NCBI RefSeq assembly: GCF_020035535.1
Contig: NZ_CP083349.1
Coordinates: 186,001-250,000 of the forward strand
Direction: 5' to 3'
Length of the DNA: 64,000 nt
Source of the DNA: Ensifer adhaerens
Lineage (GTDB): Bacteria; Pseudomonadota; Alphaproteobacteria; Rhizobiales; Rhizobiaceae
The notes under the pieces: generated by a model
Databases searched by the model: none
What the model saw: only the letters and a program-made list of their open reading frames with translations
Told to the model about the DNA's origin: nothing
Program-made: the position numbers and the translations under genes
Shown: piece by piece, positions 1 through 64,000 of the stretch
Numbering within the stretch: position 1 is the stretch's first letter
How the letters are laid out: each line of letters opens with the position of its first letter

Positions 1-2476
1 GGAAGTCCTGCGCCTCGCCCTGGACCATCTCCTTGCCGATCTCCAGCATGACGGGCACGGCCAGCGGCGAGATGTGGTCGAGCCGTCGATGGGTGATGTG
101 TCCCTTGATTCGCTTCAGCATATCCCCGAGGCGAGCGATGTCCAAAAGCCCTGTTGCCGCATCGTTGCGGGTCGCCTCGAGCAGCAGGTGGTCCGGCTCG
201 TGCGCGTGCAATACGTCGTAAATGAGGTCGGCCGAGACGGTGACTTGGCGGCCGGTCTTTTCCTTGCCGGGATGCCGCTGGTCGATCAGCCCGGCGATCA
301 CGGCGCAATTGCGAAAGGTGCGCTTCAGCAGGAAGGATTCGTTCAGCCAGGCCTCGAGGTCGTCGCCTAGCATGTCCTCATCGAAAAGGTCGGCGAGCGC
401 CCCGCGCCTGAGTTCGAAGGTGGCGCCGAGATCGTCGAGTGCCCATACCGCCAGGGAGTAATCGGTGGCGACGAAGCCGAGTGGCTTCAACCCGGCGCGG
501 TCGAGCCGGCGGGTAAGCAGCATGCCGAGCGTCTGGTGCGCCAGCCGCCCCTCGAAGGCATAGGCGACCATGTAATGCCGGCTGCCGCGCGGAAAGGTCT
601 CGATCAGAAGCTCGTCCTCACGCGGCAGCATCGAGACGTCCTTCTGCAGCGACAGCCAGTCGCGCACCTGTTCCGGCAGCGCCGAGCGCCGCGCCGGATC
701 GGCGAGCATCTTGCGCACCTGCGCGGCCAGATAGGTCGAAAGCGGGAACTTGCCGCCGGCATAACTCGGCACCTTGGGATCAAAGGTGAAGGCCTGGCTG
801 ACGAGGCACTCGTTCTCGCGGATGCCTTCGAAGCGCAGCACCTTGCCGGAGAACATGAAGGTATCGCCCTGGGACAGCATTTCGAGGAAATATTCCTCGA
901 CCTTGCCGAGCGGCATGCCGCCGCGGCCAAGCGCGCCGCGCTGGTTGCGCTTGACCATGCGCACGTTCAGCATCGGCGACTCGACGATCGTGCCGACGTT
1001 CAGCCGGTATTGCTGCGCCACCAGCGGATTGGAGACGCGGTAGAGCCCGTCCTTGGTCTTGCGGATGCGGGCGTAGCGCTCATAGGTCTTCAGCGCATAG
1101 CCGCCGGTCGCGACGAAATCGATCACCCGTTCGAAGGTTTCCCAGGAAAGTGCCGTGTAGGGCGAGGCGGTGGTGATCTCGTCATAGAGGTCGAGCGGAG
1201 CGAACGGAGCAGCACACGCCATGCCGAGCACGTGTTGGGCGAGCACGTCGAGCGCGCCCTTGCCGACGGGTGGCGTATCCTGCGCACCGATATAGTTGGC
1301 GTCGAGCGCCGCCTGGCATTCCATCACCTCGAAGCGATTGGCCGGCACCAGGATCGCCTTCGAGGGTTCGTCCATGCGGTGGTTGGCACGGCCGATGCGC
1401 TGGGCAAGGCGGCTCGCCCCCTTCGGCGCGCCGACATGCACGACGAGATCGACATCGCCCCAATCGATACCGAGGTCGAGCGTCGAAGTGGCGACGACGG
1501 CGCGCAGGCGGTTCTCCGCCATAGCCGCCTCGACCTTGCGACGCTGGGCGACATCGAGAGAACCGTGATGCAGCGCGATCGGAAGGTTGTCGTCATTGAT
1601 CGTCCAGAGTTCCTGAAACAGAAGCTCCGCCTGGCTGCGGGTGTTGACGAAGAGCAGTGTGGTACCGTGCTCCTTGATCGCGGCGTAGACATCGGCGATG
1701 GCGTAGCGCGCCGAGTGCCCGGCCCAGGGCACGTGCTCTTCCGTCTTGAGGATGGAAATCTGCGGTTTCGCACCGCCTTCGACGAGCACGAGCCCGGCGT
1801 GGTTGTTCGCGTCCGGCTCCTGTGGCACCAGCCAGCGCTGCAGATCCATCGGATCCGAGACCGTCGCCGAAAGCCCGATTGTCTGCAGTCGCGGTGCCAG
1901 CCGGCGTAACCGCGCCAGGCCGAGCGAGAGAAGATGACCGCGCTTGGAGGTGACGAGCGAGTGCAACTCGTCGAAGACGACGTAGCGCAGGTTTTTGAAG
2001 AAACGCGTCGCTTCGCCGTTGGCAAGCAGCAATGCCAGCTGTTCCGGCGTTGTCAAGAGAATGTCGGGCGGATTGAGCTTCTGCCGTTGGCGCTTGGCGG
2101 TCGGCGTGTCGCCCGTTCGGTTTTCGACGCGCACCGGCAGGCCCATTTCGCCGACCGGCTTCATCAGATTGCGCTCGATGTCGACAGCGAGAGCTTTCAA
2201 AGGCGAAATGTAGAGCGTGTGGATGCCGACGAAGGCGGAGCCCGGCGGGATCTTGCCGCGTCGGGTGAGATCGACCAGCGATGGCAGAAAGCCGGCAAGC
2301 GTCTTGCCGGCGCCCGTCGGCGCGATCAGCAGCGTGCTTTCTCCCGCCTCGGCGTGTGCCAGCAGCTCGAGCTGGTGGGCACGCGGCCGCCAGCCTTTCT
2401 CGCCGAACCAGCGTAGAAAGGGTGCGGGCAAGGTCAGGGCATCGCCTTGCGGTTCCGGGGAATCGATCCTGTTCAC
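1..2476 (-). CDS. Ligase-associated DEXH-box DNA helicase (Lhr family), partial
   Basis: Superfamily 2 DNA helicase of the Lhr type, in the subgroup usually encoded beside an ATP-dependent DNA ligase and the PdeM nuclease in a DNA-damage module. About 825 codons are visible and the 3' end lies beyond the left edge. Reading the minus strand shows Walker A APTGAGKT near residue 50, motif Ia SPLKALAVD, a TTPEQL motif, the DEXH-type box DELHSL, motif III LSATVSD, then STLDLGIDWG and RIGRANHR of helicase domain 2, followed by the Lhr winged-helix region. I place the start at GTG 2476 (reading VNRIDSPEPQG); TTG 2485 is an in-frame alternative. It is transcribed divergently from the Rrf2 regulator. 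Long plus-strand frames over this gene are shadows. Confidence 0.9.
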   Translation of the reverse strand, partial: MNRIDSPEPQGDALTLPAPFLRWFGEKGWRPRAHQLELLAHAEAGESTLLIAPTGAGKTLAGFLPSLVDLTRRGKIPPGSAFVGIHTLYISPLKALAVDIERNLMKPVGEMGLPVRVENRTGDTPTAKRQRQKLNPPDILLTTPEQLALLLANGEATRFFKNLRYVVFDELHSLVTSKRGHLLSLGLARLRRLAPRLQTIGLSATVSDPMDLQRWLVPQEPDANNHAGLVLVEGGAKPQISILKTEEHVPWAGHSARYAIADVYAAIKEHGTTLLFVNTRSQAELLFQELWTINDDNLPIALHHGSLDVAQRRKVEAAMAENRLRAVVATSTLDLGIDWGDVDLVVHVGAPKGASRLAQRIGRANHRMDEPSKAILVPANRFEVMECQAALDANYIGAQDTPPVGKGALDVLAQHVLGMACAAPFAPLDLYDEITTASPYTALSWETFERVIDFVATGGYALKTYERYARIRKTKDGLYRVSNPLVAQQYRLNVGTIVESPMLNVRMVKRNQRGALGRGGMPLGKVEEYFLEMLSQGDTFMFSGKVLRFEGIRENECLVSQAFTFDPKVPSYAGGKFPLSTYLAAQVRKMLADPARRSALPEQVRDWLSLQKDVSMLPREDELLIETFPRGSRHYMVAYAFEGRLAHQTLGMLLTRRLDRAGLKPLGFVATDYSLAVWALDDLGATFELRRGALADLFDEDMLGDDLEAWLNESFLLKRTFRNCAVIAGLIDQRHPGKEKTGRQVTVSADLIYDVLHAHEPDHLLLEATRNDAATGLLDIARLGDMLKRIKGHITHRRLDHISPLAVPVMLEIGKEMVQGEAQDF

Positions 2477-2541
2477 GGAGAACAAAGGTAGATCAAATCT
2501 GCCAAAAGAGAAGCCTGTGAGGCGGGTGGCAGACGGTCCCG

Positions 2542-2571
2542 TTGACTCTTTTTGAGAATCATGGATAAAAT
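2542..2571 (+). promoter_or_regulatory. Probable promoter of the Rrf2/AhpD-like operon
   Basis: A -35 like TTGACT lies at 2542-2547 and a -10 like TAAAAT at 2566-2571, 18 bases apart. The predicted start of transcription falls near 2577, which fits translation from ATG 2596. The -10 lies inside the palindrome at 2557-2583. Confidence 0.5.
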
Positions 2572-2583
2572 ATATCTATGATT
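2557..2583. promoter_or_regulatory. Palindromic operator upstream of the Rrf2 gene
   Basis: Two 11-base arms, AATCATGGATA (2557-2567) and TATCTATGATT (2573-2583), are inverted repeats matching at 10 of 11 positions around a 5-base AT spacer. The site covers the -10 and the transcription start, a typical place for a repressor that controls its own gene. The Rrf2 protein encoded immediately downstream is the obvious candidate binder. Confidence 0.6.
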
Positions 2584-2595
2584 ATGGGGGTGCCA

Positions 2596-3099
2596 ATGAA
2601 ACTTGGTGATGGGGTCGAGCAGGCCATTCACAGTGTGACGATGCTGAGCTGTCTGCAGCCGGGCAGCACGCTGTCGGCTGCTGCCCTTGCGGAGTTCCAT
2701 GGCGTCTCCACCAGCTATCTCCTGAAGCACCTGCAGGCAATGTCGGGGGCAGGGTTGTTGGAGGCGGTGCCGGGCCCGAAGGGCGGTTATCGCCTTGCCC
2801 GCAAGCCGGAGAAGATAAGCCTGCTCGACATCGTGCTTGCGGTCGAGGGCCCGGAGCCGGCGTTCCGCTGCAACGAGATCCGCCTGCGCGGTCCCAATCC
2901 ATACACCTGCAAGCCGACGGCGCCCTGCACCATCAATGCCGCGATGCTGAGGGCCGAGCAGGCCTATCGCGCCGAGCTCAGGCGCGTGACCATCGCCAGC
3001 ATCATGGAAGAGCTCTATGCCAAGGATGACGGCAGCATTGCCGCAAGAACCAATGCGTTCCTGAAGATCAACGAACGCCGGTCAGCCGCCGGCGTTTGA
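2596..3099 (+). CDS. Rrf2 family transcriptional regulator
   Basis: A 167-residue DNA-binding protein of the Rrf2 family. The N-terminal winged helix reads EFHGVSTSYLLKHLQAMSGA, followed by the family wing GPKGGYRLAR. Three cysteines in the C-terminal half (FRCNE, YTCKP, APCTI) sit where IscR/NsrR/RirA-type members bind an Fe-S cluster, so redox, NO or iron sensing is plausible. ATG 2596 (MKLGDGVEQ) is preferred because it has a G-rich Shine-Dalgarno and lies after the predicted transcription start; ATG 2578 would sit inside the operator. It is co-directional with the AhpD-like gene 46 bases downstream, which it probably regulates along with itself. The exact ligand is unknown. Confidence 0.85.
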   Translation: MKLGDGVEQAIHSVTMLSCLQPGSTLSAAALAEFHGVSTSYLLKHLQAMSGAGLLEAVPGPKGGYRLARKPEKISLLDIVLAVEGPEPAFRCNEIRLRGPNPYTCKPTAPCTINAAMLRAEQAYRAELRRVTIASIMEELYAKDDGSIAARTNAFLKINERRSAAGV

Positions 3100-3145
3100 G
3101 ATCGTCCGCCAACCCCATAAATCACGTCAACCCAAGGAGAAGTGC

Positions 3146-3610
3146 ATGCAACCGCGTTTCAATTTCGTCGAAGCCGCCCCGGATGCCTATAAGGCCGTTG
3201 CCGCGCTGGACAAATACGTCGTCAAGGACTCGGGCCTGGAGCCCCGCCTGATCCACCTGATCAAGCTTCGCGCCTCGCAGATCAACGGCTGCGCCTATTG
3301 CGTCGACATGCATGTGAAGGAGGCGCGCCATAGCGGCCTCAGCGAGCAGTGGATCCACCTGATCTGCACCTGGCGTGAATCGCCGATCTACGACGCGCGC
3401 GAGCGCGCTGTGCTTGCATGGACGGAATCGCTGACCAACATCGCCCAGACCCGTGCGCCGGACGAAGACTTCGAGCCGCTGAAGGAACATTTCACCGAAG
3501 CCGAGATCACCAAGCTCACGGTCGCGATCGGGGTGATCAACACCTGGAACCGGATCGCTGTCGGCTTCCGCTCCCAGCACCCGGTCGACGCGCCGTCAAA
3601 GGCTGCCTGA
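3146..3610 (+). CDS. Carboxymuconolactone decarboxylase family (AhpD-like) protein
   Basis: A 154-residue AhpD-like all-helical protein. The motif NGCAYCVDMH carries the CxxC plus downstream His used by AhpD-type alkylhydroperoxidases as a redox-active disulfide with its proton relay. A peroxidase or disulfide reductase role is therefore more likely than aromatic-acid decarboxylation. A good Shine-Dalgarno, AAGGAG, precedes the ATG. It follows the Rrf2 regulator closely and probably shares its promoter, which suggests peroxide or NO-stress control. The physiological substrate cannot be read from sequence. Confidence 0.88.
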   Translation: MQPRFNFVEAAPDAYKAVAALDKYVVKDSGLEPRLIHLIKLRASQINGCAYCVDMHVKEARHSGLSEQWIHLICTWRESPIYDARERAVLAWTESLTNIAQTRAPDEDFEPLKEHFTEAEITKLTVAIGVINTWNRIAVGFRSQHPVDAPSKAA

Positions 3611-3619
3611 ACCATCGTT

Positions 3620-3653
3620 ATTCCGGGAAAAGCATGAAGCGCTCTCCCGGAAA
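3620..3653. repeat. Short inverted repeat between convergent genes
   Basis: TTCCGGGA at 3621-3628 is inverted as TCCCGGAA at 3645-3652. It lies between the convergent AhpD-like and YitT genes and may act as a weak bidirectional terminator or be a remnant of a rhizobial intergenic repeat. There is no T-tract. Confidence 0.35.
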
Positions 3654-3690
3654 TGCCTCTTGCAACAGGCCTTCCAAGCGGAGAACCGAT

Positions 3691-4326
3691 CTAGAGGGCG
3701 ATGTACCGATCGGCGCGGTGATTGATGGCCACGAACAGGTTGAGGACGACCGCGCCGAGCACCGACCACGCGACGACTGTGGGTGAGGTCACGCCGAAGG
3801 CAAAGACGAGCACGACCATGTCGATCGCAAGCTGCACGAGACCGGCGCGAATGCCGAAACGCTCCTGCAGGTAGATGCCGAGAATGCCGACGCCGCCGAG
3901 GCTGGCGCGGTGGCGATAGAGCGCCAGGAGGCCGTAGCCGAGCAGCAGGCCGCCGAGCAGGGCCGCCCAGGCCGGCTGGATCGTGCCGATCTGGAAGAGG
4001 CGCGACTGGATGTCTGTCAGGAACGAGGTCACGCCGATGGCGATGAAGGTCTTGACCGTGAAGGCCGGGCCGAGCCGCTTCAGCGACAGGTAGAAGAACG
4101 GCAGGTTGAGCAGGAAGAAGGCGAGGCCGAAATTGATGCCGAAGGCATAGTGCAACAGGAAGGCGACGCCCGCGGTGCTGCCGGTGAGCAGACCCGCGCT
4201 TGCGAGGAAATAGAGGCCGAGCGCGGCAATCAGGCTGCCGGTGAAGATGCCCTGCAGGTCCTCGACGGCTGAGTGCCGGGTCGGGCTGGTGTTCCAGAGA
4301 CCGAAAACGCTGCTGATCTGAGCCAT
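3691..4326 (-). CDS. YitT family membrane protein
   Basis: A 211-residue integral membrane protein of the YitT/DUF161 family. It has an N-terminal block of about five hydrophobic helices with the family pattern GSLIAALGLYFLASAGLLTG and GINFGLAFFLLNLPFF, and a further helix near the C terminus (VVAWSVLGAVVLNLFVAI). The start at ATG 4326 (MAQISSVFG) is chosen over a longer frame because the extra 17 residues are not family-like. It lies downstream of, and on the same strand as, the methyltransferase gene, 105 bases away. Function is unknown; some YitT relatives are proposed transporters. Confidence 0.85.
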   Translation of the reverse strand: MAQISSVFGLWNTSPTRHSAVEDLQGIFTGSLIAALGLYFLASAGLLTGSTAGVAFLLHYAFGINFGLAFFLLNLPFFYLSLKRLGPAFTVKTFIAIGVTSFLTDIQSRLFQIGTIQPAWAALLGGLLLGYGLLALYRHRASLGGVGILGIYLQERFGIRAGLVQLAIDMVVLVFAFGVTSPTVVAWSVLGAVVLNLFVAINHRADRYIAL

Positions 4327-4431
4327 GGCAAATCCTCGATTGCGATGGCAAAGCAATGCTGCAACGCACAAAAACAATCAAGAAAAATACGTCAGTTATG
4401 CTGACCTATTTTTGCGACTCTGCCTTGCGTT

Positions 4432-5370
4432 TTACGCAGGCTTGCGCGCCAGGAACAGGATGCCGAAAACCGGTTGGCCGGCATCCATACGAATGACGGT
4501 GCGCTCGATGGCCTTGAACTCCAGACCATGCGTCGCGCAGAGCCCGCGGATATAGGTTTCGCTGTGGGCATAGCGCAGCGAGGGGCGTAGGAGGAAATCC
4601 ACGCCATCGCCCGCATCCTCGACCGAGAAGGCGAAGTGGCCGCCTGCGTCAAGCAGTCGGAGGGTAATCTCAAAGACACTGTCGAGATTGCCGAGATACA
4701 TGAGAACGTCGGCGGCGCTGACGAGATCGGCCCGGGCGGGGGCGAAGTTGCCGAAGATGCCGGATGTTTCCGGCGAGAGCGAGAGGTCGGCGCGTGCCAG
4801 CCGATCGTAGGTGGATTTCGCCTCGGCCTTGGCGAGCATGTTGATGGAGATGTCGAAACCTTCGAGAAACTGCGCTCGATCCCGGATGCGCTCGCCAAAG
4901 AGGCCGGTGCCGCAGCCGAGATCCGTCACATGCTCGAAGATGAGGCCTCCGGTGTGGCTTTGGATTAGGGCCGCGAGCTTCTGCGGCACGGTATAGCCGA
5001 GCTTCGCCACCAGCGCCTTGTCGAAGCGGTCGGCATAGTCGTCGAAGAGCCGCTCGACATAAAGGCTCGGCGGCTGTTCGGGCATATCTGCCGCGCCGAG
5101 AAGCGCCAGCTTCAGGCCGGCGCCGAAGATGTCCTGAGGGCTCAGCGACAGGGTTTTTCTGAGCGCGTCGATCGCCGCCTCTTTCCGGCCAGATTTTTCT
5201 TCATAGTCCGCGAGCCGAAACCAGCCAGCTGCCCAGTTGGGGGCCTGTTCCAGCGCTTGCGACATGAGTTCGGCCGCGCTTGAGTGCTCGCCGCCCTCGG
5301 CAAGCATTTTTGCGTAGTCGGCGCGGCGGTCGGCGATCAGGTCGCCGGAGGAGAGCTGGTTGAGCGTCAT
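4432..5370 (-). CDS. TPR-containing class I SAM-dependent methyltransferase
   Basis: A 312-residue protein with two parts. Residues about 10-90 form helical TPR-like repeats (QALEQAPNWAAGWFRLADYE, then DALRKTLSLSPQD). Residues about 140-290 form a Rossmann methyltransferase with motif I VTDLGCGTGLFGERI, which binds S-adenosylmethionine. This combination is common in Rhizobiales and often annotated as a generic methyltransferase. The start at ATG 5370 (MTLNQLSSG) is preferred over the longer frame from 5463. Substrate unknown; the TPR part may dock a protein target. Confidence 0.85.
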   Translation of the reverse strand: MTLNQLSSGDLIADRRADYAKMLAEGGEHSSAAELMSQALEQAPNWAAGWFRLADYEEKSGRKEAAIDALRKTLSLSPQDIFGAGLKLALLGAADMPEQPPSLYVERLFDDYADRFDKALVAKLGYTVPQKLAALIQSHTGGLIFEHVTDLGCGTGLFGERIRDRAQFLEGFDISINMLAKAEAKSTYDRLARADLSLSPETSGIFGNFAPARADLVSAADVLMYLGNLDSVFEITLRLLDAGGHFAFSVEDAGDGVDFLLRPSLRYAHSETYIRGLCATHGLEFKAIERTVIRMDAGQPVFGILFLARKPA

Positions 5371-5532
5371 CAATGTGAGATGTTGGTTGCGATCAGCGCT
5401 TCTGACGCCGGATGCCGCAAAACACAAGCGGAATCTGGCCGAAACCGAGAGCTTGGGCGCCATGCAGGGGCTGGCCGACTTGCGACGCCGCCGATCGCGG
5501 CTTATGTGAAGACAAACAGGAGAAGTTCGAGG

Positions 5533-5799
5533 ATGTCGGACGGAATGGACAGATTCTTGGGTGACTCGCCGCTGCGCGTGCTGGTTAAGCTCGTCGTGGT
5601 GTCGATCCTCGTCGGCTTCGTGATGAGGATGTTCGGCTGGTATCCGACCGATATCTACTTCGCTGTCCGCAACTTCCTGCTCGACCTCTGGTATACCGGC
5701 TTTGCCGCACTCGGCCGGGTAGGGGACTACCTGCTGCTCGGTGCCGTGATCGTCGTTCCGGCCTTCGTCATCCTTCGCGTGCTGAGCTATCGGCGCTGA
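5533..5799 (+). CDS. Small integral membrane protein (DUF6460-like)
   Basis: An 88-residue protein starting MSDGMDRFLGDSP. It has two hydrophobic helices, VKLVVVSILVGFVMRMFGW and DYLLLGAVIVVPAFVILRVL, and a short aromatic-rich loop between them (YPTDIYFAVRN). The sequence resembles the DUF6460 family of rhizobial inner-membrane proteins, although I assign the family from memory of its pattern. Its stop codon overlaps the start of the CAP-domain gene, so the two are likely translated together. Function unknown. Confidence 0.75.
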   Translation: MSDGMDRFLGDSPLRVLVKLVVVSILVGFVMRMFGWYPTDIYFAVRNFLLDLWYTGFAALGRVGDYLLLGAVIVVPAFVILRVLSYRR

Positions 5800-6305
5800 T
5801 GATGCAGGACCGGTTTCTTCTCATCGAACGCCGCGGCCTTCTGCGCGCCACCGCCATCCTATCGCTCGGCGCGCTTGCCGGCTGCACGACCTCCAAGGTG
5901 CTGACGCCTGAAAGCGGCACCGGCAGCGACCAGACTGCGGCGAGCCTCGGCTACGTCAACAAGCTGCGCAAGGGCAGGGGGCTGACAGAGCTCGTGGCCA
6001 ACCACGCGGCTTCGGCCGCTGCAATGAGCCAGGCGGCGCGCATGGCCAAGGTTGGTAAGATGCAGCATCTGATTGGCTGGAACGACAGTTTCTACGACCG
6101 GATGAAGGGCCAGGGCGTGACCCTGCCGGCCGCCGAAAACATTGCCGTGGGCCAGGACGACGCAGAGCGCGCCTATGACGCCTGGTTCAAGTCGCCCAAG
6201 CATCTCGAAAACATGCTCGGCAACTATCGCGGCCTCGGCGTTGCGGTCGCCCAGAACGCCGCCTCCGGCAACCGACCCTTCTGGGCCATGGTGCTTTCGG
6301 GCTAA
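5799..6305 (+). CDS. CAP-domain (SCP/PR-1-like) lipoprotein
   Basis: A 168-residue exported protein. The N terminus has ERRGLLRATAILSL followed by a lipobox LAGC, so it is probably lipidated at the Cys near residue 29; the twin arginine may also fit Tat export. The mature part is a CAP domain: LGYVNKLRKGRGLTELVANH, the conserved His in HAASAAAMSQAARMA, ENIAVGQDDAERAYDAWFKSPKHLENML, then GVAVAQN. Bacterial CAP proteins are secreted and mostly uncharacterised. ATG 5799 overlaps the upstream TGA by one base; a second ATG follows at 5802. Confidence 0.88.
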   Translation: MMQDRFLLIERRGLLRATAILSLGALAGCTTSKVLTPESGTGSDQTAASLGYVNKLRKGRGLTELVANHAASAAAMSQAARMAKVGKMQHLIGWNDSFYDRMKGQGVTLPAAENIAVGQDDAERAYDAWFKSPKHLENMLGNYRGLGVAVAQNAASGNRPFWAMVLSG

Positions 6306-6606
6306 GCGCGCCTCACCACTACGCGACCGCTCTCTTGGAGCTTTGCCCCTCATCCCCCTGCCGGGCCCTACTCCCCAGAGGGATGGGGAGCAGGAGACCT
6401 ATGGCGCTTGCTCGGTCCGTCGCGACGTCCCCTCTCTCCATCTGCGGGGAGACGGCCAGTCCTCCGGTTAGATCCGAGGAGAGGGGCCTTCACATACGCT
6501 GACCCGCGCATGCATTCGCGGTCGGCAGCGGCAAATGCCACCTTGCATCCCCCCATGCTCATTCCCTAAAACGGTCATCTCTCACCTATCACGCCCGGAC
6601 CGTTCG
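6306..6606. repeat. Intergenic region with a RIME-like rhizobial repeat
   Basis: About 300 bases without a gene between the CAP-domain and MATE genes. Roughly 6345-6480 contains C/T-rich and G/A-rich blocks (CTCATCCCCCTGCCGGGCC, CTCCCCAGAGGGATGGGGAG, CCATCTGCGGGGAGA). These resemble the dispersed RIME/ABC-type intergenic elements of Sinorhizobium and can fold into hairpins. I cannot confirm copy number from one window. Confidence 0.4.
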
Positions 6607-7962
6607 ATGACCGCCTCTCCCGTCTCGCCGAGCGAACCTGCCGGCCCCTTTCACGTCACCCATCGTCTGATCCTGGCAATTGCGCTGCCGATGACGCTCG
6701 GCTTTCTGACGACGCCGTTGCTCGGGCTGGTCAACACGGCTGTCGTCGGGCGCATGGGGCAGGCGACCCTGCTGGCGGGCCTTGCTGTCGGCGCCATCCT
6801 GTTCGACCTGATCTTCACCACCTTCAACTTCCTGCGGGCAGCGACGACGGGTTTGGTTGCCCAGGCCTATGGCCGCGGCGACCGCCGTGAGCAGCAGGCG
6901 GTGTTCTGGCGATCGCTGATCATCGCGCTCATTTGCGGTACGGTCAGCCTGCTCGTTTCGCCGCTTCTGCTATCCGGCGGCCTCTGGCTGATGGGACCGG
7001 AGCCTGAGGTGGCAGCCGTCACCCGGACCTATTTTCTCTGTCGCATCATTTCAGCGCCTGCCGCTCTTGCGAACTACGCCATCCTCGGTTTCGTGCTTGG
7101 CCGCGGCGAAGGTACCATCGGCCTGGTGCTGCAGACGCTGATTAACGGCATCAACATCGTGCTCTCGATCCTGCTCGGTCTCGTTCTCGGCTGGGGTGTG
7201 ACGGGTGTCGCGCTCGCGACCGTCATCGGCGAGATTGTCGGTGCGCTTGCCGGCTTTGCCATCGTTTATGGGCGCTTCGATCTCAAGGACGCGCCGAGCT
7301 GGGCGTCGATCTGCGATCGCGAACGGCTGAAGCCGCTCTTCGGGCTCAACCGCGACATCATGATCCGCTCCTTCGTGCTGCTGGCCGCCTTTACACTGAT
7401 GACGCGCATCGGTACGGCCTTCGGGCCGGTGACGCTAGCGGCAAACGCGGTGCTGATGACGATCTTCCTGGTTGCCGGCTACTACCTCGACGGTCTCGCC
7501 AATGCTGCCGAACAACTGATCGGCCGCTCGATCGGTGCCCGCTACCGCCCGGCCTTCGATCGGGCGCTACGCCTCACGGGCGCGTGGTCGCTGGGGCTCG
7601 CTCTGGTCACCACGATCGCCCTCGTGCTTCTAGGCGACAGGCTCGTCAATCTGCTGACGACGGCGTCCGATGTCCGCGCGGCCGCATACGAGTATCTGCC
7701 ATGGGCGGCGGTGACCGCGACCACGGGCGCGCTCGCCTTCCTGATGGACGGCGTCTTCATCGGCGCCACCTGGTCGCGCGAGATGCGCAACATGATGGTC
7801 GCGGCCTTTGTCGGCTACGCGGCGGCCCTGGCCGTGCTTGTACCCGTCTTCGGCAATCACGGGCTCTGGGCCGGCCTCAACCTTTTCCTGCTGATGCGCG
7901 GCCTGTTTCTGCTTTCGAGAATTCCCGCGAAGGCGCGTCAGACCTTCCGACCGGCCCAATAG
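6607..7962 (+). CDS. MATE family efflux transporter (DinF-like)
   Basis: A 451-residue inner-membrane multidrug/organic-cation antiporter of the MATE family. Twelve hydrophobic segments are arranged as two similar halves, beginning HRLILAIALPMTLGFLTTPLLGLVNTAVVGRMG, the usual MATE first helix with the PLLGLVNTAVVG signature of the DinF branch. The start at ATG 6607 (MTASPVSPSE) is chosen because upstream codons from 6535 look non-coding. The 3' end overlaps the convergent pyrD by 25 bases. Substrate not predictable. Confidence 0.9.
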   Translation: MTASPVSPSEPAGPFHVTHRLILAIALPMTLGFLTTPLLGLVNTAVVGRMGQATLLAGLAVGAILFDLIFTTFNFLRAATTGLVAQAYGRGDRREQQAVFWRSLIIALICGTVSLLVSPLLLSGGLWLMGPEPEVAAVTRTYFLCRIISAPAALANYAILGFVLGRGEGTIGLVLQTLINGINIVLSILLGLVLGWGVTGVALATVIGEIVGALAGFAIVYGRFDLKDAPSWASICDRERLKPLFGLNRDIMIRSFVLLAAFTLMTRIGTAFGPVTLAANAVLMTIFLVAGYYLDGLANAAEQLIGRSIGARYRPAFDRALRLTGAWSLGLALVTTIALVLLGDRLVNLLTTASDVRAAAYEYLPWAAVTATTGALAFLMDGVFIGATWSREMRNMMVAAFVGYAAALAVLVPVFGNHGLWAGLNLFLLMRGLFLLSRIPAKARQTFRPAQ

Positions 7963-9023
7963 TCGAGGCGGCTGTCGCGGATGTCGCGGATCGAGTTGAG
8001 CCGTTCGCGGTCGCAGAGATCGGAAAGACCACGCACAATACGGCCGGGCAGCGCGGGGCCCTCATAGACCATGCAGGAATAGAGCTGGACCAGATCGGCG
8101 CCGGCGCGGATCTTCTCCGCTGCGGTCTCGGCCGAACCGACGCCGCCGACGCCGATGATCGGCAGGTTCGGTCCGACGCGCTTGCGCATACGGGCAAGCA
8201 CTGCCGTCGACTTCTCGAAGAGCGGCCGGCCGGAGAGGCCGCCGGCTTCCTTCGCTTGGGTCTGATCCTTCAGGCCTTCGCGCGAAAGCGTCGTGTTGGA
8301 GACGATCAGACCATCGAGATTGTGGGCGAGCACTTCGGCTGCGATGTCATCCATGCCCTCTTCCGTCAGATCGGGCGCGATCTTCAGGAATACCGGAACA
8401 TAGCGGCTGCTGCTGCGGGCTTCCTCGTCGCGAGCCGAGAGCACGGCCGATAGCAGGGCGGCGAGGCTCTCACGCGCCTGCAGGTCGCGCAGGCCGGGCG
8501 TGTTGGGCGAAGAGATGTTGGCGGTGAAATAGCGGGCGACCGAGTAGAAGGCGTGGATGCCGTTCACATAATCGGCAATGCGGTCGGCACTGTCCTTGTT
8601 GGCGCCGATATTCACGCCGATCAGCGCATTGCGCGAGCAGGCCTTGAGCCGCGCCAGCGCCGCGCCATGGCCCTCATTGTTGAAGCCCAGCCGGTTGATG
8701 ACGGCCTCGTCCTCGACCAGCCGGAAGATGCGTGGCTTGTCGTTGCCGGACTGCGGCTTCGGCGTGACCGTGCCGATCTCGGTGAACCCGAAACCGATCT
8801 TCAGCAGCGCTTCCGGCACCTCGGCATTTTTGTCGTAGCCGGCGGCCATGCCGATCGGGTTCGGGAACTCGATGCCCGCGACCGTCTGGGACAGCCGCTT
8901 GTCGGCCTTGGCGGGACAACTCGGCACGAGCCCGGTCTTCAACGCCTTGATCGAGAGGCCGTGCGCGGCCTCCGGATCGAACAGGAAGAGGCCACGGCGG
9001 GCGAGATTGGTAAGCGGGTTCAT
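7938..9023 (-). CDS. pyrD: Dihydroorotate dehydrogenase (quinone), class 2
   Basis: A 361-residue FMN enzyme that oxidises dihydroorotate to orotate in pyrimidine synthesis, passing electrons to membrane quinone. Class 2 features are the N-terminal amphipathic membrane helix (LARRGLFLFDPEAAHGLSIKAL), the FMN-binding GMAAGYDKNAEVPEALL, the catalytic region NISSPNTPGLRDLQ with the base serine, and C-terminal GVGGVGSAETAAEKIRAGA. Length matches the family. The start overlaps the DUF952 gene by an ATGA junction, so the two form an operon. Confidence 0.96.
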   Translation of the reverse strand: MNPLTNLARRGLFLFDPEAAHGLSIKALKTGLVPSCPAKADKRLSQTVAGIEFPNPIGMAAGYDKNAEVPEALLKIGFGFTEIGTVTPKPQSGNDKPRIFRLVEDEAVINRLGFNNEGHGAALARLKACSRNALIGVNIGANKDSADRIADYVNGIHAFYSVARYFTANISSPNTPGLRDLQARESLAALLSAVLSARDEEARSSSRYVPVFLKIAPDLTEEGMDDIAAEVLAHNLDGLIVSNTTLSREGLKDQTQAKEAGGLSGRPLFEKSTAVLARMRKRVGPNLPIIGVGGVGSAETAAEKIRAGADLVQLYSCMVYEGPALPGRIVRGLSDLCDRERLNSIRDIRDSRLDYWAGRKV

Positions 9024-9367
9024 GCGTCAAGTTCCGGGAAGATATGCGAGCCATCGGCACCGAGCGGCAGGGGCTTTTCCCAAACCACGGCGGAGAGGAA
9101 GAGGGGGGCGTAGAGATGCGGAAAGAGGGCGCCACCGCGCGAAGGTTCGTAGACCAGCTCCTCTCCGAGCGCGTCGCCATCGACGGCGACCAGCAGCAGG
9201 TCTTCCTGTCCTTCGAAATAGCGCGCCGCCGTCTCGACGACCTGCTCGCCGGTCGAAAAATGGACGTAACCGTCGGCGAGATCGACGGGCGCGCCGTCGA
9301 AGCGCCCGCTGCGCTTGGCTTCCTGCCACAGCGAGGCCGGAACGATCTTGTAGATGATGGAACCCAT
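9020..9367 (-). CDS. DUF952 family protein
   Basis: A 115-residue cytosolic protein starting MGSIIYKIVPASLWQEAK. It carries family hallmarks: DGYVHFSTGEQVVETAARYF, then LLLVAVDGDALGEELVYEPSRGGALFPHLY. DUF952 resembles ADP-ribosyl-transferase-like folds, but its function is not established. Its stop overlaps the pyrD start, an arrangement often seen in Rhizobiales. I chose ATG 9367 because the longer frame from 9592 adds an unrelated Arg/Pro-rich leader. Confidence 0.88.
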   Translation of the reverse strand: MGSIIYKIVPASLWQEAKRSGRFDGAPVDLADGYVHFSTGEQVVETAARYFEGQEDLLLVAVDGDALGEELVYEPSRGGALFPHLYAPLFLSAVVWEKPLPLGADGSHIFPELDA

Positions 9368-9536
9368 TGTGCCCGTCTGTCCCCGTAATCTTCTGTCGTG
9401 GCCTTGCCGCAAATATCGGCGATTGTCCATCGCAGAAGGACGTCGATTCGCGCATAATCGGTGGTGAAGATCGATTTCGCTCATCCCGTTCATGTGCCGG
9501 ACGTCATCTGGCAAGGACCGCAACGGAGAGGACGTC

Positions 9537-9956
9537 ATGAGAAAAGCAACTGTCGCACTTCTGATTGGTGCCGGCTTGGCATTCGCCGGCATCGCCTCGG
9601 CGCAGGATCCGGCGCCCGGCCGCTATAGTATGCAGAAATCCGAGACCGGTATCGCCCGTCTCGACACGCAAACCGGCGAAGTGTCACTCTGCCAGGAAAG
9701 GAACGGCGAACTCGTCTGCCGCATGGCAGCGGACGAACGCTCTGCGCTCGAGCTGGAGATCGACCTCCTGACCAAACGGGTGGAGACCTTGGAAAAGGCC
9801 GTCAAATCCGGTGATAGCGTCGCGAAACGGGACCTTCCGACCGACGAAGAGATTGACCGGACAATGGGCATCATGGAAAGAATGATGCGTAAGTTCATGG
9901 ATATCGTGAAGGATCTCGAAGGCAGCGACCCCGCGACGGAGCCGCAGAAGACCTGA
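9537..9956 (+). CDS. Conserved secreted protein of unknown function
   Basis: A 139-residue protein with a clean Sec signal peptide, RKATVALLIGAGLAFAGIASA, probably cut after ASA. The mature part starts with a short globular segment containing two cysteines (SLCQERNGELVCRMAAD) that could form a disulfide. A predicted coiled coil follows (ERSALELEIDLLTKRVETLEKAV), then an acidic tail rich in methionine (MGIMERMMRKFM). This looks like a periplasmic structural or adaptor protein widespread in rhizobia. Start ATG 9537 has GAGAGGACGTC before it. No enzymatic motif seen. Confidence 0.75.
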   Translation: MRKATVALLIGAGLAFAGIASAQDPAPGRYSMQKSETGIARLDTQTGEVSLCQERNGELVCRMAADERSALELEIDLLTKRVETLEKAVKSGDSVAKRDLPTDEEIDRTMGIMERMMRKFMDIVKDLEGSDPATEPQKT

Positions 9957-10037
9957 GACGCCGGATCGGCCATGCGGAATGCGGATCGGCGCGTGGAGGC
10001 GTGCAGGTCGCAGACCGGGCTCTTGGGAGGGAGCGAC

Positions 10038-10688
10038 ATGACGCCGGACATGACCATCATCATCGCGGACGATCATCCGCTGTTTCGTGGCGCCATGCGC
10101 CAGGCCCTCAGCGGCATGGACGGCGCGCCTGCCATCGTCGAGGCAGGCGATTTCGCAGCCGCGCGCAAGGCTGCTGCCGATTATCCGGATGCCGATCTCC
10201 TGCTGCTGGACCTGACCATGCCCGGCGTCAGCGGCCTCTCGGGCCTGATTGCGCTTCGCGCCGAGTTTCCGAGCCTGCCGGTCATGGTGGTTTCGGCCCA
10301 CGACGATCCGGCAACGATCCACCGCGCGCTCGATCTTGGCGCCTCCGGCTTCCTGTCGAAGTCGGCCGGTATCGAGGAAATCCGTGAAGGTATCGAGAAG
10401 GTGATGGCCGGCGAGGTCTTCGTGCCGGCGGGTTATGACCAAACACAGGAATACGAACCGGAAGTCGCCGATCTGCTGCAGCGGTTGCAGACGCTGACGC
10501 CGCAGCAGTCGCGTGTTCTCAGCATGCTGGGTGAGGGGCTGCTCAACAAGCAGATCGCCTATGAGCTCGGTGTCTCCGAGGCAACCATCAAGGCGCATGT
10601 CTCGGCGATCCTGTTGAAGCTGAATGTCGACAGCCGCACCCAGGCGGTCATCCAGCTTTCCAAGATAGGCACCGTCGCCGCGGCCTGA
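10038..10688 (+). CDS. LuxR/NarL-type response regulator
   Basis: A 216-residue two-component response regulator. The receiver domain has the acid pair in IIIADDHPLFRGAM, the phospho-acceptor Asp in DLLLLDLTMPGVSG, the switch Ser in VMVVSAHDDPAT and the Lys in GFLSKSAG. The C-terminal LuxR helix-turn-helix reads LTPQQSRVLSMLGEGLLNKQIAYELGVSEATIKAHVSAIL. GGGAGG before ATG 10038 supports that start over 9972. The gene converges on the hybrid kinase 58 bases away, so that kinase is the likely partner. Confidence 0.93.
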   Translation: MTPDMTIIIADDHPLFRGAMRQALSGMDGAPAIVEAGDFAAARKAAADYPDADLLLLDLTMPGVSGLSGLIALRAEFPSLPVMVVSAHDDPATIHRALDLGASGFLSKSAGIEEIREGIEKVMAGEVFVPAGYDQTQEYEPEVADLLQRLQTLTPQQSRVLSMLGEGLLNKQIAYELGVSEATIKAHVSAILLKLNVDSRTQAVIQLSKIGTVAAA

Positions 10689-10746
10689 GGCGGTTGACCT
10701 AGCGCTGCAGCCATTTTCTTCTATCGCCGGCGCACCGCCGACGCGC

Positions 10747-13700
10747 TCATTCAGCAGCCGTTCGCGCCGCAGTCGAAAGTTGCGTCAGCCACGCCCGCAT
10801 CGCTGCCGGTCGCACCGGCTTGTTCTGGACCGAGACGCCGTCGCGCTCGGCCGCGGCGCGTACTTCCGGAGTGCGATCCGCCGTCACCAGCAAGGCCGGA
10901 ATCGCCTCACCCGCGCATAGCCGGATCTTTGCAATTGCCTCGATGCCCGTTCCATCGTCGAGGTGGTAGTCGGCGATAACAGCGTGCGGCTTTTCGGCCG
11001 GCTGTGCGGCCATCTCGGCGCAGGCGGCAACCGATTCAACCGTGCTGACGACGCAGCCCCAGCCGGACAGCAGCACCTTCATGCCCTCGAGGATGCGCGG
11101 CTCATTGTCGATGCAGAGCACACGCAGGCCGTTGAGCGCCTCGCTTGCCTTGCTGGGAACGACCGGGCGGACGCCGACCCGTTCGCCGGCGCTGATGTCC
11201 AGCGGCAATGTCACCTTGAAGCCGGTGCCCTTGCCCGGTGTCGATTGCAGGCTGACCGGATGGTTGAGCACGCGCGAGATGCGATCGACGATCGAAAGGC
11301 CGAGGCCGAGGCCGGAAGCCGTGCGCGCACCCTCATCGAGCCGGGCGAACTCCTTGAAGACCGTGCGGAATTTTGAGGATGGAATACCGATGCCGGAATC
11401 GAGCACCTCGATCGTCGCCATCGCACCATGCCTGCGCACGCCGACCAGCACCTTGCCGGTGAGCGTATATTTAATCGCGTTGGAAACGAGGTTCTGGACC
11501 ACGCGTCGAAGCAGGTTCGGATCGCTGCGCACCGTGAGCGAGGTCGGCATGACCACCAGTTCGAGATCCTTCGCGCGGGCGATCGGCGCGAAATCGGTCT
11601 CGACGCGGCGGAGCAGGTCGTTGAGCGGCACGGATTGCAGCCGCGGCTTCATGGCGCCGGTGTCGAGGCGTGAGATGTCGAGCACGGCGCCGAGAATGGC
11701 TTCGACCGATTCCAGCGAGGAATCGATGTTCTCGACCAATGTGCTGTCATCGGAATCGCCGAGCCGCTCGACCAGCGAGGAGGAGTAGAGCCGGGCGGCA
11801 TTGAGCGGCTGCAGGATGTCGTGGCCGGCCGCTGCGAAGAACCGCGTCTTGCCGATATTGGCCTCTTCCGCGGCAGCCCGTGCTTCGGCGAGCTCCCGGT
11901 TCACGCGGGTCAGCTCGCCAGTACGCTCCTCGACGCGCAGTTCCAAAGTCTCGTTCGCCTGTTTCAGCGCCATGTCGGCGGCAACGCGCTGGGTGATGTC
12001 GGTATAGGTGGTGACGATGCCCTTGTCGGGCATGGCGTTGGTACGCACTTCGATGATGCGCTCGCCATTGCCAAGTTCGAGCAGGAAGGGTTTGTCGAGT
12101 GTCAGGAAGTTGGCGATCAGCCCCTTTTCCTGATCCTTGCGGATATCGCCGCGCTTGGTGAGGATCGAGACGATATCGGCAAGCGGGAAGCCCACCTGGC
12201 CGGCGGCTTCAGGCAAGTCGAGAAGCTGGCGGAAGCGCCGGTTCCAGATGATCAGGTTGTTGGCATTGTCGAAGACGGCAATGCCCTGGTCCATCTGCGA
12301 GAGTGCCGTCTGCAGCATATCCTGATTGTACTGCAGCGCCTCGCTTGCCTGGTCGAGCAGCCACGCGGTGTCCGACGACGTGTCGTCGCCGCGCTGCAGG
12401 ACGAGCGAAAGCACCAGACGCGCCGAGGATGAGCCGATGGCGCTGCCGAGCAACTGCTCGGAAAAATGCACGACCGCCATGTCGGCCGGCGCGTTGTCGT
12501 CCAGCCAGCGGCCGGACTGGCGCTCATAGGTGTGGAACGAGCGCTGCATGCGCTCGGTGCCCATGTAGCGGCCGATCGTCGCCTTGAGATCGCGCACCGT
12601 GACCTTGGTCTTGCGACCGCGGAAGGTGCCCTCGGTGCGCGACCGCCGGGTGATGAAGATGCCGGCCTGGAAGCGCTCGATCGGCTTTGGTGTCCGCGTC
12701 AGCGACGCCAGCACATAGGCGCTGCAGTTGACGAGCAGGCTCAGCGTCGTGGCATTGACCAGCGGGTCGGCGCCGGGACCCGAGAACAGGTCGGTAAATG
12801 GCAGCAGGAAGCTTAGGACCGTTGCCGCGACCTGGGAATTGTCCGGTCCGCCGAGGCTCGGCAGGAACAGCAGATAGGCCCAGACGAAGAAACCGGAGAC
12901 CATGCCGGTGATCGCGCCGCGCGCATTCGCCTGGCGCCAGACGAGGCCGCCGAGCATGGCCGGCGCCATCTGGGAGATGGCGACGAAAGACAATAGCCCG
13001 AGCGAAGCAAGCCCGGCGCTGATATCGGCGGAGCGGTAATAGCCGTAACCGAGCAGGAGCACGACGAAGATCGCCGAGCGGCGGATGTTGAGAAGCGTCC
13101 CAGCAAGGTTTTCCTGCAAGCCTCCGCGCTGGCTGAGATTGCGGCGCAGGAAAACCGGCATGACGATGTCGTTGGAAATCATGATCGACAGCGCCACCGA
13201 CGCGACGATCACCATGGCCGTCGCTGCCGAGAAACCGCCAATGAAGGTAATCAGCGTCAGGAGCGGCAGGCCGTTGGCGAGTGGCAGGGTCAAGAGGTAA
13301 AGGTCCGCGTCCCCCGAGCCCGAGAAGGTGAGGAGTCCGGCAATCGCGATCGGCAGCACAAAGAGATTGATGGCGACCAGATAAAGCGGGAAGAGAATGC
13401 CGGCGGTCCGAAGTTCTCCGTCCGTGCGGTTTTCGACGACGGTGACGTGAAATTGGCGCGGTAGCATGATCACCGCGAAGGCCGAGGTGACGATCAGCAG
13501 GATCCATCGCGCCGTCGGGGTCTCGTAGGACAGTGCCGATTGTACCGCCGGGCTTTCGGTGGCCAGCGACCAGAGATGCGCCGGGCCGTTGAAAATGACG
13601 AAGACGATGTAGAAGCCGGCAGTGACGAGTGCCACGAGTTTGACGAGCGACTCCATCGCGATCGCCAGGATCAGCCCGTCCTGGTGCTCCGTCGCGTCGG

Positions 13701-14250
13701 TGTGGCGCGTGCCGAAGACGATGGCGAAGCAGGCGAGAAACAGGGTCACGAGCAGCGGCAGGTCGATGAAGCTCTGCCCGGCGCCGATGCCGTAGTCGCT
13801 GGTGTTGATCATCGCCGCGACAGAACTCGAAATCGCCTTGAGTTGCAGCGCGATGTAGGGGATGGCGCCGACCAGCGAGATCAGCGCGACGATTGCTGCC
13901 ACGGCCGGGTTCTTGCCGTAGCGCGCGGCGATGAAGTCGGCGACCGAGGTCAGTTTCTCTGTCTTGGCAAGGCGGATGATCTTGCGGATCAGCGGCATGC
14001 CCAGCGTGAACATCAGGATCGGCCCGATATAGATACCGGTGAATTCAAGCCCGCGCTCGGCCGCAAGCCCGATACCGCCGAAATAGGTCCAGGACGTGCA
14101 ATAGATCGCAAGGCTGAGGGCATAGACGAGCGGTCTGCCTTTCAGCGCAGCGCTTTTCCTCCTGGCCCGCCGGTCGCCATAGCTCGCGACTGCAAACAGC
14201 AGCAGCAGATAGGCGAAGGCCGAGGCAAAGATGACCGAACCCGAAAGCAT
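10747..14250 (-). CDS. Hybrid sensor histidine kinase with sodium/solute symporter-like sensor and receiver domain
   Basis: An 1167-residue inner-membrane protein. Residues about 1-510 form 12 or 13 hydrophobic helices related to the sodium:solute symporter family (YALSLAIYCTSWTYFGGIGL; LRTAGILFPLYLVAINLFVLP). Next come a linker, a PAS domain (LSQMDQGIAVFDNANNLIIWNRRF), a coiled coil, the H-box AAAGHDILQPLNAARLYSSS, the N-box NLVSNAIKYT, G-boxes DSGIGIP and GLGLGLSIV, and a C-terminal receiver with phospho-acceptor Asp in AVIADYHLDDGTG. This matches the CbrA/PutP-kinase family, where a transporter-like domain senses or imports a nutrient. The kinase converges on the LuxR-type regulator. Substrate unknown. 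Confidence 0.93.
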   Translation of the reverse strand: MLSGSVIFASAFAYLLLLFAVASYGDRRARRKSAALKGRPLVYALSLAIYCTSWTYFGGIGLAAERGLEFTGIYIGPILMFTLGMPLIRKIIRLAKTEKLTSVADFIAARYGKNPAVAAIVALISLVGAIPYIALQLKAISSSVAAMINTSDYGIGAGQSFIDLPLLVTLFLACFAIVFGTRHTDATEHQDGLILAIAMESLVKLVALVTAGFYIVFVIFNGPAHLWSLATESPAVQSALSYETPTARWILLIVTSAFAVIMLPRQFHVTVVENRTDGELRTAGILFPLYLVAINLFVLPIAIAGLLTFSGSGDADLYLLTLPLANGLPLLTLITFIGGFSAATAMVIVASVALSIMISNDIVMPVFLRRNLSQRGGLQENLAGTLLNIRRSAIFVVLLLGYGYYRSADISAGLASLGLLSFVAISQMAPAMLGGLVWRQANARGAITGMVSGFFVWAYLLFLPSLGGPDNSQVAATVLSFLLPFTDLFSGPGADPLVNATTLSLLVNCSAYVLASLTRTPKPIERFQAGIFITRRSRTEGTFRGRKTKVTVRDLKATIGRYMGTERMQRSFHTYERQSGRWLDDNAPADMAVVHFSEQLLGSAIGSSSARLVLSLVLQRGDDTSSDTAWLLDQASEALQYNQDMLQTALSQMDQGIAVFDNANNLIIWNRRFRQLLDLPEAAGQVGFPLADIVSILTKRGDIRKDQEKGLIANFLTLDKPFLLELGNGERIIEVRTNAMPDKGIVTTYTDITQRVAADMALKQANETLELRVEERTGELTRVNRELAEARAAAEEANIGKTRFFAAAGHDILQPLNAARLYSSSLVERLGDSDDSTLVENIDSSLESVEAILGAVLDISRLDTGAMKPRLQSVPLNDLLRRVETDFAPIARAKDLELVVMPTSLTVRSDPNLLRRVVQNLVSNAIKYTLTGKVLVGVRRHGAMATIEVLDSGIGIPSSKFRTVFKEFARLDEGARTASGLGLGLSIVDRISRVLNHPVSLQSTPGKGTGFKVTLPLDISAGERVGVRPVVPSKASEALNGLRVLCIDNEPRILEGMKVLLSGWGCVVSTVESVAACAEMAAQPAEKPHAVIADYHLDDGTGIEAIAKIRLCAGEAIPALLVTADRTPEVRAAAERDGVSVQNKPVRPAAMRAWLTQLSTAARTAAE

Positions 14251-14510
14251 GCCTCATTCCTCCGACACGAAGCATAGGACAAGTCCGTCAGGTTGAGAAT
14301 TGCCCCGCGCATGAGTCTTAAGTCCAAGGCGCTGCTAGAGAAAATGCGCTCTCGGGTGCGGCGGGGTTTCGGTCCTTCTTTTCGCAGGCGCGATTTGACC
14401 AAAGCAAAGAAAGGTTTTCTCGCTGCCCGCTTTGGTTTAGTTTCCGTAAACGGTTGCAGCGCGGGACAGCGCCGGCGGTCGCTTTCAACGGGGATAAAAC
14501 GGAGAGACGT

Positions 14511-14939
14511 ATGCTGAATGAGTTCAAGGAGTTTATTGCCCGCGGGAACGTGATGGATCTCGCGGTCGGTGTCATCATCGGCGCCGCCTTCAACAAGATC
14601 GTGACGTCGGTCGTCGAAGACCTCGTGATGCCGATTGTTGGTGCGCTCACCGGCGGTGGTTTCGATTTCTCCAATTACTTCGTCCCGCTCTCCGCCAATG
14701 TGACCGCGACGTCTCTCGCCGCTGCCCGTCAGCAGGGCGCGGTGTTTGCCTATGGCAACTTCATCACCGTGCTCATCAACTTCCTGATCCTTGCCTGGAT
14801 CATCTTCCTGATGATCAAGGCCGTGAACCGCATGCGCACCTCGCTCGAAAAGCAGAAGGAAGCAGCACCGGCCGCTCCGCCGGCGGAAGACATCCAGCTT
14901 CTCTCCGAAATCCGCGACCTGTTGAAGCAGCGCGCCTGA
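14511..14939 (+). CDS. mscL: Large-conductance mechanosensitive channel
   Basis: A 142-residue inner-membrane channel that opens on hypo-osmotic shock. It begins [20 protein letters not shown], the highly conserved amphipathic N-helix and first pore helix. The second helix is [20 protein letters not shown], and the C-terminal helix ends [15 protein letters not shown]. Length matches E. coli MscL (136). ATG 14511 follows GGAGAGACGT and is preferred to the upstream 14454 frame. A stem-loop (14949-14974) follows the stop. Confidence 0.96.
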
Positions 14940-14948
14940 GCCATTTCT

Positions 14949-14974
14949 CGCGGCCTCGGCCAACCGGGGCCGCG
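14949..14974 (+). terminator. Stem-loop after mscL
   Basis: CGCGGCCTCGG (14949-14959) pairs with CCGGGGCCGCG (14964-14974) over a CCAA loop with one G-T pair. No T-tract follows, so it may end transcription weakly or protect the 3' end. Confidence 0.4.
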
Positions 14975-15146
14975 AAACATCACAGAAATCGATAAACCGG
15001 TCAGATAAAGTCGCGTGATCGCTCACGCGAAAGCGGCTAGAAGCGATGGACAGTCTGGAGCGGGCCATTTCCGCTCTAATCCATTGGAATCTTTCGCGAT
15101 GATCTCGGGCGATCCGGCCGGGACCGTCGCGCGTCCGGAGCCCGTC

Positions 15147-16313
15147 ATGACCATCCTCAGCACCATCAGCCCCCGCGCTCTTGCGGCGCCCGAAAGCGGT
15201 ATCGTCGAGGTGGTGAACTATGCCCGCGGGCGTGACGGCCTGATTCCGCTCTGGGTCGGCGAAGGCGATCTGCCGACGCCTGCCTTCATCAGTGACGCGG
15301 CGCGCGAGGCGCTTGTCGCCGGCGAGACCTTCTACACCTGGCAGCGCGGCATCCCGCCACTGCGCGAGGCGCTGGCGCGCTACTACCAGAGGCGCTTCCA
15401 GAAAAGCCTTTCGCCCGAAAACTTCTACGTCGTCGGCTCCGGCATGCAGGCGATCAAGCTCTCGATCGAGGCGATCGCCTCGCCGGGTGACGAGATGGTG
15501 CTATTGACGCCGGCATGGCCGAACTTTGCCGCCGCCGCCGATCTCTCCGGCGTCCGTCCGGTTTCGGTCGAGCTGCGCTTCGAACACGGTAAATGGCAGC
15601 TCGATCTCGATCGACTGGAAGCGGCAATCGGACCGAAGACCAGGGCGCTGTTCATCAACACGCCGTCGAACCCGACCGGCTGGACCGCGACCCGCGAAGA
15701 ACTGGCCGCGATCCTCGCGCTCGCGCGCAAGCACGGCCTCTGGATCATCGCCGACGAGATCTACGCCCTCTACTACTATGCCGGTACCCGCGCGCCGTCC
15801 TTCCTGGACGTCATGGAAGAGGGCGACCGTATCCTCTTCGTCAATTCCTTCTCGAAGAACTGGTCGATGACCGGCTGGCGTGTCGGCTGGATCGTCGCGC
15901 CTCCGGAGATGGGCCAGGTGCTGGAAAATCTGGTGCAATATTCGACGTCGGGTGTTGCCCAGTTCATGCAGCGCGGCGCCGTCGTTGCGCTCGACGAGGG
16001 CGATGCCTTCCTGGACGCGAATGTCGCCAAGGCGACGAAAAACCGTGACGTCTTCTGCGATGCGCTGATTGCCACCAACCGGGTGGAAACGCTGAAGCCC
16101 GACGGCGCGCTCTACGCGTTCCTGAAGATCGATGGCGTTACGGATTCGCGTGCGGCGGCGATCGATATCGTCGACAAGACTGGCGTCGGCCTGGCGCCGG
16201 GCACCGCCTTCGGCGACGGTGGTTCGCTGTTCATGCGCGCCTGTTTCCTGCGCGATCCGGCTCAGGTGAAGGAAGCCGCAGACCGCCTGCAGCGCTATAT
16301 CCTTGGCGGCTGA
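15147..16313 (+). CDS. Class I/II pyridoxal-phosphate aminotransferase
   Basis: A 388-residue fold-type I aminotransferase of the aspartate/aromatic subgroup. Visible features are the N-terminal WVGEGDLPTPAFISDAA, the PLP phosphate region VGSGMQAIKLSIEAIASPGD, the substrate loop FINTPSNPTGWTATREEL with the ring-stacking region IIADEIYALYYY, the Schiff-base Lys in FVNSFSKNWSMTGWRVGW, and the carboxylate-binding Arg near FMRACFLRDP. I place the start at ATG 15147 (MTILSTISP); ATG 15099 and GTG 15015 are in-frame alternatives. It converges with chorismate mutase; substrate not assignable. Confidence 0.88.
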   Translation: MTILSTISPRALAAPESGIVEVVNYARGRDGLIPLWVGEGDLPTPAFISDAAREALVAGETFYTWQRGIPPLREALARYYQRRFQKSLSPENFYVVGSGMQAIKLSIEAIASPGDEMVLLTPAWPNFAAAADLSGVRPVSVELRFEHGKWQLDLDRLEAAIGPKTRALFINTPSNPTGWTATREELAAILALARKHGLWIIADEIYALYYYAGTRAPSFLDVMEEGDRILFVNSFSKNWSMTGWRVGWIVAPPEMGQVLENLVQYSTSGVAQFMQRGAVVALDEGDAFLDANVAKATKNRDVFCDALIATNRVETLKPDGALYAFLKIDGVTDSRAAAIDIVDKTGVGLAPGTAFGDGGSLFMRACFLRDPAQVKEAADRLQRYILGG

Positions 16314-16340
16314 CGCCGGGGCGCGTGACCGAAGAGGCGA

Positions 16341-16649
16341 CTATTCGTCGCCGGTCTCGCCCAGAACTTTCTGTTCATGGGCAATCGCATGGCCAATCAG
16401 CCGCGCCCAGATATCCTCGTAGAAATCGGGGTCGAGATTGAAGTTCGCGGCGTTCTTGCGGGCGTTCTCGCGCACTTCCATGACGCGCGCCGGGATATCC
16501 GCCTTCAGCTTCAGCGGCGCCTTGATCTCGGCTGCCCGGTCGATATAGCCCCAGCGTTCGGCAAACAGCGTCATCAGTGCCTCATCGAGCCGGTCGATTT
16601 CGGCACGCACATCGGCCATGGTTTCGCATTGCGCGGGGGTCTTCTGCAT
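16341..16649 (-). CDS. Chorismate mutase, AroQ class
   Basis: A 102-residue monofunctional AroQ-fold enzyme that rearranges chorismate to prephenate for Phe/Tyr synthesis. It starts MQKTPAQCETMADVRAEIDR, and helix 1 contains the catalytic Arg of the VRAEIDRLDEALMTLFAERW segment. The conserved Lys of AAEIKAPLKLKADIPAR and the helix DPDFYEDIWARLIGHAIAHE complete the active site. The length is typical of small proteobacterial AroQ proteins. The start at 16649 is preferred to 16763 because the extra 38 residues are Arg/Gly/Pro-rich and non-conserved. Confidence 0.9.
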   Translation of the reverse strand: MQKTPAQCETMADVRAEIDRLDEALMTLFAERWGYIDRAAEIKAPLKLKADIPARVMEVRENARKNAANFNLDPDFYEDIWARLIGHAIAHEQKVLGETGDE

Positions 16650-16867
16650 CTGTCTCGTCCGATTGCCTGGGGTCCGACCGTTTCGGCCGAGCGCAGATCC
16701 AGGGCGTTCGAGCGTCCCTCGGCTCTCAGTAAGCGGGGCGCCCTTGCGGCGCACTGCTAACAAACGGCGAGCTTTCTGAGAAGGGGCAACAGGGTCGCAC
16801 TGTGGGACGTCACCACTCCGAAAGGAGGGGGAAAGATACGCAGGCGGCTGAGCGCGGGGTGGTCACC

Positions 16868-16936
16868 TCAGCAGGCGATCGCTTTGCAGGGGAGGAGGGT
16901 GCGGTCCTGTCTCCGTCTGCGGCGATCGCCTGCTGA
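16868..16936. repeat. Perfect 15-base inverted repeat, possible structured RNA
   Basis: TCAGCAGGCGATCGC (16868-16882) recurs as its exact reverse complement at 16922-16936, enclosing 39 purine-then-pyrimidine-rich bases (including GGGGAGGAGGG) that can pair further. The GC content and perfection suggest a folded RNA or a two-site protein target. No T-tract flanks it. Confidence 0.55.
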
Positions 16937-16987
16937 CGTGTTTAGAGAAGTTAGCCGGCCAAGCTTGAGCGAGGCTTTATAGAGCGG

Positions 16988-17019
16988 AAAAACTCCGCGC
17001 GGGCTTCTGCCTCCCGCGC
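16988..17019 (-). terminator. Rho-independent terminator of the cyd operon
   Basis: On the minus strand GCGCGGG (17019-17013) pairs with CCCGCGC (17003-16997) and is followed by GGAG and TTTTT (16992-16988). It lies just after the DUF2474 gene, where the operon should end. Confidence 0.65.
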
Positions 17020-17037
17020 TGAATTTATGTGATTCGG

Positions 17038-17154
17038 TCACGTTCCGATCATCAGCTTGATCGCAAGGCCGACGAGGGTGACGGCCGCCACCCCCGCACA
17101 CCAGAGGCCGACGAACCAGAGAAGCTTGCGGCCGGTACCCGTCTCGCTGGTCAA
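17038..17154 (-). CDS. DUF2474 small subunit-like protein of bd-type oxidase
   Basis: A 38-residue single-pass membrane protein, LTSETGTGRKLLWFVGLWCA followed by GVAAVTLVGLAIKLM. It matches the DUF2474 pattern of tiny proteins encoded after cyanide-insensitive-type cytochrome bd genes, probably equivalent in role to CydX, which stabilises the oxidase. The only sensible start is TTG 17154, which overlaps the cydB stop (TTGA), implying translational coupling. A terminator follows. Confidence 0.75.
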   Translation of the reverse strand: MTSETGTGRKLLWFVGLWCAGVAAVTLVGLAIKLMIGT

Positions 17155-18155
17155 TGGTAGCCCTCCTCGGGATCGACCTTGCCACGGAACACCCAATAGG
17201 CGTAGGCGGTGTAGGCAAGGATGATCGGCACCAGCACCAAGGCGCCGGCGAGCAGGAAGGACAGGCTTTCCTCCGGTGCTGCCGCATCCCAGATCGTCAG
17301 CGATGGCGGCACCATATAGGGATAGAAGCTGATGCCGATGCCGGCATAGCCAAGCACGAAGAGGCCGAGGGCGGCGATGAAGGGGCGGCTGTCGTGCCGG
17401 TTGCGAATGCCTGTGATCAGCGCATAGAGGCAGCCGAGAACGAGGGCCGGCACAATGACGCTGAAGATCGCCGTCGGAAAGCCGAACCAGCGATCCAGAT
17501 ATTGCGGCTCCAGGAACGGCGTCCAGAGGCTGACGATGCCCATGGCAGCGATGGTGCCGAACGAGCACTTGAGCGCAAGGCCGCGAGCCCGGTCCGCAAG
17601 TTCGCCGTGGGTCTTCATGACCAGCCAGGTGGCGCCGAGCAGCGCATAGCCGACAACGACGGCGATGCCGGTCATGATCGAGAACGGCGTCAGCCAGTCC
17701 CACCAGCCGCCGACATAGGCACGGTTTTCGACCGGGATGCCCTGGACCAGCGCCCCGAGCGTGATCCCTTGCGCAAAGGCCGCAAACATCGAGCCGCCGG
17801 AAAAGGCCCAGTTCCAGAGATATTCGGCCCGGCGCGTGCGCCAGCGATATTCGAAGGCGACGCCGCGGAAGATGAGGCCGATGACCATGGCGATGATGGG
17901 GGCGTAAAGTGCTGGCAGGATCGTCGCGTAAGCGAGCGGGAACACCGCCATCAGGCCGCCGCCGCCGAGCACCAGCCAGGTTTCGTTACCGTCCCAGACC
18001 GGGGCGACGGAATTCATCATCACGTCTCGGTCGTGCTTCTCAGGGAAGAATGGAAAGAGGATGCCGACGCCGAGGTCGAAGCCGTCGAGAATGACATAGG
18101 CGAGTACCGCAAAGGCGATGATACCCGCCCAGATGAGCGGCAGATCAAAGTCCAT
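17151..18155 (-). CDS. cydB: Cytochrome bd-type quinol oxidase subunit II (CioB-like)
   Basis: A 334-residue membrane subunit of bd-type quinol oxidase. It opens MDFDLPLIWAGIIAFAVLAY with VILDGFDLGVGILFPF, the conserved first helix of CydB, followed by NSVAPVWDGNETWLVLGGGGLMAVFP, the family signature. About eight or nine hydrophobic helices are seen. AGGGAGGTCACC precedes ATG 18155, which lies 11 bases inside the end of cydA. With CydA and the DUF2474 protein it forms the terminal oxidase that reduces oxygen without pumping protons. Confidence 0.95.
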   Translation of the reverse strand: MDFDLPLIWAGIIAFAVLAYVILDGFDLGVGILFPFFPEKHDRDVMMNSVAPVWDGNETWLVLGGGGLMAVFPLAYATILPALYAPIIAMVIGLIFRGVAFEYRWRTRRAEYLWNWAFSGGSMFAAFAQGITLGALVQGIPVENRAYVGGWWDWLTPFSIMTGIAVVVGYALLGATWLVMKTHGELADRARGLALKCSFGTIAAMGIVSLWTPFLEPQYLDRWFGFPTAIFSVIVPALVLGCLYALITGIRNRHDSRPFIAALGLFVLGYAGIGISFYPYMVPPSLTIWDAAAPEESLSFLLAGALVLVPIILAYTAYAYWVFRGKVDPEEGYH

Positions 18156-19593
18156 GGTGACCTCCCTGGGTGTTGGCGTGCGTGCTGTGGATGGCAGGGC
18201 CGGGCATGATGCCGGAACTGCGCAATGGTCCTTCGTCGAGATCCGGCAGGGTGTCCTTTGGCAGACGTGCCATGAGGCGGAGGATGTAGAAAGTGCCGGC
18301 GCCGAAAACGAAGAAATAGACGATGATGAAAGCGATCAGCGAGGCGGCGACAGCCGGTGCTGCAATCGGCGCCACTGAATTCGCCGTTAGCAGGTGGCCG
18401 TAGACTGTGTAGGGTTGGCGCCCGACCTCGGTGGTGACCCAGCCGGCGAGCACGGCAACGAAACCGGCGGGCCCCATGGCGATGGCGGCGCGGTGCAGCC
18501 AGACATTGCTGTCGAGCGTGCCGCGGTAGCGACACCAGAGCGACCAGAGGCCGATGCCGAGCATGGCGAAGCCGAGGCCGACCATCACCCGGAACGACCA
18601 GAAGACGACGCCGACGGGAGGATGTAGCTCTTCCGGGATCGTGTCGAGACCGGCGAGCGGGGCGTTGAGATCATGCTTCAGGATGAGGCTGGAGAGCTTC
18701 GGCACTTCGATCGCATAGTCGATGCGCTTTTCCGGCGAGTTCGGGATGCCGAAAAGGATGAGTGGCGCGCCGTCCGGATGGCTCTGGTAATGGCCTTCCA
18801 TCGCCATCACCTTGGCCGGTTGGTGTTCCAGCGTGTTGAGGCCGTGCATGTCGCCGGCAAAGATCTGGATCGGCGCGACGATCGCCGCCATCCACATGGC
18901 CATAGAGAACATCTTTCGCGCGCGCCGCGGCGCCGTCTTGCGGATGAGGTGCCAGGCGCCGCAGGCACCGACGACGAAAGCGGTTGTCAAATAGGCGGCA
19001 AGCACCATGTGTACGAGGCGGTAGGGGAAGGAGGGATTGAAGACGATCTTCCACCAGTCGACGGGAACGAACTGGCCCGCTTCGTTCATGGCGAAGCCAG
19101 CCGGCGTCTGCATCCAGGAATTGGCCGAGAGGATCCAGGTGGCGGAGATCAGTGTGCCGACGGCGACCATGAGCGTCGCGAAGAAATGCAGCTTCGGTCC
19201 CACACGATTGAGCCCGAAAAGCATGACGCCGAGGAAGCCGGCTTCGAGGAAGAAGGCCGTCAATACCTCATATCCCATCAGCGGCCCGATGATTGGCCCG
19301 GCCTTGTCGGAAAAGACGCTCCAGTTGGTCCCGAACTGGTAGGACATCACGATGCCGGAGACGACGCCCATGCCGAAGGCGACGGCGAAAATCGTCTTCC
19401 AGAAGTGGAAGAGCTCGAGATAGACTGCGTCCTTCTTCAGGAGCCACAACCCCTCCAGCACCGCAAGGTAGCTCGCAAGACCGATGGAAAAGGCGGGGAA
19501 AATGATGTGGAAGGAGACGGTGAAGGCGAACTGGAAGCGAGCGAGCAGGGTCGCATCGAAACTTTCAAACACGGGCGCAATCCTTTCAGACAT
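18145..19593 (-). CDS. cydA: Cytochrome bd-type quinol oxidase subunit I (CioA-like)
   Basis: A 482-residue heme-bearing subunit. Visible are LARFQFAFTVSFHIIFPAFS with the heme b595-ligand His, the GMGVVSGIVMSYQFGTNW helix, the quinol-loop start GDMHGLNTLEHQPAKVMAME, and GRQPYTVYGHLLTANSV. The quinol loop is short, as in the cyanide-insensitive CIO subgroup rather than E. coli CydA, and the DUF2474 partner agrees. I saw no convincing FNR/ANR box upstream. A role under low oxygen or in the presence of respiratory poisons is inferred from the family. Confidence 0.95.
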   Translation of the reverse strand: MSERIAPVFESFDATLLARFQFAFTVSFHIIFPAFSIGLASYLAVLEGLWLLKKDAVYLELFHFWKTIFAVAFGMGVVSGIVMSYQFGTNWSVFSDKAGPIIGPLMGYEVLTAFFLEAGFLGVMLFGLNRVGPKLHFFATLMVAVGTLISATWILSANSWMQTPAGFAMNEAGQFVPVDWWKIVFNPSFPYRLVHMVLAAYLTTAFVVGACGAWHLIRKTAPRRARKMFSMAMWMAAIVAPIQIFAGDMHGLNTLEHQPAKVMAMEGHYQSHPDGAPLILFGIPNSPEKRIDYAIEVPKLSSLILKHDLNAPLAGLDTIPEELHPPVGVVFWSFRVMVGLGFAMLGIGLWSLWCRYRGTLDSNVWLHRAAIAMGPAGFVAVLAGWVTTEVGRQPYTVYGHLLTANSVAPIAAPAVAASLIAFIIVYFFVFGAGTFYILRLMARLPKDTLPDLDEGPLRSSGIMPGPAIHSTHANTQGGHHGL

Positions 19594-19846
19594 ACGGACG
19601 CACGGCGTCGTTGACGCGGGCCGTATCGCTCTGGCTGCTGCATCTTGTTGTCCGTGACCGATCGCCGATCAGGGAACCTCTTTGGCCGTTTGCCAGGACA
19701 GACTTCAGTGTTTGTGCCGGCGTCTCAGCATGCGCTTGAATCTGCGCCAAATTTGCCAAACGTCAATGACAGCGCGTCCGCCACGTTGTCACACTGCGGC
19801 AATGTTGCGCTGCGGCATATTGGCGAAACGGTAGGACGAGCGCGCC

Positions 19847-21016
19847 TCAGCGGCGCGCGAGATAGGCTTCGGCAAGCTCGGTCCAGAAGGCGGCGCCGAT
19901 CGGCAACAGGTCGTCGTTGAAGTTGTAGCCGGGGTGATGCAGCGGTTTGTCGTCATCGCTGACCTTCGAGCCCAGGAAGAAGTAACTCCCCGGCCTCTCC
20001 TGCAGCATGTAGGCGAAATCTTCGCTGCCCATGAACGGACGGGCAAGATCGACCACCTTGTCGGCCCCGGCAAAGCGTACTGCGAGTTCGCGAACGAGAT
20101 CCGTCTCGGCCTTGTGGTTGATCGTCGCGTCGTAGCTGCGCTGGTAGTCGACCGATGCGCGCATGCCGAAACTGGCGGCCTGCGCTTCGGCGATCATGCG
20201 GATGCGGCGTTCGAGTTCGTCGCGCACGGCGGGGTCGAAGGAGCGGATGCCGACGACGATTTCAGCGCGCTCGGGAATGATGTTGCTGGCCGAGCCCGCA
20301 TGGAAGGCGCCGACGGTGACGACGGAGGGATCCATCGGGTGAATGTTGCGCGAAACGATCGACTGCAGCGCCATGATGATCGAGGCGCCGCAGACGATAG
20401 GGTCAGCCGTTTCTTGCGGCTCGGCGCCGTGTCCGCCGCGGCCGTGCACGGTGATGCGCGCCTCGTCGACGGCGGCCATGATCGGCCCTTCGCGAAGCGC
20501 GAACTGGCCAAAGGGCAGGCCCGGTTCGTTGTGAAGCGCGAAGACGGCGTCGCAGGGGAATTTTTGAAACAGGCCCTCGTCCATCATGATCTTGGCGCCG
20601 CCGAAATTCTCCTCGGCCGGCTGGAAGATCAGGTGGATCGTGCCATCGAAATTGCGTCGTTCGGCGAGCGCTCGGGCCGCTCCCAGCAGCATCGTCGTGT
20701 GGCCATCATGACCGCAGGCATGCATTAGCCCTGCGGTCTTGCTGGCATAGTCGAGCCCGGTCTCCTCCAGAATCGGCAGCGCGTCGATATCGGCGCGGAT
20801 ACCGATCGAGCGCGTGCTCGTGCCGTTTCGGAGCGTGCCGACGACGCCGGTTTGCGCGAGGCCCGTCGTTACTTCGTAACCGAGACTTTTGAGATGTTTG
20901 GCGATGAAGGCAGAGGTGCGCTTCTCCTCCAGCCCGAGTTCCGGATGGGCATGCAGATCGCGGCGGATGGCGACGAGTTCGGGCATGGCGTTGGTGATGG
21001 AGGAGGAAAGCTTCAT
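19847..21016 (-). CDS. M20D-family amidohydrolase (hippurate/N-acyl-amino-acid hydrolase-like)
   Basis: A 389-residue metal-dependent amidohydrolase. Key metal-binding blocks are RRDLHAHPELGLEE, GLMHACGHDGHTTMLLGAARAL with the conserved Cys-Gly-His-Asp, FQPAEENFGGAKIMMDEGLF, and a C-terminal FMGSEDFAYMLQ. Relatives cleave N-acetyl, N-benzoyl or indole-acetyl amino acids. ATG 21016 (MKLSSSIT) is used; GTG 21025 is possible and would overlap the permease stop. It is the last gene of the ABC importer operon, so it may free an amino acid from an imported conjugate. Confidence 0.9.
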   Translation of the reverse strand: MKLSSSITNAMPELVAIRRDLHAHPELGLEEKRTSAFIAKHLKSLGYEVTTGLAQTGVVGTLRNGTSTRSIGIRADIDALPILEETGLDYASKTAGLMHACGHDGHTTMLLGAARALAERRNFDGTIHLIFQPAEENFGGAKIMMDEGLFQKFPCDAVFALHNEPGLPFGQFALREGPIMAAVDEARITVHGRGGHGAEPQETADPIVCGASIIMALQSIVSRNIHPMDPSVVTVGAFHAGSASNIIPERAEIVVGIRSFDPAVRDELERRIRMIAEAQAASFGMRASVDYQRSYDATINHKAETDLVRELAVRFAGADKVVDLARPFMGSEDFAYMLQERPGSYFFLGSKVSDDDKPLHHPGYNFNDDLLPIGAAFWTELAEAYLARR

Positions 21017-21017
21017 G

Positions 21018-21842
21018 TCAGGCACCGCGGGTTGGGATGCGATTTTCGAATGTGCGGAAGGCCACCACCAGAATGCCGGTGAGGCACATATAGATGAGCG
21101 CCAGCAAAAGCAGCGGCTCGTAGGTGAGGAACGTTTCCTGCCGCACCTTGGAGATCACCGCATAGACGTCGACGACGGTAACGGTGGCAACGAGCGGCGT
21201 CGATTTCAGCTGCAGCACGGTTTCGCCGTTGAGCGTCGGTAGCGCGCGGTGGATGGCGCGTGGCAGCCAGATTCGGCGGAACATCGTCCAGCGGCCCATG
21301 CCATAGGCCTTGGCCGCTTCCAGCTCTCCATGCGGAACCCCGGCAAAGGCACCGCGCATGACCTCGCCCTCATAGGCGGCGAACGAGATGGTCAGCGCCG
21401 CCATGCCATAGGGCCAGGCCTCGCGCAGATAGGGCCACAGGAAGGATTGTCGGATGGCCGGAAACTGCGGGAACAGCGAGCCGAGCCCGTAGTAGAGCAG
21501 CCAGAGCTGCAAGAGCAGCGGCGTGCCGCGGATGACGGTGCAAAAGACCTTGGCAGGGAGCTTCAGGAACCAGGGGCCGGTCACCTGCACCAGGCCGATC
21601 GGCACCGCGAAAAGGAAGCCGAGGATCGATGTGCTGAACAGCATCAGGAGGCTGACGAGAATGCCCCAGCCAAGCCGCGGCAGGTAGCGCGGCAGCCAAT
21701 CCCAGCGCATGAAGACGGCGATCGAGACGACGAAGGCTGCGAAGACCAGCATCATCACGATGCGATGGGGCTGGAAGAAGCTCTTGGCCGTCGGCAGGTC
21801 CTCGGGCGTGAAGGCAACGGCGTGTGTGGTTTCGTCGGTCAT
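21018..21842 (-). CDS. Amino-acid ABC transporter permease (HisM/GlnP type), first of pair
   Basis: A 274-residue inner-membrane permease starting MTDETTHAVAFTPEDLPTAK. About five or six helices are seen, with the His/Glu permease signature LPRLGWGILVSLLMLFSTS and the EAA loop GVPHGELEAAKAYGMGRWTMF that docks the ATPase. The longer frame to 22541 is mostly a shadow of the neighbouring permease. The start overlaps the end of the other permease gene by ATGA. Together they form the membrane channel of a polar amino-acid importer. Confidence 0.92.
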   Translation of the reverse strand: MTDETTHAVAFTPEDLPTAKSFFQPHRIVMMLVFAAFVVSIAVFMRWDWLPRYLPRLGWGILVSLLMLFSTSILGFLFAVPIGLVQVTGPWFLKLPAKVFCTVIRGTPLLLQLWLLYYGLGSLFPQFPAIRQSFLWPYLREAWPYGMAALTISFAAYEGEVMRGAFAGVPHGELEAAKAYGMGRWTMFRRIWLPRAIHRALPTLNGETVLQLKSTPLVATVTVVDVYAVISKVRQETFLTYEPLLLLALIYMCLTGILVVAFRTFENRIPTRGA

Positions 21843-22564
21843 CGCTGCACCGCCAACCCTCGTCGTGCATGGCGTTCGAGCATGCCGATAAAGATGTTGG
21901 AGACGAGCGTCAGCATCAGATAGAGCGCGCCGGCGGCAAGGAAGAACAGGAGGTAGGCCTTGGTCGTTCCGGCCGCCTGGCGCGTGACCAGCGTCAGCTC
22001 GCTGAAGCCGACGACGGCGAGCAGCGCCGTATCCTTGGTCGCGATCAGCCAGAGATTGGAAAGGCCGGGAATGGCATAGGGCAGCATCGCCGGCAGCGTG
22101 ATGCGCCTCAAGACCTTGGTCGGCGACATGCCGTAGGCACGCGCGGCCTCGATTTGCCCGGCAGGAACCGCCTTGATCGCGCCGCGCAACACCTCGGTCG
22201 AATAGGCTCCCTGGACGACGCCGATGACGAAGATGCCGGCCATCAGGCCGCTGATGTCGACCGGGCCGATCGAAAAGAGCGCAAGCACCTGGTTGAGGAG
22301 ATCGGTGCCGGCGTAATAGAGCAGCAGGATCAGCACCAGTTCCGGCACCGCGCGTACGACCGTGGTGTAACATTCGAGCAGGTCGCGCAGCACCGGGCCG
22401 CCATAGAGCTTGCCGAAGGCGCCGCCGACACCGAGGGCGAGCCCCAGCGTGAAACCGCCGACGGCGATCTGAATGGAATTGAAGAAGCCTTGCAGCAACA
22501 CGCCGCCCCAGCCGGGCGCCGTAAGCGAAAGCAGGCCCCAATTGATGAGGGAATCCGCAGCCAT
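21839..22564 (-). CDS. Amino-acid ABC transporter permease (HisQ type), second of pair
   Basis: A 241-residue permease beginning MAADSLINWGLLSLTAPGWG, then GVLLQGFFNSIQIAVGGFTLG, the usual first helix of the HisQ/GlnP group. The EAA loop reads KAVPAGQIEAARAYGMSPTKVLRRITLP. It overlaps the following permease by four bases and follows the binding-protein gene by about 98 bases. Heterodimeric HisQM-like pairs transport lysine, arginine, ornithine, histidine or opines. Confidence 0.93.
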   Translation of the reverse strand: MAADSLINWGLLSLTAPGWGGVLLQGFFNSIQIAVGGFTLGLALGVGGAFGKLYGGPVLRDLLECYTTVVRAVPELVLILLLYYAGTDLLNQVLALFSIGPVDISGLMAGIFVIGVVQGAYSTEVLRGAIKAVPAGQIEAARAYGMSPTKVLRRITLPAMLPYAIPGLSNLWLIATKDTALLAVVGFSELTLVTRQAAGTTKAYLLFFLAAGALYLMLTLVSNIFIGMLERHARRGLAVQR

Positions 22565-22662
22565 ACGTCGAGCTCCGATGGCGCCGGCCGGCGGTCGCTA
22601 CGGCGTTGCGTGCCCTTCAGACATGCAACGCCTTAGCGGGTTGAACGCCGGCCGATCGCGCC

Positions 22663-23445
22663 TTACTTGCCGTAGATGTCGAAGTCGAAGTACTTCTTCG
22701 AGAACGTGTCGTATGTGCCGTTGTCACGGATCGCCTTGATGGCGGCGTTGACCTTGTCCTTGAGTTCGGTTTCGCCCTTGCGCAGGCCGACGCCGACACC
22801 CGGGCCGATCACGGCGACGTCTTCGGCGACATCACCCTTGTAATCGCAGCATTCCTTGCCCTGGTCGGTCGCGAGGAAGGTCTTGAGCGCGATCGCATCC
22901 GCCTGGACCGCATCGAGGCGACCGGCGGCGAGGTCGTTGTTGGCCTCGTCCTGCGTCTGGTATTCCTTGACCTCGACGCCTGCTGATGCGAAGTGCTTGG
23001 CGGCATAGGCCTGATGGACCGTCGAGACCTGGACGCCCAGCGTCTTGCCGTTCAGGCCTTCCGGCGTCGGCTTGATGTCGACGCCCTTGGTGCCGATGAT
23101 GCCCGTCGGGGTGTTGTAGTACTTGTCCGAGAAATCGATCGTCTTCAGCCGCTCGTCGGTGATCGACATCGAGCTGATGATCATGTCGATCTTCTTCGAG
23201 GTCAGCGCCGGGATGATGCCGTCCCAGGCGACAGGCGTCAGCACGCATTCGAGTTTTGCCTCGGCGCACATCGCGTTCATGAACTCGACTTCCCAGCCTT
23301 CCCACTTGCCGCTGGCATCGGGTGCGGTGAACGGCGGATAGGGTTCGGCGGCGACGCCGACCTTAAGCGCTTCCGCCGAGGCGGCCACGCCGCCGCTGAC
23401 GGCGATTGCCGCCGCAACGGCCAGGACTTTCAATGCCTTCTTCAT
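22663..23445 (-). CDS. Periplasmic amino-acid-binding protein (LAO/ArgT-like)
   Basis: A 260-residue solute-binding protein. It has a signal peptide, KKALKVLAVAAAIAVSGGV then AASA, and a type II binding fold of the lysine/arginine/ornithine group. This shows in AEPYPPFTAPDASGKWEGWE, MIISSMSITDERLKTIDFSD and GLNGKTLGVQVSTVHQAYA. Family lid residues suggest a cationic substrate, which fits the adjacent arginine-catabolism genes, but the exact ligand needs binding data. Cys pairs LECVLT and KECCDYKGD may form disulfides. Confidence 0.92.
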   Translation of the reverse strand: MKKALKVLAVAAAIAVSGGVAASAEALKVGVAAEPYPPFTAPDASGKWEGWEVEFMNAMCAEAKLECVLTPVAWDGIIPALTSKKIDMIISSMSITDERLKTIDFSDKYYNTPTGIIGTKGVDIKPTPEGLNGKTLGVQVSTVHQAYAAKHFASAGVEVKEYQTQDEANNDLAAGRLDAVQADAIALKTFLATDQGKECCDYKGDVAEDVAVIGPGVGVGLRKGETELKDKVNAAIKAIRDNGTYDTFSKKYFDFDIYGK

Positions 23446-23481
23446 GCTGTTCCCCTTTTTGGTTGTTTAGCATTCAGGAAT

Positions 23482-24255
23482 TCAGTGAATGGAACTGATG
23501 AACTTCTTGAGCCTTTCCGATCTCGGTGCGCCGAAAATGGCCTCTGGCGGGCCCTGTTCCTCGATCACGCCGTTGTGGAGAAAGACGATGTGGTTGGCGA
23601 CGTCGCGCGCGAACTTCATCTCGTGCGTCACCAGGATCATCGTGCGCTTCTCGCGCGCGAGGTCTCCAATGACCGATAGCACTTCGCCGACAAGCTCGGG
23701 ATCGAGTGCCGACGTCGGCTCGTCGAAGAGCATGACGAGCGGCTGGATCGCAAGCGCCCGGGCGATCGCCGCGCGCTGCTGCTGGCCGCCGGAAAGAAAG
23801 GCCGGGTAGGCGTCTCTCTTTTCGTAAAGGCCGACACGCCGGAGCAGCGTTTCGGCGGTTGCAACCGCTTCTGCCCTGGGCTTGCCGAGCACGTGGATCG
23901 GGGCCTCGATGACGTTTTCAAGGATTGTCATGTGCTGCCAGAGGTTGAAACTCTGGAAGACCATGCCGAGCTGGCTGCGGATGCGCTGGACCTGTTTGCG
24001 GTCCTCCGGCACCAGGCCGCCGCGGCCGTCGGATTTCATCTTGATCTTTTCGCCGTGCACGCTGACGCTGCCGGCTGACGGAAGTTCCAGGAGGTTGATG
24101 CAGCGCAGAAAGGTCGATTTGCCGGAGCCGCTGCCGCCGATGATGGCGATCACGTCACCCTGTTTCGCCGTCAGCGAAACCCCCTTCAGCACTTCCAATG
24201 GCCCGAAACGCTTGTGCAGGTCAGTGACCGCGATTGCCTGGGCCGTATCCGTCAT
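23482..24255 (-). CDS. Amino-acid ABC transporter ATP-binding protein
   Basis: A 257-residue ATPase starting MTDTAQAIAVTDLHKRFGPL. Walker A is GGSGSGKST, the signature LSGGQQQRAAIARALA, Walker B VMLFDEPTSALDPELV, and the H-loop VTHEMKFARD. It is the first gene of the importer operon (ATPase, binding protein, two permeases, amidohydrolase). Start ATG 24255 agrees with family N termini. The promoter lies in the 274-base gap shared with the divergent TetR regulator. Confidence 0.95.
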   Translation of the reverse strand: MTDTAQAIAVTDLHKRFGPLEVLKGVSLTAKQGDVIAIIGGSGSGKSTFLRCINLLELPSAGSVSVHGEKIKMKSDGRGGLVPEDRKQVQRIRSQLGMVFQSFNLWQHMTILENVIEAPIHVLGKPRAEAVATAETLLRRVGLYEKRDAYPAFLSGGQQQRAAIARALAIQPLVMLFDEPTSALDPELVGEVLSVIGDLAREKRTMILVTHEMKFARDVANHIVFLHNGVIEEQGPPEAIFGAPRSERLKKFISSIH

Positions 24256-24464
24256 CGGCACGCCACTCCGGCGGCTCTCAGAGCATTTGCTGTTGGCATG
24301 AGAACTGTTCCCCTGTCGTTTTCCGCGCGGCATCTTCGGCCTGTCACGGGTCTTTGTTGGCCGGCATCGTTGCACTTGTGTCGCTATTGTTCAAGCGTAT
24401 AATAACAGCCGTCGTCGATTTTTTGACGCCCGCCCTGAGTCTCGATTTCCCGAAGGAGCCGCCC

Positions 24465-24533
24465 ATGCCCCCGTCCCGGCCGATGCCATTGCCGACCGCG
24501 CCAGGGCACGTTTTCAAGCGGGCCGTGGCATGA
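24465..24533 (+). CDS. 22-residue proline-rich leader ORF overlapping the TetR start
   Basis: ATG 24465 follows an excellent Shine-Dalgarno, GAAGGAG at 24452-24458, six bases away. The frame encodes 22 residues rich in proline (MPPSRPMPLPTAPG, then HVFKRAVA) and its TGA (24531-24533) overlaps the TetR ATG (24530) as ATGA. This is the geometry of translational coupling. The TetR gene itself lacks an obvious Shine-Dalgarno. Whether the peptide is made is not known. Confidence 0.5.
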   Translation: MPPSRPMPLPTAPGHVFKRAVA

Positions 24534-25153
24534 ACAGGCGCAGTTTTCACCGTGCCCCGGAAGGCGAGCGCCGCCAGGAACTGATCGAGGCGACGCTCGA
24601 CTGCATCTCCGAATTCGGGCTCAAGGGCGCGACGGTAAGGCAGATCGCGATTCGCGCCGGAGTGACCGCGGGGCTGGTGCGCCACTACTTCGAATCGAAG
24701 GACCAGATGGTCGCCGAGGCCTATCGCGCCGTGATCGCATCCTTGACCGACAAGGCGAGCAAGGTGGAGGGCGATCCGGAAACACGGCTTCGGGATTTCA
24801 TCGCCATCAACCTCACCGAGCCGGTGGCCGACAGCCGCAGCATTTCGCTCTGGGCGGCGTTCATCAGCCAGGTGCGGGTCGATCCGGTACTCGCCGAGAT
24901 CCATCGCGAAGGTTATCTCGCATTCCGCAATACGCTGCAGGAACTGCTTGCGGACTTTCTTGCCGCCAAGGGGAAGCCGGCGGATCCGGAAAGCTGCCGG
25001 GCCTTCGCCATCGCCATCAACGGGCTGGTCGACGGCCTCTGGATCGAGGGATGCCTGGCTGGCGATCTCTTTCGCGAGGGCGAACTGATCGCCATCGCCA
25101 TGTCCTCGGCCGAAGCGCTGCTCGGCACGTCGATCGGAACTGCAAAACAATGA
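24530..25153 (+). CDS. TetR/AcrR family regulator (BetI-like)
   Basis: A 207-residue repressor. The N-terminal TetR helix-turn-helix reads QELIEATLDCISEFGLKGAT followed by RQIAIRAGVTAGLVRHYFESK. The C-terminal half resembles the BetI-type ligand domain (LWAAFISQVRVDPVLAEIHREGY; INGLVDGLWIEGCL). It lies between the divergent ABC importer operon and the downstream aminotransferase/decarboxylase pair, so it probably controls both in response to a basic amino acid or its keto acid. Its end overlaps an ATG at 25150. Confidence 0.9.
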   Translation: MNRRSFHRAPEGERRQELIEATLDCISEFGLKGATVRQIAIRAGVTAGLVRHYFESKDQMVAEAYRAVIASLTDKASKVEGDPETRLRDFIAINLTEPVADSRSISLWAAFISQVRVDPVLAEIHREGYLAFRNTLQELLADFLAAKGKPADPESCRAFAIAINGLVDGLWIEGCLAGDLFREGELIAIAMSSAEALLGTSIGTAKQ

Positions 25154-25170
25154 AAACGGGAGAAAGCACC

Positions 25171-26361
25171 ATGCGCTACGCGTCCATCACCGAACGTCTT
25201 GCCGATCTTGGTTCGGGAAAATGGTCGCTGCATATTCGTGCCCGCCAACTGAAGGCGAGCGGCGCCGACATCATCGAATTGACGATCGGCGAGCCGGATC
25301 TCCCTCCGGATCGCGCGCTTCTCGACGAATGCCAGCGCGCGATGAATGCGGGGCGCTATCGTTATTCCAACGGTCGCGGCGAACCCGCGGTCGTGGCCGC
25401 GCTCGCGCAGAAATACAGCCGACGCCGTGCCGACGTTACCGCGGCGAACGTCCTGTGCTTTCCGGGCACCCAGACAGCGCTCTTTGCCGTGATGCTGGGC
25501 CTGGTGGAAGCCGGCGATGCGGTGCTCGTCGGCGACCCGCTCTATGCGACCTATGAAGGCGTGATCCGCTCCACCGGCGCCCATCCGGTGCTGGTGCCGC
25601 TGAAGCCGGAATTCGGCTTCCACATGCAGGCCGAAGATCTCGAAAAGGCGATCACGCCTGAGAGCCGGGTGCTGCTGCTCAATACGCCGCACAATCCGAC
25701 CGGTGCCGTGCTGACGGCCGCTGAAATTGCCGCGATCGGCGAAGTCGCCCGCCGCCACGATCTCTGGATCGTCTGCGACGAGGTCTATGAGGAGCTGGTC
25801 TTCGACGCGGTGTTTGCCTCGCCCTTCGACAATCCGGATCTCGCCGAGCGCACCATCGTCGTCTCGTCCATTTCCAAATCTCATGCGGCGCCCGGTTTCC
25901 GCAGCGGCTGGGCGGTGGGCCCGGTCGAGTTTGTCGACCGGCTGCTGCCGGTCTCGGAGACGATGCTCTTCGGCACCCAGCCCTTCATCGCCGACATGAC
26001 GGCTTACGCCCTGACGCATGACATCGACACAGCCCGCCGGATGCGTGAAGCGTACAAGTCCCGCGCCGCGCAGATCGTCTCCGGCCTCGCCGCCGCACCC
26101 GGCATCGACGTCTTTGCGCCGGAAGCCGGCATGTTCATTTTGATCGACGTTTCCGGAACCGGCCTCGATGGCGACGCGTTTGCCTGGGCACTGCTCGAAG
26201 AAGAGGGGGTTGCCGTCATGCCCGGATCATCCTTTGGCGATCAGGCGCAGAATTATCTGCGCGTCAGCCTGACCGTGCCCGATAGCGCCATCGACGAGGC
26301 CTGCCGGCGCATCACCGCGCTCGCCGAACGGGCCAGCCTGCGTAAGGAGCGCCGCGCATGA
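25171..26361 (+). CDS. PLP aminotransferase, probable arginine:pyruvate transaminase (AruH-like)
   Basis: A 396-residue class I aminotransferase starting MRYASITERLADLGSGKW. Features are IELTIGEPDLPPDRALLDEC, the substrate loop LLNTPHNPTGAVLTAAEI, VCDEVYEELVFD, and the Schiff-base Lys in VSSISKSHAAPGFRSGWAVG. Length and the AruI-like decarboxylase immediately downstream (overlap ATGA at 26358) suggest the first step of the arginine transaminase route, arginine to 2-ketoarginine. GGGAGAAAGCACC before ATG 25171 sets the start; an upstream ATG at 25150 overlaps the TetR stop. Confidence 0.8.
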   Translation: MRYASITERLADLGSGKWSLHIRARQLKASGADIIELTIGEPDLPPDRALLDECQRAMNAGRYRYSNGRGEPAVVAALAQKYSRRRADVTAANVLCFPGTQTALFAVMLGLVEAGDAVLVGDPLYATYEGVIRSTGAHPVLVPLKPEFGFHMQAEDLEKAITPESRVLLLNTPHNPTGAVLTAAEIAAIGEVARRHDLWIVCDEVYEELVFDAVFASPFDNPDLAERTIVVSSISKSHAAPGFRSGWAVGPVEFVDRLLPVSETMLFGTQPFIADMTAYALTHDIDTARRMREAYKSRAAQIVSGLAAAPGIDVFAPEAGMFILIDVSGTGLDGDAFAWALLEEEGVAVMPGSSFGDQAQNYLRVSLTVPDSAIDEACRRITALAERASLRKERRA

Positions 26362-27965
26362 CTATGGAAAAGACGGTTGGAGAAGTCCTCGTCGATCTGC
26401 TCGAGGCCAATGGCGTCGAGGTCGTTTTCGGCATTCCCGGCGTGCACACGGTCGAACTCTATCGCGGACTGGCGGCATCGAAAATTCGCCATGTGACCCC
26501 GCGCCATGAACAGGGCGCGGGCTTCATGGCCGATGGCTATGCCCGCGTCAGCGGCAAGCCGGGCGTCGCGCTCGTCATCACCGGACCGGGACTGACGAAC
26601 ACGATCACGGCAATGGCGCAGGCCCGGCAGGATTCGATCCCGATGCTGGTGATCTCCGGCGTCAATCGCCGCGATTCGCTCGGTCATGGTCGCGGATTGC
26701 TGCACGAGCTTCCCGACCAGCACGGCATGATGAAGACGCTGGCGCTCTATTCGCACACCCTGCTCAATCCGGATGACCTGCCGTTCGTCGTCGACCGGGC
26801 GTTCTCGGTGCTCGTCTCCGGCCGACCGGGCCCGGTGCATATCGAAATCCCGACTGACGTGATGGCGGCGAAGATCGCGCCGCAGGCAGCACGGCCCGCG
26901 ACCGCCACGCGCCCGCGCTCCGACAGTGAGACGCTGCAGCGCGCTGCCATCCTCTGCGCCGACGCCTCGCGACCGGTGATCATCTGCGGCGGCGGCGCCT
27001 TGACGGCGGAGGCCGAGGTGAAGGAGCTTGCCGAGAAGATCGGCGCCCCCGTCGTCACGACCGTCAATGCCCGCGGCATGCTCGCCGGCAATCCCTTGCG
27101 CGTTCCGGCAAGCCCCAGCCTGAAGGCGGTACGGTCACTCCTGAAGGAGGCCGACCTCGTCCTGGCGCTCGGCACCGAGATGGGTCAGACGGACTACGAC
27201 ATGTATGCCGATGGCGGCTTCCCGGCCTTGCGCAACCTCATCCGCACTGACATCGACGCCGCCCAGCTTGCGCGCGGACCGCATGCGGCGCTCTCCATTC
27301 TCTCCGGCGCCAAGGCGGCAACCGCAGGCATCCTCGCCTTCCTGCCCGGCCACACCGCGAAGGACGGCGTGGGGCGTGCCGAAACCGCGAGACGGGCAGC
27401 GCAGAAGGAACTGACGCCGAAGATGCGGGCCGAGATCGCCATCATCGACACGCTCTACAGGACGTTGCCGGATTGCACCGTTGTCGGTGACTCGACCCAG
27501 GCCGTCTATGCCGGCAACCTCTATTGCGATGCGCCGCGCCAGCGCAGCTGGTTCAATTCCGCGACCGGCTACGGCTCGCTCGGTTACGCCCCGCCGGCGG
27601 CGGTGGGCGCTGCGGTCGCCGATCCGTCGCGGCCAGTGGTTTGCCTCGTCGGCGATGGCGGCTTCCAGTTCTCGCTGGCCGAAATCGGATCCGCGGTCGA
27701 TGCCGGAGCGAAGGTGATCTTCCTCGTCTGGAACAACGACGGCTACCAGGAAATCGAGTCCTACATGGTCGACGCCGGCGTCACCCCGGAAGGGGTCAAG
27801 CCTTCGGCGCCGGACTTCTTGATGGCGGCCAAGGCCTATGGGGTAGAAGGGCAGCGGCTCACCTCGATTGCCGATCTGGCGCAGGCGCTTGCCGTGGCCG
27901 CAGGGCGCAAGGGGCCGTCGCTCATCGAGATCCACGAGAGGCGGACGGTGGGCCTTTCGGCCTGA
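26358..27965 (+). CDS. aruI: ThDP-dependent decarboxylase, probable 5-guanidino-2-oxopentanoate decarboxylase
   Basis: A 535-residue thiamine-diphosphate enzyme of the acetolactate synthase superfamily. The N-terminal Pyr domain reads VLVDLLEANGVEVVFGIPG, with the catalytic Glu at TPRHEQGAGFMADGYARVSG. The middle domain is degenerate for FAD, and the C-terminal PP domain has VCLVGDGGFQFSLAEIGSA with NNDGYQEI, the GDG...NN cofactor motif. The Rhizobiales relatives are annotated as 2-ketoarginine decarboxylase, and the AruH-like neighbour supports this. The product would be 4-guanidinobutanal. Other 2-oxo acids cannot be excluded. Confidence 0.78.
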   Translation: MTMEKTVGEVLVDLLEANGVEVVFGIPGVHTVELYRGLAASKIRHVTPRHEQGAGFMADGYARVSGKPGVALVITGPGLTNTITAMAQARQDSIPMLVISGVNRRDSLGHGRGLLHELPDQHGMMKTLALYSHTLLNPDDLPFVVDRAFSVLVSGRPGPVHIEIPTDVMAAKIAPQAARPATATRPRSDSETLQRAAILCADASRPVIICGGGALTAEAEVKELAEKIGAPVVTTVNARGMLAGNPLRVPASPSLKAVRSLLKEADLVLALGTEMGQTDYDMYADGGFPALRNLIRTDIDAAQLARGPHAALSILSGAKAATAGILAFLPGHTAKDGVGRAETARRAAQKELTPKMRAEIAIIDTLYRTLPDCTVVGDSTQAVYAGNLYCDAPRQRSWFNSATGYGSLGYAPPAAVGAAVADPSRPVVCLVGDGGFQFSLAEIGSAVDAGAKVIFLVWNNDGYQEIESYMVDAGVTPEGVKPSAPDFLMAAKAYGVEGQRLTSIADLAQALAVAAGRKGPSLIEIHERRTVGLSA

Positions 27966-28194
27966 CGGCGCGGGAGTGGTACAACGGGCCGGATTTGACT
28001 TTTCCGGCCCGCAATGGTGTTAAAGGCGCGCATGCTCGATTCCGGCCACGTTCTTGCGGTACGGTTGGGGTTCGGGCTGATTTTTTCGTGTCGCAGGCGC
28101 TGTTGCGCTTCGAATTGCTGCTTATGCTTCCCTCGGATCGAATAGGATTCAAGGAAATATGCAGTAGGCGCCAAGGAAAGGGACTGCGTCCTCG

Positions 28195-28602
28195 ATGGAC
28201 CGCTTGGGTGGTGGCAGCAAGAACATGCAGGCCGGCCGGCTTCTAGCCGTGCTGTGGCTGTTCTGTGCCTCCTTCGCTATGCAGGTCATCTCGGTTGGGC
28301 AGAGCATCCCGTCTCGCTCGTCCTCTGGTGCCCAGGCCGGCAACGTCACCGATACCGGCTCGAGCGATCGCCCTGCAGCCCGACAGATGTCGCGGGCGAC
28401 ACCACTTTCCGATCTCCGATTTACGGCCGAACGCAAGGACGCCAAGTCCGCAGCAGACGACGGTTTGCCGGCTCTGCTGCCCGTACTGGCCGAGCTGGAA
28501 TATCCCCAACCGTCGGACGGTCGGTTCCTGCGCCGTGTCGCAGAGCAGATCGGTGGGACTGCGAACCACGGTCCCCATATTCGCGCGCCCCCGCGCGCCT
28601 GA
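28195..28602 (+). CDS. Small exported or membrane-anchored hypothetical protein
   Basis: A 135-residue protein with an N-terminal hydrophobic segment, AGRLLAVLWLFCASFAMQVI, that can serve as a signal anchor. A polar low-complexity region and a C-terminal PHIRAPPRA follow. The ending recalls the short RAPP-type tails of some small metal/DUF2946-like exported proteins, but that comparison is weak. An internal ATG 28225 (MQAGRLLAV) may be the true start, giving 125 residues. It lies upstream of secDF on the same strand, 111 bases away. Function unknown. Confidence 0.5.
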   Translation: MDRLGGGSKNMQAGRLLAVLWLFCASFAMQVISVGQSIPSRSSSGAQAGNVTDTGSSDRPAARQMSRATPLSDLRFTAERKDAKSAADDGLPALLPVLAELEYPQPSDGRFLRRVAEQIGGTANHGPHIRAPPRA

Positions 28603-28713
28603 TCCATCGAGCACATACTGGCTGGCTGGCGGATTCGACGCAGCACTGCCTTTGATGAAACAAAGTCCTGACGGCGCGCCCCGTGCCCGTGCAGGCTCTT
28701 CTGGAACCACAAC

Positions 28714-31248
<2,535 letters not shown>

Positions 31249-31307
31249 CTTGGGTCTCGGTTTGAGCGCGATGCATTGATCCCGCTCACCGGATATAAAA
31301 CGTGAAA

Positions 31308-31335
31308 GGGCGGCCCGGCGGGCCGCCCCTTTTTT
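31308..31335 (+). terminator. Rho-independent terminator of secDF
   Basis: GGGCGGCCC (31308-31316) pairs with GGGCCGCCC (31320-31328) over a 3-base loop and is followed by CTTTTTT. This is a canonical intrinsic terminator 60 bases after the secDF stop. Confidence 0.85.
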
Positions 31336-31789
31336 GTCCGAATGTGCTGTCTTTATCCCACTCGTGCCTTGCAGACTGATTCTTCGCTACCTAGATAGCA
31401 AGGGTCTCCGGTTTCGGGGTGGGAGAACGGATTTGCGTCCGTGTCCCCCTAAAATTTGAAGGGCGGGAATTATTTTTCGCGTCTTCATCTTTTTAATTGA
31501 CGGAATTGGTAGATTATTCTAGTTTGCCAATACGTGACGCGGGGAGTCCGCCTCACGGTTGTTCATCAAACGCACCGGCATGTTGATGCCGGGCCAGCCA
31601 AAGGAGAGTGACATGTTCGGAAACGTCTCGACCGCCGCCTTCTTCGGCACGCGTCTCCTTTGTCGCGCAACAGAGAAAAAATGGCTCATTCGCAATCTCT
31701 GCCGAATGTGACCGTCGAACCCCTCGAACTTTATCTTTTGCCGAAATTGAAAGTCTCCGCGCCTCCGGCGTGGAAGGAGCGTTATTTGT
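31336..31789. other. 454-base region with only a possible 32-codon ORF
   Basis: The region is AT-richer than its neighbours. A candidate promoter (TTGACG near 31497, TAGTTT 17 bases on) precedes AAGGAGAGTGAC and an ATG at 31613 that opens a 32-codon frame ending at 31711 (MFGNVSTAAFFGTRLLCRAT onward). It may be a leader ORF for the small gene at 31790; coding status is uncertain. Confidence 0.3.
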
Positions 31790-32002
31790 ATGAGCAAGCA
31801 AGTTATCGAATTTGGCGGCGAAGCCGTCGGCGTGGTCGTCCCGGATGAAGATCGGTTCAAGTTCCTGGCGGTGAAGTATCACGTCTGGGATCTGGACGCG
31901 AAACGCTTCGGTTCGGCCGAGGAAGCCCGTGCCGCGATCCGCCAGTTGCTGGCCCATCAGGCCGTTTCGGCGAACCGGCGGGGCCACAGCGCAGCCGCTT
32001 GA
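31790..32002 (+). CDS. Small conserved hypothetical protein
   Basis: A 70-residue acidic-basic mixed protein starting MSKQVIEFGGEAVGVVVPDE, followed by FKFLAVKYHVWDLDAKRF and AEEARAAIRQLLAHQ. It has a beta-strand/helix look, with no signal peptide or membrane helix, so it is cytosolic. AAGGAGCG 9 bases upstream supports the ATG. The pattern is familiar from small rhizobial proteins of unknown role. It is not close enough to its neighbours to infer an operon. Confidence 0.65.
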   Translation: MSKQVIEFGGEAVGVVVPDEDRFKFLAVKYHVWDLDAKRFGSAEEARAAIRQLLAHQAVSANRRGHSAAA

Positions 32003-32119
32003 AGCGGGTGAGGAAAGCCGTATTCGGCCTTCCTCCCGCATCCGCCAGATAGGTCTGAAAACTGTCGTTGCTTCTGCTGCAAGCGCGGCCGCGACTTCGG
32101 CTAATTCCCCACTATAATT

Positions 32120-32158
32120 ATATGTTGGCAGTACGTTTCTTGTGCTATGCCAAGATAT
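32120..32158. promoter_or_regulatory. Inverted-repeat operator candidate upstream of the second Rrf2 gene
   Basis: ATATGTTGGCA (32120-32130) and TGCCAAGATAT (32148-32158) are inverted at 10 of 11 positions with a 17-base spacer, one and a half helical turns apart. It lies 57 bases before the ATG at 32215. TATAATTATA (32113-32122) overlaps the left arm and could be the -10. Confidence 0.45.
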
Positions 32159-32214
32159 ATTTGCATTTGCGCGGATGATTCCCGTTCAGGGAGCCGCAGG
32201 GAAAGCGTGCCGGA

Positions 32215-32670
32215 ATGCTGACGAAGAAGGGAAAATACGGACTGAAGGCTTTGGTCGATCTTGCACGGCTGGAGCCGGGGGAGACCGCCTTCATTACCGA
32301 AATCGCACAGCGCAACAATATCCCGAAGAAATTCCTGGATACGATCCTGCTCGAACTGCGCAACGCCGGCATGCTGCGCTCCAAGAAGGGGCCGGGTGGC
32401 GGTTACTCGCTGTCGCGGCCGGCGGCCGAAATCCGCATCGGTCATGTGATCCGCACGCTGGATGGCCCGCTTGCACCGATCCGCTGTGCCAGCCGCACGG
32501 CCTATGAGGTCTGTGAGGACTGCAACGATCCCGAAACCTGTCAGGTGCGGGTATCGATGACGACGGTGCGTGACGCCGTTGCCGCGATCCTCGACTCGAT
32601 GACGTTAGAGGAATTCGCCGCGGACAAGTCGATGCCGCTCGAAACACTGGAAGAAAAGCGGGCCGGCTGA
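32215..32670 (+). CDS. Rrf2 family transcriptional regulator, cysteine-cluster type
   Basis: A 151-residue Rrf2 regulator starting MLTKKGKYGLKALVDLAR. The helix-turn-helix is ITEIAQRNNIPKKFLDTILLELRNAG, with wing KKGPGGGYSLSRPA. The C-terminal part has the pattern ICAS-like IRCASRTAYEVCEDC then ETCQVR, four cysteines that could hold an Fe-S cluster or act as redox switches. The KGKYGLKAL start differs from RirA-type proteins and resembles CymR-like members. Targets are unknown; the nearby inverted repeat suggests autoregulation. Confidence 0.88.
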   Translation: MLTKKGKYGLKALVDLARLEPGETAFITEIAQRNNIPKKFLDTILLELRNAGMLRSKKGPGGGYSLSRPAAEIRIGHVIRTLDGPLAPIRCASRTAYEVCEDCNDPETCQVRVSMTTVRDAVAAILDSMTLEEFAADKSMPLETLEEKRAG

Positions 32671-32815
32671 CGAAAACGCCGCCGATTGCGCCAGTTTTCC
32701 CCCAAAGTCTGCTTCCAAGGCTTGGTTTGCCAAGAAAAAGCGCTTATCTGCCGTCAATGGTCTGGCGCGCAGCGTTGCAGCCTGCCGCTTAAGTCTTCGC
32801 AGAATTGGGGTCATC

Positions 32816-33826
32816 ATGGGTTTGAGACAAGCATCGGCGCATGAGCGCACCGCGGTTGCGGCTTTGGAGTCGATCGGTCGGACGCTGACGACTGCAATGG
32901 TCGGCATCAAGGCGCTGGCAGATCACCTTGGCTCCGACGAGGCCTTCGCCCGCAACATTGTCGATGCCGTCGAACTGATCGGCGAAAGCCAGGGGCGTGT
33001 CGTCGTCTCCGGCGTCGGCAAGAGTGGCCATATCGGTCGCAAGATCGCCGCGACCCTGGCATCGACCGGCACCTCCGCCTATTTCGTGCATCCGACCGAA
33101 GCGAGCCATGGCGACCTTGGCATGGTCACTTCCCAGGATGTGCTGATCCTGCTTTCCTGGTCGGGAGAGACGGCCGAACTCGCCAACATGCTCACCTATG
33201 CCAAGCGCTTCAATGTGCCGATCGTCTCGATCTGTGCCAACCGCGACAGCGTGCTGGCGCGCAACTCCGAAGTGCCGATCGTCCTGCCCAAGGTGCAGGA
33301 GGCCTGCCCGCACGGCCTCGCGCCGACGACGTCCGCCATGCTGCAGCTCGCCGTTGGCGACGCGCTGGCGATCGCACTTCTGGAACGCCGCGGATTTTCG
33401 GCCGAGGACTTCAAGACATTCCACCCGGGCGGTAAGCTCGGTGCGCAATTGCGGCTGGTCCGCGAACTGGCGCACGAGGGTGCCCAGATGCCGCTGCTGG
33501 AAACGGGACGGCCGATGAGCGAAGCGCTTATCGAAATGTCGTCGAAGGGTTTCGGCGTCGTCGGCATCGTCGAGAACAGTGGCAAGCTTGTCGGCGTGAT
33601 CACCGATGGCGACCTGCGTCGCCACATGTCGGGTGATCTGCTCCTGCAGCCGGTCGAGGCGGTGATGTCACGCAATCCGCGCGTGATCCGCGGTGACGTG
33701 CTCGCCAGCGGCGCCATGGAGTTCATGCAGCAGCACAAGGTGACGGTGCTGTTCGTCGTCGACGATGGGGGAGCACCGGTCAGCATCCTGCATATTCACG
33801 ACCTGCTGCGCGCCGGCGTCGTCTGA
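32816..33826 (+). CDS. kdsD: Arabinose-5-phosphate isomerase (KdsD/KpsF family)
   Basis: A 336-residue cytosolic isomerase that converts ribulose 5-phosphate to arabinose 5-phosphate, the first step to Kdo for LPS and capsule. The N-terminal SIS domain contains VVVSGVGKSGHIGRKIAATL and STGTSAYFVHPTEASHGDLG and ends at FHPGGKLGAQLR. Two CBS domains follow (LIEMSSKGFGVVGIVENSG; VMSRNPRVIRGDVLAS). Length fits the family (about 328). It lies near the Kdo-using capsule genes but in a separate unit. Confidence 0.93.
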   Translation: MGLRQASAHERTAVAALESIGRTLTTAMVGIKALADHLGSDEAFARNIVDAVELIGESQGRVVVSGVGKSGHIGRKIAATLASTGTSAYFVHPTEASHGDLGMVTSQDVLILLSWSGETAELANMLTYAKRFNVPIVSICANRDSVLARNSEVPIVLPKVQEACPHGLAPTTSAMLQLAVGDALAIALLERRGFSAEDFKTFHPGGKLGAQLRLVRELAHEGAQMPLLETGRPMSEALIEMSSKGFGVVGIVENSGKLVGVITDGDLRRHMSGDLLLQPVEAVMSRNPRVIRGDVLASGAMEFMQQHKVTVLFVVDDGGAPVSILHIHDLLRAGVV

Positions 33827-33871
33827 GGGGGCTTGGGGCAGTAGGGCAGGCCGTGCGCCCGACAAAACTGT

Positions 33872-34396
33872 CTAGCCCTTGACCACGGCGGGCCAATCGC
33901 TCGTCGTGCCCGGCTGCACCGGCCGTTCCAGATAGGTGGAAAGCACCACATAGCTCCGCGTCGCCTTGACGCCCGGCGTGTCGTAGAGACGCGCCAGCAG
34001 CCCCTCGAGCGCATGCGTGCTTTCGGTGCGCACCTTGAGAAGCATGCAGGTATCGCCGGCGACCGAGTGGATTTCCTCCACCTCCGGGCATTCCTCGATG
34101 GCAAGCAGCGCCTGTGTCTTGCCCCAGCCGGTCGTGTCGACATGGACGAAGGCGAGCAACGTCTTTCCGATGGCCTCCGGATCGATCCGCGCCGACACAC
34201 TTCTGATCGCTCCCGATCGCCTCAACCGCTTCACACGTTCATGCGCCGCCGGCGGCGAAAGTCCGACCCGTTCGCCGAGTTCGGCATAGCTGGTGGTCGC
34301 GTCCTCCACCAGCACGCCTAATAGTTTTCGGTCCATCGCATCAAGCTCGCGCTCTGGCGTGCGCTTCCGCCGAATGTCATCTGTATTTTGATTCAT
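33872..34396 (-). CDS. Lrp/AsnC family transcriptional regulator
   Basis: A 174-residue feast/famine regulator. The helix-turn-helix DRKLLGVLVEDATTSYAELG continues into ERVGLSPPAAHERVKRLRRSG, and the C-terminal RAM ligand domain includes VHVDTTGWGKTQALLAIEEC and VAGDTCMLLKVRTES. ATG 34396 has GAGGA upstream; ATG 34336 (MDRKLLG) is a family-like alternative. The gene is divergent from the MFS transporter with 48 bases between starts, so it probably regulates the transporter and itself, perhaps in response to an exported amino acid. Confidence 0.9.
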   Translation of the reverse strand: MNQNTDDIRRKRTPERELDAMDRKLLGVLVEDATTSYAELGERVGLSPPAAHERVKRLRRSGAIRSVSARIDPEAIGKTLLAFVHVDTTGWGKTQALLAIEECPEVEEIHSVAGDTCMLLKVRTESTHALEGLLARLYDTPGVKATRSYVVLSTYLERPVQPGTTSDWPAVVKG

Positions 34397-34405
34397 TCCA
34401 AAATA
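34384..34405. promoter_or_regulatory. Lrp-type palindrome between divergent genes
   Basis: TATTTTG (34384-34390) and CAAAATA (34399-34405) form a perfect 7-base inverted repeat with an 8-base spacer. It is AT-rich in a GC-rich genome, overlaps the upstream start of the Lrp gene and lies 39 bases from the MFS start. It is the likely binding site of the Lrp-type protein. Confidence 0.5.
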
Positions 34406-34444
34406 TCCTCTTGCTGCTGAATGTCGTTCTGCAAACATGAGGTA

Positions 34445-35617
34445 ATGACGAACATCAATCAATCAGTTTCCGATGGCTCGATCGACAAGGCGCGTATCCC
34501 GCCCTTTGCCTACGTGCTCACCATCTGCATCGGCGTCATCGGCTCCAATTCGCTTGCGCTCGGACCGATCGCGCCGGAAGTGGCGCGAAGCCTTGCGGCC
34601 GACGTTCCAGCCGTCATGACGGCTTCCGCCGCCTTCGGTCTGGGCACGGCGGTCAGCGCCGTCTTTCTTGGCCGCTTCATCGATCGTCATGGCCCGCGTC
34701 GCATGTTGGCTGCTGCCCTCCTACTTCTGGCTGCAGGATTGGGCGGCAGTGCGCTCGCGCCATCGCTTGCGGTCCTCGTCGCTGCCCAGCTCGTCGTCGG
34801 TCTTGCTGCCGGCATTGCACTTCCCTCGATCTATACGCTGGCCTCGGTCATTGCGCCGGCCGGACGGGAGAGCGAGACGATTGGCCTTGTGCTGACAGGC
34901 TGGACTCTCAGCATGGTGGCGGGCGTGCCGTTATCGGCCGCGATCGCTGACTTTGCGGGCTGGCGCGCCGTTTATGTCATCGTCGCATCGGCAACATTGA
35001 TCGCTTGCGCCGCCGTCAAGTTCGCATCAGTGCAGGAAGCTGTCACCGGCAAGGCGACATCGCCGCTGGCGGCATTGAGCGTTCCCGGCGTTGCGCCGCT
35101 TCTGATCGCCTGTGCTGCCTTCATGGCCGCCTTCTATGGCGTTTACGCCTATATCGGCGAGCACTTGCATGTTGCACTTGGCCTGCCGGTCAGCGCCAAT
35201 GGTCTCATCGCGGTTTCCTATGGGTTCGGTTTCGGGGCCGCCGCCTTTCTCGACCGCCTCATTGATCGTTTCAGCGCGGGCGGATTGTTACCATTGATCT
35301 TTCTGGTGGTCGGAGGTGTCTATGTGGCCATGGCGGTGGCAAGCGGCTCCTATACGGCCATGTTGGCCGTCGTCTTCCTCTGGGGGCTTGCCAACCATTT
35401 TGGGCTGAATGTGCTGATCATGCGCCTCACAGGCCTCGATCCCGGCAAGCGCGGCGCGGTCATGGGGCTGAACAGCGGCGTCACCTATCTCGCGCTCTTT
35501 GTCGGCACGATCGGGTTCGGCGCGGCCTATGCTCGGGTCGCTTTCTTCATGCTGCCTTTGGTAGCGGCGGGCCTGATGCTGCTCGCAGCTTTTGTCGTCG
35601 CGACGGCGCGGCGTTAG
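34445..35617 (+). CDS. MFS transporter
   Basis: A 390-residue transporter with 12 predicted helices of the major facilitator superfamily. It starts MTNINQSVSDGSIDKARIPP. The loop 2-3 motif is LGRFIDRHGPRRMLAAALLL, and motif C-like glycines lie in VLTGWTLSMVAGVPLSAAIA, typical of drug:H+ antiporters and sugar/amino-acid exporters. It is divergent from an Lrp-type regulator, so export of an amino acid or related compound is plausible. ATG 34445 is used rather than 34421, which would add an unusual 8-residue leader. Confidence 0.88.
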   Translation: MTNINQSVSDGSIDKARIPPFAYVLTICIGVIGSNSLALGPIAPEVARSLAADVPAVMTASAAFGLGTAVSAVFLGRFIDRHGPRRMLAAALLLLAAGLGGSALAPSLAVLVAAQLVVGLAAGIALPSIYTLASVIAPAGRESETIGLVLTGWTLSMVAGVPLSAAIADFAGWRAVYVIVASATLIACAAVKFASVQEAVTGKATSPLAALSVPGVAPLLIACAAFMAAFYGVYAYIGEHLHVALGLPVSANGLIAVSYGFGFGAAAFLDRLIDRFSAGGLLPLIFLVVGGVYVAMAVASGSYTAMLAVVFLWGLANHFGLNVLIMRLTGLDPGKRGAVMGLNSGVTYLALFVGTIGFGAAYARVAFFMLPLVAAGLMLLAAFVVATARR

Positions 35618-35648
35618 GCTGGCACAGCAGCCGCTACGTCAGCCTTCG

Positions 35649-36974
35649 TCACGCGGACGAGGCGATTCTTGACCGTTTTTCCGGCTTGCGGCGGGGCGGC
35701 GGGTCGACAAAAGCGCCGGGCTGGTTGAGGCTGTTCTCACTGAGGCGCTTGGCAATCGCCTCTGCACCCGCATCGCTTCCGGCGCGCGAATAAAGATTTC
35801 CACGCACCTGGATCGAGGCGGCGAGCAGGCGGAACATCGCATTCGCCAGGTCCGGTTCCGGTGCCTGCGGTGCGCCCCAGAAATCATCGAGCGACTGCTG
35901 ATCGGTCAGTCCGGCGATATCGAACACGGCGGTGCCGAGCACCTTCACCGGTCGCCCCTGCTTCAAGGCATGCAGACCGGCCGTAGAATTGACCGTGACC
36001 ATGCCTGCACTGGCCTCTCCGAGCGTATCGAGGTTGCCGCCATCGAGATAGAAGACACGCCCGCCGAGACCCAGCGCGGCTGCTCGTTCTTCGATGATCC
36101 TGCGCCAGGGGATCAGGTCGTTGTCGAGCGGGTGCACCTTGAAGACGAGGCGTGCGTCGCGCGCGGCAAAGGCGGCGAAGGAAGCCAACGCCTCGGCGAT
36201 CGCGTCCTTCTGGCTGTGGAACGGTGAGTGCGCCCTGAGCTGGAAATCGGTTTCGAGCTGCAGCGGATAAACGAAATAGGGGGCGTCATCCGAAAGCAGC
36301 TTGGCAACGGTCGTCTCGGCCTCGGCATTGCGCCGCTTTTCGGTCACGAGCCGGCGAATCCAGCCCGCATACTCGGCAAGCGGATGGAAGATCGCGTGGC
36401 GTCGATAGTGCGGGAAGAGAAACCAGAGAAAGACGTTCGGCAGATTGTAGAGCAAGTCATAGCTCGCATCGGCGAGGAACGTCTGGCTGTAATGCTTGCG
36501 CCAGTCCGGCTCGGGCACGCCCGCTGCCGCTGCAAGTATCTGCACGGGATCAGCAGGGAAATGCGAATTCGAGGACATGCCATTGCGCTCTAGCGTCAGC
36601 CAGTCCGGTCGCAGATACCCCATCTCGATAATGGCGACGCTAACGCCTGCGCGCCGTGCGACCGCGGTTGCTGCCTGGTGGTACGCCCGCTCCTCACCGA
36701 GCATGAGCATGTCGGTGACGCCGTGCTGCGCGACGAAGGTCGTGAGATAGGCAGGCCAGTCGGCTGCCGTGCCACGATAATTGTACGCACCCTTGCGGCC
36801 CCAGATGATCTGGTCGCCGACATTCAGGTTGATCCTCAGGCACGTGTGCCCGCGAGCTTCGAGCCGGTCAGCGATCTTGCGGAAGATCGACGAAGAGGGT
36901 CCCTGCAGGAACAGGAATACCCGTCGCTTTGGCCGATTGGCCGCTCCGGTCGATGTCATCGAAGCGTTTTCCAT
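35649..36974 (-). CDS. rkpJ: Capsule polysaccharide biosynthesis protein, KpsS-like (RkpJ)
   Basis: A 441-residue cytosolic protein of the capsule-synthesis family that includes KpsS. KpsS and KpsC are retaining beta-Kdo transferases that build the Kdo linker on the lipid anchor of group 2 capsules. Visible motifs are RRVFLFLQGPSSSIFRKIAD at the N terminus, YFVYPLQLETDFQLRAHSPF, LVFKVHPLDNDLIPW, and VTVNSTAGLHALKQGRPVK. Start ATG 36974 (MENASMTSTG) follows the rkpI stop by 13 bases. It is the last gene of the rkpAGHIJ operon; the S. meliloti RkpJ assignment rests on order and family. Confidence 0.85.
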   Translation of the reverse strand: MENASMTSTGAANRPKRRVFLFLQGPSSSIFRKIADRLEARGHTCLRINLNVGDQIIWGRKGAYNYRGTAADWPAYLTTFVAQHGVTDMLMLGEERAYHQAATAVARRAGVSVAIIEMGYLRPDWLTLERNGMSSNSHFPADPVQILAAAAGVPEPDWRKHYSQTFLADASYDLLYNLPNVFLWFLFPHYRRHAIFHPLAEYAGWIRRLVTEKRRNAEAETTVAKLLSDDAPYFVYPLQLETDFQLRAHSPFHSQKDAIAEALASFAAFAARDARLVFKVHPLDNDLIPWRRIIEERAAALGLGGRVFYLDGGNLDTLGEASAGMVTVNSTAGLHALKQGRPVKVLGTAVFDIAGLTDQQSLDDFWGAPQAPEPDLANAMFRLLAASIQVRGNLYSRAGSDAGAEAIAKRLSENSLNQPGAFVDPPPRRKPEKRSRIASSA

Positions 36975-36987
36975 TCGTCCACCGCCG

Positions 36988-38580
36988 CTACCGCAGCGTA
37001 TCCTTTCTGAGGTTGGCGTGGTTGAGCAGGTCTTCGACCAAATTCCAGGCCTCGACGTTGCTCGGTTCCACCGGCTTGTGGGAGGACGACTTTGCCTTGG
37101 CAAGCGGTACGATCAGGTAGTCGGTGCGCGGATCGGGGAAGGGATCGGCAAAGGATTTGAGCAGCGGCGCATGGTCGCCGTAGAACACGAGCCAGACCGG
37201 GCGGTCCAGCTTGTCCAGGCGCTCGCTGAGCGTGTTCAGGGCAGCGTCGGATTGTTCCAGAATGGCCAGATAGATATCGACGGGATTGGCAAGATCGTCG
37301 ACGCGGCCCGGTTCCCATGGGCCGTGATTGGCCATGGACGCAACGAAGATGAAACCGCTTTCGTCCTCAGGCAGTTCTTCGCAGGCGTCGATCACCTTGG
37401 CTGCGAGCTTCTCGTCGGAGACGTAAGGCCCGTCTCTTTCGGGCCGATGGTCGAAGCCGTCGAGCATCGTCAGCTTGGAAAAGCCGAGCTGCGGCATCGC
37501 CTTGTGGCGAAGGAAGAAGGTGCGGTCATAGGGATGGATGAAATGCGTGTTCCAACCGGCACGCTTCATCTTCCCCGGCCAGACCACGTCCGCATAGTGC
37601 GAGGCCCTGAGATAGGGGTAGCTGGCGTCGACGTGGATGTCGTCAGGCACGAGACCGCTGATGACGGCGAACTCCGTGCGCAGCGTATAGCCGCCTTCAA
37701 AGACGCTGCTGAGCCGGCCCCATTGCACCGCCTCGCGACGCAGCCGGTCCAGGGTCGGCATGTTGAGCGTGTTGACGCCGAAGTGCCGCATGTCGATGAA
37801 GGATTCCGATTGCCAGACCACGATCAGCGGCGAGCCGTCGTCACCGATCAGATCATGCACGGCCGCGCGGACGATCTCGGAGAGTTCGGCGACGATCTTT
37901 TCACGCCGCACGCCAAGCCAGACGATGAAGCGGAAAACGACCGAGCCGAAGGTGCCGAAGCGCACCGTATTCATCTTGACGTCGAGCACCTTCAGCAGTC
38001 TTTGCACCAGCGCCGCCGTCGGGCGGTTGACCGGACCGTAGAAGAGCAGGAGCCAAGGGCCGTAGGCGATGCCGAGCATCAGGAGGATCCAGAACGCTTT
38101 GCCGCGATCAGGCAAAATGGCCGGCTCGAAATACATGTAGAGGCCCGACACGCCGAAGACATAGAGAAAGGCGACGGTCCAGAAGACGACGTTCAGCGAA
38201 CTCGCGTAGAAAATCGTCTTGTACTTGAAGACGTCGACGACGAGCGCGATATCCGAAAAGATCAGCGGTTCACGGATGAACTTGAACTTGGCGCGGGAAA
38301 TGCCGGTGAAAATGATGAAGAAGCTCATCGTACCGGCTGCGGCATAAAGCGGCCGCCAGGAGCCGGCGAAGAAGCCGGCAAAGACCAGCGCGATGACCGG
38401 CAGGCGGGCGAGCGCATCAATCACATCCTGCGTCCGTCCGAACGGCGAGGGGTGGGCACGCCGCTCCCGCTTCGGCAGTGCAAAGCGGTCGGTAAAGAAG
38501 ATCACCGCACAGGACAGCACGTAACAACAGAGCGTCAGTGTTCTTGGGTAGTCGTGCAGCTGAAAGGGAAGCAACGCCAA
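36988..38580 (-). CDS. rkpI: Membrane sulfatase/LtaS-type transferase (RkpI)
   Basis: A 530-residue inner-membrane protein. Four or five helices occupy the first 200 residues, followed by a periplasmic alkaline-phosphatase-superfamily domain. This contains LIVVWQSESFIDMRHFGVNT (metal region), GGYTLRTEFAVISG (candidate Thr nucleophile), VASMANHGPWEPG and VWLVFYGDHAPLL, the C-terminal metal ligands. LtaS and EptA relatives transfer phosphoglycerol or phosphoethanolamine. TTG 38580 follows AAGG and is the best start. It sits between the lipid-making genes and rkpJ, suggesting that it modifies the capsule lipid or sugar. Confidence 0.85.
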   Translation of the reverse strand: MALLPFQLHDYPRTLTLCCYVLSCAVIFFTDRFALPKRERRAHPSPFGRTQDVIDALARLPVIALVFAGFFAGSWRPLYAAAGTMSFFIIFTGISRAKFKFIREPLIFSDIALVVDVFKYKTIFYASSLNVVFWTVAFLYVFGVSGLYMYFEPAILPDRGKAFWILLMLGIAYGPWLLLFYGPVNRPTAALVQRLLKVLDVKMNTVRFGTFGSVVFRFIVWLGVRREKIVAELSEIVRAAVHDLIGDDGSPLIVVWQSESFIDMRHFGVNTLNMPTLDRLRREAVQWGRLSSVFEGGYTLRTEFAVISGLVPDDIHVDASYPYLRASHYADVVWPGKMKRAGWNTHFIHPYDRTFFLRHKAMPQLGFSKLTMLDGFDHRPERDGPYVSDEKLAAKVIDACEELPEDESGFIFVASMANHGPWEPGRVDDLANPVDIYLAILEQSDAALNTLSERLDKLDRPVWLVFYGDHAPLLKSFADPFPDPRTDYLIVPLAKAKSSSHKPVEPSNVEAWNLVEDLLNHANLRKDTLR

Positions 38581-38677
38581 GCGGAAACCTTCATGTCTTC
38601 ATGCCGGCCGAAGCCGCTTCATGCGGCACAGCGTCCGCCCGACACTTAGATCTTATCGCCTGGACGTACAAGCGCAG

Positions 38678-39517
38678 TCAGGTCTGGCGCTCAGACACTC
38701 CACTATTATGCGTCGCGGTGTTGCTGCCACGCGCAATCGCCCTGTCGAACCACCAGTTAAGCAACGGGCGGATGGCCGGCGCGAAGCGGCCGAGGAGAAA
38801 GAGCGTTGTGCCGAAGTAGACTTCGAACCGTCCCCGGTCGATCCCCTTGACTATCGCTTTCGCCACGGCCTCCGCCGGCCAGGGACGGACCGTGCCCATG
38901 ATGATGGCGGCCTCCGGCGGGCGGCTTGCAAGCTCACGCTGAAACTGCGGGGTCTCCGTATCCGGCGGAAAACACACGGAAACACTGACGCCATGGGCGC
39001 AGGCTTCCGAGCGCAGCGCCTGGGCGAAGCCGTGCAGCGCGAATTTCGACGCGCAATAGGCCGAATAGCCGTAGATACCGATGAGGCCGGCGCCGGACGA
39101 GATCATCATGATCCGACCGCGCCCGCGCCGCTTCATGCCGTCATAGACTGAGCGGACCGCATGCACGGTACCGGAGAAGTTGATGTCCATCTGGCGGCGG
39201 AACGAAACGCTGTCGAGCTCCTCGAAACGGCCGGGCTCGACGATGCCTGCCGATGTCACGAGGATGTCGCAGGCTCCGAAGACCTGTTCGCACCTTAGGA
39301 CCGCCGCCTCGACGTCGTTTTCCGAAGCGACATCGGCAGCTTCGATCCTGATGTTGCCGGCACTGCCCCCGCTGGAAGTTGCCAGCTTCGCTTGCGCTTG
39401 TTCCAGAAGGTCGCGGGAACGGGCGATCAGCGAGACGCGCGCCCCGCGCGCCGCATAGATCGATGCGACCGAAAATCCGATACCGCTCGAGCCACCGGTG
39501 ATGATCACATGCGTCAT
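38678..39517 (-). CDS. rkpH: Short-chain dehydrogenase/reductase (RkpH)
   Basis: A 279-residue NAD(P)-dependent reductase starting MTHVIITGGSSGIGFSVASI, the Rossmann glycine motif. The catalytic Ser is in MMISSGAGLIGIYGYSAYCA, with YSAYCASKFALHGFAQALRS giving the Tyr and Lys. Sequence style and length resemble 3-ketodihydrosphingosine reductases, and it follows an alpha-oxoamine synthase gene (RkpG), so it may reduce the amino-ketone that RkpG makes. Known in S. meliloti rkp-1 as RkpH. A weak hydrophobic C terminus may anchor it. Confidence 0.88.
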   Translation of the reverse strand: MTHVIITGGSSGIGFSVASIYAARGARVSLIARSRDLLEQAQAKLATSSGGSAGNIRIEAADVASENDVEAAVLRCEQVFGACDILVTSAGIVEPGRFEELDSVSFRRQMDINFSGTVHAVRSVYDGMKRRGRGRIMMISSGAGLIGIYGYSAYCASKFALHGFAQALRSEACAHGVSVSVCFPPDTETPQFQRELASRPPEAAIIMGTVRPWPAEAVAKAIVKGIDRGRFEVYFGTTLFLLGRFAPAIRPLLNWWFDRAIARGSNTATHNSGVSERQT

Positions 39518-39532
39518 GCTGATATTCCGCCC

Positions 39533-39600
39533 TAGAGCAAATTCCGGAAAGGCGCCAAGCGGGCTTGCGTCCGGTTTTGTGCGAATGCAAGACGACCGCA
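39533..39600. repeat. Dispersed rhizobial repeat remnant
   Basis: AGAGCAAATTCCGGAAAGGC, then CCAAGCGGGCTTGCGTCCGG, is clearly related to the reverse complement of 59066-59120. It sits between rkpH and rkpG and upstream of the rkpH start. It belongs to a family often seen between rhizobial genes. Confidence 0.5.
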
Positions 39601-39614
39601 CACGTGGATGGCTC

Positions 39615-41030
39615 TTAGCGCGCCGAGAGCGCCTTCATCATCTGATCGATGTCGATGCCGCCCAGTCCGAAGTTTCGCTCGGTGAGATCTGTCAGTCGTT
39701 CCGCGGTCAATGTCACCGTCCGGCGGATCTGTTCTTCCGTGTGATCGCTGGTGATGAAGAAGCGCAGGCGCGCAAGCCCCTCGGGTACCGCCGGGTGGAT
39801 GATCGGCAGCGCATTGACCCCTTCGGCAAGCAGGTCATTCGAAAGCTGAACGGCGCGCAGGGAATCCCCAACCAGAACCGGGACAACGGAAAAGCCGCTG
39901 CTAAGGCCCGTGTCGAGGCCGGCTTCCTTGGCAAGCTTCAGGAACAGGGCACCGTTGCGGCGCAACGCCGCCGTCCGCGCCGGTTCGCGTTCCAGTACCT
40001 CGAGGCTCGCGGTTGCTGCGGCCGCCAGCACGGGCGCAAGGCCGACGCTGTAGACGAAGCCGCCTGCGGATGCCTTCAGCACCTCGACCAGTGCTTCGCT
40101 GCCGGCGATGTAGCCGCCGCAGCTCGACGTGGTTTTCGACAACGTGCCCATCCAGATGTCGATCTCGCGTGGATCGACGCCGAAATGTTCGGCAAGGCCG
40201 CGTCCGGTCTTGCCGAGAACGCCGAGCGAGTGTGCCTCGTCGACCATCAGCCAGAAGCCGTATTCGGCCCTAAGCTTCAAAAGCGCAGGCAGATCGGCGA
40301 CATCGCCGTCCATCGAGTAGATACCCTCGACGATCACCATGATGCGGCGATAGTCGCCAGCAACCGTGCGTAGTACGTGTTCGAGGTCGGCGACGTCGTT
40401 ATGCTTGAACAGGCGCCGGGTCGCGCCCGAAAGCTTGATGCCGGCAAGCGCGCTGTTGTGGATGAATTCGTCGTGGACCACGAGGTCCTTCGGGCCCATC
40501 AAACAGCTGATGGCGGCGACATTGGTCAGATAGCCGCTGACGAAGCAGACGGCGGCGTCCACGCCGTAGAAGCTTGCGATCTTCTCTTCGAGCGCCACGT
40601 GCACTGGCCGTTCGCCGGCAACGAGGCGGCTTGCCGACGCGGAGATACCGAAGGTGCCGATCGTATCCCTTGCCTTCGCCAGCACCTCCGCATGGCGGTT
40701 GAGGCCGAGATAGTCGTAGGAGGCGAAGTTGATCAGCTTGCGGCCGTCGATGACGGTCGTCGCCCCGGCCGCGGTCTGGTGCGCGCGATAGAACGGATTG
40801 GCGATGCCAAGCTGCTCGCTTGCGAACTTCTGAGTCATGACCTGCTTGTATTCGGGCAGATCTTCGAAACGGGCCTGCTGACGGCGTGCCGGCGGCGGCA
40901 TCTCCCGCTCCGAGCGCGCCATGCGGTTGCGCTCGGAGGATTGATGCGTATTTCGCATCCGGTCCAGCAGGTTCTCCTTGAGGCTGCTGGTCATCTTGGA
41001 TGCGCCTGGACCGTTTCCGTTCGTGCTCAT
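39615..41030 (-). CDS. rkpG: Alpha-oxoamine synthase-like PLP enzyme (RkpG)
   Basis: A 471-residue fold-type I PLP enzyme of the family that includes BioF, serine palmitoyltransferase and KBL. Features are FYRAHQTAAGATTVIDGRKL, INFASYDYLGLNRHAEV, DEAHSLGVLGKTGRGLAEHF (AOS region around PLP) and the Schiff-base Lys in IWMGTLSKTTSSCGGYIAGS. Family members join an acyl thioester to an amino acid with loss of CO2. Its start overlaps rkpA by ATGA, so RkpA's ACP-bound chain is the likely acyl donor. The 70-residue N-terminal extension is unusual for BioF. Confidence 0.9.
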   Translation of the reverse strand: MSTNGNGPGASKMTSSLKENLLDRMRNTHQSSERNRMARSEREMPPPARRQQARFEDLPEYKQVMTQKFASEQLGIANPFYRAHQTAAGATTVIDGRKLINFASYDYLGLNRHAEVLAKARDTIGTFGISASASRLVAGERPVHVALEEKIASFYGVDAAVCFVSGYLTNVAAISCLMGPKDLVVHDEFIHNSALAGIKLSGATRRLFKHNDVADLEHVLRTVAGDYRRIMVIVEGIYSMDGDVADLPALLKLRAEYGFWLMVDEAHSLGVLGKTGRGLAEHFGVDPREIDIWMGTLSKTTSSCGGYIAGSEALVEVLKASAGGFVYSVGLAPVLAAAATASLEVLEREPARTAALRRNGALFLKLAKEAGLDTGLSSGFSVVPVLVGDSLRAVQLSNDLLAEGVNALPIIHPAVPEGLARLRFFITSDHTEEQIRRTVTLTAERLTDLTERNFGLGGIDIDQMMKALSAR

Positions 41031-44000
41031 TGGCTCTGTGCTTTTTCCTTCGCCGTTCCGACGTGCCGCTGTGCGAGATCGCTGACGATCTTGTCGTCGG
41101 CGGGCTCGGCATCGTCGCTCTGGTCGCGCTTGCTGACCTTCTCATAAAGCTTGCGGGCGACATCGCCAACCGTCGTGTTGTCCGCGACCCCGCTGAGCGG
41201 CATGTCGAAGCCGGTGTTCTGCTGGAAGCTCATACCGAGTTCGACGGCCATCAAGCTGTCGAGGCCGATTTCCTTCAGCACCTTGGCGCGCGTGACCGTA
41301 TCCTTCGATACGCGCAGGATTGCGGCGATCTCGCCGGCCACGAGGTCGAAGAGAATGTCTTCGGCTTCCTGCGGCGACTTGCCTTCGATCATCGCGACCA
41401 GGTCCATCTTGGTGCCTTCGCCGCCTGCGGCGTGCTGGTCGGCGCTGCGCAGGATGACTTCGAAGAGGGCATTCTTGGCGACCGGCAGATTGCGCGCGGC
41501 CGACCAGTCGATCTCCGAGATCATGACGGTCGCCGCATCGACGGTGCCGGGGTCGAAGGCGAGGTGGCTTTCGACCATGTCGAGCGCCGTCTGCGCCTTC
41601 AGCGCCGTCTTGCCGATGCGCTTGGCGAGCAGGTCGTTCACATCGGTGTTCTGGGCCAGGTAGCCCGTGTCGGCAATTGCGCCGAAGCCGACGGCAAGAC
41701 CCGCAAGACCGCGGGCGCGACGGGCGCGGGCGAGACCTTCGAGGTAGCCGTTGGCAGCGACGTAGTTCGCCTGCCCCGGGTTGCCGACGAGTGTCGTCGC
41801 CGAGGAGAACAGGATGAAGTTGTCGAGCGTGTCGTCCTTGGTCAGTTGATCGAGAACGGCAGCACCCTTGGCCTTGGTATCAATGACCGGGCGGTTGCGC
41901 TCACGATTGAGATTGCTGATCAGCGCGTCGTCGAGCACCATCGCCGCGTGGACGATCGAGCGAAGCGGGGCGATTGCGCGCAGCTCTTTCAGCATACGCT
42001 CGGTTGCTGCCGGATCGGTGACGTCGCAGGCACGGACCGTGACGGAGACGCCGACCTTCGTCCAGGCTTCGATCATCGCGGTCGTTTCGGCATCCGCCTG
42101 TCCCCGGCGCGAGCAGAGGGCGATTTTCGTCGCTCCCTTTTCGACGAGCCAGTTGGCGGCAGCCAGACCGAAACCGCCGATACCGCCGACCACGAGATGC
42201 ATGCCGTTCGGATCGACCTTCATGCCGCCATGCGGGCGCTTGGCGACGCGGTGCATGCCGGCAACCGGCGGCAGCACGACGATCTTGCCGATGTGGCCGG
42301 CATTCTGCATCAGCCGGAAGGCGTTGCCGATCTCATCGAAGTCGAAGGCGCGATAGGGAAGCGGCGTGAGCTTGCCATCTTCAAACAGCGCGCCGATCTC
42401 GGTGAAGATCCGCTTGGTGAGTTTCGGCTGGTTGACCAGCAACTGGTCGGCATCGATGCCGAAGTAGCTGACATTGCGACGGAAGGGCCTAAGGCCAATC
42501 TTGCTGTCGGCATAGTAGTCGCGCTTGCCGAGTTCGAGGAAGCGCCCGAAGGGCTTCACCAGCGCCAGGCTCTGCTCCATCGCTTCGGCAAAGAGCGAGT
42601 TGAGGACGAGATCGACACCCTCTCCGTCCGTCACGGCGCGGACGTCGTTGACGAAGCCGAGCGAACGCGAATCGAAGACATGATCGGCGCCGAGCATCGA
42701 GAGGAAGCGACGCTTCTCGCGTGTGCCGGCCGTGGCAATAACCTTGGCGCCCTTGAGTTTCGCGACCTGCAGCGCGGCAAGGCCGACGCCACCGGCAGCA
42801 CCGTGGATGAGGATCGTCTCGTCCGGCTGGATCCGGCCGAGTTCCACCATGGCGTAGTAGGCCGTGAGGAACGCGACAGGAACCGTTGCTGCGGCGACCG
42901 GGCTGACCGACTGCGGCAGCCGGGCGACGCCGGCGCGCGAGACGACGGCATGGGTCGAGAAGGCGGAGGACGCGATCGCCATGACGGCGTCACCGGCGGC
43001 GAGATCGTCGACTCCTGGGCCGACGGCAACGACGTGGCCGGAAAGTTCCATGCCGATCGTTGCGCCTGCGAAACCGTCTTCCAGTGCCTCTTCGGGCAGC
43101 AGGCCCATCGCCCACATCACGTCGCGGAAGTTCAGGCCGGTGGCTGCGACCTCGACGACGACTTCACCCGAACCTGCCGAGGGAATGTCGCTCTCTTCCC
43201 AGACGATGCTGCCCACCTGTGAGCTGACGCGCTGGCGGATCGTTGCGGCCTTGAAGGTGTCGATCGCCGCATGGGCGTTGTCGACTGGGCCGGGTACGGC
43301 GCGGATTTCGGAAAGCGCCGCGTCTTTTCCTTCCAGCAGCCACTCGCGGTTGACGGTGACGCTGCCGAGCAGCGGACGTGCTGCCGCGATCTGCTCGATC
43401 GTGGTCGGCGAACCATCGATATCGAGCGCGTGCACATCGAGGAATTCGTATTCGTTTTGAAGCACGCGGGCGAAGGCCCAGAGACCGGCATTGACGCCGT
43501 CACTTGCAACCGTTTCACCGGTCGCCCGGCTCGCGATCGGGGCTCCACCTGGCGCGACGAGCACGAGACGCGGGCGATTTTCGCCTGACGGCTCGGCTCC
43601 GCCGATGTGCTGTCGCAGAGCTTCGGCGAACGCACCGAGAGCAAGGATCTGCGCCTGCAGCGAGGCGGAATCGTCTTCCCGGGATGTGGCGGCCGGCGAC
43701 GCAAGGAAGATCGCCCGCAGCGGCTGGTCGCCAAAGGTTTCGAAGCCGCTGAGAAGGGCTGCCTTGTCGGCGACGATATCACCGCTCAGATTCACGGGAA
43801 TAGCCGGCGTCGAAGGCTTGCTGTCCTTGCCGCCTGCGGTCTGCAGCAGCAGATACGGGCCGGCGGCCGGTGCTTCGGCGCTTACCGAAGCCGCGGCGGC
43901 GCCGCGCGCTTCGAGCAGGATGACATTGCCGCTGGCGCATTCACGGTCGGCGATATCGACGTCGCGCAGATCGAGATCTCCGAGACATTTCTGCCAATGC

Positions 44001-47000
44001 GGGGCGGCCGCAAGATTGCCGATCGGGAACTCCGCTGTCTGACTGCGGGCGAACCATCCTTCGGAAAGCCCGAGGGCGAAATCGTTGAACAGCGACGGCG
44101 CGCTGACGGCGGCAATCAAGCCGCCGGTGTCGCGCAGCGCCGAGCGAAGTGCGGTGCGAACCGCAACGTCGTCCTCGATCAGGCTGTAGAGACCGTCGGA
44201 CGCGCTGACCACGAGATCGAAGGACGTAAGCGTTGCCAGCTCACCCTTCTTGAGAATGCGCACGTGGGCATCGTTCTCGAAGGCGAGCTCCAGGCCACGC
44301 TGGGCGTTGTCACGCGCTTCGAAGACGGTCAGGCTGGCGGCGTGCTTTTCGGCAAGCGTTGCCAGGCGGCGGGTGAACGCGGCCGAAACGCTGCCGATTT
44401 CGACGACGCGCAGGCGCGTACCGGGTGTCGCAGCCAGAGATTTTTCGAGCGCGTCGAGAACGAACGCCATCCGTTCTCGACTTGCCTCCGAGTGGACGGC
44501 CTGATGGTCGAGCGTGGCATCGCTGATGAACGTGGTGCCGAGGGATCCTTCGTCGCCGGCCTGCAGAGCATCAAGGCGCGCAAGAGCTTCCGCATAGGCA
44601 TTGTTGATCAAGACGGCTTCGACGGCGCGATCCGAGCGTTCGCCATAGAGTTCGCGCAGGATTTCCGGGACGCTCGGCAGATTGAAGTCCTGAGCAATCG
44701 TCCAGACACCGTCCCTGTGTTCGCAGAGACCGGCGTCCTCCAACACGTAGAGGCAGCTCGTCAGGAAACACTGAAACGCAAAATCGCCGGGCAGGTTGTT
44801 GCCTTGAAGGGTCGGTCGGCCCTTGGCGAGTTTGAGGGCAATCTCCTGACAGGCGCGATAGATGGCGGCGTTGAAAAGCAAGGTCGTATTGTCGACGCCG
44901 GCCTCGCTGGCGTCAGGCATGGCGATCTTGATCGGCGTCGGTGCCTTGCCCTGCAGACCCGGCAGCGCGGATTCCGATTGCACTGCCTCGTAGTGGAAGG
45001 ACAGCGCATCGAGCGTTTTGTGCTTGCGCAAATAGGTGCGGCGGAAGCGGCAATCCTCGAAGTGGGCGATCGGCGCGCCCGACTTGTCGAAGAAGTGGAA
45101 CTTCGCCTTGATCGAGTTGGGGCTGACGCGCTCGATCTCGATCATCGCGCGCGCGATTGGCTGGCTGCCGTTGACGACCCGCACCGAACCGAAGCGAACG
45201 GGGATATACGGGGCACCGCTCTTGTCGCCGGTGAAGCGATCGAACAGGGCGACGAGCCCGTGGAAGGTCGCATCGACCGAAATCGGGTTCAGCGCATAGG
45301 TGACGAGCGGGTGACCGGCTACATCGGGTGTCTTCAGCTCGACATCAACCAGCCGATCGCCATAGGCGACGGCCTTGGCCAGCAGCTGGAAGCGCGGGCC
45401 GTAGTCAAGACCGAACTGTTTTGCCGTCTCGTAAGCACGCGCGGGTGCGACCGTTGCGGTCTTCGCCAAGCCGGCAAGCGACGGATAGGCGCGCTCCTCG
45501 GCCGGCAATGGCTTGCGGCAGCGGGCAACCGCATGCACGGCCCAATCGTCTTCCGACAGCCGCTCGCGCGAACGGATCTCGATGTCGCCGGTCTCCGGCG
45601 AAAGCACCGTCGACAGCTCCATGATCTTCGTGTCGCTGAGCTCCAGCGGCCGGACGATTTCGAGATTGGTGATCTCGACCTCGTCGCTGCCATAGAATTG
45701 CTGTGCTGCAGCCACGGCGATTTCGATGAAGCCGCTGCCTGGCAGGATCGCCTTGCCGTCCACGACGTGTTCGGCAAGGTCCGGGAAGAGATGCGCATCG
45801 ACATGGTTCTTCCAGCTGCCGCTGTTCGGGTCGCTGCGCCAGCCGGTCAAACGGTAAGGCTTCTCGGTCCGGCCGAAGAGGTCGGTCGCGTCGGTTGTTG
45901 CCGCAGGGCGCAGTTCGACGGGCTCGAACGGCAGGCTGGGCAACGCGATCGACGCGTTGCGCTTGCCGAAGACGCGGGCCGTGTCGACGACCGCGCCATG
46001 TGCGACGGCACGCGCCATCGCTGCCGAAATCGGGTCCTGGCCAGTTTCGCCGACGTCCCGCAGCAGGGTCGGCACGACCATGCCCGGGGCCGCAGCCTGC
46101 TTGATCGTCTCCTTCACATAGGACGACAGGATCGGACGCGGCGAAATCTCGATGAATAGGCGGCAGCCCATCTCGATTGCAGCTTCGGCGGCCGCCTGGA
46201 AGCGGACCGGCTCGCGCACGTTCTTCCACCAGTAGTCCGGATCAAGCTGCGTGCCCTCGAGAGCGGCACCCGTCACCGTCGACAGATAGGCGAGTTCGGT
46301 GCGGCGCGGCGCGATATCCGGAATATCCGAGAGGAAGGCGTCCTTCGCCCGATCGATGATCGGATGGTGGAAGGGATAGTTGATGTCGAGGATCTGGACC
46401 GGAATCTTCGCCTTGCGCGCGGCGTCGCGGAAGCTCGAAATCTGATCGGCCGGCCCGGAGATCGTCACGGAATTGTGGGCATTGATTGCGGCAACGCAGA
46501 GCTCGTCAAGGCCGCGTGCTTCGGCGAAGGCGCGAGCGGCCTCTTCCCCGAGCATCACGGCGGCCATCGTTCCGTGACCGGCAAGCAGATCCTGATGCAG
46601 CGAGCGCTTCGCCACGATCGAAACGGCGTCGACCAGCGACAGCGCACCGGCGGCATAGGCGGCGGCGATCTCGCCGACGGAGTGACCGAAGACCGCAACC
46701 GGCTTGACGCCCATGGCGACCAGCGAATCCGACAGTGCAGCCTGCACCGCAAAGAGCAGCGGCTGTGCGATCTTTGTATCGCCAAGCTTCTTGTCGAGGT
46801 CTGGATCGGTGAGAAGATCTGTCAATGCGATGTCGGAGTGGAACTTGAACAGCGCGCTGACGGACGTGAAACACTGACGGAAATGCAGGTTCTCGCGGAA
46901 GGCCTCGACACCCATGCCGGCCCATTGCGAGCCATTGCCGGAGAAGACGAAGGCGACCTTGGCATCGCGGGCGACGGCTTCGCCGATCTCGCCGATGCCG

Positions 47001-48532
47001 GAGCCCGGCTTTTCCAGATGGCTGGCAATCGCGCGGACGATATCTTCCGGCTGGTCGCTGCGAGCGGCGAAGCGATGGCGCATATGGGTGCGGTTCGCAC
47101 CCGATGCGGCGATCATCGAACGGGCTTCGCCCTTGGAAGCATGCGCGAATGCCGCCTTGTAGTCGTTGAGAAGCGCCTCCAGGCTCGACGCCGTATGAGC
47201 ACTCGCCAGGAAAACATGACCGGAAGACGACGGGTTCGACGCCTTTTCGTCGGCCGCGGGTTCCGGGTCGCTGATGACGACGTGCGCATTGGCGCCGCCG
47301 AAACCGAACGAGTTGATGCCGGCGAGCCGGGTGCGCTTTCCGCGCAGAAGCTCGATCGGGTTCGCCGTGACGCGCACGTTGAGACCGTCGAAGTCGATGT
47401 GCTCGTTTGGCGTGTCGAAGTGCAGCGAAGCTGGCAGGTAGTTGTTTTCGAGCGCCATTACGGCCTTCAGCATGCCGAAGAGGCCGGAGGCGGGTTCCGT
47501 ATGACCGATGTTCGACTTGATCGAACCGATCGGCACTGGCGCCCGGCGCTTGGCGCCGATGACCGTTCCGATCGACCAGACTTCGGCCGGATCGCCGACC
47601 TTGGTGCCGGTGCCGTGGCCTTCGACAAAGGCCACCTGGTTGGCATCGATGCCGTTGCCTTCGTAGATCGCCCTCAAGAGATTGGCCTGCGCCTCGCGCG
47701 AAGGCAGCGAGATGCCGTTGGTGCGGCCGGCCGAGTTCACGCCGGTCGCGACGATCCGCGCGTAGCTGCGATCCTTCTCCCGGCGCGCCCGATCCGAGCG
47801 GCGTAGAACGAAGACCACGCCACCTTCGGCGCGCACATAGCCTGCGCCGTCGTTGTCATAGGCGCGGCACAGGCCCTCCGGCGACAGCATGCGCGCCTGG
47901 GCGAAGCCGACGAAGGGCAGGGGGTGAGCAAGGATGTTGACGCCGCCGACGATCGCGGTGTCGATTTCGCCCGAGTTCAATGCCCGCATCGCCTGGTCGA
48001 GCGCGACCAGCGAGGAGGAACAGGCAGTATCGACCGTCATGCTGGGGCCGCTGAGGCCGAAGATATGGGAGATACGGTTGGACACGATCGACAGCGTATT
48101 GCCGGTCATGAAGTAAGGGCCGGCCGCTGCCGGGTCTTCCACCGTCAGGTTGGCATGGTCGAGGCTCGATGCGCCGATATAGACGCCGACATTCTCTCCC
48201 TGCAGCGATGTCGCCGAGATATTGGCGTCCTCGAGCGCGCGCCAGGCGAGCTGGAGCAGCACGCGCTGCTGCGGATCCATATACATGGCTTCGCGCTGCG
48301 ACATGCCGAACACGGCAGGGTCGAAATCATAGAGTTGGTCGAGCACGCCGGCGGCAAAGGAATAGGTCTTGCCCTGCGTGCCCATGACGGGGTGCCAAAA
48401 ACGCGCGACGTCCCAGCGATCCGACGGAATGCTGGTGACGGTGCACTTGCCTTGACGGAGAAGTTTGAACAACGCCGAAGGCGATTCTGCTCCAGGGGCG
48501 AGGCATGCACGCCCAATAATCTCAACAGCCAT
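41027..48532 (-). CDS. rkpA: Iterative type I polyketide/fatty-acid synthase (RkpA)
   Basis: A 2501-residue megasynthase. In order it has: ketosynthase with Cys171 in DTACSSS, His306 in GHGTGT and His344 in NIGHTEP; acyltransferase with Ser618 in GHSVG; dehydratase near residue 920 with HVVDGKAILP; a degenerate methyltransferase-like region (about 1350-1460); enoylreductase (about 1765-2095, HGAAGGVGLAALQVAKL); ketoreductase (about 2120, VVGGIGGFG); and ACP with its Ser near residue 2424 in GLDSL. It can therefore fully reduce its chain. There is no thioesterase, so release needs another enzyme, probably RkpG. It was known first as rkpABCDEF of S. meliloti, where mutants lack K-antigen. Antisense long frames here are shadows. 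Confidence 0.95.
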   Translation of the reverse strand: MAVEIIGRACLAPGAESPSALFKLLRQGKCTVTSIPSDRWDVARFWHPVMGTQGKTYSFAAGVLDQLYDFDPAVFGMSQREAMYMDPQQRVLLQLAWRALEDANISATSLQGENVGVYIGASSLDHANLTVEDPAAAGPYFMTGNTLSIVSNRISHIFGLSGPSMTVDTACSSSLVALDQAMRALNSGEIDTAIVGGVNILAHPLPFVGFAQARMLSPEGLCRAYDNDGAGYVRAEGGVVFVLRRSDRARREKDRSYARIVATGVNSAGRTNGISLPSREAQANLLRAIYEGNGIDANQVAFVEGHGTGTKVGDPAEVWSIGTVIGAKRRAPVPIGSIKSNIGHTEPASGLFGMLKAVMALENNYLPASLHFDTPNEHIDFDGLNVRVTANPIELLRGKRTRLAGINSFGFGGANAHVVISDPEPAADEKASNPSSSGHVFLASAHTASSLEALLNDYKAAFAHASKGEARSMIAASGANRTHMRHRFAARSDQPEDIVRAIASHLEKPGSGIGEIGEAVARDAKVAFVFSGNGSQWAGMGVEAFRENLHFRQCFTSVSALFKFHSDIALTDLLTDPDLDKKLGDTKIAQPLLFAVQAALSDSLVAMGVKPVAVFGHSVGEIAAAYAAGALSLVDAVSIVAKRSLHQDLLAGHGTMAAVMLGEEAARAFAEARGLDELCVAAINAHNSVTISGPADQISSFRDAARKAKIPVQILDINYPFHHPIIDRAKDAFLSDIPDIAPRRTELAYLSTVTGAALEGTQLDPDYWWKNVREPVRFQAAAEAAIEMGCRLFIEISPRPILSSYVKETIKQAAAPGMVVPTLLRDVGETGQDPISAAMARAVAHGAVVDTARVFGKRNASIALPSLPFEPVELRPAATTDATDLFGRTEKPYRLTGWRSDPNSGSWKNHVDAHLFPDLAEHVVDGKAILPGSGFIEIAVAAAQQFYGSDEVEITNLEIVRPLELSDTKIMELSTVLSPETGDIEIRSRERLSEDDWAVHAVARCRKPLPAEERAYPSLAGLAKTATVAPARAYETAKQFGLDYGPRFQLLAKAVAYGDRLVDVELKTPDVAGHPLVTYALNPISVDATFHGLVALFDRFTGDKSGAPYIPVRFGSVRVVNGSQPIARAMIEIERVSPNSIKAKFHFFDKSGAPIAHFEDCRFRRTYLRKHKTLDALSFHYEAVQSESALPGLQGKAPTPIKIAMPDASEAGVDNTTLLFNAAIYRACQEIALKLAKGRPTLQGNNLPGDFAFQCFLTSCLYVLEDAGLCEHRDGVWTIAQDFNLPSVPEILRELYGERSDRAVEAVLINNAYAEALARLDALQAGDEGSLGTTFISDATLDHQAVHSEASRERMAFVLDALEKSLAATPGTRLRVVEIGSVSAAFTRRLATLAEKHAASLTVFEARDNAQRGLELAFENDAHVRILKKGELATLTSFDLVVSASDGLYSLIEDDVAVRTALRSALRDTGGLIAAVSAPSLFNDFALGLSEGWFARSQTAEFPIGNLAAAPHWQKCLGDLDLRDVDIADRECASGNVILLEARGAAAASVSAEAPAAGPYLLLQTAGGKDSKPSTPAIPVNLSGDIVADKAALLSGFETFGDQPLRAIFLASPAATSREDDSASLQAQILALGAFAEALRQHIGGAEPSGENRPRLVLVAPGGAPIASRATGETVASDGVNAGLWAFARVLQNEYEFLDVHALDIDGSPTTIEQIAAARPLLGSVTVNREWLLEGKDAALSEIRAVPGPVDNAHAAIDTFKAATIRQRVSSQVGSIVWEESDIPSAGSGEVVVEVAATGLNFRDVMWAMGLLPEEALEDGFAGATIGMELSGHVVAVGPGVDDLAAGDAVMAIASSAFSTHAVVSRAGVARLPQSVSPVAAATVPVAFLTAYYAMVELGRIQPDETILIHGAAGGVGLAALQVAKLKGAKVIATAGTREKRRFLSMLGADHVFDSRSLGFVNDVRAVTDGEGVDLVLNSLFAEAMEQSLALVKPFGRFLELGKRDYYADSKIGLRPFRRNVSYFGIDADQLLVNQPKLTKRIFTEIGALFEDGKLTPLPYRAFDFDEIGNAFRLMQNAGHIGKIVVLPPVAGMHRVAKRPHGGMKVDPNGMHLVVGGIGGFGLAAANWLVEKGATKIALCSRRGQADAETTAMIEAWTKVGVSVTVRACDVTDPAATERMLKELRAIAPLRSIVHAAMVLDDALISNLNRERNRPVIDTKAKGAAVLDQLTKDDTLDNFILFSSATTLVGNPGQANYVAANGYLEGLARARRARGLAGLAVGFGAIADTGYLAQNTDVNDLLAKRIGKTALKAQTALDMVESHLAFDPGTVDAATVMISEIDWSAARNLPVAKNALFEVILRSADQHAAGGEGTKMDLVAMIEGKSPQEAEDILFDLVAGEIAAILRVSKDTVTRAKVLKEIGLDSLMAVELGMSFQQNTGFDMPLSGVADNTTVGDVARKLYEKVSKRDQSDDAEPADDKIVSDLAQRHVGTAKEKAQSQ

Positions 48533-48940
48533 GTATGATCGAACGCTCTAAACTGCCGCTAAAGTTGCATCTGCGATTGCGCGTCGGAGGCCGAAATGCA
48601 ATCGCCAATCGTCATGCTGCCGGGCTATCCCCAGCTATATTCGTTCCGCCTCATTAGTCAGCTTTTAACTTAAAGTCCCTAGCTTTCAACCCCAAACACT
48701 GAAGATATACACGCTGTCAACGCCAGTCCAAGGCGGATAAGGCGATAAACCACGCTCAAGGTAGAGAAGGTATGACCAGAAAGACGCGGGTCCAAATATT
48801 TTGCCCGTCTTGGTCTTCGGATGACTTGTTGTGGGACGGCGATTGTGCTTTTCAGGGACCGGCGAAATTCCCGGTCGGGAGATGATGCGGCGCGGAACTG
48901 TGAGTAAAATCATGGCCGTGTCGAATTTGGAGTGTCGTAG
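48533..48940. other. 408-base divergent promoter region of rkpA and rkpU
   Basis: No convincing gene lies here. It is AT-richer than its surroundings (for example near 48655-48720) and must hold both capsule promoters, probably with sites for global exopolysaccharide regulators. A small hairpin (GACCGG 48857-48862 with CCGGTC 48871-48876) lies in the likely rkpU leader. A 75-codon frame at 48686-48913 on the minus strand is probably chance. Confidence 0.55.
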
Positions 48941-50122
48941 TTGAAACGAGTCAGTGCCCTTCTGCTTTGTACCGCCCTCGTGGGATGCCAGGCCGTTCCG
49001 GGCGAGGGGCCGCTGGCCGGAGCGATCGTCAAGGATGCCGGTCAGTCCGGCGCGGAGATCGGGCGCCAGAATGCGACCGTCTTCGATATCGTCGAAGTGG
49101 ATGGCCGCACCGCGCGCCTCGTTTCCGATTATGTCTCCTCGACGCTCAACCGTCGTTTCGGCATTGGCGGCGGCGTCGGCCGAGTCGTCATCGGTGTCGG
49201 CGACGCATTGAAGGTGTCGATTTTCGAGGCCGGCAGCGATGGTCTGTTCTCGACGCAGGATTCCAAGCAGACAAGCATCGATCTCGTCGTCCAGCCGGAT
49301 GGCAAGGCTGCGATCCCCTATGTCGGTCCGGTCAACTTTGCCGGCCTGACACTGGAACAGGCGCGTCAGGAAATCCTGGAAGCGCTGAAGCAGAAGGCGG
49401 TCGAGCCGGATGTCATCGTCACCAGCATGAGCACCGCCTCGCGCAACGTCACCGTTTCGGGTGCCGTCGGTAAGTCGTCGGTCGTGCCGCTCAGCCTCGT
49501 CGACGAAACGATCAACGAAGTGATCGCCAAGGCGGGTGGTCCCGTCGCCCAGCCCTACGAGACCTATGTCACGTTGGTGCGCGGCAAGAAGACCGGCACG
49601 GTTCTTCTCAAGTCAATCATCGAGAACCCGTCCGAGAACATCCACGTAAAGCCTGGAGACCAGATTTTCGTTGCACGCGATCCGCGTCGTTTCACGATCC
49701 TGGGCGCCGTCAAGGCCAACCAGCGCGTCGAATTTGGTGCCAACGACCTGAACCTGCTCGAGGCCATGGGTCTTGCCGGCGGTGGCGCGGACTATACGCT
49801 CGACATGAAGGGCTACTTCATCTTCCGTTACGAAGAGCCTGATGTGGTCATGAGCCTGCTCGGCCAGCAGCGCTTCAATGAGATGCTGCGCAAGGGCATG
49901 AAGACCGACAGCATGGGCCGCTACCCGATCGTCTATCGCTTCGACATGAGCAAGCCCGATAGCCTGATCGTCGGCCAGACCTTCCCGGTCAAGAACCGCG
50001 ACGTCATTTATGCCTCGCGCCATCCGTCGGTCGACTTCTCGAAGTTCCTCAACTTCATCGCCCAGCCGGTCGGCATCGCCAATTCCGGCTTCGCGATCGC
50101 GGACAACCTCAACGGCAATTGA
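48941..50122 (+). CDS. rkpU: Outer-membrane polysaccharide export lipoprotein, Wza/KpsD-like (RkpU)
   Basis: A 393-residue export protein. The N terminus KRVSALLLCTALVGCQ is a lipoprotein signal with a lipobox LVGC. Then come a polysaccharide-export (Wza-type) domain with IGVGDALKVSIFEAGSDGLF and VQPDGKAAIPYVGPVNFAGL, and SLBB-like repeats such as VTVSGAVGKSSVVPLSLVDE and RFTILGAVKANQRVEFGAND. Such proteins form the outer-membrane channel for capsule. It starts at TTG 48941 with GGAG upstream, and diverges from rkpA as expected for rkpU. Confidence 0.88.
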   Translation: MKRVSALLLCTALVGCQAVPGEGPLAGAIVKDAGQSGAEIGRQNATVFDIVEVDGRTARLVSDYVSSTLNRRFGIGGGVGRVVIGVGDALKVSIFEAGSDGLFSTQDSKQTSIDLVVQPDGKAAIPYVGPVNFAGLTLEQARQEILEALKQKAVEPDVIVTSMSTASRNVTVSGAVGKSSVVPLSLVDETINEVIAKAGGPVAQPYETYVTLVRGKKTGTVLLKSIIENPSENIHVKPGDQIFVARDPRRFTILGAVKANQRVEFGANDLNLLEAMGLAGGGADYTLDMKGYFIFRYEEPDVVMSLLGQQRFNEMLRKGMKTDSMGRYPIVYRFDMSKPDSLIVGQTFPVKNRDVIYASRHPSVDFSKFLNFIAQPVGIANSGFAIADNLNGN

Positions 50123-50146
50123 TCGCACCAGACCGCTTTTTTCGAG

Positions 50147-50175
50147 GGGCGTCGACCGCAAGGTCGGCGCCCTTT
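50147..50175 (+). terminator. Stem-loop terminator after rkpU
   Basis: An 11-base stem (50147-50157 with 50162-50172, one mismatch) carries a GCAA tetraloop and is followed by TTTGTCTG. It lies 25 bases after the rkpU stop. Confidence 0.7.
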
Positions 50176-50299
50176 GTCTGTCTGGCCTTCTGATTTTCAA
50201 AGCCAGCGGAAGCGGCTTGTCGTCGCTCAAATTCTGTGATTGATCTTGGACTTAAATCGATTTTGGTGATCGATGACGTTTGGCAGGCAGGGATGAATT

Positions 50300-50899
50300 A
50301 TGGCGGATAAGGCGTTGGTCGTCGTGGATGTGCAGAACGATTTCTGCCCTGGCGGGGCGCTTGCGGTCGCAGGCGGCGATGAGATCGTACCGATGATCAA
50401 TGGCCTGATTGACCGCTTCGAGCATGTGGTGCTGACGCAGGACTGGCATCCCGCTGGCCATTCGAGCTTTGCTTCCAGCCATCCTGGCAAGAACCCGTTC
50501 GAAATGATCGCGATGCCCTATGGCGGCCAGACGCTCTGGCCGGACCATTGCGTCCAGGGAAGCGGCGGTGCTGATTTCCATCCGGCGCTCGAATGGACGC
50601 GGGCCGAGCTCCTGATCCGCAAGGGCTTCCGGCCCGAGATCGACAGCTATTCCGCCTTCTTCGAAAACGACCGCCGGACACCCACGGGCCTCACCGGCTA
50701 TCTCAGGGACCGCGGCATCAAGAGGGTCACGCTGTGTGGGTTGGCAACGGATTTCTGCGTGGCCTTTTCTGCGCTCGATGCCGTCGCGCAGGGGTTCTCG
50801 ACATCGGTCATTCTCGAAGCCTGTCGAGGCATCGACCTCAATGGTTCGCTTCAGGCTATGATTACCCGCATGCGTGATGCCGGTGTCGAGCTGAACTAG
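50300..50899 (+). CDS. pncA: Nicotinamidase/pyrazinamidase
   Basis: A 199-residue isochorismatase-fold hydrolase that deamidates nicotinamide to nicotinate for NAD salvage. It has VVVDVQNDFCPGGALAVAGG with the catalytic Asp, TQDWHPAGHSSFASSHPG with the metal-binding Asp/His/His, and the nucleophile Cys in VTLCGLATDFCVAFSALDA. Length matches the family. It is 39 bases upstream of pncB, on the same strand, so the two likely form an operon for nicotinamide recycling. Confidence 0.96.
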   Translation: MADKALVVVDVQNDFCPGGALAVAGGDEIVPMINGLIDRFEHVVLTQDWHPAGHSSFASSHPGKNPFEMIAMPYGGQTLWPDHCVQGSGGADFHPALEWTRAELLIRKGFRPEIDSYSAFFENDRRTPTGLTGYLRDRGIKRVTLCGLATDFCVAFSALDAVAQGFSTSVILEACRGIDLNGSLQAMITRMRDAGVELN

Positions 50900-50938
50900 T
50901 TCGACTGCCCTCGCGCTGAGGAAGGAGAGATTTCACCG

Positions 50939-52243
50939 ATGACGAAGACCGATATCGCCAGGCGCGTCTATAACCACGCCTGGAAGCTCGACCCGATCGT
51001 GCGAAGCCTGCTGGATACGGATTTCTACAAGCTCTTGATGCTGCAGATGATCTGGCAGCTTTACCCGGATGTCGACGCCACCTTCTCGCTGATCAACCGC
51101 ACGAAGACGGTGCGACTTGCGGACGAGATCGACGAACAGGAACTCCGCGAACAGCTCGATCACGCGCGCGAGCTACGCTTCTCCAAGAAGGAGATGATCT
51201 GGCTCGCGGGTAATACGTTTTACGGCCGCAAGCAGATCTTCTCGCCGGAGTTCCTTGCCTGGCTCGCGAAATTCCGCCTGCCGGACTATGAGCTGAAACG
51301 CAGCGACGGCCAGTTCGAACTGACGTTCCGCGGCCGCTGGGCCGAGACCACCATGTGGGAAATCCCGGCGCTGGCGATCATCAACGAGCTGCGCTCGCGC
51401 TCGGCGATGAAGGGACTCGGTCCCTTTACCCTCGACGTGCTCTATGCCCGCGCCAAGGCCAAGATGTGGTCCAAGGTCGAGCGCCTGCGGCAATATCCGA
51501 ACCTCAGGATCTCCGATTTCGGTACGCGGCGGCGGCACAGCTTCCTCTGGCAGCGCTGGTGCGTCGAGGCGCTGAAGGAAGGGATCGGCAGTTCGTTCTC
51601 CGGGACCAGCAACGTGTTGCTCGCCATGGACAACGATCTGGAAGCACTTGGTACCAACGCACACGAATTGCCGATGGTGGCTGCGGCCCTTGCCCGCAAT
51701 GACAAGGAACTGGCTGCCGCCCCCTATAAGGTGCTGCAGGACTGGAACCAGCTCTATGGCGGCAATCTGTTGATCGTGCTGCCCGATGCCTTCGGAACCG
51801 CAGCATTCCTGCGCGACGCGCCGAAATGGGTGGCGGATTGGACGGGCTTCCGGCCGGACAGTGCGCCGCCGATCGAGGGCGGTGAAAAGATTCTTGCCTG
51901 GTGGAAAAAGATGGGACGGGACCCCCGGGAAAAGCTGCTGATCTTCTCCGACGGTCTCGACGTCGACACGATCATCGAGACCTACCGGCATTTCGAGGGG
52001 CGCGTGCGCATGAGCTTCGGCTGGGGCACCAACCTCACCAACGACTTCGCCGACTGCGCCCCGACGGAAATCAGCGGCCTCAACCCGATCTCGATCGTCT
52101 GCAAGGTCAGCGAGGCCGACGGCCGCCCGGCGGTGAAGCTCTCCGATAATCCGCGCAAGGCGACCGGCGATCCCGCCGAAGTCGAGCGCTATCTCAAGTT
52201 CTTCGGCTCCGAAGACTTCGTCGAGCAGGCCGTCAAGGTCTGA
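50939..52243 (+). CDS. pncB: Nicotinate phosphoribosyltransferase
   Basis: A 434-residue enzyme that joins nicotinate to PRPP to give nicotinate mononucleotide, using ATP. Landmarks are [20 protein letters not shown] at the N terminus, [14 protein letters not shown] with the phosphoribosyl loop and autophosphorylated His region, and [20 protein letters not shown] near the C terminus. Follows pncA; GGAAGGAGAG precedes the ATG. It takes the product of PncA and feeds NAD synthesis. Confidence 0.96.
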
Positions 52244-52289
52244 CGCCGAGGTAGCGCCAAGAAGAGCGCGCAGCGGCTTCCGCCAATTC

Positions 52290-52317
52290 AAAAAAGAAAC
52301 CGGCAAGTGCCGGTTTC
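52290..52317 (-). terminator. Intrinsic terminator for the microprotein gene (possibly bidirectional)
   Basis: GAAACCGGC (52296-52304) pairs with GCCGGTTTC (52309-52317) over a 4-base loop. On the minus strand it is followed by TTTTTT (52295-52290). It ends transcription of the small minus-strand gene and may also serve pncB. Confidence 0.8.
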
Positions 52318-52424
52318 AATAGGGGATCAAAGATGTTGCGACTGTCCATCATCGCGATGTCAAATCTGGCAGTGGAATCTTAAGGTTGCGTTAAGGCGCC
52401 AACCTGCCGTTGCGTATCGCTTCT

Positions 52425-52499
52425 CTAAAACACGAACATGTAGAGAAGGATGATGACGATGAGCGGCACGCCCATGAGCCAGAGAATGATGCCTTTCAT
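52425..52499 (-). CDS. 24-residue hydrophobic membrane microprotein
   Basis: The frame ATG 52499 to TAG 52425 encodes MKGIILWLMGVPLIVIILLY then MFVF, essentially one transmembrane helix with a lysine at residue 2. A strong Shine-Dalgarno GGAGG lies 8 bases upstream, and an intrinsic terminator lies 108 bases beyond the stop on the same strand, so the unit looks complete. I recall nearly identical short sequences in other Rhizobiales, annotated as hypothetical. It is too short for normal ORF searches. Possible roles are membrane regulation, toxin-like activity or a small subunit of a larger complex. Confidence 0.75.
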   Translation of the reverse strand: MKGIILWLMGVPLIVIILLYMFVF

Positions 52500-52584
52500 G
52501 TATAAGCCTCCGCGTTGCTGTCTTTGAAACTGTAACGCGGCGAGGGCGGATACGTTCCCGATCTTGGCTTGCTCGCCCGGTGCG

Positions 52585-53298
52585 TCAGGCCACGCACTGC
52601 AATCGCGTCTCTCCGCGGTTCAGAAAGCACGTCTTGTCGAAAAGCCTGAGGTCGAGCGGATTCGGCAACCGGATATCGTCGATATCGGGAAACGGTTTTG
52701 TACTGGCATCGTAGGAACGGTCGATCTGGGAAATGAAGACCATGATGATGCCGTGTTCCTGTGCAAACGCCCTTAAGCTCAGAACCTGCTTCCCCAGTTC
52801 CGGGTTTTCACGCCTCTGGTCGAGCAGTTGCAAATAATCCACGACTACCAACGAGTCGCGTGGCGCTGATGCCAGCTTCTTGATGATGTACTCGGCGTTG
52901 ATTGCATCCGAGCAGTCGATCTCGAAGAGTTCGACAAACGACGCGTATTCGGCGCCGACTGTGGGAAAACGATCGATCACGTCCTTCGTCGTATATTCCA
53001 GCGTGAAGAAATACGCCCGCCGGCCGACCTTCATCGAATTCACGGCCAGCTCGAGGCTCTTCAGCGTCTTGCCCTGTCCGGGCCGTGCACCTAGGAGAAG
53101 CAGGTCTCCCGGTCGCAGGCGCTCCAACAAGGTGTCTTCGGGCTTGGCAGAGACATGCCTTGAGGCGAGAAGGCTCCAATTCGCATAGCCTTCGTGAACG
53201 GCGACGCGATTGAGTGCCTCATGAAGCGGAATGTCTTCATCGCGGGAAAGCCGCTTCGCTTTGCGCTTCAGATGGTAGATTGGCGCAGACAGTTTCAT
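52585..53298 (-). CDS. DnaB/KaiC-like RecA-fold ATPase
   Basis: A 237-residue ATPase starting MKLSAPIYHLKRKAKRLSRD. A short N-terminal helical region, DIPLHEALNRVAVHEGYANW, resembles glyoxalase-superfamily leader helices. Then comes a RecA core with Walker A GARPGQGKTLKSLELAV, a central FFTLEYTTKDVIDRF, Walker B VVVDYLQLLDQRRENPEL and sensor-like MVFISQIDRS. The pattern is that of DnaB C-terminal domains (VVVDYLQLL) but it lacks the primase-interacting domain, so it is unlikely to be a replicative helicase. Role unknown; it is near tRNA-Thr but in no recognised island. Confidence 0.8.
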   Translation of the reverse strand: MKLSAPIYHLKRKAKRLSRDEDIPLHEALNRVAVHEGYANWSLLASRHVSAKPEDTLLERLRPGDLLLLGARPGQGKTLKSLELAVNSMKVGRRAYFFTLEYTTKDVIDRFPTVGAEYASFVELFEIDCSDAINAEYIIKKLASAPRDSLVVVDYLQLLDQRRENPELGKQVLSLRAFAQEHGIIMVFISQIDRSYDASTKPFPDIDDIRLPNPLDLRLFDKTCFLNRGETRLQCVA

Positions 53299-53620
53299 CG
53301 GTAACCTCCTGATGCGAGCAGTCTTCGCAATCCCTCCTTATGCTCAAGGCTCGAACAGTTGGCTCGATGGTGGATGGCCCCGTATGAAATCTACTTTCCC
53401 GAGCGGAGGGGGGAGGCATGGGCGCGCCCGAATCGGAGCATAGCGCAGTGGCTGGACGAGTTGAATTGCCTGGTGACGGCCGAAATGGGAGAGAAGCCCG
53501 ACGGGTGAGATGGCGCGGACGGAGCGGCGCACGGTCCGCATGAGGCGGTCACGGGTGAAGCCGACGGGTCATCTGTACCAGAGTGACCGGATTAAATGTT
53601 TGAATGTCCTGCGGGAAAAC
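53299..53620. other. Gene-free region between the ATPase gene and tRNA-Thr
   Basis: About 320 bases, GC-rich, with no ORF, terminator or repeat that I trust. It should hold the ATPase promoter on the minus strand. Confidence 0.45.
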
Positions 53621-53695
53621 TGGTGCTGCTAGAGAGATTTGAACTCTCGGCCTCTCCCTTACCAAGGGAGTGCTCTACCCCTGAGCTATAGCAGC
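53621..53695 (-). tRNA. tRNA-Thr (GGT anticodon)
   Basis: Cloverleaf read on the minus strand: acceptor GCTGCTA pairs with TAGCAGC; D-arm AGCTCAGGGGTAGAGC; anticodon stem CTCCC with loop TTGGTAA, giving anticodon GGT; T-arm with GTTCAAATC. CCA is encoded (53621-53623). It is 75 bases long. Confidence 0.96.
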
Positions 53696-53852
53696 ATCTG
53701 GCGGCCGGTTCGTGTGTCAGCCGCATCAAGCGAGGGGGCTATTGCCATAGCTGGACGGGGAGTGCAAGCCGCATTTCGAAGTTTTTCGCGAAGACCTGTG
53801 AGAAAGTTTGCCGCCGCTTCCGAAGACCCTGGTTTTGCGCTAATGCAGGACC

Positions 53853-54098
53853 ATGCAGATAAACGACAGTGATGGTGGAAAAAACGAGCCCGCGCCGGAC
53901 GAGTCGCGGAGCGAGGGCAAGGTGCGCCGGGACAAGAAGAAGGATACGACCGAGGCGGACCTGAAAAAGGCGCGACTTGCCAGGAACTTGCGCGACAATC
54001 TCCAGCGCCGCAAGCAGCAGGCGCGGGCGCGTCGCTCCGGTGCAGCTGATGAAGTGAGCGGCCTTCCTGCCGCAAAAACGGACGAATCCCAAGATTAG
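53853..54098 (+). CDS. Small basic conserved hypothetical protein
   Basis: An 81-residue, strongly charged protein with no hydrophobic core: MQINDSDGGKNEPAPDESRS, then TTEADLKKARLARNLRDNLQ and RRKQQARARRSGAAD. It is likely a mostly helical nucleic-acid- or ribosome-associated protein, or an intrinsically disordered one. Small basic proteins like it lie upstream of murA in other rhizobia. No better start is seen. Function unknown. Confidence 0.6.
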   Translation: MQINDSDGGKNEPAPDESRSEGKVRRDKKKDTTEADLKKARLARNLRDNLQRRKQQARARRSGAADEVSGLPAAKTDESQD

Positions 54099-54353
54099 TA
54101 CGGGGCAGGGGCGGCGTTCGCCGGCTCTTTCCCATGTGCGGGCGGCCCGGCCGTCTGGCGTCCAATTGCATAAATGCTCGCGGTCGGTGGCGATCGAGGG
54201 CAGCGACTTAATCGATATGGCGACCTCAGGCGTTTGAATGGACGCTTGGCGTTCAAGGTACTTCTAATTTCGCGGCGTCTCCACTAAAGAGGCGCCTTCA
54301 GACAAACATGGATTATTTTTGGAAAGGCGGGCCAAGCCCGTTCGAGAGGCCTC

Positions 54354-55646
54354 ATGGATCGCATCAGGATTGTAGGCGGCAACAAGCTTAACGGCGTCAT
54401 TCCGATTTCCGGCGCCAAGAACGCGGCCCTGCCGCTGATGATCGCGTCGCTTCTGACCGACGATACGCTGACGCTCGAAAACGTGCCGCACCTCGCCGAC
54501 GTCGAGCAGTTGATCCGTATCCTCGGTAACCACGGCGTCGATATTTCCGTCAACGGCCGCCGCGAGCGCCAGGGCGAGAGCTACGCCCGCACCATTCATT
54601 TCACCTGCCGCAACATCGTCGATACGACCGCCCCTTACGAGCTGGTCTCGAAGATGCGTGCCAGCTTCTGGGTGATTGGCCCGTTGCTGGCCCGTGAAGG
54701 CAAGGCCCGCGTTTCGCTGCCCGGCGGCTGTGCCATCGGCACGCGTCCGGTCGATCTCTTCATCGAAGGCCTGCAGGCGCTCAGCGCCAATATCGAGATC
54801 GACGGCGGCTACGTCAACGCGACGGCGCCGGAAGGCGGCCTGATCGGTGCGCGTTACACGTTCCCGAAAGTCTCGGTCGGTGCCACCCACGTCCTGATGA
54901 TGGCAGCGACCCTTGCCAACGGCACCACGGTGCTGGGCAACGCTGCGCGTGAGCCCGAAGTGGTTGATCTCGCCAACTGCCTCAATGCCATGGGCGCCAA
55001 GATCACCGGCCAGGGCACGCCGACGATTACGATTGAAGGCGTACGTTCGCTCTCCGGCGCGCGCCACCGCGTCCTGCCGGATCGAATCGAGACCGGCACC
55101 TATGCCATGGCCGTTGCCATGACCGGCGGCGACGTCATCCTCGAAGACACCAATATGGCGCTGCTCGACACGGCGCTCGAAGCGATCCGCCGCGCCGGTG
55201 CCGAGATTACCGAGACGAACAGCGGCATCCGCGTCGTGCGCAACGGCGCCGGCATCAAGCCGGTCGATGTCGTCACCGATCCTTTCCCTGGCTTCCCGAC
55301 CGATCTGCAGGCGCAGTTCATGGGTCTGATGACCATGGCGAAAGGCACCTCGCACATCACCGAGACGATCTTCGAAAACCGCTTCATGCATGTGCAGGAA
55401 CTGGCCCGTCTCGGCGCCAAGATCTCGCTTTCCGGCCAGACGGCGAAGATCGAAGGCGTCAGCCGGCTGAAGGGCGCGCCCGTCATGGCGACTGACCTTC
55501 GCGCCTCCGTCTCGCTCGTCATCGCCGGTCTGGCTGCCGAGGGCGAAACCATGGTCTCGCGCGTCTATCACCTCGATCGCGGCTTCGAACGGCTTGAAGA
55601 AAAGCTCACCCGCTGCGGTGCGCATGTCGAGCGCGTCAGCGACTGA
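54354..55646 (+). CDS. murA: UDP-N-acetylglucosamine 1-carboxyvinyltransferase
   Basis: A 430-residue enzyme that transfers enolpyruvate from PEP to UDP-GlcNAc, the first committed step of peptidoglycan synthesis. The start [20 protein letters not shown] with [15 protein letters not shown] is the family N terminus. The catalytic loop [14 protein letters not shown] holds Cys126, the target of fosfomycin. Length is standard. It heads the conserved alphaproteobacterial order murA, DUF2948, hisD, UPF0262. Confidence 0.97.
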
Positions 55647-55742
55647 TTTGATCGGTTGCGCCTGATACCGTTGCGGTTTCAGGCGCAACATCCTATGTCC
55701 ATTTCAATTGTGGCACGGAAGATGTGCGGCGAAATGAAAGGG

Positions 55743-56192
55743 ATGGACGGCATGAACGGTCTGAAGCTGCTGGCGCTCGACGAGGAGGATCTCGCTGTCG
55801 TCTCCGCGCACGTCCAGGATGCCGTGTTCAAGGTGTCGGGCCTGGAATATGACGCTCGGCGCAAGCAGTTCTCGCTCATCGTCAATCGGTTCGTCTGGGA
55901 GACGGCCGACGGCAAGCGGCGCTCCTTCGAGCGTCGGCGCGCACTTTTGTTGTTCAAGCAGGTGAATGCCGTCCGCTCGGTCGGCTTTGACCGGCGCGAT
56001 GCCGAGGCGGTTCTCGATCTGCTGACGCTGAAGTTCAGCCTGCGCGGAGAAGGGCCGGAAGGCACGCTTGAACTGGTTCTGGCCGGTGCTGCGTCGATCG
56101 CGCTTGACGTGGAGTGTATCGAAACGCAGCTTGCGGATACCGGCGGGGCGTGGGAAACCGCATTTAAGCCCAAGCATCCTGAAGGCGCTTGA
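55743..56192 (+). CDS. DUF2948 family protein
   Basis: A 149-residue cytosolic protein with the core LKLLALDEEDLAVVSAHVQD then AVFKVSGLEYDARRKQFSLI, ERRRALLLFKQVNAVRSVGF and IALDVECIETQLADTGGAW. These fit DUF2948, which is restricted largely to alphaproteobacteria and typically placed between murA and hisD. ATG 55743 (MDGMNGLKLL) is preferred to the 55656 start. Function unknown; conserved synteny suggests a basic cellular role. Confidence 0.85.
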   Translation: MDGMNGLKLLALDEEDLAVVSAHVQDAVFKVSGLEYDARRKQFSLIVNRFVWETADGKRRSFERRRALLLFKQVNAVRSVGFDRRDAEAVLDLLTLKFSLRGEGPEGTLELVLAGAASIALDVECIETQLADTGGAWETAFKPKHPEGA

Positions 56193-56234
56193 TCCACTCG
56201 ACCCGAACGACACTGGCATACAAGGACGTCTCCT

Positions 56235-57539
56235 TTGGCAATCAGGCTCAACTTCCTCGACGGCGACTTCGAACAAAAGTTCGCGTCCTTCCTGACGACC
56301 AAGCGTGAGGTGTCCGAGGACGTCAATGCGGTGGTCAAGGCGATCATCGACGACGTACGCGTCCGCGGCAACGCGGCGCTCGCCGAGTATTCCAAGCGTT
56401 TCGATGGCGTCGATTTCTCCGTGACGCCGATGGCCGTGAGTGCCGCCGAAATCGATGCGGCGATCCAGGCGGTCGAGCCGGAGGTTCTGGGCGCCCTGAA
56501 GGTTGCCGCCACCCGTATCGAGGCGCATCACGCCCGCCAGCGGCCGAAGGACGATATCTACGAGGACACCATGGGTGTCGGCCTTGGCTCGCGGTGGACG
56601 GCGGTGGATGCCGTCGGTCTCTACGTGCCCGGGGGTACGGCGAGCTATCCGAGCTCGGTGCTGATGAACGCGCTTCCAGCGAAAGTGGCCGGCGTTCCCC
56701 GTATCGTCATGGTGGTGCCGGCAACGGGCGGCGAGATCAACCCGGCGGTGCTTGCAGCAGCAAGGCTTGCCGGTGTCGAGGAAATCTACCGCATCGGCGG
56801 CGCGCAGGCCGTTGCAGCCCTTGCCTATGGCACCGAGACTGTCGCGCCGGTCGCCAAGATCGTCGGCCCCGGCAATGCCTATGTGGCCGCTGCCAAGCGC
56901 CAGGTGTTCGGCACCGTCGGCATCGACATGATCGCTGGCCCCTCGGAAGTGCTCGTCATTGCCGACGAGCACAACGACCCGGACTGGATCGCCGCCGATC
57001 TTTTGGCCCAGGCCGAGCACGACGTCGGCGCCCAGTCGATCCTGATCACCGACAATCCGGCCTTCGGCCAGGCGGTCGAGGAGGCGGTCGAACGGCAACT
57101 GAAGACGTTGCCGCGCGCCCAAACCGCGGCGGCAAGCTGGCGCGATTTCGGCGCCGTCATCCTCGTTCCCGATCTCGAAAAGGCTGTGCCGCTTGCCAAC
57201 CGTATCGCGGCGGAACACCTGGAGCTGGCGCTCGCCGATCCGGAACCGATGATCGCCAAGATCCGCAATGCCGGCGCGATCTTCGTCGGCCGCCACACGC
57301 CCGAAGTTATCGGCGACTATGTCGGCGGTTCAAATCACGTGTTGCCGACGGCGCGCTCGGCGCGCTTCTCCTCCGGTCTCGGCGTGCTCGATTACATGAA
57401 GCGCACGTCGATCCTTAGGCTCGATCCCGAGCAGCTGCGGATCCTGGGGCCTGCGGCGATCGTGCTGGCAAAATCCGAGGGCCTTGAGGCTCATGCGCGC
57501 TCCGTCGCCATTCGTCTCAATTTCGAGGATGCTGGATGA
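56235..57539 (+). CDS. hisD: Histidinol dehydrogenase
   Basis: A 434-residue Zn- and NAD-dependent enzyme that oxidises histidinol to histidine in the last two steps of biosynthesis. Features: [12 protein letters not shown] start, [76 protein letters not shown] and [12 protein letters not shown] with the base Glu/His. Start codon is TTG 56235 with AAGGACG upstream. It overlaps the UPF0262 gene by ATGA. Confidence 0.97.
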
Positions 57540-58012
57540 AGGCGGACCGCAACCTGCGCCTCTGCGATGTCGTTCTGGACGAGACCATCGGCCGCTCGAC
57601 GCCTGACGTGGAGCATGAGCGCGCGGTTGCGATCTTTGATCTGCTCGAAGAAAACCTGTTCGAGCCCGTCGGCCATCCCGGCGGTCCGTACAAGCTCAAC
57701 CTCTCGCTCGTCGATGCGAAGCTGGTCTTTGCAATTTCGACCGAAAAAGGCGGCGACGTTGCCACCCATATCCTGTCGCTAACGCCGTTTCGACGGATCG
57801 TGAAGGACTACTTCATGATCTGCGAGAGCTATTACGAGGCGATCCGATCGGCGACTCCAAGTCAGATCGAGGCGATCGACATGGGGCGCCGCGGCATCCA
57901 CAACGAGGGCTCACAGACCCTCCTGGATCGTCTGTCCGGCAAGATCCGGCTGGATTTCGATACGGCCCGTCGCCTGTTCACGCTCGTCTGCGTGCTCTAT
58001 TGGCGCGGATGA
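57536..58012 (+). CDS. UPF0262 family protein
   Basis: A 158-residue protein starting [20 protein letters not shown] and containing [20 protein letters not shown] and [20 protein letters not shown], matching UPF0262. Function unknown. Its start overlaps the hisD stop and its stop lies 14 bases before the phosphatase gene, so all belong to one operon, as in most Rhizobiales. Confidence 0.9.
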
Positions 58013-58025
58013 GAGCGGGACCGGC

Positions 58026-58493
58026 ATGACGGGAACCGAGGTTTCGCCACTCAAGACGCCCCGTTCGGTCCTGTTCATGTGCGGCATGAATGCCATCCGC
58101 TCGCCGATGGCCGAAGCACTCGCCAAGGCAGCCCTGCCGGCCGGAACCTACGTCGCTTCCGCCGGTGTCCGGCACGGCGAACGCGATCCTTTTGTCGACG
58201 TGGTGATGGCCGAGGTGGGCTTGAGTCTCGGACGGCATCAACCGCACACGCTGGACGAACTGGAGGACGATTACTTCGACCTCATCGTCACGCTGGCGCC
58301 GGAGGCGCATCACAAGGCGCTGGAATTGACTCGCTCGATGGCCGTCGACGTGGTCTACTGGCCGACGCCGGACCCGACGGTAGCAGCCGGCACCCGCGAG
58401 CAGATCGTCGACGCGTATCGCGCAGTGCGTGATCACCTGTCGACGCTGATCAATCTTCGGTTGGTCGGCCCGCACAGACGAGAAAAAACCTGA
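58026..58493 (+). CDS. Low-molecular-weight phosphotyrosine phosphatase-like protein
   Basis: A 155-residue protein of the LMW phosphatase/ArsC fold. The P-loop reads VLFMCGMNAIRSPMAEALAK, close to the canonical CxxxxxRS (Cys and Arg kept), and the second Asp region LIVTLAPEAHHKALEL is present. The catalytic DP appears as PTPDPTVAAG. It may dephosphorylate proteins or act in arsenate-like reactions; the syntenic position upstream of infA suggests a conserved unknown role. Confidence 0.85.
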   Translation: MTGTEVSPLKTPRSVLFMCGMNAIRSPMAEALAKAALPAGTYVASAGVRHGERDPFVDVVMAEVGLSLGRHQPHTLDELEDDYFDLIVTLAPEAHHKALELTRSMAVDVVYWPTPDPTVAAGTREQIVDAYRAVRDHLSTLINLRLVGPHRREKT

Positions 58494-58573
58494 GAACTTC
58501 ACGGCGATCCGCATGCGGTTTCCGGCGACAGTTCTTTTACATGTCTTCTTCAATCCTGACCGATTTAAAGCTA

Positions 58574-58602
58574 AAGACATGCCGCAGTTCAAAGTGCTAT
58601 AG
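58574..58602 (+). promoter_or_regulatory. Candidate promoter of infA
   Basis: AAGACA (58574-58579) and CTATAG (58597-58602) are 17 bases apart, similar to rhizobial housekeeping promoters. They lie about 165 bases before infA. Confidence 0.4.
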
Positions 58603-58765
58603 CGACCGCTGCGCCTCTGATAGGACGCGCGGCATTGTAGCCCGTCACAAAAGCGCAAAAGCCGGTCTTAGATGGTTCACAAATCCTCGTCGATTGTGTA
58701 GTTTCCGGCGAATTTTTCGGGATACCTGACGTATCCCTAAACAAAGATAGAAAGAACAGTCCTAC

Positions 58766-58984
58766 ATGGCGAAAGAAGAAGTCCTTGAATTTCCGGGCGT
58801 GGTCACCGAATTGCTTCCGAATGCGACCTTCCGCGTGAAGCTCGAAAACGAGCATGAGATCATCGCTCACACCGCGGGCCGCATGCGTAAGAACCGTATC
58901 CGCGTGCTTGCCGGCGACAAGGTTCTCGTTGAAATGACCCCGTACGACCTCACCAAGGGCCGTATCACCTATCGCTTCAAGTAA
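58766..58984 (+). CDS. infA: Translation initiation factor IF-1
   Basis: A 72-residue S1-like OB-fold protein that binds the A site of the 30S subunit. [20 protein letters not shown], then [20 protein letters not shown] and [20 protein letters not shown], match the family throughout. Exact standard length. Confidence 0.98.
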
Positions 58985-59002
58985 GCCGCTCCGGCTCTAC
59001 GC

Positions 59003-59120
59003 AATTCCTGGAGCATTTCCGCTTCTTCTTCGAATCGCGAAAACGCTCTAACGTTTGGTTGGATTGCAATTCCAGACGCAAAACCGCCTACCGCATTTTT
59101 GCTGGAATTGCTCTGGAGTG
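59003..59120. repeat. Dispersed rhizobial intergenic repeat
   Basis: Contains GAATCGCGAAAACGCTCTAA and ATTCCAGACGCAAAACCGCC, a known kind of rhizobial repeat, with two outer arms that can form a large hairpin. A related remnant is at 39533-39600 in the opposite orientation. It sits between infA and maf. Confidence 0.55.
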
Positions 59121-59133
59121 ACGGCTCGTTCCG

Positions 59134-59754
59134 ATGACAGTGGCCAAGAAACTGATACTGGCGTCCGGCTCGCCGCGTCGCGTCGAACTTCTGGCGCAGG
59201 CGGGCATCGAGCCCACGCGCCTGATGCCGATGGATCTCGACGAGACGCCGAAGCGTGCCGAACATCCGCGTTCGCTCGCAAGGCGGCTGTCGGCCGAGAA
59301 GGCGCGGGCAGCGCTTGCCGCGATCAAGGGCGAGCCCGGCTGGGACGGTAGCTACATCCTGGCGGCTGACACGGTGGTCTGTGTCGGACGACGTATTCTG
59401 CCGAAGCCGGAACTGGTCAGCGACGCATCCAGCGCCCTGCATCTTCTCTCCGGCCGCAGCCACCGCGTCTATACCGGCGTCTGCCTGATCACGCCGGACA
59501 AGACGCTCCGGCAGAAGGTCGTCGACACCAAGGTGCGCTTCAAACGCCTTTCAGGCTTTGACATCGAAAGCTACCTCGCCTCGGGTCAATGGCGCGGCAA
59601 GGCTGGCGGCTACGGCATCCAGGGCATTGCCGGCAGCTTCGTGGTCAAACTCGTCGGCTCCTACAGCAATGTCGTCGGCCTACCGCTCTACGAAACCGTC
59701 AGCCTGCTTGTCGGCGAAGGCTATGACGTGCACAATCGTTGGCTGGAAGGCTGA
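59134..59754 (+). CDS. maf: Maf-family nucleotide pyrophosphatase
   Basis: A 206-residue Maf/ITPase-like protein that hydrolyses canonical or modified NTPs and is linked to septum arrest. Start [20 protein letters not shown] is the signature SxSPRR. Also [20 protein letters not shown] (catalytic Asp) and [20 protein letters not shown], the Maf C-terminal motif. It precedes yacG with a 5-base gap. Confidence 0.94.
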
Positions 59755-59759
59755 AGCCA

Positions 59760-59972
59760 GTGACCGACGAAACCCAAAAGAGCGGTTCGAACATCGCGCC
59801 CCTGCGGGCGCCTAGGCCCTGTCCAGAATGCGGGCGGCCGTCGCATCGGGAGCATTATCCCTTCTGCTCCGACCGCTGCCGCAATGTCGACCTCAATCGC
59901 TGGCTCTCCGGCTCCTACGCCATTCCGGTCGCCGACGACGAGGCGAAGGCCGACGACAGAGACGACCGCTAA
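59760..59972 (+). CDS. yacG: DNA gyrase inhibitor YacG
   Basis: A 70-residue zinc-ribbon protein. Four cysteines in [20 protein letters not shown] (CxxC then CxxxC) bind zinc; then the family [16 protein letters not shown]. It binds GyrB and inhibits gyrase. Starts at GTG 59760 and follows maf by 5 bases; the ATG at 59739 would lie inside maf. Confidence 0.94.
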
Positions 59973-60315
59973 CGCGTGCCGACGTGGCCGCTCGCGCAGT
60001 TCTGGCCATTTCCCTCCATGCATCCTCTAAGCTCTGAACAACGGCCGGACGATCCTGCGCGTCTGCAGGTGCGTGCAGCCGTCGTTTCGGCTTCTGAAGG
60101 CCGCTTCTCTCGCAGCGCGTAGCTGGGAGCGAGCACGATCCCTCTGAAACTCCTTGTCTTTTTGGTTTTTTCGACTGTCCACAGGATTTCGGTCAAAAAA
60201 CTTTCATTTGGCGCTGGACACCGCCGAACAAGATGTTATAACCCCGCTCGCTTCCGGGGCACAAACAAGCGCCCCGAGGGTTCCGCAAGGAACCGCTGCC
60301 CGAAAACGGCAGGAT
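59973..60315. other. 343-base gene-free region upstream of tRNA-Phe
   Basis: No ORF is supported. It holds the tRNA promoter (60215-60242) and a short hairpin GGTTCC/GGAACC near 60278-60294 in the leader. Confidence 0.5.
60215..60242 (+). promoter_or_regulatory. Promoter of tRNA-Phe
   Basis: TGGACA (60215-60220) and TATAAC (60237-60242) are 16 bases apart. This places transcription start near 60249, a leader of about 67 bases before the tRNA. Confidence 0.6.
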
Positions 60316-60391
60316 GCCCGGATAGCTCAGTTGGTAGAGCAGCGGATTGAAAATCCGCGTGTCGGTGGTTCAAATCCGCCTCCGGGCACCA
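60316..60391 (+). tRNA. tRNA-Phe (GAA anticodon)
   Basis: Acceptor GCCCGGA pairs with TCCGGGC; D-arm AGCTCAGTTGGTAGAGC; anticodon stem GCGGA/TCCGC with loop TTGAAAA, giving anticodon GAA; T-arm GGTGGTTCAAATCCGCC. CCA is encoded (60389-60391). Confidence 0.97.
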
Positions 60392-60738
60392 TTCATCTCA
60401 AAGAGTGTTTGGTCCCTAAGATAGATACAAGGCGTCTTCAGCGTGTGCGGCGTGACGCAATCCCACCTCTGGCACTCCGTGTAATGTTCGTTGGCCGCAC
60501 CCTTGCGGAGGCGGATTGGCGCGGGAAGTCTTTGTCTTGGCGTAGTCCCACCTGAGTGGCCCCCGGCATGCAGTAAACCTTCATGTTTCCGCCGATCCAT
60601 GCCGGATCAACGGATTATTTTAAGCTCGCGGTGCGGCTATGCCGTTGTCTTAAGATTTAATTAACCATCTCCTTGCTTGTATCGCCACAATCTCGCGTCG
60701 CCCATGATGGGTATTTTCAATTTTAAGATGTTTCTAAT
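60392..60738. other. 347-base region upstream of the orphan flagellin gene
   Basis: No ORF is supported. The last 120 bases are AT-rich (near 60650-60735, with TTAAGATTTAATTAACC) and probably hold the flagellin promoter. No strong Shine-Dalgarno precedes ATG 60739. Confidence 0.45.
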
Positions 60739-62505
60739 ATGGTCAGCATTCATACGAACGCTGGGGCAATTTCTGCGCTCCAGGCTCTGCGAACGATCAA
60801 CTCCGGCATGGCTTCGGCGCAGGGCCAGGTAAGCTCCGGGTTGCGGATCCAGACGGCGGCCGAGAACGCAGCCTACTGGTCGATCTCGACGACCATGCGA
60901 TCGGACAGCAAGGCGGTTTCCGCGGTCCAGGATGCGCTCGGACTTGGTGCGGCGAAGGTCGAGACAGCCTATGCCGGCATGGAAGCCGTCGTTGGCATCC
61001 TCAGCGAGTTCAAGTCCAAGCTGGTGGCGGCGAAAGAGCCGGGCGTCGACAAGAGCAAGATCCAAAAGGAACTCGGGGAACTGAAGCAGCAAGTCGCGAG
61101 CATTGTCGCGTCATCGAGTTTCAGCGGGCAGAACTGGCTGAAGACCGACGTCTCCGATATCTATGACAGCGATCTCAACCGAACGTCCGTCGTCTCCTCG
61201 TTCTCACGCGACTCCAGGAATGGCGTGTCGCTCAATACCGCAGATTTTCATTTGAGAGAGTCCTCGCTGTTCAACAGCACGGGCGGCGGCATCCTCCAGG
61301 CTGATACGCGGGATCTGCGTACGGTCGGGGGCATCCGCTTCGTTACCGGTACGGATGTCGACGGCTATACGACCAACAGCCGCAACAATGGGAGGATCGG
61401 CGGCGCCGGGGAGTTCGTGTTCACTTTCAACGGTCCGATCACATTTTCGGATCCGAGCCACAACATCACTTTCGATATCATCGTCGACAAGGATAGCAGC
61501 ACGCAGGGTCTGCCATTGCCGCACCATGCAGGCAAGCCGACGCTCGGGATTACCATCGACCGTACGACCGTGGATGCGGTCCTGGGCGGTGCCGCCAACG
61601 GCGTCATCTCGAACTACACGCAATATGCGGCGGTACTCAATCATGCGGTCACAACCGCGGGCGCCGGTGCCGTTGTTCGTACATACAACTACAACTATCC
61701 GCCCTATGCGCCTATCATCGACAGGATCGGCTTCAGGACGCAGGAGAGTTCCGGGCTGGATGGATCCTATGTCGAAGTCGCCAATCTGACGGTCAACACC
61801 GCAACCGGGGGCGCCGGTGGACTGGCGCCGAACTCGGACTTCGGCGAGCGCGGATCGGAGATGACGCTGACCTTCGAACCTTTCGAGGTTTACAAGGATG
61901 TGGTCGTCTCCTTCAGTTTTGCGGTCAACGGCGAGGCAGCCAGTGCGCATTCCTTCGATCGCAACTACGTGAACAACCTGCTCGGCAAGGATACCGGCAA
62001 GATCGAAACCGGCGACGAGATGGTGACGCTCCTGCAGTCGCTCGTCACGCGGCCCGGCACCATTGTTCAGAATGATGGGGCAGGCGGGGTGTTGGTAAAG
62101 TCCGATCCTGCCGTCGATCGGAAGTCCGGCATTTCGACGCGCATCGAGTTCTCGGGCATCGACGTCAACATCGAGCCGATCGCGCGACGCGATTTTCTGG
62201 ATATCGATGTCGCCGCAAACCCGCAGTCGATCGATTCCTACATTCAATATATCGAAGTCGTGTTGCAGAAGACGATCGACGGAGCTGCCGCATTGGGTTC
62301 GCTGCTGACGCGCATCGACATGCAGTCCAGCTTCGCTCAGTCGCTGATGGCCACCATCGAAAAGGGTGTTGGACGTTTGGTGGATGCCGATATGAACGAG
62401 ACGTCGACACGCCTGAAGGCATTGCAGACGCAGGAGCAGCTTGGCATCCAGGCTTTGCAGATCGCCAACTCCAACGCGCAGAACATCCTGCAACTCTTTC
62501 GCTGA
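60739..62505 (+). CDS. Orphan flagellin with enlarged variable region
   Basis: A 588-residue flagellin; rhizobial flagellins are usually about 320-430. D0/D1 N-terminal helices (VSIHTNAGAISALQALRTIN, then AAENAAYWSISTTMRSDSKA and LGLGAAKVETAYAGMEAVVG) and the C-terminal pair (FAQSLMATIEKGVGRLVDAD; QTQEQLGIQALQIANSNAQN; ILQLF end) are well kept. The middle about 150-480 holds two similar beta-rich modules, each ending in a DR-x(2)-V-x(3)-LG pattern (about 225-310 and 373-437). No flagellar genes are nearby. It should still polymerise, but surface properties would differ. Confidence 0.88.
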   Translation: MVSIHTNAGAISALQALRTINSGMASAQGQVSSGLRIQTAAENAAYWSISTTMRSDSKAVSAVQDALGLGAAKVETAYAGMEAVVGILSEFKSKLVAAKEPGVDKSKIQKELGELKQQVASIVASSSFSGQNWLKTDVSDIYDSDLNRTSVVSSFSRDSRNGVSLNTADFHLRESSLFNSTGGGILQADTRDLRTVGGIRFVTGTDVDGYTTNSRNNGRIGGAGEFVFTFNGPITFSDPSHNITFDIIVDKDSSTQGLPLPHHAGKPTLGITIDRTTVDAVLGGAANGVISNYTQYAAVLNHAVTTAGAGAVVRTYNYNYPPYAPIIDRIGFRTQESSGLDGSYVEVANLTVNTATGGAGGLAPNSDFGERGSEMTLTFEPFEVYKDVVVSFSFAVNGEAASAHSFDRNYVNNLLGKDTGKIETGDEMVTLLQSLVTRPGTIVQNDGAGGVLVKSDPAVDRKSGISTRIEFSGIDVNIEPIARRDFLDIDVAANPQSIDSYIQYIEVVLQKTIDGAAALGSLLTRIDMQSSFAQSLMATIEKGVGRLVDADMNETSTRLKALQTQEQLGIQALQIANSNAQNILQLFR

Positions 62506-62822
62506 GTGATCTCACCGTCGCGAAGCGATGGTTGTTGGAGAAGCCAAACGCCGATCACAGCTGCTTCAGCTTTCCAGCCCGTTGTTTTCTGGAACGCCCT
62601 CCTGCTTCAAGTGGCACCACTTGGAGGGGGGATGTTCCGGTATTGATCCTCCTTTCTATCGAAGGCGGGGATCGGCGGCTGTTACCTGCGTTACATGTCC
62701 GTCGCAGCTTCTGCCTATTCTGGCGCCCGGGAGGACCTGAGCGACGAACGTCTCGTCGCGTAATCGATGCTACGGAACCACAACAAAAACAGGATCGTGG
62801 CAGGGTCAACCGAGGATTAGAA
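62506..62822. other. 317-base region between flagellin and the small secreted protein
   Basis: No supported gene. Contains the promoter area of the 73-aa secreted protein, with AGGATTAGAA before its ATG. A longer frame from 62532 leads into that gene but its first 97 residues look non-coding. Confidence 0.45.
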
Positions 62823-63044
62823 ATGCGTAAATTTGCCAGGCTTTCTTTAGCAACTTTCGTCGTGGCTACGATCGCCGCGGGCGCAGCCGCTCCTGCCTTT
62901 GCAGGCGGCAGCTACTACAAGGGCGTGTCACCAACGCCGGTCAACGAAGGCCACCGGAGCGAGAAGTACAATCCGCCCGGAAAGACCGTAAACCGCCCGC
63001 CGCCGAGAAACGGCTCCTACTACAAGGGCATCATGCGCAAGTAG
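62823..63044 (+). CDS. Small secreted protein with GSYYKG repeats
   Basis: A 73-residue protein. The Sec signal peptide, RKFARLSLATFVVATIAAG, leads to cleavage after AFA. The mature peptide of about 45 residues carries two copies of GSYYKG (GGSYYKGVSPTPVNEGHR and RNGSYYKGIMRK) around a basic, proline-rich middle (KTVNRPPPRNG). No cysteine. It could be a cell-wall- or surface-associated peptide. Function unknown. Confidence 0.7.
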   Translation: MRKFARLSLATFVVATIAAGAAAPAFAGGSYYKGVSPTPVNEGHRSEKYNPPGKTVNRPPPRNGSYYKGIMRK

Positions 63045-63124
63045 GAAGGGCAGGTGTGAGGCCGAAAAGGCCGTTGGCGCTTGGCCACGGCTCCGCCTCT
63101 CAGACGGTGCCACCTTGAAAACAA

Positions 63125-63148
63125 GAAAGGGCGCGGTGGCGCCCTTTC
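63125..63148. terminator. Stem-loop between convergent genes
   Basis: GAAAGGGCGC (63125-63134) pairs with GCGCCCTTTC (63139-63148) over a 4-base loop. It lies between the secreted-protein gene and the convergent partial gene and can serve both directions. The T-richness is better on the minus strand. Confidence 0.7.
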
Positions 63149-63150
63149 GT

Positions 63151-64000
63151 TCAGATCAGAACATGGCTGAGAATATCGCCTTCGCTGACCACCATGTTCG
63201 GCGGATAGCCTTCGCGCAGATAATGCTTGCGGTCGCTATCGGAGGTGATGAACACGGCGGTGCGGGCCATCTCGTCCGCCGTCAATTGTGTCGTTGGCGG
63301 CACTACTGCGATTTCGGAGCGCAGTCCCAGCTCACGCAACAGCGCCTCGATCGCGCCGTGGTCGTCCACGCCGTGAAGGACAAGCCGATCGATTTCTGCG
63401 ATGGCGTTCGTGTGCCACGTGACGGTCTGGAGCGCGACCATGAGGGGCAGCGCCGCTCGTGCCTGCTGAACGTCGGGATGGTGCTCGAAGCCGCCCAACA
63501 TCAGCCGCGTATAGAGCTCATAGGCGCGAACATAGTCCTTCTTCAATACCCACATGCGCAAGGCGACGCTCATGCGGACCATGGTGAAGTCCCGAATCTG
63601 CGCATCGAAATAGGCGCGGCGATCGGCAGTCAGCTTCACAACGCCGCGTTTGGCGCCGCTGTAGATGAAGTACTCAAGGCCGCCGCGATAGGTATCCCAC
63701 CCGGTCAGCGTTTCGGCGTGGCCCGCCTGCGGCCGATCGCGGACGATCTTGGAGCGTATCACCTGGCGGTAGAAAGGCTTCTTCAGGAAGGTGACGGCAC
63801 CGAGTTCGAGAAAATGCGCGAGATAGGAGAAGGCCCAATATGCGAAGTGCCGAGGCGCCCAAGCGGAGCGCAGGGCCGAGGTCCGGTAGATGCCGATCTC
63901 GGGAAAGACATGTCGGTCAACGAGAAAATCGAACACCGGCTCGAACTCCCGCTTCTTGAACTTCGTGTCCTTGTCGACCGAGAAGAACGGCGCGTTGTCG
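63151..64000 (-). CDS. Conserved protein, probably C-terminal part of a glycosyltransferase (partial)
   Basis: The right-edge gene; 283 codons are visible and the 5' end lies outside. The reading frame continues upstream of 63936 without a stop (DNAPFFSVDKDTKFKKREFE), so the GTG at 63936 is not the start. The sequence has a VFPEIGIYRTSALRSAWAPR segment, HFAYWAFSYLAHFLELGAV, and a C-terminal helical region with VITSDSDRKHYLREGYPPNM. This recalls rhizobial sugar transferases that modify surface polysaccharides, but I cannot see the catalytic domain. Confidence 0.6.
   Translation of the reverse strand, partial: DNAPFFSVDKDTKFKKREFEPVFDFLVDRHVFPEIGIYRTSALRSAWAPRHFAYWAFSYLAHFLELGAVTFLKKPFYRQVIRSKIVRDRPQAGHAETLTGWDTYRGGLEYFIYSGAKRGVVKLTADRRAYFDAQIRDFTMVRMSVALRMWVLKKDYVRAYELYTRLMLGGFEHHPDVQQARAALPLMVALQTVTWHTNAIAEIDRLVLHGVDDHGAIEALLRELGLRSEIAVVPPTTQLTADEMARTAVFITSDSDRKHYLREGYPPNMVVSEGDILSHVLI

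What the first reader, a model, noticed from the sequence alone, without database searches (positions are those of the whole stretch)
35649..48532. RkpA-RkpG-RkpH-RkpI-RkpJ encodes a pathway like that for amino-polyketide (sphingoid-like) lipids, then head-group and Kdo addition
RkpA is a reducing iterative synthase with no thioesterase. RkpG, ATGA-coupled to it, is an alpha-oxoamine synthase (the serine palmitoyltransferase/BioF family). RkpH is a short-chain reductase like 3-ketosphinganine reductases. This PKS-AOS-SDR order is the logic of fumonisin and sphingoid-base synthesis. RkpI (LtaS-like transferase) and RkpJ (KpsS-like, Kdo transferase family) could then decorate the lipid. The cluster is known to be needed for K-antigen, but the chemical product of this logic is not obvious from sequence. 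It may be an unusual amino-lipid carrier or anchor for the capsule.
Basis: partly seen in the sequence, partly recalled or inferred. Interest (0 to 1): 0.85.

Follow-up and report, generated by a model that had tools for sequence, protein, structure and literature searches.

The report
PKS-fed sphingoid-type capsule lipid pathway
Five neighbouring genes that soil bacteria need for their capsule look like an assembly line that makes a sphingosine-like amino-lipid on a giant synthase, gives it a phosphate head group and starts the capsule sugar on it, which would be an unrecognised kind of capsule lipid.

Summary
RkpA is one reducing synthase (KS-AT-DH-ER-KR-ACP, no thioesterase). RkpG is an alpha-oxoamine synthase (AOS), ATGA-coupled to rkpA. 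RkpI is closest in the PDB to the phosphoglycerol transferase GacH. RkpJ is KpsS-like.

New evidence: the synthase end lies just upstream of RkpG in 79 of 80 relatives (chosen by RkpG similarity), and in one genome both are one 2610-residue protein. RkpA's C-tail and RkpG's N-terminus carry conserved, docking-like motifs. RkpG is not in the serine palmitoyltransferase clade; its sister AOS genes lie beside a sphingolipid desaturase, a GNAT-like gene or inositol-phosphate synthase. That supports sphingoid-type chemistry.

Inferred, not shown: the amino acid, RkpI's head group, and that this lipid carries or anchors the capsule. RkpI's active site is probably periplasmic while KpsS enzymes are cytoplasmic, so the order of the last steps is open. 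A 'lipid carrier or anchor' made by rkp-1 is already in print; its sphingoid identity did not turn up in my ten searches. Verdict: interpretation partly supported; new variant of a known kind.

The parts
41027..48532 (-). rkpA, single-chain reducing PKS/FAS (KS-AT-DH-inactive MT-like region-ER-KR-ACP), no thioesterase
47072..48526 (-). KS domain of RkpA (residues 3-487), DTACSS and HGTGT intact
46046..46951 (-). AT domain (528-829), GHSVG and YPFH: the F-H pair suggests a malonyl extender
   Evidence: motif meaning recalled
45038..45826 (-). DH domain (903-1165), HxxxGxxxxP present
43238..44995 (-). DH-ER spacer (1180-1765), degenerate methyltransferase-like region (my reading of the sequence)
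   Evidence: no Pfam hit; SAM motif pattern absent in 103 of 103 full-length RkpA-like ORFs of fetched loci, some genomes twice
42275..43225 (-). ER domain (1770-2086)
41672..42205 (-). KR domain (2110-2287)
41153..41341 (-). ACP domain (2398-2460), GLDSL
41030..41152 (-). post-ACP C-terminal tail of RkpA with conserved hydrophobic-xxx-His motif (LAQRH), proposed docking element
   Evidence: motif in 55 of 61 non-redundant tails, His in 61 of 61; shuffled tails 6.7 +/- 2.3
41027..41030 (-). ATGA overlap of rkpA stop and rkpG start
   Evidence: a start codon overlapping the RkpA stop in 67 of 110 pairs
39615..41030 (-). rkpG, alpha-oxoamine synthase with Lys299, His191, Asp264, Arg423
   Evidence: residue roles recalled
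40908..40985 (-). N-terminal basic helix of RkpG (residues 16-41), proposed partner of the RkpA tail
   Evidence: model confidence here is low (pLDDT about 50)
38678..39601 (-). rkpH, classical SDR, proposed 3-keto reductase
36988..38580 (-). rkpI, membrane helices (four hydropathy peaks, five long helices in the model) plus GacH/LtaS-type catalytic domain (E259, T299, R358, H419, D469, H470)
35649..37103 (-). rkpJ, KpsS-like Kdo-transferase family protein; only PF05159 gene found at E 1e-10 in this genome
48941..50122 (+). divergent rkpU-like polysaccharide export gene (Poly_export + SLBB)
   Evidence: name by position, as in PMC3557214
32816..33826 (+). kpsF-like SIS+CBS gene (Kdo precursor pathway)
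   Evidence: function recalled

Best explanation
RkpA builds a reduced acyl chain and keeps it on its ACP. RkpG docks on the synthase, attacks the ACP thioester with a PLP-bound amino acid (most likely serine, not shown), loses CO2 and so releases the chain as a 3-keto-2-amino lipid. RkpH reduces the ketone, giving a sphinganine-like amino alcohol. RkpI transfers a phosphoglycerol group, probably from phosphatidylglycerol, to this lipid or to what is built on it. RkpJ starts or extends Kdo on the lipid, as KpsS does on lyso-phosphatidylglycerol. The product serves as carrier or anchor for export of the K-antigen. Shown from sequence: enzyme classes, intact catalytic residues, coupling, fusion and context. 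Inferred: amino acid, chain length, any N-acylation, head group, order of RkpI and RkpJ, role as anchor. My odds: RkpG off-loads RkpA as an amino-ketone 0.75; sphingoid-type lipid 0.65; RkpI adds phosphoglycerol to it 0.4; it is the capsule lipid terminus 0.45.
Against: RkpG lies outside the SPT-type clade and below all three SPT cut-offs (212-298 bits against 500-670). The desaturase, inositol and 3 of the 7 GNAT links belong to sister loci, not to rkp-1 itself, and none of these genes was found in the rkp-1 loci of Rhizobiaceae; inositol-phosphate synthase is not rare (36 of 398 genomes, and elsewhere in this genome). This genome has no AOS above 247 bits with the SPT model NF047603; acpR/aasR genes were not searched; sphingolipids are, as far as I recall, not reported from Sinorhizobium. 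RkpH is a generic SDR. RkpI, RkpJ and an SDR are within the fetched DNA in only 26, 34 and 37 of 80 loci (many contigs are short). My DH motif pattern is missing in 30 of 103 RkpA-like ORFs. RkpI's catalytic domain probably lies outside the membrane (by analogy with LtaS) while KpsS works inside. From memory, unread: the Rm1021 anchor was partly identified as phosphoglycerol bearing hydroxy-octacosanoic acid, which fits phosphoglycerol but could be a plain lyso-PG. The end-motif patterns were written after seeing the sequences; the tail is also missing in two unfused pairs (L058, L063).
Confidence: 0.5

Rival explanations
1. RkpG off-loads RkpA with another amino acid (glycine, alanine, cysteate or other) or its amine is later removed, giving an aminoketone, sulfono- or hydroxyketone lipid instead of a sphingoid base.
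For: RkpG is a separate AOS clade with its own signatures (HNS for HAS, SVGxxP, RLRFF) and not SPT; cysteate acyl-ACP transferase, CqsA and 2-amino-3-ketobutyrate ligase are structural neighbours.
Against: RkpG keeps residues seen in the SPT-type rows and not in the glycine enzymes of this genome (EG-YSM, DEAHS, T-x-S-K), though several relatives have DDAHG; the sister clade sits beside a sphingolipid desaturase in two loci; a keto reductase-type SDR is part of the operon.
Confidence: 0.25
2. The K-antigen sits on ordinary (lyso-)phosphatidylglycerol, as in E. coli group 2 capsules; RkpA-G-H make a separate lipid (signal, membrane modifier or export cofactor) that capsule export only needs indirectly.
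For: RkpJ is of the KpsS family, and KpsS uses (lyso-)PG in E. coli (PMC7694667, passage); 'phospholipid anchor' in the title of Fraysse 2005 for Rm1021 (cited in PMC5539429).
Against: In Nitrosomonas (L133) RkpA-RkpG is followed by SLBB, ABC2_membrane, ABC_tran and KpsE-type export genes; J-SDR-I sits near A-G in four beta- and gammaproteobacterial loci; E. coli group 2 capsules need no such synthase (recalled).
Confidence: 0.25
3. RkpG is only an acyltransferase that moves the RkpA chain to another acceptor, without decarboxylative condensation.
For: Older 'acyltransferase-like' annotation of the gene (recalled).
Against: PLP lysine and the other AOS catalytic residues are invariant in 28 of 28 aligned RkpG proteins.
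Confidence: 0.07

Closest known systems
Canonical bacterial SPT with AcpR/AasR (Caulobacter, PMC9386255)
   Same: AOS fed by an ACP-bound chain; makes 3-oxo-sphinganine; a reductase follows
   Different: There a free ACP is loaded by a synthetase with a ready fatty acid; here the chain is built on a type I synthase. RkpG is a separate clade.
Fumonisin/AAL-toxin logic (Fum1-Fum8-Fum13; recalled)
   Same: Reducing iterative PKS without thioesterase, AOS off-loading, ketone reduction
   Different: Fungal, alanine-using Fum8, secreted toxin rather than envelope lipid; no common descent tested.
WcbR/RkpA group of capsule PKS (PMC3908369, passages)
   Same: RkpA is the named member; found with capsule genes
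   Different: That paper discusses the synthase; the passages I read do not treat RkpG as sphingoid-forming.
GacH/LtaS phosphoglycerol transferases
   Same: Catalytic set, membrane helices plus soluble domain; GacH best among PDB chains by sequence and fold
   Different: Acceptors of GacH/LtaS are cell-wall polymers (recalled); RkpI sits in a lipid/capsule operon. 20-23 % identity to GacH.
E. coli KpsS/KpsC Kdo linker on lyso-PG (PMC7694667, passage)
   Same: RkpJ is of family PF05159
   Different: Only one PF05159 gene at E 1e-10 in this genome, so no KpsC found; the proposed acceptor is a sphingoid-type lipid.

Membership tests
Alpha-oxoamine synthase family | PLP lysine, stacking His, cofactor Asp and carboxylate-binding Arg on fold type I | tested here: met
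Serine palmitoyltransferase (NF047603, NF047600, NF047599) | score over the curated cut-off | tested here: not met
   212.2/670, 297.6/640, 277/500 bits
Serine palmitoyltransferase | falls in the clade of alphaproteobacterial SPT-type proteins | tested here: not met
   15 rows scoring 456-835 bits with NF047603 form a 100/100 clade without RkpG; only 1 of the 15 is over that model's cut-off, so the label is mine
Serine palmitoyltransferase | uses L-serine | not testable with these tools
   needs enzyme assay
BioF, 8-amino-7-oxononanoate synthase (TIGR00858) | score over the curated cut-off | tested here: not met
   368.8 against 426.45 bits
Iterative reducing type I PKS of WcbR/RkpA group | KS-AT-DH-ER-KR-ACP in one chain, no TE, next to capsule genes | tested here: met
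   no comparison with a reference RkpA or WcbR sequence was made
GacH/LtaS-type phosphoglycerol transferase | catalytic Thr, metal ligands and substrate Arg | tested here: met
   T299, E259, D469, H470, H419, R358 in 18 of 18; roles by comparison with GacH/LtaS, recalled
GacH/LtaS-type phosphoglycerol transferase | transfers phosphoglycerol from PG | not testable with these tools
   needs assay
KpsS beta-Kdo transferase (NF050054) | score over the curated cut-off | tested here: not met
   201.8 against 600 bits; PF05159 is met at 340.9
3-ketosphinganine reductase (TSC10/KDSR) | closest relatives among SDRs are ketosphinganine reductases | tested here: inconclusive
   TSC10 8jat at 71.5 bits, behind dozens of other SDRs

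The most novel reading that the evidence does not exclude
Many alpha-, beta- and gammaproteobacterial capsules are exported on a dedicated lipid that is not a glycerolipid: a type I synthase makes its chain, a docked or fused AOS turns it into a sphingoid-type base, a GacH-like enzyme gives it a phosphoglycerol head, and a KpsS-type enzyme starts Kdo on this sphingoid mimic of lyso-phosphatidylglycerol. Capsule biogenesis and one branch of bacterial sphingolipid synthesis would share an ancestor AOS.
Probability: 0.28. Interest if true: 0.87.

Novelty: new variant of a known kind. Interest (0 to 1): 0.68.

Why it matters
[quoted passage not shown] A concrete chemical prediction (sphingoid base, phosphoglycerol head) makes this directly testable by mass spectrometry in Sinorhizobium. 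It would add a class of capsule anchor, extend sphingoid chemistry to rhizobia and other capsule formers, and provide a bacterial PKS-to-AOS interface with short docking-like motifs that could be studied.

Full report
WHAT IS THERE. The window lies at C1:186001-250000 of an 8.1 Mb, three-contig genome; the nearest named RkpG proteins are from Ensifer. Five genes run on the minus strand: rkpA, rkpG, rkpH, rkpI, rkpJ. I keep these names because domain content and order fit published descriptions; I did not compare with the reference strain. RkpA has KS, AT, DH, ER, KR and ACP domains and no thioesterase, with intact active-site motifs. The stretch between DH and ER looks like a dead methyltransferase: none of 103 full-length RkpA-like ORFs from the fetched loci (some genomes twice) has the SAM motif pattern. 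In that set the AT motif is GHSVG in 97 of 103, and YPFH or YAFH in 96 of the 101 where the second motif was sought; by recalled rules this means malonyl. My patterns for other active sites miss some members (KS 3, DH His motif 30, ER 8, KR 10 of 103), so full reduction is not certain everywhere.

CONTEXT. Divergent from rkpA is an export gene with Poly_export and SLBB domains (48941-50122); beyond rkpJ are an MFS gene and a kpsF-like gene. A KpsM/KpsE/KpsT-like export locus is on the second contig (25-41 % identity to Nitrosomonas proteins). rkpJ is the only PF05159 gene found at E 1e-10 in the genome.

THE SYNTHASE AND THE AOS BELONG TOGETHER. In 398 genomes of the phylum, 25 hold an RkpG relative at E 1e-75 or better, at 27 places (at most four candidates a genome were scored). 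Twenty places have an RkpA-type synthase beside them, one has a different PKS fused to it (L042), and six have none within the fetched DNA. In 80 named loci from genome contigs, chosen by similarity to PKS-linked RkpG and so not an unbiased sample, 79 have RkpA's C-end just upstream, median distance 66 bases between profile ends; the exception is L138. Conversely, of 34 places matching RkpA's ER-ACP part, all 17 at 490 bits or more have RkpG adjacent; of the 17 weaker ones, two do. In L041 (genome G169) KS-AT-DH-ER-KR-ACP-AOS is one 2610-aa protein: a natural fusion that suggests the ACP hands its chain to the AOS.

DOCKING-LIKE ENDS. After the ACP, RkpA-type proteins carry about 24-57 more residues. 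A motif hydrophobic-(A/V/I/L/R/S)-x-(Q/R/S/T/M/K/E)-His (T and A also allowed first) occurs in 55 of 61 non-redundant tails (His in 61 of 61); shuffled tails give 6.7 +/- 2.3, at most 15. RkpG's N-terminus, taken where a start codon overlaps the rkpA stop (67 of 110 pairs), carries a basic hydrophobic-helix pattern in 27 of 32 non-redundant cases against 6.0 +/- 2.1 in shuffles, at most 12; median net charge +4 in 50 residues. Both patterns were written after looking, and the sequences are homologous, so this shows conservation, not independent origin. The tail is absent in the fusion, but also in two unfused pairs (L058, L063). Five of the six PKS-free AOS proteins have only 44-52 residues from the first Met or ORF start to the YDYLG motif (L059 unclear), against 103 in RkpG. 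Docking is my inference; a membrane-binding helix is the alternative.

WHY SPHINGOID. The PKS-free sister AOS genes sit near lipid genes. L059 and L061 have a gene with the sphingolipid delta-4 desaturase domain PF08557 above cut-off, about 1.4 kb from the AOS. In 398 genomes 7 match that domain at E 0.01 and 4 are above cut-off; two of the four are these (only part of the first-look candidates was scored). L062, L066 and L080 have inositol-phosphate synthase, an RkpH-like SDR (36-40 % to RkpH), a CTP_transf_1-type gene (CdsA-like in L062, 53.8 bits against a cut-off of 385) and LptF/LptG-type genes. The L041 fusion also abuts an inositol-phosphate synthase gene. That synthase domain is in 36 of 398 genomes, and three of them (G067, G262, G169) have it next to an RkpG-type AOS; the window's own genome has it on another contig. 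A GNAT-like family (weak Pfam matches only) lies by the AOS in L059-L061 and in the PKS-linked L044, L051, L121 and, 9.5 kb off, L058; 7 of 120 loci in all. SPTs of three Rhodobacteria prefer an ACP-bound acyl chain (PMC9386255: abstract, passages and one section read), so an ACP donor is not unusual for this chemistry.

THE WEAK POINT. RkpI's domain should face the periplasm (by analogy with LtaS, recalled), while KpsS and KpsC act at the cytoplasmic face (PMC7694667, passage). Either RkpI acts last, on exported material, or its product returns. From memory and unread, the Rm1021 anchor was partly described as phosphoglycerol with hydroxy-octacosanoic acid; this fits a phosphoglycerol head but is compatible with plain lyso-PG or an N-acylated sphingoid. 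No chemistry is shown here.

KNOWN AND NEW. A genome paper and a review already say rkp-1 makes and modifies a lipid carrier or anchor (PMC3557214 and PMC4881576, passages), that rkp-1 mutants lack KPS (PMC4881576) and that Rm1021 KPS has a lipid anchor (PMC5539429, passage). The WcbR/RkpA synthase group is named in PMC3908369 (passages). New here, as far as my ten searches go: RkpG as a distinct AOS clade sister to AOS genes beside sphingolipid-type genes, the PKS-AOS fusion, the near-universal pairing, conserved facing ends, and GacH-likeness of RkpI. It is a new variant of a known kind: known enzyme classes and a known operon, with a new chemical reading.

Noticed in passing
L041:9838-17667: Natural PKS-AOS fusion beside inositol-phosphate synthase and HlyD, FtsX/MacB-type, ABC and OEP export genes in an unnamed proteobacterial genome.
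   Followed up: partly
L042:2201-8008 and 371-2191: Second, different fusion: AMP-binding-ACP-KS-DH-ACP-AOS in one protein, next to a cyclic-nucleotide-domain-AOS protein, a GNAT and an MMPL transporter.
   Followed up: no
L062:8973-17109, L066, L080: Alphaproteobacterial clusters of RkpG-like AOS, inositol-phosphate synthase, SDR, CTP_transf_1-type gene, LptF/LptG-type pair and a glycosyltransferase: look like an inositol-sphingolipid with its own Lpt-type export.
   Followed up: partly
L154:8920-9807 and L055:8442-9377: An LpxC-family deacetylase gene sits between the RkpA and RkpG genes (Ralstonia pickettii and an unnamed relative); L154 scores 527 bits over a 423 cut-off.
   Followed up: no
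L119:12326-13950: rkpI reads as two overlapping pieces in different frames in Rhizobium sp. 32-5/1, and rkpJ also gives two matches; real break or sequencing error not decided.
   Followed up: no
G000:C1:2584712-2585779 and G000:C2:362993-364060: Two AOS genes with identical protein rows (L002, L003; glycine-acyltransferase-like motifs) on different contigs of the window's genome.
   Followed up: no
34421-35617: MFS transporter gene convergent with rkpJ; a possible lipid or product transporter, not tested.
   Followed up: no
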